Shown here: positions 1-36,170 of the stretch, piece after piece
Position numbering within the stretch: the stretch's first letter is position 1
Layout of the letters: each line of letters starts with the position of its first letter
Assembly: GCA_007693845.1 (NCBI GenBank)
Contig: RECV01000199.1
Location: 1-36,170, forward strand
Length of the DNA stretch: 36,170 bases
Direction: 5' to 3'
Source: Phycisphaerales bacterium
GTDB taxonomy: Bacteria > Planctomycetota > Phycisphaerae > Phycisphaerales > SM1A02
Notes under the pieces: generated by a model
The model's input: the letters and a program-made list of their open reading frames with translations, nothing else
Told to the model about the DNA's origin: nothing
Databases searched by the model: none
Position numbers and translations under genes: made by a program

Positions 1-1
1 G

Positions 2-274
2 CTAGTGCAGCATCCCGGGGTGAGCGTCGTCGGCTCGATTCTCGGCAGTGTGGATCAATACCATTCCCACGTGGTCGTGGACCGCGACGATGTGGCCGAC
101 GCCACCGCGCTGCTCCGTGATCCGCCGACCATGAACGATGATCTCGGGGCATGGGACTGCCCGTCGTGCGGCGAGTCCAACGATGCGGGGTTTGAAATCT
201 GCTGGCAGTGCGAGCGCGTTCACCCCGAACACCCGGATGCAGATGCGGAAGGACACTCCGATGACAGAAATTGA
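2..274 (+). CDS. Partial protein with C-terminal RanBP2-type zinc finger (5' end outside window)
   Basis: The reading frame is open to the left edge of the window, so the true start probably lies upstream; the first in-window start codon is a GTG at 5. The visible N-terminal part (GSILGSVDQYHSHVVVDRDDVADATALL) resembles the end of the small DUF2007 'putative signal transducing' domain, but this is a weak impression. Behind it lies WDCPSCGESNDAGFEICWQC. It fits the RanBP2-type zinc finger pattern W-x-C-x2-C-x3-N-x6-C-x2-C exactly, so a zinc-binding knuckle is likely. The tail is acidic and His-rich. The stop overlaps the start of the hydrolase gene (ATG at 261), which suggests co-transcription. 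Function unknown. Confidence 0.6.
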   Translation, partial: LVQHPGVSVVGSILGSVDQYHSHVVVDRDDVADATALLRDPPTMNDDLGAWDCPSCGESNDAGFEICWQCERVHPEHPDADAEGHSDDRN

Positions 275-1184
275 ATCAAACGCCCGACCCCGTTCCCGAA
301 TCGGTCCGTGGGTGCGTATCCTGATCATTCTCACGATCATCATCGGCGCGGGCTGGCTCACCGGTTGCATGGAGCGCATGTTTTACATTCCGACGCGTGA
401 ATCGACACCGGCGTCGATGGGACCACCCGGCACGGAATCGGTCTGGTTTACGTCCGAAGACGGGACGCGCCTGCACGGCTGGTTCATGCCCGCCAGGAAT
501 CGCCAGGACTCCGACCAACCCGCGCCAACGATTCTGCATGTGCACGGCAATGCCGGCAGCGTGCGCTCACACGCATGGTTCACCGAACACCTGCCACCGG
601 CCGGGTTCAACGTGTTCCTGTTCGATTTTCGCGGCTACGGCGAAAGCGAAGGCCGCCCCACCCGTCGCCGGCCGCTCATCGCCGACACCCGTGCGGCGCT
701 CGACGCCATCCTGGAACGGGATGATGTCGATCCCGACCGCATCGGGATGTACGCGCAGTCACTGGGCGCGGCGATCGGCGTGAATGTAATGGCGGAACGG
801 GATGAACTGCGAGCGGCGGTGCTTGAATCACCTTTCGCCAGTTGGCGCGAGATTGCCGCCGACGCCATTGGCGGCGGGCCGATCGCCCGGACGCTCGCGG
901 CGGTACTCATCCCCGACCACAGCCGACCGGATGAAGCGATGAAGCGCATCGACCGGCCGATCCTGATCGTGCACGGCAAGGATGACCGGATCGTACCGAT
1001 TCACCACGGCCAAGCGATGAGCCGGGCTGGCGGCGAAAATGTCGAGCTACACGAGTTTGATGCGGGTAATCACAACGTGCTGCGACAGACGCATCCGGAA
1101 GTGGATGATTTGACAATCGACTTCCTCCGGAAGCATTTGGGTGACAACGGATCGCGTGCGGAGCCGAGTGATGATGGTGGCTGA
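261..1184 (+). CDS. Alpha/beta hydrolase, probable lipoprotein (BEM46/ABHD13-like)
   Basis: A 307-aa serine hydrolase of the alpha/beta fold. Residues 16-32 are a hydrophobic N-terminal segment ending in LTGC (Cys36), which fits a lipobox, so the protein is probably anchored to a membrane with its domain outside the cytoplasm. Visible motifs are HGNAGS (96-101, oxyanion region), FDFRGYGES (122-129), the nucleophile elbow AQSLGAA (Ser167), HGKDDRIVP (Asp241/242) and GNH (His271): a complete catalytic triad. The start at 261 was chosen because AGGA-rich sequence lies just upstream (249-254) and it overlaps the preceding stop, as is usual in this cluster; a longer frame from 138 would run through the previous gene. 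Its 3' end overlaps the rnpA start. Substrate unknown. Confidence 0.82.
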   Translation: MTEIESNARPRSRIGPWVRILIILTIIIGAGWLTGCMERMFYIPTRESTPASMGPPGTESVWFTSEDGTRLHGWFMPARNRQDSDQPAPTILHVHGNAGSVRSHAWFTEHLPPAGFNVFLFDFRGYGESEGRPTRRRPLIADTRAALDAILERDDVDPDRIGMYAQSLGAAIGVNVMAERDELRAAVLESPFASWREIAADAIGGGPIARTLAAVLIPDHSRPDEAMKRIDRPILIVHGKDDRIVPIHHGQAMSRAGGENVELHEFDAGNHNVLRQTHPEVDDLTIDFLRKHLGDNGSRAEPSDDGG

Positions 1185-1578
1185 TTCGCCCAAAACAGAA
1201 CGCTGCTTCCGGTTTCCCCGCCGATTGCGGCTGACGCGCCCTTCGGAATTCGAGGCGGTGCTGAACGCGAACGTTCGCGTCCGGTCCGGACCTCTGTTCA
1301 TCGGCGCGTTGCCGAATGATCGTGATCACCCAAGATTGGGGCTGATCGTGTCCCGCCGGGTCGGGAACGCAGTTGTACGTAATCGCGTCAAGCGCCAACT
1401 GCGGGAGGCCTTCCGACTTTCCCAACATGATCTGCCGACCGGCTACGATCTGGTGGTGAGCGTGCGTGCCCATGAGCCGCTCACGTCTGATGTGTACCGA
1501 ACCCATCTCCTCGAAACGGCCCGTGAACTTGATCGTTTATGGCGGAAGAAGCAACAACGTCAACGCGATCCGCAGTGA
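1171..1578 (+). CDS. rnpA: Ribonuclease P protein component
   Basis: The protein cofactor that assists the RNase P RNA in maturing tRNA 5' ends. The diagnostic basic signature RNRVKRQLREAFR is present, preceded by LGLIVSRRVGNAVV and followed by YDLVVSVRA, all in the usual family order; the length (135 aa) is normal. The ATG at 1171 was chosen because GGAG lies about 7 nt upstream; a GTG at 1141 in the same frame is possible. The start overlaps the hydrolase stop (1184) and the 3' end overlaps yidD by 40 nt. In most bacteria rpmH (ribosomal protein L34) sits directly upstream; here it is replaced by the hydrolase. Confidence 0.95.
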   Translation: MMVADSPKTERCFRFPRRLRLTRPSEFEAVLNANVRVRSGPLFIGALPNDRDHPRLGLIVSRRVGNAVVRNRVKRQLREAFRLSQHDLPTGYDLVVSVRAHEPLTSDVYRTHLLETARELDRLWRKKQQRQRDPQ

Positions 1579-1904
1579 AGTCTTCCGTGGACTCACCGCG
1601 GCCGGGGGTGCTCGCGCGCGGGTGCATTTTTTTCGTGCGCTGCTATCAGGCGACCCTCAGCCCCTTCGTCGGCATGCACTGCCGTTTTCAGCCGACGTGT
1701 TCACACTACGCGATCGACGCTTTCCGCACACACGGCGCGCTGCGAGGGCTCTGGCTGACCGTACGCCGCATCGGGCGATGCCATCCGCTTGGAGGGTTTG
1801 GTTACGATCCGGTCCCGCCGCGCTCGCGTGATGGAGCTCCGTCAAAAGAGGCGGACAATGACAATGACGAATCCCCCGCTTCGCCGAAGGAGCTGAAAGA
1901 GTGA
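1539..1904 (+). CDS. yidD: YidD-family membrane protein insertion efficiency factor
   Basis: A 121-aa YidD (DUF37) protein, a small amphipathic factor thought to help YidC insert membrane proteins. The family core is intact: FVRCYQATLSPF, then CRFQPTCSHYAIDAFRTHG, then RIGRCHPLGGFGYDPVP. The first 25 residues and the last 28 (acidic, Asn/Asp/Glu-rich) are extensions outside the core, and a start inside the first 25 codons cannot be excluded. It overlaps rnpA by 40 nt in another frame, a common rnpA-yidD arrangement. However, the next gene is not yidC. The stop TGA overlaps the GTG start of the following gene (GTGA). Confidence 0.93.
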   Translation: MAEEATTSTRSAVKSSVDSPRPGVLARGCIFFVRCYQATLSPFVGMHCRFQPTCSHYAIDAFRTHGALRGLWLTVRRIGRCHPLGGFGYDPVPPRSRDGAPSKEADNDNDESPASPKELKE

Positions 1905-2572
1905 GCAGACTGTTTCCCCCCGCTGTTTTCGCGATCGGGCGCAACTATGCCGACCATGCCCGGGAGATGAAGGGTGATCTGCCCGAACGGCCAATGGTTT
2001 TCATGAAGAACCCTGCATCGGTCATCGGCACCGAGCAGCCGATCATCCTGCCGCCGATCTGCGATGAGCCCGAAGAGCAGGTTGACTATGAAGGTGAACT
2101 GGCAGTTGTAATCGGGCGCGCCGCGAAGGATGTGGCGGTCGAGGATGCCCTTGATTTTATTCGCGGCTATGCCGTGGCGAACGATGTCAGCGCGCGGTGG
2201 TGGCAGAAGCAGGGCTCCGGCGGGCAGTTCTGCCGAGGCAAGAGCTTCGACACGTTCTGCCCGATGAGCGATCCCGTGTCGGCGTCAACTGTGCCCGATC
2301 CACAGGCGCTGCGTTTGACGACCCGCCTGAACGATGAAGTCATGCAGGATGCGACGACCGCGGAGATGATTTTTCCGATCGCCACGCTGGTCGCGGAATT
2401 GAGCCGCGGCACGACGTTGCTGCCGGGCACCGTGATCCTGACCGGCACGCCGTCCGGGGTTGGCATGGCGCGCACGCCGCCCCGCTATCTGCGCGAAGGT
2501 GATGTGATTGAGATCACGATCGAAGGTGTCGGCTCACTTCGCAATCCCGTAACTCGATCCCAATACTGGTGA
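1901..2572 (+). CDS. Fumarylacetoacetate hydrolase family protein
   Basis: A 223-aa member of the FAH family: Mg2+-dependent hydrolases, isomerases or decarboxylases acting on acylpyruvates and related oxo acids. Visible hallmarks: AIGRNYADHAREM, MVFMKNPASVIG, the metal-site region VDYEGELAVVIGR, GYAVANDVSAR, GKSFDTFCPMSDP and the C-terminal TGTPSGVGMARTPPRYLREGD. The length fits the short single-domain type (acylpyruvase/FAHD1-like). GTG start at 1901 overlaps the yidD stop by 4 nt, indicating translational coupling. Exact substrate cannot be read from sequence. It is the last plus-strand gene and converges on the gene ending at 2590. Confidence 0.9.
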   Translation: MSRLFPPAVFAIGRNYADHAREMKGDLPERPMVFMKNPASVIGTEQPIILPPICDEPEEQVDYEGELAVVIGRAAKDVAVEDALDFIRGYAVANDVSARWWQKQGSGGQFCRGKSFDTFCPMSDPVSASTVPDPQALRLTTRLNDEVMQDATTAEMIFPIATLVAELSRGTTLLPGTVILTGTPSGVGMARTPPRYLREGDVIEITIEGVGSLRNPVTRSQYW

Positions 2573-2594
2573 TGATCGGACAGGAGCCATCACC
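2568..2594. terminator. Short inverted repeat between convergent stop codons
   Basis: GGTGATG (2568-2574) and CATCACC (2588-2594) form a perfect 7-bp inverted repeat with a 13-nt loop that covers both stop codons of two convergent genes. There is no T-run on either side, so it would be an atypical terminator. The position is the only argument for function. Confidence 0.3.
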
Positions 2595-4629
2595 GCCGCT
2601 GTCGGTCCTCGCGCTGGCGCTGCTCCTCGATCCGCTGCTCCCGCAATTGGCGCTGGCGGGCCAGTTCCGTGCGGTACGCTTCAAGTCCGGGCGGCTTGGG
2701 GAAGACCTGGTCGAGTGACTGTTGAGTGCTGAGTGGATGGCGCGCGAACTGACGCTCCAGCGTCGGCTGGATTCGATCGTATGCGCGCAGCCGAAGCCCG
2801 GGGAGTTCGTGCTGATCGACCCGGCGCCAGATGGTCAGTCGTTCCTGCAGCGGGATTGTCGGGTCGGTCATCAACTGCACGAAGGCGATCTCCGCACTGT
2901 TCTCAAGCTGGCCGAGCAGATCGCGCAAACGACCGGTTCCGAAATGCGTCTCGTAGTCGTGGAATTCATGGCTGCGGAAAAAGTCCGTGACCATCTCCGC
3001 AAACTGAATAGATTGCTCGAGAACTTCCGGACGATTCTGACCGACGCCGACACGCAATCCGCGACGGAGCGCGGCATTGACCTCACTCGGCGCCAGGTGC
3101 GGCTGATACTGGTACTGATCGAATACCTGATCGCGCACGAACACATCAAGCGGCAGACTCCAGCGGTAATCCGCACCCATCGGCCCGCCGGCCTGGCCGG
3201 TACCGAAGAAGCCGTCGAGCCGTTCCATCAGTTCTTCCGCCCGGGCCCATTCACCCGACCGGTAGAGTTCACGAATGGCGGAACCCATGAAGTTCTTCAG
3301 GAAGTTGATGAAGCCCTCGCCGCCGGCACCGCGCGTATCGTAGTGCTTGGCATAAAAGTGCTCGAACATGTCAAAGATCGTGTCGTGCCAGCGCGGTTCG
3401 GGGGAACGCCCGGGCCACTCGACGGTGAAGGGATCGAACGTGATGCGACCGGAGCGCGCAAGGTCCTGCATCGCCTGCATCTGCTGTCGGTCGTTGTTCA
3501 GGACCTTGTAGATGTCATCATCCTTCAGCACCCGGCGTTCCGCGATCTGCATGCCGCGCCGACTCCAGTACAACGCATGTGCCTGACCGTGCCGCCAGTC
3601 GATCGGCCCCAGATCCCTCGTGTATTCGTACATCAGTTGCGGGTCCATGTTGTAATCATCCAGCAGGACGCGCTTGCGAATGTGCAGCAGGAGTGTCTCC
3701 CAGGCCTCTTCCAGTTCAGGATCGCCGGCGATCTGATCCAGTGTGACGAACCACGGCCGCGTTCGGCGGAATCGTTCCTCAAGGCCGAGAATGCGCGCGG
3801 TCTCAGTTTGCGCCTTGATCGCTTCCCATTGGCCGTACTCCATCAGGAAGCGGTAATCAAAGTCCAGTCGATCACCGCCCCGGGCGATCGGCACAAACTC
3901 CTCGTTGAGTCGTTCGAGCAGGCGACGAACCTCGGGCGTCTGACGTTGCGCTTCCCGCAGTGTGGCGGGCGCCTCAGCGATTTGGCGAATCCATTCGATG
4001 CGGGACTCGTAATCCACGGGCGGTTCGCCGAGCACATAATGCCATTCGCGCGCGAATTCACGCTTGTAGTACAGGTGCGCATCGTCCACCACGCCTTCGA
4101 TCTTGTGCGCAAACCAGAAAGACAGTTCACGGTGGAGCACCAGATTGTTCGGGTTATACCGCAGGCCGCGGTTCCGGACGAGACGAATCCCGGCATTGAC
4201 CCACTCCCAACGTTCCTGCTCGGTGTGCGTCGTGACCGAGATGTTGTACGCCATGTTGTGGCCGTGGAAAGCCCAGACGGCGGCGAAGCGCGGTTGAAGC
4301 TGCGTGATCAACTCCGCATCGGCCATAATGTCGAAGTAGAGCCCCTGCTCCTTCCGAATGTTGATCTTGATCCAGAGGTAGTCGACGATGATGCCGCGCA
4401 GCGCGCCGATCGCGGTTCCGATCGCCACGATCGGCGGAGCGCCTTCCACTGAAACATCGGTGTAGCGAAGCGCGTGCTCATCGGACTTCTCCAGCAGGCC
4501 CGGCAACAGCGCGCCGGCTCCGCCCGCGGCGATGGCCAGCACGATGGCGGCGATGAGTTGGACGAGGCGATCCTTTGACATTGGACTCTTTTCGGCTGTA
4601 GGTGAGCGGTCTTTCCGCTCGAGCTCCAT
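2590..4629 (-). CDS. Membrane-anchored helical protein of unknown function, last gene of SPFH/ABC operon
   Basis: 679 aa. One N-terminal membrane segment (about residues 23-46, alanine/glycine-rich) is followed by a long, mostly alpha-helical, Trp/Arg/Glu-rich domain, which suggests a TPR-like helical repeat scaffold. I do not recognise a catalytic motif. The C-terminus is a highly charged Arg/Gln/Glu stretch (ELARQRQLREQRIEE). ATG at 4629 gives the longest frame; an ATG at 4581 (MSKDRLVQL) directly before the membrane segment is an alternative. It begins 42 nt behind the permease and lies on the same strand as all six genes of the cluster, so it is probably a structural partner of the transporter. 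Function not assignable. Confidence 0.75.
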   Translation of the reverse strand: MELERKDRSPTAEKSPMSKDRLVQLIAAIVLAIAAGGAGALLPGLLEKSDEHALRYTDVSVEGAPPIVAIGTAIGALRGIIVDYLWIKINIRKEQGLYFDIMADAELITQLQPRFAAVWAFHGHNMAYNISVTTHTEQERWEWVNAGIRLVRNRGLRYNPNNLVLHRELSFWFAHKIEGVVDDAHLYYKREFAREWHYVLGEPPVDYESRIEWIRQIAEAPATLREAQRQTPEVRRLLERLNEEFVPIARGGDRLDFDYRFLMEYGQWEAIKAQTETARILGLEERFRRTRPWFVTLDQIAGDPELEEAWETLLLHIRKRVLLDDYNMDPQLMYEYTRDLGPIDWRHGQAHALYWSRRGMQIAERRVLKDDDIYKVLNNDRQQMQAMQDLARSGRITFDPFTVEWPGRSPEPRWHDTIFDMFEHFYAKHYDTRGAGGEGFINFLKNFMGSAIRELYRSGEWARAEELMERLDGFFGTGQAGGPMGADYRWSLPLDVFVRDQVFDQYQYQPHLAPSEVNAALRRGLRVGVGQNRPEVLEQSIQFAEMVTDFFRSHEFHDYETHFGTGRLRDLLGQLENSAEIAFVQLMTDPTIPLQERLTIWRRVDQHELPGLRLRAYDRIQPTLERQFARHPLSTQQSLDQVFPKPPGLEAYRTELARQRQLREQRIEEQRQREDRQRR

Positions 4630-4671
4630 CTCATACGATCCCGGACGGGAATCGGTTTGCGTCCGGCGGCA

Positions 4672-6762
4672 TCAACCGGTCCCGCTGTAAACCGCAAGCT
4701 GGCGGCGGCGGAACACGGCGAACGCGCTGACCAGCGCGATGCCGGACCAGATCACGAGGAAAACCAGAACCGCGCCAAACACATCACGGTGCTCCGCATC
4801 GGTGTTGAACCAACTTGACGGCTCAAACCACGGGATCATCAGGCCCTGAACCAGGTCGTTCGTCGGACTGTACGCCCCGAAGGCGTTGAGCGCCAAGACC
4901 AGGACCGAGGCCACGCCGAAGATGACCGAACGGAACGCCCAGTTGATGACCATCCCGAGGTCGGCCCAGTTCACTTCGCTCACATAGGGGACGTAATACT
5001 CCTCGAGCGCCATGGCCAGGAACGGACCGAGTGAACCGGCCATGAAAATGGTGAACGAGAAGAGGCACGCCACCGGGAAACTGAGGAACGTCGCGCAGGC
5101 GATACCGAGCATCGCCAGGAAGCAGAGTTTGAGCCACATAATGAGCATGGCGCGCACGAAGTTTGCTTCAAAGTGCCCGACCGTATACATCAACCGGAAA
5201 TCACCGGACTCGAAATAGATGCCGCCCGCGCCCGGGCCGAGGTGCTCGGGCGGTTCAAACATGTTGCCGACCGCGACTTCGATGGTCCCGTCTTCACGAA
5301 TCAGATCGGCCCCAAGCAGCAGCACGTGGGACATTGTGGGCGAATAGCTGACGAAGCGCGTCGTGTCCGGGTCATCATTGAACATGAACGCCGCATCGAA
5401 CGTCTCGTGTTGATCGCTGCGCATGATGTGGAAGCGATAGCGAAGCGTCATTGTCGTCTGGGTGCCGTACGCTGCGCCGAGTCCTTCAAAGAGATACGGC
5501 CGAACGAGCCCAGCGGGAATCACCCGCTGATTGGAGTCAAATTCGCGGCGAACTTCCTCCTCAATCTCCTGCTGTCGGCTCAGCGTCTGTGCTTCCGGAG
5601 GCAAGCGTCGCATGCGGCGATCAACACGTTCGCGCATCTCTTCGACCGTGAGTGTATCGAACGTCGGTTGTACGCTACGCCGCGCCGAGAGCACATCGTT
5701 ATTGACCTGGACGACGTCGAGCTGTCCCTGAATGCCCGGCGCGACCGGCGTCGTGCGCAAATACTGAATGAACGTGAAGGTCGAGACCCCCGCCACGGTG
5801 ATCAGAATCAGATTGACCGCCGCCACGCCCAGCCACTTGCCCAACAGATAGTTGAACCGGCTCAACGGCTTGCTCACGAGGTGCCAGATCTGCCGGTCGC
5901 GAATCTCGAATGCCACCGTCGCGCAGGACAGGAAGAGCGTCATGCACGCCGAAATCACGAACGTCAGGCCGATGCTGCGACTGATGAAGGTCTGCACTCG
6001 GTAGCGCAATGGATCTTCCGGGTCCAGCCCCAGCGGGATCAGCGGCAGCGTGAGCAACAGGAGGATGATGAAGACCAGTGAAATCCGGCTGCGGGCGGCT
6101 TCCTTCACCACCGTGTGCGCGACGGCCAGAATCTGGTTGGGGCGAGAGAGCGCCGCCAGCATGCCGCGGCTCAGTAGCACAAAGGTGAACGTCAGCAGAC
6201 CGATGCCCGCCACCGCCAGCATCAACTGCTCCGATCCGAGCCAGCGACTGATCAGCACCGCAAGCAGCGTTCCCGCCGCCGTGAGAATAAAGGGAAGCAG
6301 CAACCCGATCCAGATCGCCAGCAGCAACCATGCGGTCACCGACACCGATAACAGCAGTGTCGTCTCCGGCTGCTCGACGAGCCAGTGCGGCATCCAAGCC
6401 GGCACCCGATCTCGCAACAGGTCTTCAACGAGATAATTCGGCACCGCGATTTGTCCGCTCTCGTCAAAGAGCAGATCCGTGTTGCCGCGGAACTCGGTCA
6501 CTTCAAAGACGCGCCCGTTGACGGTCATCGTGCCGGTGTCACGCAGGGACACGGCGTGGACATCGAACTCCCGGAGCGTCTGGCCCTCCAACTCCCGCAG
6601 GAGCATGCGGCGATCGCTTTCCAGACCGTAGCTGTTCATCAGCAGCGGAATGAACAACGCGCCGCAAATCGCCAACACGAGGACCGACAACGCGATGCGA
6701 ACCCCCCGCTTCTCTTGCAGGAGGTCAAGGCGGCGATAGAGTTGGATCAATCGATTCTTCAT
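4672..6762 (-). CDS. ABC-2 type transporter permease, large
   Basis: 696 aa. A first membrane segment at about 21-41 precedes a roughly 90-residue extracytoplasmic stretch. A bundle of hydrophobic segments follows (starting TTLLLSVSVTAWLLLAIWI), then a large soluble insert (around VQVNNDVLSARRSVQPTF) and a C-terminal bundle ending in a basic tail. The segment VAFEIRDRQIWHLVSKPLSRFNYLLGKWLG matches the style of ABC-2 permeases (coupling region with VSKPLSR). The neighbouring ATPase, starting 42 nt upstream, is the obvious partner. Probably transports a substrate across the cytoplasmic membrane; direction and substrate unknown, though ABC-2 systems are usually exporters. Confidence 0.85.
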   Translation of the reverse strand: MKNRLIQLYRRLDLLQEKRGVRIALSVLVLAICGALFIPLLMNSYGLESDRRMLLRELEGQTLREFDVHAVSLRDTGTMTVNGRVFEVTEFRGNTDLLFDESGQIAVPNYLVEDLLRDRVPAWMPHWLVEQPETTLLLSVSVTAWLLLAIWIGLLLPFILTAAGTLLAVLISRWLGSEQLMLAVAGIGLLTFTFVLLSRGMLAALSRPNQILAVAHTVVKEAARSRISLVFIILLLLTLPLIPLGLDPEDPLRYRVQTFISRSIGLTFVISACMTLFLSCATVAFEIRDRQIWHLVSKPLSRFNYLLGKWLGVAAVNLILITVAGVSTFTFIQYLRTTPVAPGIQGQLDVVQVNNDVLSARRSVQPTFDTLTVEEMRERVDRRMRRLPPEAQTLSRQQEIEEEVRREFDSNQRVIPAGLVRPYLFEGLGAAYGTQTTMTLRYRFHIMRSDQHETFDAAFMFNDDPDTTRFVSYSPTMSHVLLLGADLIREDGTIEVAVGNMFEPPEHLGPGAGGIYFESGDFRLMYTVGHFEANFVRAMLIMWLKLCFLAMLGIACATFLSFPVACLFSFTIFMAGSLGPFLAMALEEYYVPYVSEVNWADLGMVINWAFRSVIFGVASVLVLALNAFGAYSPTNDLVQGLMIPWFEPSSWFNTDAEHRDVFGAVLVFLVIWSGIALVSAFAVFRRRQLAVYSGTG

Positions 6763-6804
6763 ATACAGGACAGGGTCACGGGCCTCGGAAGCCAGCCATG
6801 GGAG

Positions 6805-8031
6805 TTACTGATCACGCTTGCCGGATCCCTCTTCCGACTCCGGACCGTCGAGGAGTGAATCAATGACAGAACGATCGACATCCTCCGCCGGCTCACCATC
6901 CTTTCGACGCGGGGTGCCATCCGTTGACGATTGCTTCTCTTCGTCCAGTGATTCATCCTCCACCACCAACTGCTCAAGCACATCGTCGCGCTCGTCCTCT
7001 TCCGAAGAACGCTTTGCAACGCGCTCGTGCGACGGCTCCGCTTCGGGTGCTTCGGCATCGGCCACGAGTGACTCGATCAACTGCTCCCCCTCGCGCGGCT
7101 CGTCGCCGCGGAGGAACGCCGCGGTCTGGCCGTCGTGCAATGCGCCGGACGTGGCAACCTGCTCGCGGCGGGCCCGCTCCACAATCTCGATGAAGAGGTC
7201 TTCCAGGCGCTGACGGGGGGCGTGAACACGTCCGATCGCTTTGCCCTCGGCCTCCCCGATAAGTTTCTCAATTCGTGAAATGGTCTCCACGCGCAAGCGC
7301 GGCACTTCGATCACGGTGCGCTCGGTGTCGGAAAGCAGTTCGGTGACCGTACCGGCAGCACGAATCTTGCCGCCGTAGAGCATCACCATCCGGTCACAGA
7401 CATCTTCCACATCGGCGAGCAGGTGCGAACTGAGCAGGATGGTCTTCCCCCGCCGGCGCAGCTCGAGGACCAAGTCTTTGACCTGGCGCGTACCGAGCGG
7501 GTCGAGCCCCGAGGTCGGTTCGTCGAGAATGAGAAACTCAGGGTCATTGATGAGTGCCTGGGCGATTCCGATCCGGCGAGTCATGCCCTTGGAGAACTCG
7601 CCGATCGGTCGGTGGGCCACCTGGCTGAGACCGATCATGTCGATCAACTCATCCGACCGACGTCGCCGGGTTCGTCGATCCAGTCCGAACAGCTTGCCGT
7701 AATAGTCAAGGGTTTCCCGCGAGTTCAGGTAGCGGTAGAGATAGGACTCTTCGGGCAGAAAGCCGATGTATTTCTTGACCGCAACGTCGGTGGGCAACTT
7801 GCCGAACACGGACAGCCGCCCGCTGGTCTTGTGCAGCAGGCCGAGGATCATCTTGATGATGGTGCTCTTGCCGGATCCGTTCGGGCCGAGCAGCCCGAAG
7901 ATTTCGTTCGGATAGATCTCGAAATCGACATGATCGACGGCGCGGGCCTTGGTCCGCATCCAGAAGTCCTTGAAGACCTTCGTCAGTCCGACGGCTTTGA
8001 CGATCTCTTTGTCACGTTGTGCCTGAACCAT
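6805..8031 (-). CDS. ABC transporter ATP-binding protein with long acidic tail
   Basis: 408 aa. Walker A GPNGSGKST (49-57), Q-loop region FLPEESYLY, signature FSKGMTRRIGIAQAL (146-160), Walker B FLILDEPTSGLDP (166-178) and H-loop SSH (201-203) are all intact, so it should hydrolyse ATP. The FSKGM form of the signature is usual for ABC-2 exporters of the CcmA/NatA type. After about residue 280 there is a 125-residue tail with very high Asp/Glu/Ser/Arg content and no recognisable domain; such a tail is not part of the standard ATPase. The start has a good ribosome binding site (GGAGAGG just upstream). It lies 32 nt behind the SPFH gene and 42 nt before the permease. Confidence 0.93.
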   Translation of the reverse strand: MVQAQRDKEIVKAVGLTKVFKDFWMRTKARAVDHVDFEIYPNEIFGLLGPNGSGKSTIIKMILGLLHKTSGRLSVFGKLPTDVAVKKYIGFLPEESYLYRYLNSRETLDYYGKLFGLDRRTRRRRSDELIDMIGLSQVAHRPIGEFSKGMTRRIGIAQALINDPEFLILDEPTSGLDPLGTRQVKDLVLELRRRGKTILLSSHLLADVEDVCDRMVMLYGGKIRAAGTVTELLSDTERTVIEVPRLRVETISRIEKLIGEAEGKAIGRVHAPRQRLEDLFIEIVERARREQVATSGALHDGQTAAFLRGDEPREGEQLIESLVADAEAPEAEPSHERVAKRSSEEDERDDVLEQLVVEDESLDEEKQSSTDGTPRRKDGEPAEDVDRSVIDSLLDGPESEEGSGKRDQ

Positions 8032-8063
8032 TCAATGCCTCTCCGGGAGGGTTACGCCCCTGT

Positions 8064-9578
8064 TCAACGCGTGCCGCGGCCGATCGGGCTCAGGCGGTCT
8101 CCATCACGACGAAGTTGACGTCCGGGTCCTTCGCGATCAAACTCGCGAACGCCGATGATGGGTGCTCCGACGCGGTCGTAGAAGTCGCGCTGGGAGCGTT
8201 CACGTCGCCGCTCGACATCACGCCGCTGGCGGCGCTCCTGAATCTCGTGCAGTCCGGCCAGATCGATCCGAATCTTTCCGACCTGAGGCGGTACGTAGAA
8301 AACCTCCGTATCGTGTCCACTCAGCACTCGAGCGTACGTCTCATACCACAGCCGGCGAACGACGACTTCGGGATGATCCTCGAACGTGGCGAGCAAACCG
8401 CGGAATCGTCGCGCCTCGTTGCCGAGCGTTGACTCGACCTGCGACCGGTAGGCACGGGCATTCTCCAACGTTTCCGCGACACGACCCGAGTACGACCGGG
8501 TATCAAACTCTTCATGGATCGCGGCCAGTAACTCATCGGCGCGCTCTTGATCACCGGACCGCATGGCGTCTTCATACCGGTTGATGCTCTGCACGAGGTG
8601 TCGGTAGCTTTCCCCCGCCGCGCGGACAAGCCGCTCACCGGCGTCCCGGCGAGCCTGGTCGATCCGACGCTTCGCCTCCGTGCGCTGACTCTGCAGTTCG
8701 GTGAACGAGCGACGAACGGCAAGCGGGACGGACGTGTTCGGCACGTTGACCGACGCAAGCTGAATACCGCTGTCAATTTCATTCAGTGTGCGCTGAGCGT
8801 TGAGTTGGAGGCGTTCGCGGATATCTTCGGAGAGATCGACAAACTGCTCAATCGTTAGCGATGTGACCTCGTGGATCACCGCGCGTTGCAGAGCAAGTTG
8901 GACGATTCGGTCAGCATCCGACTCACGCACCTGGTTGAGAAACTCGACCGGATTACTGATCTGATACCGGGCGTTCATCTGCAAGTGCGCGATATCGCCC
9001 TCCGCGGTCAGAACGAAGCCGGTTTCATTCGGCCGCAGCGGCCGCCCAACGTCAGCTTGGGCCGTGGCCTCCTCAAGTGTGCCGGTGAAGCGAGGCCAGA
9101 AAGGTTCGCCGATCGCAGGATCGCGGTCGAAGCGAACCGTGCGGCTGTCCACATCGACGATGACGAAATCGCCGATCGGATAGGGCCATCGGCTGAAGTG
9201 CAGCCCAGGCGGCAACGCTTCCTGCCCCTGCACCGGGACGATCTTGCCCCAGCGCGTGAGTACGCCGCTCTGTCCTTCCTCGACGGTCTGAAAACCGGTC
9301 AGAATGAACAGTCCGATCAGGATGACGATCACGAACTGCAGAACGCGGAAGCTAAGCCGCAACGCGTCCGCAAGCGACTGATTCGCCGGATCCATCGCCA
9401 GGCGCAATTCGGCCTGCGATCCGACGGCCGCATCGACTTCAAACTGCGCCGACGCAGCGCGCCGCGGCGCTTCGACTTCCATCGGCTGTTCTTCGACCGG
9501 GACCTCTTCGTTGGCGTGCGAGGCGGACTCATCGTCCGGCCGTTCTTCGGGATGTTTCGGATCCATAGGATCAGCCAT
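8064..9578 (-). CDS. SPFH/HflK-like membrane protein (third SPFH gene of the operon)
   Basis: 504 aa. The N-terminal 75 residues are acidic and probably cytoplasmic. A single membrane segment (about 77-98, VLQFVIVILIGLFILTGF) leads straight into an SPFH (band 7) domain beginning TVEEGQSGVLTRWGKIV and PGLHFSRWPYPIGD. Further on come NARYQISNPVEFLNQV and a coiled-coil region rich in Gln/Arg/Glu (ELQSQRTEAKRRIDQARR), the HflK/HflC/stomatin plan. The C-terminal 60 residues are Arg-rich. Members form oligomeric rings or vaults in membranes and, in the case of HflKC, surround the FtsH protease. Only 3 nt separate it from the preceding gene. HflK-like is a family assignment, not proof of orthology. 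Confidence 0.87.
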   Translation of the reverse strand: MADPMDPKHPEERPDDESASHANEEVPVEEQPMEVEAPRRAASAQFEVDAAVGSQAELRLAMDPANQSLADALRLSFRVLQFVIVILIGLFILTGFQTVEEGQSGVLTRWGKIVPVQGQEALPPGLHFSRWPYPIGDFVIVDVDSRTVRFDRDPAIGEPFWPRFTGTLEEATAQADVGRPLRPNETGFVLTAEGDIAHLQMNARYQISNPVEFLNQVRESDADRIVQLALQRAVIHEVTSLTIEQFVDLSEDIRERLQLNAQRTLNEIDSGIQLASVNVPNTSVPLAVRRSFTELQSQRTEAKRRIDQARRDAGERLVRAAGESYRHLVQSINRYEDAMRSGDQERADELLAAIHEEFDTRSYSGRVAETLENARAYRSQVESTLGNEARRFRGLLATFEDHPEVVVRRLWYETYARVLSGHDTEVFYVPPQVGKIRIDLAGLHEIQERRQRRDVERRRERSQRDFYDRVGAPIIGVREFDREGPGRQLRRDGDRLSPIGRGTR

Positions 9579-9581
9579 GCG

Positions 9582-10634
9582 TTACTGCCCTTTCTCCGCA
9601 TCGGACTCGTCGTCCGATGATTCAGAGCCAATATCGTCCTTCTCGGAATCATCCTCGCCTTCGGGCGACTCACTACCGTTGTCACGCTGTCCGTTGGAAA
9701 TGACCTCGACGAGTTCAACCTCATCGCCGACACCCGGGATGCCGCGGGAATTGGTGGGCGTACTGAGTCGCATCAGATTCCACGGCTCGCGGTGGCCTTC
9801 GAGAATCAGCGTGGTGCGTTCGGAGAGCGATGCTTCAAGCGCATCGAGATAGACAAGGAACACCGCCAGATCTTCGTGCTGGGCCATCTCGCGAATGAAG
9901 ATCTCCGCCTCCCGGTTGCCGGTCGCGCGAATCTCTTCCGCCCGCTGGTTGGCGAAGGTAATAATGCGCTCGGCCATGGTGCGGCCCTCGGATTCGATCC
10001 GTTCGGCTTCGGCCTGGCCCTTGAACCGCTCCGCGTCGGCCAGCGTTTCGCGCGTCGCTTTCATGCGACCCAAGACAGCGGTGGTGACAGCGGAGGGCAG
10101 TTGCATGCGGCTGATGCCGACCGTGCGGGCAATGATGCCTTCATCACGCAGCGGTCGAAGTTCATCCAGAATCGCCTGCTCGGCTTCCTCCAGACGTCCT
10201 CCAGCGCCGATCAGTTCGTCGAACTGGTACTGGCTCAGACCGGCGTTGAGAGCCGTGATGAAGCGGTCCCGGATCGCCAAGGCTGCTCCTTCAAGCGACT
10301 GGTAGGACTTGTCGAAGCGCAACGGGCCGTCCGCGTCCGCATCAATCTGCCACAGCAGGTACGCGTCGACCACCAGTTGCTGACCGTCCGCCGTGGGAAT
10401 CGTCTCGAAGGGTGACTCCAACAACTGCAGGCGCGTGTCGTACTTGGTGATCTGATCGGCGAAGATCGGCAGCTTGAACTGGAGACCAGCATCACGAACA
10501 ATGCTGTCTTCCGTGCTCTGCCCGAAGGTCTTCTTGATCGCCACCTCGTGGAACGACACCGAGTACGTCGTGCTGAACAGAACGAACAACACGAGAAGAA
10601 AGATTCCGATTCCGATGACAAGTGACTTATTCAT
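9582..10634 (-). CDS. hflC: HflC-like SPFH protease-modulator protein
   Basis: 350 aa, close to the usual HflC length. An N-terminal membrane anchor (MNKSLVIGIGIFLLVLFVLF) precedes the SPFH domain. The domain runs through VSFHEVAIKKTFGQ, DAGLQFKLPIFADQITKYDTRLQ, VDAYLLWQI and the classic coiled-coil block AERFKGQAEAERIESEGRTMAERI. RATGNREAEIFIREM follows. The C-terminal 60 residues are an acidic Asp/Glu/Ser tail that E. coli HflC does not have. The start overlaps the stop of the 745-aa SPFH gene by 4 nt (ATGA), so translational coupling is likely. HflC normally pairs with HflK to regulate FtsH; no ftsH gene lies in the window. Confidence 0.88.
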   Translation of the reverse strand: MNKSLVIGIGIFLLVLFVLFSTTYSVSFHEVAIKKTFGQSTEDSIVRDAGLQFKLPIFADQITKYDTRLQLLESPFETIPTADGQQLVVDAYLLWQIDADADGPLRFDKSYQSLEGAALAIRDRFITALNAGLSQYQFDELIGAGGRLEEAEQAILDELRPLRDEGIIARTVGISRMQLPSAVTTAVLGRMKATRETLADAERFKGQAEAERIESEGRTMAERIITFANQRAEEIRATGNREAEIFIREMAQHEDLAVFLVYLDALEASLSERTTLILEGHREPWNLMRLSTPTNSRGIPGVGDEVELVEVISNGQRDNGSESPEGEDDSEKDDIGSESSDDESDAEKGQ

Positions 10635-12868
10635 TCGTTCCCGTCTCCCTCGCCAACGGCGAGACTGAAGTCAACAAGCGGACTGAGTTCCTTGAGTTCA
10701 AAGTCGATTTCCGCGCGTTCCGGATCAATGCCCACGAGGTATTTGCGCACGCCGCGAAGCGATTCGGAATACACGCGCATGATCTCGCGCTGCCGATACA
10801 ACCGGGGTGATGCGGAATACGCTCCGAAGAGACTGCGCACCCGCTCGGCCTGGGCGCGCTGCGTCATCATCTCATTCCAACGATTCGCTTCCGCCATTCG
10901 AATCGTCGTGCCAGCCAGACCGCTGCTTTCCAACAGAAGGGTTTCGATCGCCTGACGCTTTTCAACGACATCTTCATGCTGGGAGCCCAACTCGTCGCGC
11001 AACCGGTCATATTCATCCAGTTCCTGCATCACACGATGTCCGGTTTCGGGGTCCCCTACCAGCGTGGCGAGTTGTGTGACGACGCTGCGTTCAGCCTGCG
11101 CGACGTGTTCCAGGCGCGACTGCCGCCGGAAGGCCAGTTCATGGAACTCCGCGCCGACATCGCCTGAAGGTCGCAGCATGGGCATGTTGATCGCGAGCAC
11201 CTCCACCCCGGCATTGACCTCATCGAACGCGCGCTGCACCTGCTCTCGCAGGGTTCTCGCCAGATCACGCCGATTCTTTGAGAGCGCTTCGTCAAGCGAC
11301 AAGTCCGCCAGATGGTTTGAGATCTCCCGCAAGGCCAGATGCCGCAGAATGTCCTGGCGAATCGTGCGCTGGGTGCGGCGAGGCGAGACGGTCGGCACGT
11401 CCGGCGCGAACTTCAGATAGTCGAGCAGCCCCTGGCCGTCTTCGTCCGATCGAATCCGGTACTGCATGATGATTTCCGCATCGAGCAGCGAATAGACGCG
11501 CGTGACCTCTTCGAGATTCGCGCCCGCGGCCGTCGCACCCGGCATCGGAGAATCCGTGCCGCCTGTCCCGCCGATCAGATCAACAAAGTCATCCGCATCG
11601 ACGGGCTCAGTGCCGAGGCCTTCGAACTCGTCAAAATCTTCCAGTTCCTCGTCAAGTTCCATGGCACCGACCAGGAAGGGGCGGAACAGATCTTCGTGTC
11701 GGTGAGACCAGAGGTTCACGCCACGCGACCACTGGCGCAGGTCATCCGGCCGTGGTCGCCGCCCGGTGAGTTCCAGTTCCCGTACGCGTTCGACGTCATA
11801 GATTGCTGCCGTGTCCCGAGGCCAGGGCCACTTCCACATGACACCCGAGTTGTGCACTTCGCCCACGATCTCGCCGTGACGTAAGCGGATCGCCTGCTGG
11901 TGCGGTTCGACGACGACCATCGTGTTCAGCAGAACAACAACAACAACCCCGAGCAGCACGAGCCAGCCGATACTGCGGAGCAGAAGCTGGTACCCCCACG
12001 AACTGCTGATATCAAAGCCGAACTGATAGTTGACCGCCTCGTTGAGCGAACGGACAATCGAGTCCGGCGCAGCGAGCAGGCTGAGCAGTTTGGAGTCGTA
12101 CGCCGGCCGGGGCACTTCACCCGGAATGCGGGGACGATAGAGATTCAGAACAAAGTTCAGAACAATCTCAACGGCGATGACCAACATGTAGGCCGGGATG
12201 ATCCACCCGATGATGACCATGACGTCGTCGTTGCCGAAGATTCGGAAGCCCAATCCGACCGCAATGGCGAGGAGGACGAGGGCGTTGCCGACCATGTACC
12301 CCGCCCCACCGCGCAGATTCTGCCACGCCTCCTGCTTGGCCATGCCGGCGATGAATCGCGAGAAAATAAACGAGACCAGCGCGAAGGCAAGGCAGATGGC
12401 GATCCCCCAGCCGACCTGCTCGGTGAGTGCCAACGGCAGGAATTCCTCCAGATCCGCCGCGTCGATCCGCCCCATTCGGAAAATCATCGCCACCCCACCG
12501 ATGATCAATCCCGCAGCAATAGCGAGACTGACGATCGGCATCATCCACTTGTGCATGAGGCCGAGGCGTCGGGCGGCGACGCGCTGCTCATCCGAGGCGT
12601 CGAAGATCGAACTGGTGCCCTCCCGGGCCGCGGCAAGTTCATCCTCCTCCAGGGCCTCGAGTCTTTCCAACTTATGCTGCTGGAAAATGATGACCAGTGA
12701 GAGCCAGACCAGCAGCCCGAGCAGAACATAGACCGAGGCAAAGGTGAACGTGGTGTCCCCGGCCATGAGGCCGAAGAGCAGCAGCGTCAGCCCGAATGCC
12801 GCCTGCAACAACAGGCCGAATCCAGCGGCCTGGGTCCCGCGCTGATAAGCGAAATGGTCAATCCTCAT
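10631..12868 (-). CDS. hflK: Polytopic membrane protein fused to an HflK-like SPFH domain
   Basis: 745 aa, nearly twice a normal HflK. The first 320 residues hold seven predicted membrane segments (about 15-37, 42-62, 109-130, 152-172, 190-211, 216-242 and 296-317). The last one serves as the usual HflK anchor, because MVVVEPHQQAIRLRHGEIVG with PGLHW-like VMWKWPWP follows directly. The SPFH domain and its coiled coil (MQELDEYDRLRDELGSQHED) fill the rest. The segment between them and around 400-450 has an acidic/Gly-rich insert. It is the first gene of the six-gene minus-strand operon. The hflK symbol is a family-level name; the six extra membrane segments are the notable departure. Confidence 0.85.
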   Translation of the reverse strand: MRIDHFAYQRGTQAAGFGLLLQAAFGLTLLLFGLMAGDTTFTFASVYVLLGLLVWLSLVIIFQQHKLERLEALEEDELAAAREGTSSIFDASDEQRVAARRLGLMHKWMMPIVSLAIAAGLIIGGVAMIFRMGRIDAADLEEFLPLALTEQVGWGIAICLAFALVSFIFSRFIAGMAKQEAWQNLRGGAGYMVGNALVLLAIAVGLGFRIFGNDDVMVIIGWIIPAYMLVIAVEIVLNFVLNLYRPRIPGEVPRPAYDSKLLSLLAAPDSIVRSLNEAVNYQFGFDISSSWGYQLLLRSIGWLVLLGVVVVVLLNTMVVVEPHQQAIRLRHGEIVGEVHNSGVMWKWPWPRDTAAIYDVERVRELELTGRRPRPDDLRQWSRGVNLWSHRHEDLFRPFLVGAMELDEELEDFDEFEGLGTEPVDADDFVDLIGGTGGTDSPMPGATAAGANLEEVTRVYSLLDAEIIMQYRIRSDEDGQGLLDYLKFAPDVPTVSPRRTQRTIRQDILRHLALREISNHLADLSLDEALSKNRRDLARTLREQVQRAFDEVNAGVEVLAINMPMLRPSGDVGAEFHELAFRRQSRLEHVAQAERSVVTQLATLVGDPETGHRVMQELDEYDRLRDELGSQHEDVVEKRQAIETLLLESSGLAGTTIRMAEANRWNEMMTQRAQAERVRSLFGAYSASPRLYRQREIMRVYSESLRGVRKYLVGIDPERAEIDFELKELSPLVDFSLAVGEGDGNE

Positions 12869-13216
12869 GGTGAGGTTCCGTCTTCCTGTTCGTCATACCA
12901 AGGCGTAAGTCCGGTGCCGACGGGCATCGGACGTTCGAAAGCGGCGTATCGTATCGCGACCGGGGCGGTCCAGCGAATTCAGGGGACATGTTGAGACTCC
13001 CGCGAGAGTGAGAAGGGTTTTCTTTCACCTTCACCCGTGCCGGAGGCACAAATCCGCGCCGGCTGAGAGTTTCAGTCGAACGCGAACGAGGATCGATACG
13101 TATGATCATCCGATTCAGGTTCGATGAATCGGCAGAAATTCTCTTTCATCGGGTACGCTACCCGCTTGCTCCTCGTCCGAAGCCATTTCTCCAAGCGGCC
13201 CGCCTGAGACCCCTGC
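12869..13216. other. 348-bp divergent intergenic region
   Basis: This spacer separates the divergently transcribed SPFH/ABC operon and the second ABC-2 permease gene, so promoters for both must lie here. No convincing protein-coding frame is visible. It contains an 8-bp inverted repeat at 13110-13132, a second short hairpin CGGGTA-cgc-TACCCG at 13150-13164, and the 8-bp palindrome ATACGTAT at 13096-13103. I could not place sigma-70 boxes with any confidence. Confidence 0.5.
13110..13132. promoter_or_regulatory. Inverted repeat, candidate operator or leader hairpin
   Basis: CCGATTCA (13110-13117), a 7-nt loop GGTTCGA, and TGAATCGG (13125-13132) form a perfect 8-bp inverted repeat about 85 nt upstream of the permease start codon and about 240 nt upstream of the divergent SPFH operon. 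Such spacing fits either a dimeric regulator's operator or a stem-loop in the permease leader. No known regulator site is recognised. Confidence 0.35.
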
Positions 13217-14353
13217 ATGCTTGAACAGACGCTTGCCATCATCCGCAATACGTTCTTTGAGTCCATCCGACAGCCGATCATGCTTGTCGTGCTGGTGATT
13301 GCCACGATCGCGCTGATCCTGTGCAATCCGATCGCGGCCTTTACGATGGACGATGATCAGAAGATGTTGATTGACATGGGTCTGGCGACGGTCTTTCTCT
13401 GCTCGGCCCTGCTGGCGTCGTTCATCGCCACCAGCGTGCTGAACCGCGAGATTGAGAATCGAACCGCCCTGACGGTCGTCTCCAAACCGGTGACCCGGCC
13501 GATCTTCGTGATCGGCAAATTCCTCGGCGCCGCCGGGGCGATGCTGCTGGCGGCCATTTACATGGCACTCGTCTTCCTGCTGGTGGAGATGCACGGCGTG
13601 ATCCAGACCGTTCGCGACCCGATGCACACGCCCGTGCTTGTGTTCGGGATCAGCGCCGCGATCATCGGCTTTGTCGCCGCCACCTGGTGTAACTACTTCT
13701 ATAACAAGGTCTTCGCGAGCACCGTCGTCTGTTTCACCACCCCGCTGGTCGCTCTGGCGTATCTGTTGAGCATGATGTTTCGGCACGATTTCACCCCGCA
13801 GCCAATCTCGGTGGGGTTTGATTCCCAGCTCTGGTACGCCATCACGGTGATGCTCGTGGCCGTGTTGGTGCTGGTCGCCATCGCGATTGCCGCCTCGACC
13901 CGGTTCGGGCAGGTGATGACGATCTTCATCACGCTGGGCGCGTTTTTGCTCGGCCTGCTGTCGGACTATCTCTTCGGTCGCCGGCTGGCCGGTCTGCGGG
14001 AAACCTGGACCGATCGCGCCCGGGAACAAGGGCTGACCGAAACCGTGGAACGGGTGCGCACGATCCAACTCACCACGGGCGAGGTCAGTGAACCCGTCGT
14101 CGAGCAGGTCCACGTGGCGACGGTGCCTCTGACCCAGATGGCCGAGGGCATGGAAGTCCTGCTCTACGGCGTGCTGTGGATCTTCTACGCGATCATCCCC
14201 AACTTCCAGATCATGCTGCTGCTCGATGCCCTCACACAGGGCCACGTGATCCCGGGCAGTTATGTGGTCGGATCGATCTTCTACGGGCTGCTGTTCGTCA
14301 TCGTTGCCCTTTGCTTGGCAGTGATTCTCTTCCAGCGGCGCGAGGTCGGCTAG
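13217..14353 (+). CDS. ABC-2 type transporter permease, second
   Basis: 378 aa. The N-terminus MLEQTLAIIRNTFFESIRQPIMLVVLVIATIAL is typical of ABC-2 permeases, with the coupling-helix region REIENRTALTVVSKPVTRPIFVIGKFLG after the second membrane segment. The VSKPVTR element parallels VSKPLSR of the 696-aa permease. About six membrane segments and one soluble insert (RAREQGLTETVERVRTIQL) are visible. There is no adjacent ATPase on its own strand, so it may share the ATPase at 6805-8031 across the divergent promoter, or a distant one. ATG at 13217; no strong ribosome binding site is visible. Confidence 0.85.
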   Translation: MLEQTLAIIRNTFFESIRQPIMLVVLVIATIALILCNPIAAFTMDDDQKMLIDMGLATVFLCSALLASFIATSVLNREIENRTALTVVSKPVTRPIFVIGKFLGAAGAMLLAAIYMALVFLLVEMHGVIQTVRDPMHTPVLVFGISAAIIGFVAATWCNYFYNKVFASTVVCFTTPLVALAYLLSMMFRHDFTPQPISVGFDSQLWYAITVMLVAVLVLVAIAIAASTRFGQVMTIFITLGAFLLGLLSDYLFGRRLAGLRETWTDRAREQGLTETVERVRTIQLTTGEVSEPVVEQVHVATVPLTQMAEGMEVLLYGVLWIFYAIIPNFQIMLLLDALTQGHVIPGSYVVGSIFYGLLFVIVALCLAVILFQRREVG

Positions 14354-14413
14354 CCGGCCCCCTGCATCTTCTCTTGCGTTTGCATCATTACTCTGAAGAC
14401 ACCCGGGCGTGAG

Positions 14414-14427
14414 CGGCAAACTTGCCG
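14414..14427. terminator. Small hairpin downstream of permease gene
   Basis: CGGCA-AACT-TGCCG is a 5-bp stem with a 4-nt loop (also readable as 6 bp with 2 nt), 60 nt behind the permease stop codon. No T-run follows, so its role as terminator is only a positional guess. Confidence 0.25.
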
Positions 14428-14441
14428 GGGTGCGATTTACC

Positions 14442-14487
14442 GCGGCGGAAGCGTCACGGGATTCCGTGATTCGCCCGCTCCCGCCGC
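14442..14487 (+). promoter_or_regulatory. Large bipartite hairpin in the uvrA leader
   Basis: Outer arms GCGGCGG (14442-14448) and CCGCCGC (14481-14487) enclose an inner perfect stem TCACGG-GATT-CCGTGA (14454-14469). The structure ends 16 nt before the uvrA start codon. It could terminate transcription from the permease gene, or act in the uvrA leader by hiding the start region. No SOS (LexA) box could be identified here with confidence. Confidence 0.35.
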
Positions 14488-14503
14488 TATCATCCCTTCG
14501 ACC

Positions 14504-17500
14504 ATGAGCCGTCCGTCCGACTCCCACCACATCCGCGTCCGCGGCGCCCGCGAGCACAATCTGAAATCGCTCGATGTCGATCTCCCGCGCGATCAACTCG
14601 TCGTGATCACGGGCGTCTCGGGTTCGGGCAAGAGTTCGCTCGCCTTCGATACCATCTTCGCCGAGGGACAGCGGAAGTACATGGAGTCGCTCAGCGCGTA
14701 CGCGCGTCAGTTTCTCGATCAACTGCAGAAGCCCGATGTCGAGACCATTGAAGGCCTCCCCCCGACGATCGCGATTCAACAGCGCAGCGGCGGGCACAAC
14801 CCGCGCTCGACCGTCGCGACCACCACGGAGATCTATGACTACCTGCGCCTGCTCTTTGCCCGGTGCGGACAACCGACGTGTTGGCACGGAAGCGAGAGGC
14901 GCGAGGGGGTATGCGGGAAGCCCATCTCGGCTTCGAGCGCATCCCAGATCGTGGACACGCTGCTCAATGCGCCCGAAGGCACGCGGATGATGATCTGCGC
15001 GCCGGTCGTGCGCGGCAAGAAGGGCTACCACCGCGAAGTCATCGAGGGGCTGCAGAAGCAGGGCTTTGTCCGAGCGCGCGTGAACGGCGAGATCATCGAC
15101 ATCCGTGATGCGCTCAAGGAGGGCGGCGACAATCCGCTCAAGCTCGGCCGCTACGAAATGCACACCATCGAAGCGGTGGTGGATCGCATCGTCGTCAAGT
15201 CCGAAGCGCGGCAGCGCATCGCGGATTCCGTGGAAGCGGCGCTCAAACTTGCGGAAGGAACGTTGATCGCCCTCATCCAAACCGACGCCGGGACTGCCGA
15301 TCGCAGTGAGATAGGCCCGGATCGTTCCGGCGAGAAAACGCCCGCATCTTCCTCGCCTCGCTCGTCAGATGCGGCTTCGGGGCAGAATTGGATAGAGCAC
15401 CGGTTCAGTGAGAAGTTCGCCTGTCCGGATCATCCGGAGTGCTCGCTCGATGAATTGGAACCGCGATTGTTTTCGTTCAACTCGCCTTACGGCGCGTGCC
15501 CGAACTGCGATGGGCTTGGTCTGGTCAGCGAGTTCGATGAAGGCCTCATCGTGCCGGACACCTCGCTCAGTCTCGCGGAAGGCGCGATCGAGCCGTGGAA
15601 GAAAAACGGCAAGCGGATGAACATGTACTACGGTCGCGTCCTGCGCCGCTTCTGCGACGCGATGAATGTCGATCGGCACCAACCCTTCAGCAAGATGCGC
15701 AAAACCGCGAAGCGCGTGCTTCTGGAAGGCACGAACGACCGCGATGAGTCACGCTACGGCTTGAGCTTCGAGGGCGTCATCCCGAATCTGCACCGGCGGT
15801 ACGACAATTCCGAGAGCGACTTCGTGCGCGAGCGGCTGCGCCACTACATGACCAATGCCCCGTGCCCGACTTGCGAGAAGAAACGTCTGCGCATTGAAGC
15901 GCTGCACGTGCTGCTGAGCACCCGGCCGCAGAACGGTGACCGTGCGGCGTTTCGCGCATCAGACGGCTACTCGATCGCCGACATCACCAGCATGACGATC
16001 GATCAGGCGATCGGCTTCTTCGATTCGCTTGAACTATCCGAAGAACAGCAGCAGATCGCGGCCCCGATTCTGCGCGAGATCAACGCCCGACTCGGGTTCC
16101 TCGCATCGGTCGGGTTGAACTACCTCACGCTCAATCGCACCGCCTCCACGCTCTCCGGCGGGGAAGCGCAGCGCATCCGCCTCGCCACCCAGGTCGGCTC
16201 CGGGCTCGTCGGCACGTGTTACGTGCTGGATGAACCGACGATCGGCCTGCACCAGCGCGACAACGACCGGCTCATCAATACGCTCCGCAGTCTAACTGAC
16301 ATCGGTAACACGGTCCTCGTCGTCGAACACGATGAAGACATGATCCGTGCGGCAGACCACATTCTCGATATCGGCCCCGGTCCCGGAAAATGGGGCGGCA
16401 CCGTCGTCGCGCAGGGATCGCCCGAGGAAGTCATGGCCCATCCGCAATCGCTCACGGGTGACTATCTCGCCGGTCGGCGCTCCATCAAAGTGCCCGAAGA
16501 ACGACGCAAGCTGACCGAAGATCGCGCGATCGTTGTCAAGGGCGCGCGGGCCAACAACCTGCAATCGATTGATGTGACCTTTCCGCTCGGCGGGCTCATT
16601 TGCGTGACGGGCGTATCGGGTTCAGGCAAGTCCACGCTGGTCAATGAAATTCTGCTCAAAGCCGCGAAGAAGCAAGTCGTCGGTTCACGCATCACGCCCG
16701 GCGTGCATACGCGCGCGAACGGGCTCGGCCAGATTGATCGGGTGATAGAAGTCGACCAGTCCCCCATCGGTCGCACGCCGCGCTCCAACCCCGCAACGTA
16801 CACCGGCATCTTCGATGAGATCCGAAAGCTCTTCACCCACACGAAGGAAGCGAAAATCCGCGCGTACCAGCCCGGCCGATTCAGCTTCAACGTCAAGGGC
16901 GGCCGGTGCGAAGCGTGTCAGGGCCAGGGCGTGAAGAAGATCGAAATGCACTTCCTGCCCGATGTGTTCGTCACGTGTGAAGTGTGCAGGGGCGCGCGAT
17001 ACAACCGGGAAACACTCGAAGTCAAGTTCCGCGGCAAGACGGTCGCGGATGTGCTCGCCATGACCGTCGAGGAAGCGGTTGAATTCTTTGAAGCGCACCC
17101 GCGCGTGCTGCGTATGGCGCAATGTCTGCACGATGTCGGACTGGATTACCTTCAGCTCGGCCAGCCGTCGACGACGCTTTCCGGTGGCGAAGCGCAGCGG
17201 ATCAAACTCGCCAGCGAACTCGGCAATCAGGCGAGCGGGCATACGCTCTACGTGCTCGATGAACCGACCACGGGCCTGCACTTCGCGGATGTGGAGAAAC
17301 TGCTGAGCGTGCTCAACCGTCTGGCGGATCAGCGGCACACGCTCATCGTCATCGAGCACAATCTCGATGTGATCAAATGTGCCGACTGGATCGTCGACCT
17401 CGGGCCGGAGGGCGGCGATCGGGGCGGACAGGTGATCGCGGCCGGGACGCCCGAGAAAATCATGCGGGAAAAGGCGAGTCACACCGCGCGGTATCTCAAG

Positions 17501-17563
17501 CCGCTACTGGAACGATCCGATGCGCGGGCTTCCTCCCGACGTGTCGCCGCCGCAGGCGCGTAA
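14504..17563 (+). CDS. uvrA: UvrABC excinuclease subunit A
   Basis: 1019 aa; the damage-recognition ATPase of nucleotide excision repair. Two ABC modules are intact: Walker A GVSGSGKSS (37-45) and later GVSGSGKSTLVNE; signatures LSGGEAQRIRLA and LSGGEAQRIKLA; Walker B VLDEPTIGLH and VLDEPTTGLH. The C-terminal zinc module is standard (CEACQGQG...CEVCRGARY). The insertion-domain zinc finger differs: FACPDHPECSLDELEPRLF has C-x5-C where E. coli has C-x2-C, with GACPNCDGLG as the second half. The protein is about 80 aa longer than E. coli UvrA. Part of this is an insert at about residues 259-299, just before the first zinc finger, that carries a palindromic repeat translated as ASSSPRSSDAASG. The C-terminus is an Ala/Arg-rich tail. 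Confidence 0.98.
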   Translation: MSRPSDSHHIRVRGAREHNLKSLDVDLPRDQLVVITGVSGSGKSSLAFDTIFAEGQRKYMESLSAYARQFLDQLQKPDVETIEGLPPTIAIQQRSGGHNPRSTVATTTEIYDYLRLLFARCGQPTCWHGSERREGVCGKPISASSASQIVDTLLNAPEGTRMMICAPVVRGKKGYHREVIEGLQKQGFVRARVNGEIIDIRDALKEGGDNPLKLGRYEMHTIEAVVDRIVVKSEARQRIADSVEAALKLAEGTLIALIQTDAGTADRSEIGPDRSGEKTPASSSPRSSDAASGQNWIEHRFSEKFACPDHPECSLDELEPRLFSFNSPYGACPNCDGLGLVSEFDEGLIVPDTSLSLAEGAIEPWKKNGKRMNMYYGRVLRRFCDAMNVDRHQPFSKMRKTAKRVLLEGTNDRDESRYGLSFEGVIPNLHRRYDNSESDFVRERLRHYMTNAPCPTCEKKRLRIEALHVLLSTRPQNGDRAAFRASDGYSIADITSMTIDQAIGFFDSLELSEEQQQIAAPILREINARLGFLASVGLNYLTLNRTASTLSGGEAQRIRLATQVGSGLVGTCYVLDEPTIGLHQRDNDRLINTLRSLTDIGNTVLVVEHDEDMIRAADHILDIGPGPGKWGGTVVAQGSPEEVMAHPQSLTGDYLAGRRSIKVPEERRKLTEDRAIVVKGARANNLQSIDVTFPLGGLICVTGVSGSGKSTLVNEILLKAAKKQVVGSRITPGVHTRANGLGQIDRVIEVDQSPIGRTPRSNPATYTGIFDEIRKLFTHTKEAKIRAYQPGRFSFNVKGGRCEACQGQGVKKIEMHFLPDVFVTCEVCRGARYNRETLEVKFRGKTVADVLAMTVEEAVEFFEAHPRVLRMAQCLHDVGLDYLQLGQPSTTLSGGEAQRIKLASELGNQASGHTLYVLDEPTTGLHFADVEKLLSVLNRLADQRHTLIVIEHNLDVIKCADWIVDLGPEGGDRGGQVIAAGTPEKIMREKASHTARYLKPLLERSDARASSRRVAAAGA
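15342..15374 (+). repeat. Palindromic in-frame repeat, copy 1 (in uvrA)
   Basis: Arm CCGCATCT (15342-15349), 17-nt loop TCCTCGCCTCGCTCGTC, arm AGATGCGG (15367-15374): a perfect 8-bp inverted repeat. CTTCGGGGC follows, shared in part with the other copies (CTTCG). The 33-nt core equals 11 codons and adds ASSSPRSSDAASG-type sequence to UvrA about residues 280-293, where other UvrA proteins have a variable linker. Confidence 0.75.
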
Positions 17564-17680
17564 GCGACTGGTTCACCCACCGCTCCGTGCAAAATCCTGC
17601 GACCGGTTCCGAATCAGAACTCAGCCGTTTGACCGCAAACACGGCATCTTCTGAGACATCGAATCGATTGGAGTGGTTTC

Positions 17681-18316
17681 ATGACACAACCGCCTTCAGA
17701 TCAGGTGGATTTGTTTGAAACGGAACCGGCAACGGAGACGATCCCGCTCCAACGCATCGTGCCGACGCTCGACTCCGTTCTGAGTTGGCTGGTGATCGTG
17801 GTCCTCTTCGGTTCGTGCGGGCTGATCGCGTGGCTCGCTTACCTGGCCGGATCAGACTGGGGCAAGGTAGCCGGAATGGGATTCGGGCTCGCCGCGCTTC
17901 TCGCTCTCATGATGTTCGCGGTAGTGCGCATCTTGTGGACGCCGCAAGCTCGTCGATTCCCGGCTCAGCCGATCCTGAGCGATGCGATGGCCAGGTCCGG
18001 CCACTCGCTTGCCTTCGGCGCGCTCTGCCGTTTCAACGGCTGCATCACCGCGGTGGTTGACTCCCAACATCTGCATCTCGTGCCGGTGGCCGTTTTCCGG
18101 TGGTTCGGGGCGAAGCGGATGAGTCTGCCGTGGACCGCGATCCGCGATGTCCGCCCGTTTCTGATTCCGTCGTACGCCCGCGCGGAAGTTGCGGGGACCG
18201 CCATAATCGCACCGGCGTGGTGTCTTGAGCTGGCCTCAACCGCGGTGGAACTGACTCCCGGATCGACACCCCCTGAGCAAGTATTCCTCCCGATCGTGAA
18301 AGAAACGCATCGCTGA
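17681..18316 (+). CDS. Two-segment membrane protein of unknown function
   Basis: 211 aa. Two membrane segments (about 33-55 and 62-85) follow a short acidic cytoplasmic N-terminus. The C-terminal 120 residues form a soluble beta-rich domain (CITAVVDSQHLHLVPVAVF, then MSLPWTAIRDVRPF, then TAIIAPAWCLELAS). The strand pattern is reminiscent of bacterial PH-like domains, but this is an impression only. GGAG lies 8 nt before the ATG. It lies 117 nt behind uvrA and 177 nt before the next gene. I cannot assign a function. Confidence 0.72.
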   Translation: MTQPPSDQVDLFETEPATETIPLQRIVPTLDSVLSWLVIVVLFGSCGLIAWLAYLAGSDWGKVAGMGFGLAALLALMMFAVVRILWTPQARRFPAQPILSDAMARSGHSLAFGALCRFNGCITAVVDSQHLHLVPVAVFRWFGAKRMSLPWTAIRDVRPFLIPSYARAEVAGTAIIAPAWCLELASTAVELTPGSTPPEQVFLPIVKETHR

Positions 18317-18493
18317 GACGTCCTGAAAGACGCATTGAAGGACTTGCATCCTGCGCAGAGCTGAAGACAATAACACATTGACAACCGACAATAGACCGCC
18401 GAACGGGCGTGGGCTCCTTGTGGGGGCCGGCAAGACCGGGGGCCCGTCGGCTGGCCAGGCAGGTTCTTTCTGCGGAAAGGAGAGGTGCCTCAT

Positions 18494-19900
18494 ATGAAGC
18501 GCTACCGGAACTGGCGTCACGGCGCGGAGCAGCTCGCCGATGCGCTTGCGTATCTGGGCGAGCGCGATGAGAAACCGATCATCCTCGGTCTGGTCAACGG
18601 CGGGGTGGCCATCGCGGACATGATTGCCCGTCGATTGAACGCCCCACTGGATGTTCTGTTGATCGAACGTCTGCACGCGCCGGGTTCTCCGGAACACGTC
18701 GTCGGCGCGGTGGATGAGCACGGGCGCATCTCCATGATAAAGTCCAGCGCACGCTGGCATCATCTGACGAGCAAGCAGATGATCGAACCGGCGCGGGAGG
18801 TCTACCGCGAATTGCAGCGGCGGCGCGGGCCGATACGCGCGATCCTGCCCGAACTCGATCTGGAAGATCGAACGGTCATCATTGTCGGTCAGGGCATTCT
18901 GACCGGGGCGAAGATGCTTGGCGCCATCTCCGCAGTTCGTGATCGTGGGGCAAACAAAATCGTTGCGGCAGCCCCCGGCGGTCACGGAAAATCAATGTGG
19001 CAGTTGCATGATGTCGCGGATGAAGTGGTGGTTCCGCACCAGCCACCCAACGTGACCTCGGTCCGCGAGTTCTACGATGAATTTACCGAGATGACTGACG
19101 GACCGGTGGTCGCATTGATTGAACGGTGGCTGGAATCCCGGCAGGAGACGCGCGAGGGCATGTCCACCCTGCTGCTGAAGTTTCAGAGCACCGCCGGCCA
19201 CATGTTGCACTGCGAAGTCGATCTGCCGCCGGGTGTGAATCGTGGCAGTGGGCCGTACCCCGCCGTCGCCTTCGCCCACGGCTTCGAGAGCGACGCCAAG
19301 AGCCAGCGATCGGTTCCGATCAGCAAGCGACTGGCGAAGCGCGGCATCATCGGTGTTCGTTTCGACTTTACCGGCCACGGCCGATCCGAAGGGACCACAG
19401 AGGACGCGACCGACCAGCAAATGCTGGAGGACGTTCACACGATCTTCCAGAACATCACGCAACTGTACGAGGTCAATCCCCAACGGCTGGGGCTGAACGG
19501 CTCGGGAACCGGCGGCATGATCGCGCTCTACTACACCGCAAATCAGCCGCTGATCAAGGCGTTGGTCATCCGCGGTCCGGTCTGCGGCCGGGAGATCGAC
19601 GCCGCTCGTAAGGTCACCGCCCCGACACTTCTGATTCACGCGGAGCGTGATACCGCGCTGGAAGATCCGATCAGCGTGTTGGATCAGGAGTTGCGCGCAA
19701 CACACGAACTGCTGCGGGTGCCAAACTCGAACCGGATGTTCGATGATCCCGTCAGCCGGGAATTGATGATCAGCGCGACGGTTGACTGGTTCGTCGACCA
19801 TCTGCGCACGCCGACCACGATGCCGGAGCGCCCGGCCGAACCCTCCGAGGCCCCCTCCCGTGCCACGCAACCCGATTCCCCATCCACCCCTGCTCAGTGA
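18494..19900 (+). CDS. Phosphoribosyltransferase-like / alpha-beta hydrolase-like fusion, probable double pseudoenzyme
   Basis: 468 aa. Residues 1-220 follow the type I phosphoribosyltransferase plan (IILGLVNGGVAIADMIARRL, APLDVLLIERLHAPGSPEHVVGAV). The PRPP-binding loop reads VIIVGQGILTGA (128-139), with Gly-Gln (132-133) where active enzymes have two acidic residues (DD/DE). Residues 225-437 follow the dienelactone-hydrolase-like fold (AFAHGFESDAKS, FDFTGHGRSEG). The nucleophile elbow is GSGTGG (336-341), with Gly338 at the catalytic Ser position. The Asp is kept (ERD, 386), but the catalytic His position is Arg414 (NSNRMFDDP). A Pro-rich tail closes the protein. AAAGGAGAGG precedes the ATG at 18494, which favours it over an in-frame GTG at 18485. 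Possibly a sensor or scaffold; activity is doubtful. Confidence 0.82.
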   Translation: MKRYRNWRHGAEQLADALAYLGERDEKPIILGLVNGGVAIADMIARRLNAPLDVLLIERLHAPGSPEHVVGAVDEHGRISMIKSSARWHHLTSKQMIEPAREVYRELQRRRGPIRAILPELDLEDRTVIIVGQGILTGAKMLGAISAVRDRGANKIVAAAPGGHGKSMWQLHDVADEVVVPHQPPNVTSVREFYDEFTEMTDGPVVALIERWLESRQETREGMSTLLLKFQSTAGHMLHCEVDLPPGVNRGSGPYPAVAFAHGFESDAKSQRSVPISKRLAKRGIIGVRFDFTGHGRSEGTTEDATDQQMLEDVHTIFQNITQLYEVNPQRLGLNGSGTGGMIALYYTANQPLIKALVIRGPVCGREIDAARKVTAPTLLIHAERDTALEDPISVLDQELRATHELLRVPNSNRMFDDPVSRELMISATVDWFVDHLRTPTTMPERPAEPSEAPSRATQPDSPSTPAQ

Positions 19901-19927
19901 GCTGATGAGATCCGTCCCGGCCGGTCT

Positions 19928-20467
19928 TCATCCGCCGAACGTCGCGGCGAAGATTTCTTCGTGGATGTGCAGCGCCTTGTCATCGAAAAGCACAAAGCGG
20001 ATCAACTCAACCGACGACATGCGCGGCAGGGCCTCAAACACGGCATCCGCGGCGACGAGCGCGGCCTGCGCTATCGGATAACCGAATGCACCCGTCGAGA
20101 TCGCGGGAAACGCAATCGACCGGATATCCTTCTGGTTCGCCAAGCGGAGCGCACTTCGATAACAGTTCGTCAGCAGTTCCGGTTCGGGCTGATCCTGTCC
20201 GTACACCGGTCCAAGACAGTGAATCACGAAACGGTTGGGTAGATCGTGCCCACCGGTGATCACCGCCTCCCCCGGCTTGATCGGCGCGAGCGGTTCGCAT
20301 TCCTCGGCCAGACCGGGACCCGCGGCTGCATGAATGGCCCCCGCCACCCCACCGCCGGACATGAGCTCCGCGTTGGCAGCGTTCACGATCGCATCAAGGT
20401 CCCGCTGATTCGTGATGTCACCCTTGGTGCATTCCACACGGACGCCGTGTGCTTCATACTGCCACAT
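19928..20467 (-). CDS. Macro-domain protein, probable ADP-ribose / O-acetyl-ADP-ribose hydrolase
   Basis: 179 aa, a complete single macro domain of the YmdB/MacroD type. ADP-ribose-binding landmarks: KGDITNQRDLDAIVNAANAELMSGGGVAGAIHAAAG (15-50), VIHCLGPVYG (81-90), and the phosphate loop FPAISTGAFGYP (120-131). The Asn of VNAANA and the GGG loop expected for deacetylase activity are present. A strong ribosome binding site (AAGGAGATC) lies 7 nt before the ATG. It converges on the fusion gene (28-nt gap) and follows ispD by 67 nt on the same strand. It probably removes ADP-ribose modifications or O-acetyl-ADP-ribose in the cytoplasm. Confidence 0.9.
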   Translation of the reverse strand: MWQYEAHGVRVECTKGDITNQRDLDAIVNAANAELMSGGGVAGAIHAAAGPGLAEECEPLAPIKPGEAVITGGHDLPNRFVIHCLGPVYGQDQPEPELLTNCYRSALRLANQKDIRSIAFPAISTGAFGYPIAQAALVAADAVFEALPRMSSVELIRFVLFDDKALHIHEEIFAATFGG

Positions 20468-20534
20468 GCTGGATCTCCTTTTCGCACAGATGCGACCGGT
20501 TCGCCGCTCGCTGATATGGCTTCATAATCGATCT

Positions 20535-21323
20535 TCAGAACCGTTTGTGGGTCGGTCGTTCGGCGGGCGGCTTCACCCCCAGAATGGCGCGCATCAGATT
20601 CAAATCGTCGCGTGTCGTGACCTTGAGATTGCGTCGCTCCCCCGGCACGAGGTACACCGGCTCGCCGAGCCGCTCCACGAGCATCGCATCGTCGGTCGCG
20701 CCGTCGAGATCGGACTGTTCGTACGCGCGTCGAAGCAGCGACGCTTCGAACACCTGCGGCGTCTGAACTTCAAACAGCCCCGCCCGATCAACGGTTTCCA
20801 GCACCGACCGCGCTTCGATGGTCATGCGTCCCGCATCGCCGAGAATCGCATCCGCGAGCACATCGTCATCCGCATCACCAATCGTCTCGGCCTTCCCGCC
20901 GCGCTTCACGGTGCCGGCAATCGGTACGGCGGGCACGACCGCGGACAGGGACTTCGCCGCAGTGAAAACTCGTGAAAGCAAATCATCGCTGACGCCCGGA
21001 CGTGCAGCATCATGCACCGCGATGTGCGTGCAATCCTCATCAATCGCCGCCAACGCGTTTCGAACGGTTTCCCAACGTTCCGTTCGACCGCCTTCGACGA
21101 CCGTCGCGCCGTGAAAGCCGAGCGTGGCGGCAAACTTCTCACGGAATGCCTCAAAATCATCGGGCGGACCGGCGACGACGATACGGACCACTTCTTCCCG
21201 CTTCGTCAACGCCTCGACGGTGCGCAGCAGAAGCGCGCGACCACCCAGATCCTGGGCGAGCTTGTCCCCCCCACCGAACCGCTTGCTCTGCCCGGCCGCG
21301 GGCAGAATGACACCGATACGCAT
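20535..21323 (-). CDS. ispD: 2-C-methyl-D-erythritol 4-phosphate cytidylyltransferase
   Basis: 262 aa. Third step of the non-mevalonate (MEP) isoprenoid pathway: CTP + MEP gives CDP-ME + PPi. The nucleotide-binding signature VILPAAGQSKRFGGGDKL opens the protein; THIAVHDAARPGVSDDLL, VPAVPIAGTVKR, FEVQTPQVFEASLLRRAYE and the TDDAMLVERLG block follow in the usual order. ATG at 21323 was chosen because GGAGG lies 8 nt upstream; a longer frame from 21350 has no such site. ispF, a common neighbour or fusion partner, is absent nearby. The C-terminal 20 residues beyond MRAILGVK are an extension. Confidence 0.95.
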   Translation of the reverse strand: MRIGVILPAAGQSKRFGGGDKLAQDLGGRALLLRTVEALTKREEVVRIVVAGPPDDFEAFREKFAATLGFHGATVVEGGRTERWETVRNALAAIDEDCTHIAVHDAARPGVSDDLLSRVFTAAKSLSAVVPAVPIAGTVKRGGKAETIGDADDDVLADAILGDAGRMTIEARSVLETVDRAGLFEVQTPQVFEASLLRRAYEQSDLDGATDDAMLVERLGEPVYLVPGERRNLKVTTRDDLNLMRAILGVKPPAERPTHKRF

Positions 21324-21405
21324 GGGACGACCTCCGTCACGAGTGAGCATCCCATGCTAACACCGTTTGAACGGCTGCGGAATTCCATGGCCGCGCAATG
21401 AAAAT

Positions 21406-21435
21406 GGTCACGGACGCGCACGAGCGTCCGTGACC
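21406..21435 (-). terminator. Strong hairpin terminator behind the haloperoxidase gene
   Basis: GGTCACGGACGC (21406-21417), loop GCACGA, and GCGTCCGTGACC (21424-21435) form a perfect 12-bp stem. Read on the minus strand the stem is followed by ATTTTC, a short T-run. It lies 56 nt behind the haloperoxidase stop codon and before ispD on the same strand, so it should separate the two transcripts. Confidence 0.75.
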
Positions 21436-21491
21436 AGCGAAAAGGAACTGATACCCCCACCCACAAGTGGCTCAATTCAATGAGCCCAGTG

Positions 21492-23672
21492 TCAGTTACA
21501 GGCCCCCCAATTCTCGAGGAGGATGAGCAGATCAAACACATCAACCATGCCATCGGTCATGAGGTCCGCCTCACAACCATCGCAACGGCCCCACTGAGAG
21601 AGGAGCATGAGCAGATCAAAGACATTCACATCACCCGAGTCTGTCAGGTCGCCGACACAGACTTTCTTCGGGTGGATGCCGAAGAGTTCAAACGCCTTGG
21701 CCGATGCAATCTCGCCGATCTTCTGCCCCTGGAACCGTGCGGGGAAGTCGTCCACGTAGGGGTGGATTCCGCCGTAGATACGTGATCGGGCCGACTGATC
21801 AGAGCAGTCGAAGTACCGCGCCCACTGCAGAGTGACGTCCTGGCTCGGGCCGTATTCAAAGTCCAGAAAATCTCCCTGCTGAATGTGGTATTCACCCAGA
21901 CCGCCCGGGAAGTACGGGCTTCCGGTGAGTTCCGACAGCGCGACCGCCGCGGCTCGGCTGAACGTCGTGTGCCCGGAGGTGTAACCGGGGAACGGTGGGG
22001 TGATGAACGTGGCGAGTTGATAGGTGCTCCAACGCTTCGCCAGGATCCACTGCACGCCGCTGTAGGACGCGTCATACTGGTGGTACTGCGGGTCTGTCCA
22101 GATGTTCTGATATGAGATCGGCTCATAGGCCAGTTCATTGTCCGAGGGTGACCCCGGCCATGCCATAACCGCGATCTCGCCGATGAACTGCTCGACGTCA
22201 TACTGGTTCTCACCGTTCTCATCCGGAATCGCAAACCCGAATTCATCGACCACCATCTCCGCGAGATGCGCGTGCTTTCCGCCCGGCGCTGCGGTCTCCT
22301 CGGTGATCAGTTCGATGATGCCCGGGATCAGAGGCAACCCGTGCGGGTGGTAGGAAGGCAGGTTCGGATCGGATGATTGTCCGCGTTCAGCCATGTAGCG
22401 AATGGCGTACACCGGCCGCACGTAGTCGTAGAAACCCTTGACACCCCAGCAGGCGACGGCCGCATCGTGCGTCGCGCCGTTGAGCATCAGGTACATCTTC
22501 ACATCCCACTCGAGGCGATCCACGATCGGGCCTTCGCCGCCGATGCGATGCTCAAAGATCGGGCTGTCCGCGACAAGTTCGTTGGCGATCTCGTTCCAGT
22601 GACCAGGCGGCGTGGAGCTTTGCGGCCCGTCGGCCCAGAACTCTGCGACTATTCGACCATAGTCACCGTAATTGATCACGTTCGGCGGGTACGGTTCGCC
22701 TGTGACCGGGTTCTTGCCGTAACCCTGACCGTCATTCGAACCAAGCGGATTCTTGCCGAACACCGCCGGGGAGATATCGATCATGATGCCGAGGTCAGGG
22801 TCAAGTTGACTGGACGTCACGATGACGTCAGCAAACGTGTCGATGTATTCCTGCTGGCGCTCCGTGTCGAGCATCGGAGGTGCACCGGGGTCGAGGTAAA
22901 GACCCGGCGCATCCAGATGTTCCTCGCGTAATGCAAACGGTGTGACGTACCCCCAATGCGGACCGATCGCTACCGGCACATTGCCGGCAATGATGTTGCC
23001 CGCCTGATCGACCTGGGTCTCCAACCAGGTGGACGCCCAGCGATTCGGATCGGTGACGAAATCAAGCGGCAGGCCCAAGTTGGCAACGGCGATCGGTTCG
23101 TTGACCGGCTGGTACGGATCGAGTGTGAACGGATCGAGCGGGGCAAAATTGTTCAACTCGTTGGATCCGTCTTCCCATCCCGTTTCGATGATGATCTGCG
23201 CGATTCGGTTTCCAATCGCGGCCGGCGAGTCACCCTCAGTCGAAGTGAACGTCGCGTCGTAGCCCATCATCGAGAACTGGTCATCCAGCATAGGCTGAAT
23301 GACCTTGGCCCCTGCGGCCTGCTCAAATCGGTACTTCAGGATGCGGTAGGCCGCATAGCTGATCGCCTCCTCACGGGCCGCCTTGACATCACGCGGGGCA
23401 GGATACTTCTCGGTGTAGAACACGCCCAGCGCCGTGTCGTCGTACACCGCCCACGCGTCGTACATCGCTGCGGACGTGTGGTAGAGATTTCTCGCGTGAA
23501 CCGGCGGCCGAGCGCGATCATTCCGGATCGACTCCAAGGTCATTTCATTCCAGACTCTCGCGGCAGACCAATCCGACGAGCCGGCCGTTGCCTCTTGCAG
23601 CGACCATCCGATGGCTCCGACAGAGAGCACGCACGTCATCGCCATTACACATGTTTCCTTCTTGATCTTCAT
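21492..23672 (-). CDS. Secreted vanadium-dependent haloperoxidase-like protein with dockerin-type tail
   Basis: 726 aa. Signal peptide MKIKKETCVMAMTCVLSVGAIG, likely cut after EATA. The vanadate/PAP2 active-site motifs appear in order. KGFYDYVRP (about 411-420) fits K-x6-RP. GYTSGHTTF (about 560) is the PSGH motif with Thr for Pro. SRIYGGIHPYVDD (about 629) fits SR-x5-H-x3-D. It may oxidise halides with peroxide outside the cytoplasm, or act as an acid phosphatase. From about 675 two dockerin-like units follow (GDLTDSGDVNVFDLLMLLSQWG and ADLMTDGMVDVFDLLILLENWG) with acidic Ca2+-loop residues, a tail typical of exported proteins in this bacterial group. ATG at 23672 was chosen because GGAGG lies 9 nt upstream. 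Confidence 0.88.
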   Translation of the reverse strand: MKIKKETCVMAMTCVLSVGAIGWSLQEATAGSSDWSAARVWNEMTLESIRNDRARPPVHARNLYHTSAAMYDAWAVYDDTALGVFYTEKYPAPRDVKAAREEAISYAAYRILKYRFEQAAGAKVIQPMLDDQFSMMGYDATFTSTEGDSPAAIGNRIAQIIIETGWEDGSNELNNFAPLDPFTLDPYQPVNEPIAVANLGLPLDFVTDPNRWASTWLETQVDQAGNIIAGNVPVAIGPHWGYVTPFALREEHLDAPGLYLDPGAPPMLDTERQQEYIDTFADVIVTSSQLDPDLGIMIDISPAVFGKNPLGSNDGQGYGKNPVTGEPYPPNVINYGDYGRIVAEFWADGPQSSTPPGHWNEIANELVADSPIFEHRIGGEGPIVDRLEWDVKMYLMLNGATHDAAVACWGVKGFYDYVRPVYAIRYMAERGQSSDPNLPSYHPHGLPLIPGIIELITEETAAPGGKHAHLAEMVVDEFGFAIPDENGENQYDVEQFIGEIAVMAWPGSPSDNELAYEPISYQNIWTDPQYHQYDASYSGVQWILAKRWSTYQLATFITPPFPGYTSGHTTFSRAAAVALSELTGSPYFPGGLGEYHIQQGDFLDFEYGPSQDVTLQWARYFDCSDQSARSRIYGGIHPYVDDFPARFQGQKIGEIASAKAFELFGIHPKKVCVGDLTDSGDVNVFDLLMLLSQWGRCDGCEADLMTDGMVDVFDLLILLENWGACN

Positions 23673-24213
23673 TCCGTGTTCCTCCACGAGTCAGCCGTCC
23701 ATCAGGATGGCCGACAATTTCAAAGATGACCCGATCACAATTCGATCAAAGACCCTGCCAGCGAAGCCATCATGATCCGGCGTGGTCTGATCCCACATCG
23801 GGTCGATTATCAGTACCAGACATGGAGTTTGTGGCCGATCGGATCAATGTCAATCGAATCCTTCTCAATTCAAGACAGTTTCTTCAAAAAGTTGGGCCTC
23901 ATAAACAGGAATATTTTACTGTTATACTTCTACTTCTATGCATATTCTGATTCTATTCTATCTCCTCCTTTGGCCCTGAAAAGATTTTGATCCTGTATTG
24001 AAGAGGAATATTTTTATATATCGACCGGACGAGTTCTGTTGAACCTGCCAATCATCGCTTGAATATGTGCCGTGATGCGGTACGCTGTCCCTTTATCAGA
24101 CTGTGATCAAGTCCGAGGATGGTACTTGTTCATATCGGATTTGCACGATTGATCCTACTTCATCCAAGCGGTGGATCGCACACTACACTGAGTGCCAACG
24201 AGGTAACACCCCT
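23673..24213. other. AT-rich divergent intergenic region
   Basis: This 541-bp spacer between two divergent genes has no convincing coding frame. By eye count, 23881-24060 has about 36% GC, against 60% or more in most of the window. It holds runs such as ATATTTTTATATAT around 24008-24021, AGGAGGAGA read on the minus strand near 23965, and several possible promoter boxes. Promoters of both flanking genes should lie here; the composition could also mark foreign DNA or a nucleoid-protein binding site. Confidence 0.55.
23987..24016 (+). promoter_or_regulatory. Candidate sigma-70-like promoter
   Basis: TTGATC (23987-23992) and TATTTT (24011-24016) are separated by 18 nt and lie in the AT-rich block, about 200 nt upstream of the CMD-domain gene. 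Both boxes deviate from consensus, and other pairings in this AT-rich stretch are possible. Confidence 0.22.
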
Positions 24214-25611
24214 ATGCAATCTCGCAGAGCTTCGGCCCAACTTCTTACGTTGATGGATTTCGAGTCGAAAATGACCCGTGCCTGGTTCGCGGCACTCTCC
24301 GTACCAAGAGGCGGACGGCGCACTTGCATCGGCCGAGGACGACCGACACGCTCCCCTGCTGTCGGTAGTGTCGCGGGCATCATCATCATGAGTGGGCTGC
24401 TACTTCCCCAGCCGGTGACGGCGGGCTCAGATCCTGCCGACGCTCGGTCCGATCCGGACCGAGTCTCTCGAGTTGCCCAGGACGCAGCCCTCCCCGAAAC
24501 GATCGAACTCGCTTTCGAACCGCTTGAGGAAGGTCGGTACCCGAATTATCTGCGGGCCTGGTCATCCATCCCTGGCGGCCCGGAAGCAATGGCAGACCTG
24601 TGCGCGACCTTCCTCTACGGTGGGAGTTTGGATGCGGAGAAGAAGATGGCCATGGGGCTGGCCATCGCGCTCGAGGAGAAGTCGGACTACACCGCTGCGC
24701 ATATGTCACGTCTCCTCGGCGCGACGGCTAGTGGCCGCAAACTGATGCGGGCAGTTCACGACGATGAAGTACTCTCCGATCTGAGCCGGCGCGAGCGGCT
24801 GGCTATTCGGTACGCACGGTCCTTGACCTACGAGGTCAGCGGATTCGGTGATGAACGCTTTCGTGAACTGCGCAGCTGGTTTCAGGAGCCGGAAATCATC
24901 GAGCTGACGATGGTCGCCAGCTTCTTCAGCTATTTCAATCGAACTGTCGAGCCCCTCAATCTGCCCATCGAACAATGGGCAACATACCCCGCGGAGAAGC
25001 GTTTTCTGCCGGATCGAACCAGCCGGCGACCGGAAGCAAGGGTCGCACTGCTGAGCGATGATGAAATCCGCCTATTGGCGGATCGTGTTCAGGAAGATGC
25101 CCCCACGTCACCCATGACCGGAGAGCAGATCGCCAACTCGATGCGTGCCATGTCGCGCGTGCCGGACATGCGCGTGGCGTGGATGGAACTCTTTGCGGTC
25201 TGGCGCGATCGTTCCGTCATTGGCGAGGCCATGCAGCACTACATTTCCAATGAGGTGTCCTACTTCAACGATTGCCATTACTGCAAGACCCACCAGGTCC
25301 AAAAACTGTTCAACACCGGTGTGTCGATTGATCACATCGCCCGTGCCGTTGATAATCCCGAGAGTCTGCCCGACGCCGAGCGGCTGGCCGTCTCCGTCGC
25401 CCGGGAGATCACGCGAGACCCCACCGCAATGACCGATGCCCGCTATGCTGAATTGACGGAACTCTTCGGCGAGCTCGGGGCATTCGAAGTCTTGCAGGTC
25501 ATCGCCCGATTCAATTTCATGAACCGCTTCACATCCGGGCTGGGCCTGCCCGCTGAAGCGATGCCGGAAGAAACGCTCCGCCGCGTGGAAGCGGCCCGGC
25601 AATCGAACTGA
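24214..25611 (+). CDS. Exported two-domain carboxymuconolactone decarboxylase / AhpD-like protein
   Basis: 465 aa from the chosen ATG. Two related all-helical CMD/AhpD-like domains are visible (about 110-260 and 290-455). The second keeps the redox motif: NEVSYFNDCHYCKTH, with Cys354 and Cys357 preceded by Glu seven residues earlier and followed by His360, as in AhpD-type peroxidase partners. In the first domain the equivalent segment (ALEEKSDYTAAHM) has Ser and Thr instead of the cysteines. A hydrophobic stretch (about 50-64) ending LPQPVTAG looks like a signal peptide behind an unusually long Arg-rich n-region. Start uncertain: 24214 has GAGG about 11 nt upstream; 24103 (GTG) and 24271 (ATG) are alternatives. 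It is divergent from the haloperoxidase, so a shared peroxide-related role is possible. Confidence 0.8.
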   Translation: MQSRRASAQLLTLMDFESKMTRAWFAALSVPRGGRRTCIGRGRPTRSPAVGSVAGIIIMSGLLLPQPVTAGSDPADARSDPDRVSRVAQDAALPETIELAFEPLEEGRYPNYLRAWSSIPGGPEAMADLCATFLYGGSLDAEKKMAMGLAIALEEKSDYTAAHMSRLLGATASGRKLMRAVHDDEVLSDLSRRERLAIRYARSLTYEVSGFGDERFRELRSWFQEPEIIELTMVASFFSYFNRTVEPLNLPIEQWATYPAEKRFLPDRTSRRPEARVALLSDDEIRLLADRVQEDAPTSPMTGEQIANSMRAMSRVPDMRVAWMELFAVWRDRSVIGEAMQHYISNEVSYFNDCHYCKTHQVQKLFNTGVSIDHIARAVDNPESLPDAERLAVSVAREITRDPTAMTDARYAELTELFGELGAFEVLQVIARFNFMNRFTSGLGLPAEAMPEETLRRVEAARQSN

Positions 25612-25620
25612 GTGATCGCG

Positions 25621-25635
25621 CCGGCCGTTGGCCGG
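25621..25635. terminator. Hairpin behind the CMD-domain gene
   Basis: CCGGCC-GTT-GGCCGG is a perfect 6-bp GC stem with a 3-nt loop, 10 nt behind the stop codon. There is no T-run, so termination would have to be atypical. Confidence 0.35.
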
Positions 25636-25739
25636 AAGGAGTACCGGGCCTGCTATGGGAGCGTGGAGTAAGTGCCCCCGCATCCGGCTATCATGGTGCA
25701 GTCGTTTCCTCGGCCGGTCCGCCGAGCGGGAAGCGTGCT

Positions 25740-25813
25740 GCACCCGTAGCTCAGCAGGATAGAGCACCGGTTTCCTAAACCGGCGGTCGGTGGTTCGAAT
25801 CCACCCGGGTGCG
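25740..25813 (+). tRNA. tRNA-Arg (anticodon CCT)
   Basis: A full 74-nt cloverleaf can be drawn. Acceptor stem GCACCCG (25740-25746) pairs with CGGGTGC (25806-25812). The D arm contains TAGCTCAGCAGGATAGAGC. Anticodon stem CCGGT/ACCGG encloses the loop TTCCTAA with anticodon CCT (25774-25776), which reads the arginine codon AGG. The T arm is GGTGG-TTCGAAT-CCACC. The 3' CCA is not encoded. It stands alone between the CMD-domain gene and aroA. No repeat of its 3' end was noticed, so there is no sign of integration here. Confidence 0.96.
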
Positions 25814-25845
25814 TTCGGGATACCTGATGTGACGCCTCATCCCGG

Positions 25846-27315
25846 TCAGCGGGAGGCGGATGATTCGTACAGCTTCGCGAAGTCGCGCCAGAACGTGGGG
25901 TAACTCTTGGCGACGCATTTGGGATTGGCGATCGCGATCCCCGGGCGGACCAGGCCGAGGATCGCGAAGCTCATCGCCATGCGGTGGTCGTTGTAGGTTT
26001 CGATCGTGATCTGCGCGGGCGAGCTGGAAGCGCCCGAAGCCGCGTCTGACGACCGAAGGGAGGAAGACGCGGTTTGAGGGGGCTCGCCCGTGGTGTCACC
26101 CGCACGTTCCTCCCTGCGGTCGTCACGTGCGGCTTCGAGGGGCGTAATCGTAATTGAATCGTCCGTCGTCTCGACCGTGCAGCCGATCTTGCGCAGTTCG
26201 TTCGCCAGCGCTGCGATGCGGTCGGTCTCCTTGACGCGCAGCGTGTGCAGGCCGGTGATGGTGGATGGGCCGTCGGCCCGCGACAGAGCAACACAGAGCG
26301 CCATCGCGCCGTCGGGATACAAACGCGCATCGGTCTCCAGCGGCCGCAGTGTGGCGTTTTCTACCGGCCATCGGACATCGCTTGCCCACTGATGACCCGA
26401 ATCCCACTTCCAAACGGCCGGTTGCAGCCGCCTCGCAACGTACACATCCGGCTGCTGCGAATGAAACGGAAGATGAGGAATTCTTGCTCGTGACTCGGTG
26501 ATTGCTGCAGCGACGATCCAATACGCTGCACTACTTGCGTCTGGCTCGATAATGAGCTCCATCGACTCGATTCGTTGCTCTGGAACAAGAACCGCCAACT
26601 CATCTTCTTCGAGCATGTTTCGATAGTCTGCATCCCAATCGGCGATACAGCCGACGGTGAGATGGAGATACGAAACACTCGTTGGCCTTTCCCGAAAGTT
26701 CACCCGAATCCCGCCCCTCATCCACGGCCCGATCAACATGAGCGCCGAGATAAACTGACTGCTTGCGGTCTTGCCGATTGAGAGTTCGCCGCCTTTGAAA
26801 TCCTCACTCGGCACGATGCGCACCGGCAGGCGGCCTTCTTCCTCGACGTACTCGATCGTCGCCCCCAACTTCCGCAGCATCTCGACGCCCTCGGCAATCG
26901 GGCGCTCGTGCATGCGCGGCGAACCGTCCACGACCACCGGCTCCGCGGCCAGGCACGCCGCGGCGATCATGAAGCGCGTGGGCGTGCCGCCGTCGCCGAG
27001 GTTCACCGATCCGCCGCGCGGAAAGCGACCGGCCACGCCTTTGATGAGGACATCATCGCCATCTTCTCCGGCGACCCACCGCGCTTCCGCCCCGAGCGTG
27101 CACAGCGCATCGAGCAGCGCATCGGTGTCCTCCGAGCGCAGCGGCCGAATGATCCTTGATTCCCCCTCCGCCAGTGCCGCCAGCACGTACGCCCGATTGG
27201 TGATGCTTTTACTTCCCGGGGGCCGAATCGTTACATCGAACGGCTTCTCCAGCGGCACGATCGGCAGCGGATCAGGGAGCTGGTCAAGCGGAAGCGTGTA
27301 ATCGGCTGGATTCAT
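25846..27315 (-). CDS. aroA: 3-phosphoshikimate 1-carboxyvinyltransferase (EPSP synthase)
   Basis: 489 aa; sixth step of the shikimate pathway, joining PEP and shikimate 3-phosphate. Family landmarks in order: PPGSKSITNRAYVLAALAEG, NLGDGGTPTRFMIAAACL, DGSPRMHERPI, TASSQFISALML, EPDASSAAYWIVAAAIT, LRVKETDRIAALANELRKIG and YNDHRMAMSFAILGL. It is about 50-60 aa longer than common AroA. One cause is an insert at about 390-435, before the YNDHRMAM motif, carrying two palindromic repeats. Another oddity is the central part (about 180-300): it departs from family sequence (HSQQPDVYVARRLQPAVWKW) and has clearly lower GC. ATG at 27315 was chosen because the homologous region begins soon after; 49 further upstream codons are open but look non-coding. 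Confidence 0.95.
   Translation of the reverse strand: MNPADYTLPLDQLPDPLPIVPLEKPFDVTIRPPGSKSITNRAYVLAALAEGESRIIRPLRSEDTDALLDALCTLGAEARWVAGEDGDDVLIKGVAGRFPRGGSVNLGDGGTPTRFMIAAACLAAEPVVVDGSPRMHERPIAEGVEMLRKLGATIEYVEEEGRLPVRIVPSEDFKGGELSIGKTASSQFISALMLIGPWMRGGIRVNFRERPTSVSYLHLTVGCIADWDADYRNMLEEDELAVLVPEQRIESMELIIEPDASSAAYWIVAAAITESRARIPHLPFHSQQPDVYVARRLQPAVWKWDSGHQWASDVRWPVENATLRPLETDARLYPDGAMALCVALSRADGPSTITGLHTLRVKETDRIAALANELRKIGCTVETTDDSITITPLEAARDDRREERAGDTTGEPPQTASSSLRSSDAASGASSSPAQITIETYNDHRMAMSFAILGLVRPGIAIANPKCVAKSYPTFWRDFAKLYESSASR
26040..26072 (-). repeat. Palindromic in-frame repeat, copy 2 (in aroA)
   Basis: On the minus strand: arm CCGCGTCT, loop TCCTCCCTTCGGTCGTC, arm AGACGCGG, then CTTCGGGCGC. 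The 8-bp arms pair perfectly. It is read in the same orientation as aroA and translates as TASSSLRSSDAASG, nearly the same peptide as the uvrA copy. Confidence 0.8.
26100..26132 (+). repeat. Palindromic in-frame repeat, copy 3 (in aroA, opposite orientation)
   Basis: Arm CCGCACGT (26100-26107), loop TCCTCCCTGCGGTCGTC, arm ACGTGCGG (26125-26132), then CTTCGAGGGGC. It lies antisense to aroA and is translated from the other strand as EAARDDRREERAGD. It is 27 nt from copy 2 and faces it. Confidence 0.8.
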
Positions 27316-27407
27316 GAAAGTTGGACCTGCTGCGTCAAAGTCAGCCAACATCGTAGTGTGACATACGAAGTCACGGATCGAGACTCGGAGCGAAGATCGG
27401 AAGTCGA

Positions 27408-29087
27408 TCAGTACCCGACCGCCTGACCGTCGCGGCGGTGGTCGCTCGCGCCGAGATAGCAACCGTTGGCGAGCCGCTGAATTGCCTGCCCCCCGCCGTG
27501 GCTGACATTTCGTTCGTGAACCACTTCGGCGGCATGACCGCGTTGCTGCAGTTCCTCATACGCGCCTGAGGGGAAGCCGGCTTCGATCGTCAATCGCTTG
27601 CCCTCGAAGACCTGCCAGCGGGGTGCATCGAGCGCGGCCTGCGGGTCCTGATCAAAGTCGATGGTGCGCACCGCCATCTGCAGGTGGCCCTGGGGTTGCA
27701 TGAACCCGCCCATGACTCCGAAGGCGAGGTGGGGTTGTTGGTCACCCGCGACTTCCTCGCTGCGGTCACCCGCGACTTCCTCCCTTCGGTCGTCAGTCGC
27801 GGCTTCGTTGCGGGTGATGAAGCCCGGGATGATGGTCTGGTATGGGCGCTTGCCGCCGGCGGCTTCGTTGGGATGTCCCGCTTCAAGCGTGAAACACGCC
27901 CCGCGGTTCTGAAGCGCGATGCCCGTGTCGGGGATGACGATGCCCGAGCCGAACCCCATGTAGTTCGACTGGATGAATGTCACCATCGTGCCTTCCGCAT
28001 CGGCGGCAGTGAGCAGCACGGTTCCCCCCGGTTTCGGCGGGCCGTGACCAAAGTCCTGTGCGCGATTTCGATCGACTTTCGCCGCCAGCTCATCCAGGTG
28101 AGCATCGGCAATCAATGCGTGAGGATCTTCCGTCATCCAGTCCGGGTCCGCGATGGACCGGTGCGCTTCCGCGAACGCGAGCTTCATGGCTTCAATCTGA
28201 ACGTGCAGAGTGTCGGCATCATCGGGGCCGTGTTCGTTCAGATCGAATCGGCGCACGATCCCCAGCGCGATCAGTGCAGCGATTCCTTGCCCGTTCGGCG
28301 GCAGTTCCCACAACGTGCAGCCGTTTCGATACGGCATGCCGAGTGGTGCGGCATCAACCGTCGCATGCTCCGCCAGGTCGGCGTGATCAAGCACCCAGCC
28401 CGCTCCACGCGAAGCCGCCACAATGCGGCCCGCCAACTCGCCGGTGTAGAACGATTCCCCTTCCGTTTCCGCAATTCGGCGAAGGGTATCGGCATGGCGC
28501 GGAGCAACGAAGAGTTCACCCGCGCGCGGAGCGCGGCCGTTCGGCGCGAACGTCGCGCGCCATTCGTCGAAAGCGCTGAGCGTTTTGAATGCGCGATGCC
28601 AGTCATCAGCCGTTTGCGGCGAAACGGGAAATCCGCCTTCCGCGTACTTGATCGCCGGTTCGAAGAGTGCCTCGAACTTGAAACGGCCGTGCGCGCGATG
28701 AAGATCCCGCCACAGCGCGACCGCGCCCGGCACGGTGACGGTCGGCCAGCCGCGGACCGGCATGCGGTCCTGATCCGGGAGCAACTCCCGTGAGAACGCG
28801 CGGGGCGAGCGGCCGGATCCGTTCATGCCGTGCAGGCGGCCGCTCTTCCAGAACAACGCAAACGCATCGGAACCGATTCCGTTGCTGGTCGGCTCCACTA
28901 CGGTCAGGGTGATGGCCATGGCAATCGCGGCGTCGATCGCATTGCCGCCATGCTGAAGGATGCGCAGCCCCGCCTGGTCCGCCAACGGCTGTGATGTGGC
29001 GACCATGTTCGCCGCAAAAATCGACGTGCGCGGCGCGGGGTACTTCATTCGGGACGAAGGCATGGCCACACAGAATACGCCGCTCAT
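27408..29087 (-). CDS. ggt: Gamma-glutamyltransferase family protein
   Basis: 559 aa, an N-terminal-nucleophile hydrolase that normally self-cleaves before a Thr. Landmarks: NMVATSQPLADQAGLRILQHGGNAIDAAIAM, EPTSNGIGSDAFAL, PNGQGIAALIAL, then the catalytic entry GGTVLLTAADAEG with the Thr of GGT as likely nucleophile. SNYMGFGSGIVIPDTGIALQNRG and FGVMGGFMQPQGH follow. No signal peptide is visible, so it may be cytoplasmic, like several YwrD-type members. An insert before FGVMGGF holds palindromic repeat sequence (NEAATDDRREEVAGDRSEE). Starts at 29087, 29063 or 29048 are possible. It lies 54 nt behind mrpG and 92 nt before aroA on the same strand, so read-through is possible. Confidence 0.9.
   Translation of the reverse strand: MSGVFCVAMPSSRMKYPAPRTSIFAANMVATSQPLADQAGLRILQHGGNAIDAAIAMAITLTVVEPTSNGIGSDAFALFWKSGRLHGMNGSGRSPRAFSRELLPDQDRMPVRGWPTVTVPGAVALWRDLHRAHGRFKFEALFEPAIKYAEGGFPVSPQTADDWHRAFKTLSAFDEWRATFAPNGRAPRAGELFVAPRHADTLRRIAETEGESFYTGELAGRIVAASRGAGWVLDHADLAEHATVDAAPLGMPYRNGCTLWELPPNGQGIAALIALGIVRRFDLNEHGPDDADTLHVQIEAMKLAFAEAHRSIADPDWMTEDPHALIADAHLDELAAKVDRNRAQDFGHGPPKPGGTVLLTAADAEGTMVTFIQSNYMGFGSGIVIPDTGIALQNRGACFTLEAGHPNEAAGGKRPYQTIIPGFITRNEAATDDRREEVAGDRSEEVAGDQQPHLAFGVMGGFMQPQGHLQMAVRTIDFDQDPQAALDAPRWQVFEGKRLTIEAGFPSGAYEELQQRGHAAEVVHERNVSHGGGQAIQRLANGCYLGASDHRRDGQAVGY
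27741..27788 (+). repeat. 24-nt tandem duplication inside the ggt repeat insert
   Basis: 27741-27764 and 27765-27788 are two adjacent 24-nt units, each beginning GTCACCCGCGACTTCCTC, that differ at only two positions by eye. The first unit is a truncated palindromic repeat (5' arm CCGCGACT plus 14 loop bases); the second begins the complete copy. In the protein it gives two similar eight-residue blocks (RREEVAGD and RSEEVAGD). Confidence 0.75.
27770..27802 (+). repeat. Palindromic in-frame repeat, copy 4 (in ggt)
   Basis: Arm CCGCGACT (27770-27777), loop TCCTCCCTTCGGTCGTC, arm AGTCGCGG (27795-27802), then CTTCG. It is antisense to ggt and translated as EAATDDRREEVAGD. Flanking CACCCGC and GCGGGTG could pair as an alternative outer stem. 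It sits in the turn between ITRN and HLAFGVMGG. Confidence 0.8.
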
Positions 29088-29141
29088 CCCCGACGCGAAA
29101 GAATCGGCCCGTTGCCTTCGGTGGGCTGAGCAAATCCCGGG

Positions 29142-29540
29142 TTACGGATCGTCCTGTTTCCATTTCCCGCTGGAGAGGGCGTGCGTGACCTGATCGTACT
29201 GGCCCTTCATTTCATCGCAGACGCTTTTCCGCCAAAGGCGTTCACCGCTGATGTAGCCCGCCCGGGCGATCAGGTGCGCTGCGATCGGTGCGGTCAGGAA
29301 GAGAAAGAGGATCACCAGCGCGGCGCGAATGAAGATGCCGACTTCCCAGAACTGAACGACGAGCGCGATCAGAAGCATGCCGACTCCGAGCGTGCCGGTC
29401 TTGGCCGCAGCCTGCATGCGCGTAAACAGATCGGGCATACGGAAGATGCCGACACCGGCAATGAGACTGAAGATGCCGCCCGCCAGAAGCAGGAAGACAA
29501 CCACAACCTGAAAGGTCCAGTTGATGATCTCTTCCATCAC
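29142..29540 (-). CDS. mrpG: Mrp/Mnh cation:proton antiporter subunit G
   Basis: 132 aa with three membrane segments; MnhG/PhaG family. The core AGGIFSLIAGVGIFRMPDLFTRMQAAAKTGTLGVG is the family hallmark, followed by TAPIAAHLIARAGY. The C-terminal 40 residues are a soluble tail. It overlaps mrpF by 4 nt and is the last mrp gene. Subunit G is one of the small membrane subunits required for assembly of the seven-part Na+/H+ antiporter complex. Confidence 0.94.
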   Translation of the reverse strand: MMEEIINWTFQVVVVFLLLAGGIFSLIAGVGIFRMPDLFTRMQAAAKTGTLGVGMLLIALVVQFWEVGIFIRAALVILFLFLTAPIAAHLIARAGYISGERLWRKSVCDEMKGQYDQVTHALSSGKWKQDDP

Positions 29541-29824
29541 GGTTTGGCCCTCTTCTCAAGGTACATGGCGAAAGCGACCGTTCCGACGAAGACAACCAGC
29601 GCCACGACGATGCCGGCGCGGAGCAACATCGTCTGGTTCGTGTAGATCGAGTAGACGGTGATCACCCCGACCGCCAGAGCGGCGATCAAGTCGAGCGCAA
29701 CAACGCGATCGGCGAGCGACGGGCCGCGAAGCAGTCGCACCATGGCGATCAGCATCGCCACCGCCAACATGTTCAGCGTGATGAGCGAAGCGATCGGCAC
29801 GATTTCGAAGGCCAGCGTGAACAT
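29537..29824 (-). CDS. mrpF: Mrp/Mnh cation:proton antiporter subunit F
   Basis: 95 aa with three membrane segments; MnhF/PhaF family. The conserved turn VRLLRGPSLADRVVALDLI is present in the expected place. It starts on the last base of mrpE's stop and overlaps mrpG by 4 nt, so it is translated within the operon. Confidence 0.94.
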   Translation of the reverse strand: MFTLAFEIVPIASLITLNMLAVAMLIAMVRLLRGPSLADRVVALDLIAALAVGVITVYSIYTNQTMLLRAGIVVALVVFVGTVAFAMYLEKRAKP

Positions 29825-30297
29825 CAGCGCATCACCTCGAGTAACTGCTTTTCGTATTGCTCCTTGATCTCGCGGCGAACCTTGTCCGGATCATCGACAT
29901 CCATCACATGCACGTACAGTACCCGCCGATCCGTCGAGAGATCGACGGAAAACGAGCCCGGCGTCAGCGTCAGAACGTTGGCCAGCAACGTCGCCTCCAG
30001 ATCGGACATCTCTTCCAGCGGCACCGCGATAATGCCCGGCTTGAAGAAGCTGGCGGGCGTGATCACATGCCACGCCACACGCAGATTCGCGACAATCAGT
30101 TCCTTGATGAAGAAGATCAGGAACCGCGCGATCTGGAGCACTTTGGTGAAGTATCCGGAATGGCCGATCAGCGGCTGCAGGTACCACAGCAAGATGTAGC
30201 CGAACACAAAACCTACGCCGAGCTGAAACATGGTGCCGCGCTCGGACATCAGCGACCAGACCACGGCAAGCAGCAGGTTGGCAACGAACATTTTCAT
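29824..30297 (-). CDS. mrpE: Mrp/Mnh cation:proton antiporter subunit E
   Basis: 157 aa; MnhE family with two or three N-terminal membrane segments and a soluble C-terminal half. The diagnostic block ATLLANVLTLTPGSFSVDLS followed by LYVHVMDV is present. It overlaps mrpD by 4 nt (ATGA). Its role is in assembly or stability of the complex. Confidence 0.94.
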   Translation of the reverse strand: MKMFVANLLLAVVWSLMSERGTMFQLGVGFVFGYILLWYLQPLIGHSGYFTKVLQIARFLIFFIKELIVANLRVAWHVITPASFFKPGIIAVPLEEMSDLEATLLANVLTLTPGSFSVDLSTDRRVLYVHVMDVDDPDKVRREIKEQYEKQLLEVMR

Positions 30298-31898
30298 GAG
30301 TCCGCCTCCTCCCCCCGTCCGAGGGTCGGGGAGAACTCTTCAAACTGAACGGCCTCGATGTAGGCCGATGGATCCAGCATCTGCGCCGCGGCCTCCATGG
30401 CCACATCAAAGATCGGACCGGCAAAGACGCCGAAGAGCACGATGATCACCGCGATGACCGCGATGGGGTAGATCATGCGACGAATGCCGTGCTTGGCGTG
30501 CGCCATGTGCGCGGCGTTATGAACCGGACTGTCATCCGGCACGTCGGTCCAGAACGCCGCCGCCCAGATCTTGACCATGGAATACAGCGTCAACAGTCCG
30601 GTCAGAAGCGCGATAAAGACGATGAAGTACTGCTCAAGCTGCAGACCCGCCAGAACGAGAATGTACTTCGCCCAAAATCCTGAGAGCGGCGGGATGCCGG
30701 CCAACGACAGCGCTGAGATCAGGAACATGATCGCGAGCAACGGCTCGGTTTTGTAGAACCCGCCGAGCTTTTTCAGCTCCCCCGTTCCGCCGATGCGCTC
30801 CACCACGCCGCTGACCAGGAACAGGTTCGGCTTCACGAACAGGTGATGCACCACGAAGATGATCGTGCCGGCCAGCCCCATCTGCACAGCATGGTGGGCG
30901 ATCTCGTCATCACGGTGCGCGAGCATGACGATCAGCCCGATCCCCATCAGCATGTAACCGATCTGGCTGACGCTGTGGAACGCAAGAATGCGCCGGAACT
31001 CGTTCTGGGCCGCCGCGCCGAGCACGCCGCAGATCATGCCGAACCCGGCCAGCACGAGGATGATCATGTGCGTCGTACCGACATCATGCGTGAAGATGAG
31101 CGTGAAGAACCGCGCCATCGAGTAAACGCCGACCTTCGTGAGCAGGGCCGCAAAGATCGCCGAAACGGCCGGCGGCGGCGTGTGGTAGGACGCGGGCAGC
31201 CAGAAAAACAGCGGGAACATGGCGGCCTTCACGCCGAAGGCGATCAGGAACATCATCGCAAGAATCGTGAGCAGGGGCAGTTCCTCCGGACGATTCTCGG
31301 CGATCCAGACGACCTGGTTGGAGAGGTCCGCCATGTTCAGCGTGCCCGTCATGCCGTAAAGGATGCCGACCGCAGCGAGGAAGATGGCGGAGGAGATCAG
31401 GTTGAGCGTGACGTACTTGATCGCACCTTCCATTTGCCCGCGTTCACCTCCGAGCGTGAGCAGGACGAATGAGGCCATGAGCATGATCTCAAAGAACACG
31501 AAGAGATTGAACACATCGCCGGTCAGAAACGCCCCGCAGACGCCGAGCAGGAGCAGGTGCAGCAGTGGGTAGTAACCGAAGGACTCCCGCCGATTCTCGA
31601 TGTTCGTCATCGAGTACACCGTGACCGCCGTGCCGAGGATGGCGGAAGCAAGAACCATGATGGAGCTGAAGAGATCAGCGACGAAAGTGATCCCGAACGG
31701 TGCGCCGTAGCCGGCGAGTTGTTCCGATTGCACGCCGTGGACGTACACCACGCCGAACAGCCCCGCCCCGCACCCCACCAGCGCAACCATACCCCCCAGC
31801 GCGGTCCAACGCTGCCAGACCGGGTGCCGCCAGAGCAGGAGCATAATGCACGCCAGGACGAGCGGCAGGAGGATGGGAGAAATGATGAGCCAGTTCAT
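30294..31898 (-). CDS. mrpD: Mrp/Mnh cation:proton antiporter subunit D
   Basis: 534 aa, about 14 membrane segments; homologous to the NuoL/M/N proton-pumping subunits of complex I. The key charged sites are present: FFEIMLMASFVLLTLGG (membrane Glu), FGVKAAMFPLFFWLPASYHTPPPAVSAIFAALLTKVGVYSMARF (two membrane Lys) and FHSVSQIGYMLMGIG. A soluble C-terminal tail follows the last segment. It lies 77 nt behind mrpC, the longest gap inside the operon. It forms one of the two ion-translocating modules with MrpA. Confidence 0.96.
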   Translation of the reverse strand: MNWLIISPILLPLVLACIMLLLWRHPVWQRWTALGGMVALVGCGAGLFGVVYVHGVQSEQLAGYGAPFGITFVADLFSSIMVLASAILGTAVTVYSMTNIENRRESFGYYPLLHLLLLGVCGAFLTGDVFNLFVFFEIMLMASFVLLTLGGERGQMEGAIKYVTLNLISSAIFLAAVGILYGMTGTLNMADLSNQVVWIAENRPEELPLLTILAMMFLIAFGVKAAMFPLFFWLPASYHTPPPAVSAIFAALLTKVGVYSMARFFTLIFTHDVGTTHMIILVLAGFGMICGVLGAAAQNEFRRILAFHSVSQIGYMLMGIGLIVMLAHRDDEIAHHAVQMGLAGTIIFVVHHLFVKPNLFLVSGVVERIGGTGELKKLGGFYKTEPLLAIMFLISALSLAGIPPLSGFWAKYILVLAGLQLEQYFIVFIALLTGLLTLYSMVKIWAAAFWTDVPDDSPVHNAAHMAHAKHGIRRMIYPIAVIAVIIVLFGVFAGPIFDVAMEAAAQMLDPSAYIEAVQFEEFSPTLGRGEEADS

Positions 31899-31975
31899 GG
31901 GGACGGGTGTTCGGGTTTGGAGTTCTCTGTTGTTCGGTCTTGTCGCGTTCGCTTGACGAATGCCGGTGGACTATC

Positions 31976-32323
31976 TCACGTATCGGTCGCTTTCATCTGA
32001 TCAAGATCATCCGTGCCGGTGGACTGGTACGCGCGGTGGAAGAGGACGAGCGTGAAGGCGATCACGCCAAAGCCGATGACAATGGCGGTCAGGATCAACG
32101 CCTGCGGCAGCGGGTCCGCAAAGTCGCCGACGGGATACTTCTCGCCCGGAGGGATGAGCGGCGCATTCGGACTGCGCAGTCCCGCGGCGGTGAAGATCAA
32201 CAGGTTGGCCGCTTGTGATAACAGCACAAGCCCGATGATGAGCTTCACCAGGTTGCGCCGCATCATCAGGTAAAGACCCGCGGCGTAAAGCGCTCCGATC
32301 ACGATGGCGAGGATGAGTTCCAT
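31976..32323 (-). CDS. mrpC: Mrp/Mnh cation:proton antiporter subunit C
   Basis: 115 aa with three membrane segments; homologous to NuoK. Typical blocks: [28 protein letters not shown] and [26 protein letters not shown] at 32323 was chosen because GGAGG lies upstream within the end of mrpB and homology begins at once; a frame from 32350 would overlap mrpB. Confidence 0.95.
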
Positions 32324-32330
32324 GTCCGTT

Positions 32331-32747
32331 CTATTCCTCCGCCAGGGCATAAACGATCATCAGCGTGATGGACAACACGACCAGGTACACGCCGATGTCA
32401 AAGAAGAGATACGTCGCCAGTTTGAACGGTTCCGGCCGGCCGGGGATCGGAATCTCGATCCACGCGCTGGAAAGGAACGGTTCACCGAGAATGAGCCCCA
32501 CCACGCCGGAAAGCGTCGCCATCAGCAGGCCGAACCCCATCAGTTGATGCAGTTCGAAGCGCAACATGCGACGTGAAGTCTCCACGCTGTACCCGATCGC
32601 AAAGAGCGCGAAGGCCGTCGCGCCGAGCAGCCCGCCGATGAATCCGCCGCCGGGTTCATCGTGACCGCGCAGCAGCAAAAAGATCGAGAACAGGACGATG
32701 ATCGGGAAGAGATAGCGGATGGCGGTCCGGAGGATCAGTGAACTCAT
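32331..32747 (-). CDS. mrpB: Mrp/Mnh cation:proton antiporter subunit B
   Basis: 138 aa with four membrane segments; MnhB family. The hallmark [22 protein letters not shown] is intact, as is the terminal [17 protein letters not shown]. It overlaps mrpA by 4 nt and precedes mrpC by 7 nt. Confidence 0.95.
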
Positions 32748-35131
32748 GACGCCTCCTCCCGGCCGTCGGCCTCGTGCGGGTTGTTCTTCCTTTCCTGCTC
32801 ACGAGGCGGCTTCAGTTTCAGCAGCGCGAGCACGCCGACCGCGGCGATGACCAGCACGACGATCTCACCCAGCGTATCCATCGAGCGGAAATCAACGAGG
32901 ATGACATTGACGATGTTCCGCCCCTGACCGAGCTCGTAGCTGTTCTCCGCGAAGTAGTCCGAAATCTTCTCCGTTTCCAGATTCGTGGCGATCAGCACCA
33001 GAACGGTCATCATCACGCCCGCGGCCACGGAAACCACCAGGTCGCGCACCCGCGCCGGCACACTGGAAATGCGCGGGAACTGCGGCAGGTGGTAGAACAC
33101 CAGCACGAAGAGAATCACGGTCAGCGTTTCGATCAGAAACTGCGTGATCGCAAGGTCGGGCGCGCCATGGATGATGTAGATTAATGCAACGCCGTAGCCC
33201 ACCACGCCCAGCGACGCGATCGCCGAAAGGCGCGAGCGGGAGTGCACCGCTCCGAACGTGCCGATCAGGATCAGCGCCGCCACGATCAACGTGTAGAGGT
33301 TCTCAATGACAAACGGCACCACCTCGATCTCGCGGAACTGATCCACGATGGGCAACACATCAAGCTGCAGAATCTGCCAGCCGATCAGGCCGACTGACAT
33401 CGTGATCGTGATGAAGAGGTAAACCCTGAGGTAACCGCTCTGAAGCAGTCGGGTCTGGAACGACGCGAGTTTGAGCGTGCCATTGAAGAGGGCGTAGTAC
33501 CCCCGTTCGGGGCCGATCCGGTTGAGCGCATCGAACGGTTTGAGAATGCGCGAAATGATCGGCAGGCCGAGAAACGCCAGAATGCCGAGCACGACGGCCG
33601 CCACGCTGATCATCAGCGGCAGATTGATGCCGTGCCAGAGCGCGAGCTTGACCTCCTGCGGCACGCCCATCACCGCACTGGCGGTCGGCTCGATGATCGG
33701 CCTGGCCAGCGGATTCAGGAAAAGCCCGAAGAGGAGACTGAGTGACCCCAGCAGGGCCGGGCCGAACCACATCGCGAACGGCGCTTCGTGCGGATGTTGT
33801 GCCGTTTCCTTCAGTGCCCCCCAGAACGGCTTGACCGCGATCAGCAGGGCGACGATCACGAACAGGAACCCAGCCACGCCCGCCGCGATCGTGAGCGGCA
33901 ACATCCAGTCGGGATTCTTGACCGTCGTGTCCAGCAGCAGTTCCTTGCCGAGGAATCCGAAGAACGGCGGGAGACCCGCCATCGACGCGCCGGCAAGAGC
34001 CGCGGCCAGAGCCGTCAGCGGCATCTTTCGCCGCAAACCGCCGAGTTTCGTGACGTCCTTCTCACCCGTTTCGTGGGTGATCGTCCCGGCCACAAGGAAT
34101 AGCGTCGCCTTGTAAAGCGCGTGCGCAAGCAGAAAGACGGCAAATGCCTTGCCGGCGTATTGTGCTGCCTCCGGCGAATCGACATTGCTCAACCCGGTCA
34201 GAAACACGAGCACGCCGAGCGCGCTGACGGTTGAGTACGCCAGGATCTTCTTCAGATACACCTGACGAATGGCCAGGTATGCGCCGACAAGCATTGTCAC
34301 CCCGCCGAAGATCACAAGCGTGTAGAGCCAGACATCCGTCGCGCCGAGCGCGGGGTTCAGTCGCGCGAGCAGGTACACGCCCGCCTTGACCATGGTCGAT
34401 GAGTGCAGGTACGCGCTGACGGGTGTCGGCGCTTCCATCGCGTTGGGGAGCCAGAAATGAAACGGGAACTGCGCGGATTTCGTGAAACACCCTGCAAAGA
34501 CGAGAATCACGATCGGCAGATACCACGCGTGCTCGCGCAGCACCTCGCCCTCGTTGATGATCTGTGAAACTTCCATGCTGCCGGCCGCCACGCCGAGCAT
34601 GATGAGCCCGGCCAGCAGGGCGAGTCCCCCACCGCCGGTCACCAGCATGGCCTGCAGCGCGCTCTTGCGCGCCGACTCGCGGTGATGGTCGTAGCCGATC
34701 AGGAAATACGAGCTGACGCTCGTCAGTTCCCAGAAGATGAACATGGAGATGATGTTGTCCGCGAGGACCAGCCCGAGCATCGAGGCCATGAAGATCAGCA
34801 GCCAGGCATAGAACCGGCCGCGGCGGGGGTCGCCTTCCAGATAAGTCCCGGCGTAGAACACGATCAGCGTGCCGATCCCGCTGATGAGCAGGGCAAACAT
34901 GAGGGACAAGCCGTCCAGATAGAAGCTCAGCCGAATGTCCAGCGCATCGGCCCACGCATGGACCTGGGTGATCGTCTCTCCCGCAGCCACATCCGGCAGC
35001 CACCGGGCGATGATGAGAAACGCCGCCAACGGTCCCAGCGCCAGTACCGCGCCGGTCCACCGACCGGCCGCGCGATCGATCAACGGCGCAGCCAGCGCAA
35101 GGGCGAACAGAAGCAGGACGGCGATCAGCAT
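32744..35131 (-). CDS. mrpA: Mrp/Mnh cation:proton antiporter subunit A
   Basis: 795 aa, the full-length long form of MrpA. The N-terminal two thirds are NuoL-like: [18 protein letters not shown] (membrane Glu), [37 protein letters not shown] (membrane Lys and His residues), [12 protein letters not shown]. The C-terminal third holds the extra domains of MrpA ([28 protein letters not shown], then [24 protein letters not shown]). It ends in a charged cytoplasmic tail. First gene of the complete mrpABCDEFG operon, which exchanges Na+ (or other cations) for protons and serves pH and salt homeostasis. Confidence 0.96.
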
Positions 35132-35494
35132 CGGTCGGTCAATCCCTCGGTGAACAGCTCAGACAATCGATAATACCATGTCGCTTCCCATCTTGCCCTC
35201 TATCCTGTACCTCAGCCAGCCCAAATCCCATATCTGGTATCTGTGTGTGAACAGTTCGCTCTTCTCCCGGAACGGGTGCTTTCCTCGACGTGATATCGGC
35301 CTGAATATCTGAATACACCATCGGATCATCCGATCGTCCGGCATGACTCGACATGTCTCAAATCTGTACGGTTTGATAGGTAGACCGCGCAACACGGTGG
35401 CGTCTACGATCGGCCGCTGCCGCGAGATTCAGTGTCCGCATACGATGTCCCACCTCGTTCGGGTGCTTCGATCACCTTCCCTGAAAGGACTCCC
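35132..35494. other. 363-bp divergent intergenic region upstream of mrpA
   Basis: The spacer must hold the mrp operon promoter (minus strand) and that of the plus-strand gene at 35495. It is less GC-rich than the genes. It contains a perfect 7-bp inverted repeat (35320-35334) and direct repeats of TGAATA near 35301-35314. Short open frames on the minus strand reach almost to mrpA but have no recognisable product. No promoter boxes could be set with confidence. Confidence 0.5.
35320..35334. promoter_or_regulatory. Palindrome, candidate operator upstream of mrpA
   Basis: ATCGGAT-C-ATCCGAT is a perfect 7-bp inverted repeat with one central base, about 190 nt upstream of mrpA and 160 nt upstream of the divergent gene. 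Size and symmetry suit a dimeric repressor or activator. It is not a site I can assign to a known regulator. Confidence 0.35.
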
Positions 35495-36145
35495 ATGGCC
35501 GGCGGCCAGGACCACTCACGCTACCAGCAGGGCATCATTCGTCGCGGCCATGAACACAAGGACACCATTGCGCTGCAACGGCTGGGGGAGATCGTCTCTG
35601 ATCTGTACCTGGCCGAGGGCGGCCGAGCGCGTCAGTTGTGGGAGAACGCCAGATCGGCCCTGAACAAGATCGCCGCCGATGATCCGCAGGCGGAGAAGAT
35701 CCTGAAAGAGAAGAACGTCGAATCGCTCGCGAAGTTCATTAGCGCGCTGTCACGAGAGTTCAAGCAAGCCAGTGCGAAATCCGCCGCATCCGCGAGTGAT
35801 GACGAATTGTCCTCGGGGTCGACTCCCCCAGCCGAGTCGGCCGCACCCCGGCCGGAACGATCGAGCATGACGTTGCGGGAGCAGATGGCCGCTCGTGCCG
35901 CGGGCGCCGAACCGCCTTCGTCGGAAGAGCTGAAGAGCGCGATGAAAAAGTTTCGCAAGCGGCTGAAGCTGAAACAGCTTGATGATGAATCCAAGCTCGG
36001 GCGCAGTCCGCTGACCTCGGGTAAACAAGCGCCGAAGATGGCCATCCTCGCGCCGCGTGAGTTTCCACCCGCCGTCTGGGAGGAACTCGAGCGGCAGGGC
36101 AAACTGCGCTCCCGTGGCGGCGGCTTCTACGAGTTGGCCGAGTGA
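35495..36145 (+). CDS. Charged protein of unknown function
   Basis: 216 aa. The N-terminal 90 residues look helical (RGHEHKDTIALQRLGEIVSDLYLAEGG, LWENARSALNKIAADDPQAEKI). A Ser/Ala/Pro-rich linker follows (about 90-130). Next comes a basic helix (AMKKFRKRLKLKQLDDE) and a conserved-looking end (APREFPPAVWEELERQGKLR, GGGFYEL). No membrane segment or signal peptide. ATG at 35495 was chosen for AAAGGA 6 nt upstream; the frame extends to 35432 without such a site. I do not recognise the family; the layout suggests a cytoplasmic, possibly nucleic-acid-associated protein, which is inference only. Confidence 0.75.
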   Translation: MAGGQDHSRYQQGIIRRGHEHKDTIALQRLGEIVSDLYLAEGGRARQLWENARSALNKIAADDPQAEKILKEKNVESLAKFISALSREFKQASAKSAASASDDELSSGSTPPAESAAPRPERSSMTLREQMAARAAGAEPPSSEELKSAMKKFRKRLKLKQLDDESKLGRSPLTSGKQAPKMAILAPREFPPAVWEELERQGKLRSRGGGFYELAE

Positions 36146-36170
36146 CCGGCCCTGCAACGCTCACGCATCC

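Follow-up and report, generated by a model that had tools for sequence, protein, structure and literature searches.

Repeat copies in and beyond the window

The window, a stretch of 36,170 nt of Phycisphaerales DNA, carries three genes that contain in-frame copies of one palindromic element. The genes and the copies, with model scores in bits, are as follows.

14504..17563 (+): uvrA ORF with insert; matches UvrA_inter and UvrA_DNA-bind
15282..15326 (+): second, decayed copy in the UvrA insert, upstream of the full one; 28.4 bits, E 7.2e-5; the two form a doublet
15342..15378 (-): full element in UvrA; 59.6 bits; foot 15375-15378 (CTTC on the plus strand, GAAG on the purine strand)
25846..27462 (-): aroA ORF with doublet; matches EPSP synthase; start codon as listed
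26036..26072 (+): full element in AroA; 66.0 bits; foot GAAG at 26036-26039
26100..26136 (-): full element in AroA; 64.3 bits; foot 26133-26136; inverted doublet with 26036-26072, feet outward
27408..29087 (-): ggt ORF with element; matches gamma-glutamyltranspeptidase
27746..27767 (-): truncated tandem copy adjoining the GGT element
27770..27806 (-): full element in GGT; 67.6 bits; foot 27803-27806

The sequence-only reading had placed four full copies (15342-15374, 26040-26072, 26100-26132 and 27770-27802), each with perfect 8-bp arms and a 17-nt interior, and a truncated one at 27746-27767, in frame in ORFs matching UvrA, EPSP synthase (AroA) and gamma-glutamyltranspeptidase (GGT), and all of this was confirmed. 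It did not describe the two AroA copies as an inverted doublet, it missed the decayed UvrA copy at 15282-15326, and its three housekeeping genes are one short, RimO being a fourth with an in-frame copy.

On the purine-rich strand the element reads GAAG, an 8-bp stem, GACGA, a small apical hairpin, GAGGA and the stem again. The interior has the 17-nt length ascribed to it earlier and is itself structured, not a plain conserved loop: it is best read as a continued helix, with tandem G.A pairs around one Watson-Crick pair. This pair varies among genomes and is formed in 68/68 unique interiors, where shuffles give 33.2; the count takes perfect arms of >=8 bp with CCG, CTG or CCC as their start and includes a few nested tandem copies. 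The covariation claimed for the arms was recovered: 29 cells have changed on both sides, compared with 7.9 in shuffles, and none of 500 shuffles reached that number. In the copy alignment the apical pair covaries too. An arm start of CCGC applies to some copies only, the start being CCGC or CCGG genome-wide, and of the neighbour given earlier as CTTCG the constant part is CTTC (GAAG on the other strand), present in 19/19 aligned copies. The feet of relatives are CAAG, TAAG, GAAG or.ACG. The GAAG boundary was drawn from this 19-copy alignment and two doublets on contig C263; empty-site comparison cannot fix the exact insertion boundaries, because family orthologues are too divergent and the congener sites hold remnants.

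The copies exceed chance. When up to 3 mismatches were allowed, a plain pattern matched the genome 25 times and the reversed control 4 times; by alignment, 19 of these are true copies and the other 6 look like chance. The model built from the 19 copies detected 25 copies in the genome at E<1e-4, so that the search for further copies proposed earlier was positive. It scores the four full window copies, which belong to it by construction, at 59.6-67.6 bits (E 1.4e-14 to 4.7e-17). All seven close pairs (<100 bp from start to start) are inverted doublets with feet outward, and they cover 14 of the 25 copies. Among relatives the distribution is patchy: 20 of 61 genomes have any match and 9 have three or more. 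The congeners hold 0 and 2 copies (2 in genome G002), while G010 holds 40, G053 22 and G033 3.

A transposase between two doublets

The search for a REP-associated transposase in the same genome led to contig C263, where an ORF for a divergent HUH Y1 transposase lies between two inverted doublets that are nearly identical to each other. Pfam and NCBIfam models miss this protein. The HxH and Tyr columns are conserved in its clade, and the HUH and Tyr positions are intact in the C263 protein. Its predicted fold gave, with VIA, Z 12.1 to IS608 and 11.4 to the RAYT 4er8 over 123 residues, in a list that includes unrelated folds (Thg1, parvovirus NS1) from about Z 9 down. Foldseek alone returned no match at E below 0.001, searching solved structures by sequence with the transposase yielded nothing but weak, unrelated matches, and PHROGs gave nothing significant for this protein and weak transposase matches for two relatives. 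The genome has one clade gene at E<=1e-5, plus a weaker one on C219, and no full-length IS copies of the transposase gene were seen in it. Its three Pfam Y1_Tnp genes were rejected as mobilisers, the element scan of their loci giving a best E of at least 0.6; two of these loci (L026, L028) are flanked by other palindromes and the third (L027) is at a contig edge.

Homologues also lie between elements in G005, G032 and G052. The same flanking is seen for two homologues that are not part of the profile, at G014:C31 and at L335; L335 is the sole fully blind confirmation, the G014 flanks having been noticed before the profile was made. In these five cases and in the genome under study, the gene is flanked by its own REPs, which recur elsewhere in the genome; at more distant clade loci the arrangement is weaker or absent. 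In the family, 5 of 37 genomes have the clade at >=100 bits, and each of these five belongs to the group of six that hold at least three copies. The Fisher p is 1.4e-5, or 0.005 once the three family genomes used to seed the profile are removed. Across all genomes, with the source genomes of the profile removed, the association is modest (4/14 against 1/43, p 0.011). As a control, 25 of 32 fetched loci of other Y1_Tnp genes were scanned, and a single one gave a hit below E 0.001, at a distance of about 650 bp. The foot base follows the transposase tree, with 3 changes against 8.9 in shuffles for 26 loci with a readable foot.

The association is incomplete. A perfect GA..GA hairpin was absent from the tested flanks at 59/89 clade loci (perfect arms of >=7 bp, simple dinucleotide-block shuffles, and 23 control loci with slightly different flank windows). 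Genomes G010 and G053 have clade genes without flanking copies of this element type, a clade gene was not found in the draft assemblies of G033 (3 copies) or G002 (2 copies), and 10/18 genomes with a clade gene are not rich in the element.

Inserts in proteins and the origin of the family

Recognised proteins contain 7 of the 25 copies, two of these being weak matches. For the other 18, the ORFs that run across them were tabulated simply by length; a Pfam scan of five such ORFs gave zero matches, and in one ORF scanned with NCBIfam, NuoD starts downstream of the element. The match in E2 (dihydrolipoamide acetyltransferase; C18:9500, 32.6 bits) counts as weak: it resembles a decayed copy but is situated in an acidic linker. 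The in-frame inserts in UvrA, AroA, GGT and RimO use three different reading frames, which yields unrelated peptides, and lie in loops that are variable or empty in relatives. The GGT loop is variable and not simply empty, because in G003 it is long and its sequence unrelated. The comparison of UvrA, AroA, GGT and RimO orthologues showed that readable ones outside the genus are without the unit, except for an independent copy in AroA of G005. For UvrA, 11 of 15 family rows outside the genus were readable, and 11/11 are without the insert; since the longest open frame was used for these rows, several fell on the wrong strand or in another gene and were uncounted (UvrA rows L120, L124, L126, L130, L132, L133 and L143, many AroA rows and at least four GGT rows). 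In all four proteins, translated inserts stand in frame at sites empty in relatives, as is characteristic of RPE/PPE elements. They appear to have been tolerated where the protein loops vary.

Taken together, further copies, patchy spread, orthologous sites without the unit, doublets and a transposase of REP-associated type between copies uphold the earlier idea of a small non-autonomous mobile element. Very probably, the repeats belong to a REP/REPIN-like family of hairpins that are not autonomous and that the cognate C263 HUH Y1 (RAYT-like) transposase mobilises as single-stranded DNA. The purine-rich strand is probably the one that the enzyme recognises, through a short foot (GAAG here, elsewhere mostly N-A-A-G or N-A-C-G) at the base of an 8-9-bp stem; the tandem G.A pairs beyond the stem and the small apical hairpin would also be part of the recognised form. 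The enzyme probably handles doublets with feet outward. The purine-rich strand would be the one cut, near the foot, and the element would actually move. Insertions would survive, and so be translated, where they fall in frame within the variable loops of proteins that tolerate them.

The family might instead have been spread by a RAYT long ago and now be immobile, with template-switch correction at replication, or some other role, preserving the stems. The UvrA and RimO inserts are indeed old, as congeners G001 and G002 keep remnants of both without an intact palindrome, which places the insertions before the genus, yet the copies in the genome under study (G000) are perfect; moreover, the transposase gene of G032 is truncated. 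Against this, the doublets that flank the C263 gene are nearly identical and its HUH and Tyr positions are intact, which makes an immobile family rather unlikely.

A role inside proteins has been suggested before for palindromic elements in Rickettsia proteins, and the sequence-only reading suggested that the element may be adapted to live there. On such a view the inserts would be favoured as peptide modules and the nearly stop-free in-frame design would be selected. The presence of copies in four housekeeping proteins fits this, as does the coding potential: the pyrimidine strand is stop-free in all frames, as that reading said, and with a TGA in one frame of the purine strand five of the six frames of the consensus are open. 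Protein adaptation is nevertheless unsupported and improbable. Only 7/25 copies are in recognised proteins, in three frames and in variable or empty loops, so that survival of insertions that are presumably harmless suffices; in addition, the palindrome covaries at the DNA level with differing peptides, and congeners have kept the UvrA and RimO remnants without it. Least probable are host-used RNA or DNA hairpins of non-mobile origin (terminators, mRNA stabilisers or protein-binding sites): the hairpins are stable and many copies have no recognised protein across them, but copies are inserted within genes in both orientations at sites that lack the unit in orthologues, are patchy among relatives and flank a transposase gene as doublets.

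Beyond mobilisation by the C263 enzyme, we tentatively propose a self-contained Planctomycetota class of REPs whose divergent HUH transposase reads the hairpin by its own code: an N-A-A-G/N-A-C-G foot co-evolving with the enzyme, and modules of tandem, probably sheared G.A pairs around a freely changing Watson-Crick pair. Genic palindromes of this class would keep perfect pairing as long as the genome has the enzyme and degrade after its loss. Maintenance of the palindrome against decay becomes testable here, because two congeners keep old inserts without it. If correct, our interpretation would extend the REP/RAYT systems by a branch that is unlike the two described tag superfamilies in foot and internal motif and that has a transposase able to escape standard family models. 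The natural variation of foot and enzyme would offer a ready system for how single-strand transposases choose DNA. Unusual peptides confined to this lineage in UvrA, AroA, GGT and RimO would also find an explanation, of use when housekeeping proteins are annotated or aligned.

Comparison with known systems

In the open literature searched, no description of GAAG- or CAAG-footed or tandem-GA REPs was found. GTAG REPs/REPINs and their class 2 RAYTs, as described in PMC3116915, PMC8266576 and PMC3733652, share with our family a four-base foot 5' of a short hairpin, inverted doublets, an HUH Y1 gene flanked by hairpins, irregular bases within the stem and some copies inside genes, uvrA among them. 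Unlike in the GTAG superfamily, the foot here is GAAG, CAAG, TAAG or.ACG, not GTAG or GTGG, and the interior is tandem GA. The Y---NP motif given for class 2 RAYT/TnpA_REP in PMC6006769 occurs, by eye, in 0/24 readable rows, one truncated row being left out. Family models overlook the transposase of this genome, which also sets it apart from a class 2 RAYT.

TnpA_Y1 class 3 of Planctomycetes and Acidobacteria, as described in the same paper (PMC6006769), resembles our mainly planctomycete clade in its conserved N-terminal extension and in atypical hairpins at the gene that are sometimes numerous in the genome. It is given a CnGA foot and a Y----Q motif, whereas the Q is found by eye in only 3/24 readable rows here and the foot is mostly N-A-A/C-G; our clade departs from this published description but may still be kin to the class.

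CGTC REPs, including Rickettsia RPE-4 and RPE-6, are likewise palindromes in coding regions, usually as doublets (PMC3733652). They differ in their CGTC tag, A/T-starting stems and 4-5-nt loops, and reportedly lack a dedicated transposase; in our element CGTC is present only internally, on the pyrimidine strand, and the stem starts CCG. The likeness to Rickettsia and Wolbachia elements noted earlier thus extends to behaviour and not to the sequence rules, with tag, stem start and loop size all departing from that superfamily. IS200/IS605 elements (IS608, ISDra2) share the Y1 HUH fold and hairpins at both gene ends, in contrast to which many copies here are gene-less doublets. With the inverted doublet of a REPIN and the predicted HUH, single-Tyr fold of a RAYT/TnpA_REP, the family is best read as a variant REP/REPIN-RAYT system whose foot is not GTAG and whose hairpins carry tandem GA.

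Inverted hairpins in the window and its genome

The four complete palindromic copies and the truncated one that the sequence-only reading had located within uvrA, aroA and ggt are present as it described. A pattern with three mismatches allowed gave 25 matches in the 3.26-Mb assembly versus 4 for the reversed control, and 19 of the 25 were true copies by alignment. A genome scan with a covariance model had been proposed by the same reading from the four cores; a model built from the 19 copies revealed further copies (28 matches at E<=1, 25 of them with E<1e-4). Fourteen of the 25 copies form seven close pairs, all inverted alike with their feet outward. Truncated tandem copies abut full ones at window 27746-27767 and, on contig C263 of the same genome (G000), at L032 1584-1640 and 2325-2380. 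The C263 partial copy stops exactly at an internal GAAG that has the foot's own sequence and is possibly a site of cutting.

On the purine-rich strand, the element consists of a GAAG foot (unchanged in 19/19 aligned copies), an 8-nt arm (mostly CCGSNNNT), GACGA, a 7-nt apical part (e.g. CC GAA GG), GAGGA, the complementary arm and mostly GT. The outer arms covary, as does one apical pair (C-G 14, G-C 3, A-U 2), and the observed covariation score was reached by none of 500 shuffles. Set against each other, GACGA and GAGGA give the possible pairs G.A, A.G, C-G, G.A and A.G; the complete element would then form a single helix, roughly 15 pairs long, with a triloop (mostly GNA) at its tip. The G.A pairs are probably of sheared geometry, and the hairpin would resemble the d(GCGAAGC) mini-hairpin, which is very stable. 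In predicted DNA folds of the three copies tried, the purine strand is the better-folding one (-10.2, -11.0 and -11.4 kcal/mol; complement -7.6, -8.4 and -8.4).

The compensation expected from this pairing was seen in hairpins of related genomes. In a set of 92 distinct hairpins, the pair just within the outer tandem GA was C-G in 46, G-C in 38, G.T in 5 and A-T in 3. Unique interiors were paired at this position in 68 of 68 cases versus 33.2 (sd 4.1) with one side shuffled; the pair was part of the search model, which biases the sample to pairing, but all of the model's own copies were C-G. Apical hairpin length varies, reaching 7 bp in one G005 copy.

Element matches at E<=0.01 were found in 20 of 61 genomes, own included. 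Nine carry at least three copies: G000 (25), G005 (22), G010 (40), G014 (17), G032 (7), G033 (3), G040 (4), G052 (33) and G053 (22); the counts in the two congeners are 0 and 2. Each genome has its typical foot: GAAG in G000 (21/23) and G032 (6/6),.ACG in G005 (9/9), CAAG or TAAG in G014 (16/16), CAAG in G052 (20/22) and TAAG in most G010 copies (8/12). These counts and the 92-hairpin set exclude copies with imperfect arms, which do exist.

Insertions within proteins

The UvrA insert is absent from 11/11 readable family rows outside the genus, and the congeners G002 and G001 retain decayed or shortened remnants with incomplete stem pairing. In AroA, G014 and G001 have no such unit, and G005 bears a single copy in the same loop, most likely an independent insertion as judged from its foot, the ACG of its own genome. 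Most readable relatives have a shorter GGT loop, but that of G003 is long and unrelated. A further copy lies in RimO:

G000:C189 168-212, perfect palindrome in RimO, translated in a third frame

The congeners retain remnants of it, and the other family members viewed show no insert of this kind. Both the UvrA (window 15342-15374) and RimO inserts are perfect in G000 and decayed in both congeners. Seven of the 25 copies fall within recognised proteins, including a weak one in dihydrolipoamide acetyltransferase; two of the seven are weak matches. The most economical account is selective filtering, in which in-frame insertions in tolerant loops persist.

At UvrA loci L118 (G043) and L119 (G047), the loop corresponding to window 15290-15390 holds a repeat-like insert unlike the present one (peptides of PALPRKAGGGS / SRLRGND type); several kinds of insert are thus accepted there. 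Another repeat-like insertion occupies a second loop of G011 RimO (L413).

A candidate transposase and its clade

The REP-type transposase gene that the earlier reading had suggested seeking has a candidate in the same genome, a C263 ORF of 200 codons, or 192 if a later start is used, between two inverted doublets. On its own the protein matched nothing in Pfam at E<=1 and nothing in NCBIfam, and was therefore missed by the first Y1_Tnp search. As modelled by AlphaFold (pLDDT 88.1, pTM 0.82), it has a Y1 HUH fold. Against IS608 TnpA, VIA gave Z 12.1 over 102 residues at 2.3 A, and against RAYT 4er8 of E. coli Z 11.4 over 123 residues at 3.0 A; unrelated folds ranked two to three Z units lower. 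The top Foldseek rows were the same proteins, none below E 0.001.

A profile was made from this protein and homologues located between elements in G005, G032 (truncated) and G052. Among the 61 genomes searched, its clade was found at >=100 bits in five of the 37 family members (G000, G005, G010, G014 and G032), which are five of the six with at least three copies (Fisher p 1.4e-5; p 0.005 without the three profile-seeding family genomes). Over all 61 genomes, at least three copies occur in 8/18 clade carriers versus 1/43 others (p 1.1e-4), or 4/14 versus 1/43 without the four source genomes (p 0.011). Elements lie on both sides of two homologues that were not part of the profile, G014:C31 and L335; the latter was a blind case, and the G014 flanks had been noticed beforehand. 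Of 32 other Y1_Tnp loci fetched, 25 were scanned, and a single one matched at E<0.001, roughly 650 bp off. This element type does not flank the G010 and G053 clade genes, and no clade gene was found by the profile in G033 or in the two congeners (63 and 76 percent complete); most of the genomes are drafts, which makes such absence weak evidence.

The foot base (A/C) changes 3 times on the transposase tree versus 8.9 in shuffles (26 loci with readable foot), and still 3 without three duplicate rows. GA..GA-closed hairpins, the commonest kind in clade flanks before duplicate removal (76/532), number 68/500, in 30 loci, in the flanks of 89 non-duplicate loci, versus 2-4 of about 200 in shuffled flanks and 2/100 at 23 other Y1_Tnp loci. 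Under a strict test the remaining 59/89 loci had none; several of them show other palindromes repeated either side of the gene. Named carriers (75 loci) are mostly Planctomycetota MAGs, many Phycisphaerales.

At L205 1495-2124 (G005:C276) the transposase ORF continues into the adjoining element, so an element-derived peptide forms its C-terminal end. Other Y1_Tnp genes of the window's genome, at L026 (G000:C219) and L028 (G000:C248), are flanked by different palindromes, probably further REP-like families. The L351 record, titled Vicinamibacteraceae (Acidobacteriota), shares its transposase gene with G047, a genome of the window's order, and its title is probably wrong.

Comparison with described REP systems

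The seven own-genome pairs share the inverted doublet arrangement that defines REPINs (PMC3116915). Three described systems come closest (PMC3733652, PMC6006769, PMC8266576): GTAG REPs with class 2 RAYTs; the class 3 TnpA_Y1 of Planctomycetes, compared by published description, whose hairpins have a CnGA foot; and the REPs found within genes of Opitutus and Rickettsia, where uvrA or uvrB is likewise among the targets. Each differs from the present element by a defining tag or motif that is absent here. According to the E. coli part of this literature (PMC8266576), the foot matters for RAYT cleavage, regularising mutations in the mismatched stem abolished activity, and selection experiments favoured the mismatched bases only moderately; by analogy, the foot and tandem GA would be natural recognition features here. 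Since a defining tag or motif of each of these closest systems is absent, we call the element and its transposase a REP/RAYT-like system, one that would work like REP/RAYT outside the described subclasses.

Follow-up and report, generated by a model that had tools for sequence, protein, structure and literature searches.

What might a protein do if it joins a phosphoribosyltransferase (PRTase) to an alpha/beta hydrolase and has lost canonical catalytic residues from both? The question is raised by a gene at 18494-19900 (+) of the window, the 36,170-nucleotide stretch of Phycisphaerales bacterium contig RECV01000199.1 that was analyzed here. The gene is predicted to encode a double pseudoenzyme. 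This protein is probably cytosolic and non-catalytic, and would act by binding a ligand or a partner.

The fusion gene and its two halves

The open reading frame encodes 468 amino acids, and its coordinates were confirmed as exact. The start codon is most likely the ATG at 18494. It is preceded by a Shine-Dalgarno-like AAAGGAG (18476-18482, +), which is identical in the sister genome G091. A GTG at 18485 would give a protein of 471 amino acids. It was rejected as too near the ribosome-binding-like GGAG (18479-18482), which is well spaced for the ATG only. Sigma-70-type promoters were also sought and none were found. Residues are numbered here from the methionine encoded at 18494 (M1).

The two domains, an N-terminal type I PRTase and a C-terminal alpha/beta hydrolase, lie in a single frame. 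Pfam identified PF00156 in the N-terminal half, whereas the C-terminal half matched PF12146 (Hydrolase_4) and related models of alpha/beta hydrolases. The pattern of PF00156 followed by an alpha/beta hydrolase is present in all 17 relatives of the window fusion. The PRTase half (residues 1-216; 18494-19141, +) has its best PDB match, in both sequence and fold, in TT1426 of Thermus thermophilus (1wd5; phmmer E 2.7e-31; Foldseek target TM 0.83). TT1426 is a stand-alone PRTase that lacks a hydrolase half and, unlike the window protein, keeps the motifs PRGG and VDDGVATGAS. The hydrolase half (residues 224-440; 19163-19813, +) was recognized by Pfam and by a profile-profile match. Its Foldseek matches are alpha/beta hydrolases, among them the dienelactone hydrolase of Anabaena variabilis (2o2g; 0.80) and Hydrolase_4 esterases such as TTL lipase. 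Unlike 2o2g and TTL lipase, it carries Gly where the nucleophile is expected and Arg in place of the catalytic His. Both halves were modeled as folded by AlphaFold2, one 1wd5-like and one 2o2g-like, with moderate confidence (pLDDT 78.8, pTM 0.56; the clade alignment served as input).

Residues at the two active sites

The active-site columns of 17 full-length clade members were tallied against those of 48 intact PRTases and 25 intact hydrolases. The PRTase tally was made without a Cupriavidus fusion (L148) and a long-branch row (L099). The hydrolase half of L148 fell below the search threshold and is thus outside the hydrolase set.

For the window protein, the preliminary description had read the nucleophile as Gly and the catalytic His as Arg, and both readings hold well beyond this one protein. 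The nucleophile elbow GSGTG (residues 336-340; 19499-19513, +) carries Gly338 at the nucleophile, and GSGTGG (residues 336-341) aligns with GASTGA of intact fusions. Ser338 is found in 25 of 25 intact hydrolases and in none of the 17 clade members, which have Gly (16) or Ala (1). The segment PNSNRMFDDP (residues 410-419; 19721-19750, +) aligns with PGATHLFEEP or GATHLFEEPG of intact fusions and places Arg414 at the catalytic His. This His is again present in 25/25 intact hydrolases and 0/17 clade members (Arg 16, Ala 1). A serine hydrolase would be expected to have both a Ser nucleophile and a catalytic His, and all 17 members lack the two. No conserved substitute nucleophile was found at the elbow. 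Ser337, which together with an acceptable His had been named as what would overturn the reading, is replaced by Ala in L037 and L043 and by Thr in L046, and position 414 is Arg or Ala. The third residue of the hydrolase site has been kept. Position 386 (Asp in the window; 19649-19651, +) is Asp in 15/17 and Glu in 2/17 by the position-by-position tally, and the catalytic acid of a serine hydrolase is thus present.

In the PRTase half, the former PPi loop GLVNGGVA (18587-18610, +) has Asn35 in place of an invariant Arg. A competent type I PRTase would have this Arg, as in PRGG. It is present in 48/48 intact PRTases and absent from 17/17 clade members (Asn 16, Thr 1), a further change that the preliminary description had not included. 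The former PRPP loop, VIIVGQGILTGAK (residues 128-140; 18875-18913, +), was placed by alignment to intact fusions and by the column tally. Residues 128-139, VIIVGQGILTGA, align with the PRPP loop VDDGIATGAT of intact PRTase-hydrolase fusions. In the window protein both acidic positions are replaced, by Gly132 and Gln133. The second acid, Asp133, is Asp in 48/48 intact PRTases and in 1/17 clade members, most of which have His, Gln, or Glu there. The first acid is retained as Asp in 9/17, and an Asp-Glu pair is retained in 3/17 (L040, L041, and L047). The earlier reading of Gly-Gln in the PRPP loop is therefore correct for the window protein but does not extend to the whole clade. When aligned with intact fusions from Rhodococcus, Rhizobium, Embleya, and Salipiger plasmids, the window protein reads GLVNGGV for GLPRGGV, ERL for RKL, and VGQGILTGAK for VDDGIATGAT.

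The tally over the 17 members thus indicates that the loss is uniform in the hydrolase half and graded in the PRTase half. Judging from the aligned residues, the window copy ranks among those in which the PRTase site is most completely lost. The broader claim that catalytic residues are lost in both domains stands for Arg35, the PRPP-loop acids, Ser, and His, but not for Asp386.

It could be asked if the fusion is still an enzyme, either through non-canonical residues or because the members with an Asp-Glu pair can still carry out PRTase chemistry. Asp386, the GHGRSEG segment, and the acidic pair in three members are what such an enzyme might keep. However, Ser337 and Thr339 vary, no member has His at position 414, all 17 have lost Arg35, and the PRPP loop of the window is Gly-Gln. 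An active enzyme is thus improbable. Some members may still have residual PRPP binding or chemistry, given the Asp-Glu pair in three of them and an Asp386 that is mostly kept.

A conserved clade and its intact relatives

The preliminary description had called for a search for other members with the same substitutions, and a clade of predicted pseudoenzymes was found. The window's family is represented by 181 genomes in 45 genera, and full or partial relatives are present in 23 and 15 of these, respectively. The relatives include the 17 full-length members, which are 47-94% identical to the window protein, and further partial ones. Some copies in the family are only contig-end or split pieces, and the C-terminal end is disturbed in G053. 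All sampled genomes of genera g1, g14, g16, and g18 carry the fusion. The fusion-bearing genomes are metagenome genomes of Phycisphaerales or Planctomycetota. Order- and class-level searches identified no clade members outside the family. The clade forms a single branch in both domain trees. Its losses are shared by descent, and the 17 members are thus not independent events.

The closest two full-length copies, those of the window and G091, encode proteins that are 94% identical. For this one pair, dN/dS is 0.076 (NG86) or 0.060 (YN00) and is about equal between the PRTase and hydrolase halves. Such values indicate that the gene is not decaying. The clade combines shared loss, a single branch in the trees, and purifying selection. 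That the gene is a decaying pseudogene, or that the pattern is an alignment artefact, would account for several catalytic residues being lost together, but is exceedingly improbable. The frames are open, conservation is strong over 15 genera, dN/dS is 0.06-0.08, and the motifs of the window protein align to intact fusions without gaps. Open frames, conservation, and dN/dS rule out the pseudogene.

A shift of conservation to positions that are specific to the clade is the most telling sign of selection. In the PRTase half, 24 positions are invariant in the clade and have a different consensus or none in intact proteins; the hydrolase half has 22 such positions. Those of the PRTase half cluster along the sequence in VDEHGRISMI (residues 73-82; 18710-18739, +), which is nearly invariant in the clade and variable in intact relatives. 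In the AlphaFold2 model, the strands at this hairpin are 65-74 and 79-81. In type I PRTases, the hood is a mobile catalytic hairpin. From the column tally and the model, we take VDEHGRISMI to lie at the position of this hood. Other clade-invariant residues are H90, R101, D150-R151-G152-A153, W169, and P181-H182. In the hydrolase half, R279, K282, R283, and R289 are clade-invariant within a basic segment, RLAKRGIIGVR (residues 279-289; 19328-19360, +). This half also retains GHGRSEG, an ordinary trait of Hydrolase_4 proteins. Some of its invariants, GHGRSEG among them, carry little weight as new positions and should not be over-read.

Intact counterparts of the fusion exist in other bacteria, as the preliminary description had stated, and include some from the same phylum. 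A phylum search gave only two further full-length matches, the planctomycete G862, which has an intact fusion, and G718, which has adjoining PRTase and hydrolase genes with intact PRTase loops. The active architecture is thus present in this phylum. The intact fusions of Rhodococcus opacus (WP_065493537), Embleya, and G862 have the same domain order and a similar length, and can be aligned throughout. They keep PRGG, RKL/RKV, DDG-ATGAT, GASTG, and the His of HLFEEP, all of which the clade loses. PRTase-hydrolase-erythromycin esterase proteins of Rhizobium and Salipiger plasmids share the first two domains of the window fusion. However, they keep the active-site residues and are longer, and the Rhizobium protein has a C-terminal erythromycin esterase domain. 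Rv0571c of Mycobacterium tuberculosis is presumably another PRTase-alpha/beta hydrolase fusion.

The fusion on pHG1 of Cupriavidus necator H16 (WP_011154146; L148 1501-2844) is different. Its PRTase loops are intact, unlike those of the clade, and in its hydrolase half the nucleophile is apparently Gly and the catalytic His apparently Arg (STGTAG, SGRGF), as in the clade. L148 is distant in sequence, and its two hydrolase changes appear to be a separate event.

In the PRTase tree, the branch of the clade is long and its sister group was not resolved. The hydrolase tree, which includes a generic outgroup, is saturated, and the stem of the clade is very long. Profile-profile comparison connects the hydrolase half to intact PRTase-linked hydrolases of the GASTGA/THLFEEPG type (E 7.6e-24), but PDB scores and the GHGRSEG trait point to Hydrolase_4, and the half may have come from either source.

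Two side observations concern intact genes. In genus g33 of the window's family (L051, L062, and L063), an intact hydrolase and an intact PRTase are encoded by adjoining genes. In Rhodococcus and Nostoc plasmids (L142 and L147), an intact fusion or gene pair adjoins a ribose-phosphate pyrophosphokinase gene. This neighbor suggests a PRPP-linked role for the active module.

The PRTase-hydrolase architecture is already known; the conserved clade, predicted to be doubly inactive, is a new form of it. Searches of open-access papers turned up no account of a double pseudoenzyme of this kind. It seems to be uncommon for two fused enzyme domains to lose activity and yet be maintained together.

Possible functions and the gene neighborhood

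At the level of sequence, the fusion is conserved, under selection, and stripped of canonical catalytic residues. From this we infer that it does not catalyze a reaction. The earlier suggestion that kept folds with lost sites point to selection for binding, sensing, or a scaffold is supported by the clade, by both folds, by purifying selection, and by the new invariant positions. The role itself can be proposed as follows. The ancestors would have been active PRTase and alpha/beta hydrolase enzymes. The old PRTase hood would have been frozen as the VDEHGRISMI hairpin. Together with H90, R101, the D150-A153 residues, W169, and P181-H182, it would most likely form a new pocket for a ligand or a new interface for a partner. 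A second docking surface could be provided by the hydrolase half through its four basic invariants. The fusion would then most likely be a small-molecule sensor or a scaffold subunit. The clade indicates which positions were abandoned and which were newly fixed, and a new binding surface can thus be tested by few point changes. Natural controls are available in the form of intact fusions and of stand-alone paralogues that are likewise intact, some of them in the same genomes.

The paralogues also allow another possibility, that the fusion is a regulatory or structural subunit of intact stand-alone PRTases and/or hydrolases in the same cell. The mammalian PRPP-synthetase-associated proteins provide an analogy. 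A stand-alone PRTase is present in 16 of the 23 fusion-bearing genomes, and those that were read have intact loops. At least seven fusion-bearing genomes have an intact GASTGA-type hydrolase as a stand-alone protein. However, the paralogue genes do not adjoin the fusion, and no PRTase paralogue was detected in the window genome (90% complete), G044 (95%), or G048 (93%). A partner-only role is thus unlikely, and the subunit explanation as a whole would seem unlikely as well.

A frequent neighbor of the fusion is uvrA (14504-17563, +), identified by its Pfam UvrA domains. Of 20 resolved loci, 18 have it upstream of the fusion and in the same orientation, usually at a distance of 0.1-1 kb. The link is missing at G054 and G073, and the gap is 2 kb in G050. 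Between uvrA and the fusion is a gene for a small membrane protein of 211 amino acids (17681-18316, +), which has no Pfam or NCBIfam match and is kept at this place in several loci. The fusion could therefore be a UvrA-linked accessory factor of DNA repair and not a metabolic sensor, all the more as uvrA remains upstream even where other neighbors have changed. However, a wider block (SPFH protein, ABC permease, and uvrA) is also conserved in many fusion-bearing genomes, and the link may thus be inherited gene order. In addition, family members that lack the fusion do possess uvrA, with neither the fusion nor the small membrane gene in the sequence examined after it. A quick search for LexA-like boxes near uvrA or the fusion gave nothing consistent. 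A role in DNA repair is thus quite unlikely. It is also unlikely, but possible, that the clade is a new family of receptors or adaptors. In such a family, binding of a nucleotide-like signal, nucleic acid, or protein partner would be shared by the two dead folds, and the protein would work with UvrA or with the adjacent membrane protein. The preferred reading remains a double pseudoenzyme that acts through ligand or partner binding.

Other genes were observed in the window. A Macro domain protein is encoded at 19928-20467 (-), convergent with the fusion gene. At 21492-23687 (-) is a gene whose product resembles vanadium haloperoxidases (DUF6851, weak VCPO_2nd) and has a dockerin-like C-terminus (GDLTDSGDVNVFDLLMLLSQWG). 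Another alpha/beta hydrolase is encoded at 138-1184 (+) and is distantly similar (28% identity) to the hydrolase half of the fusion.
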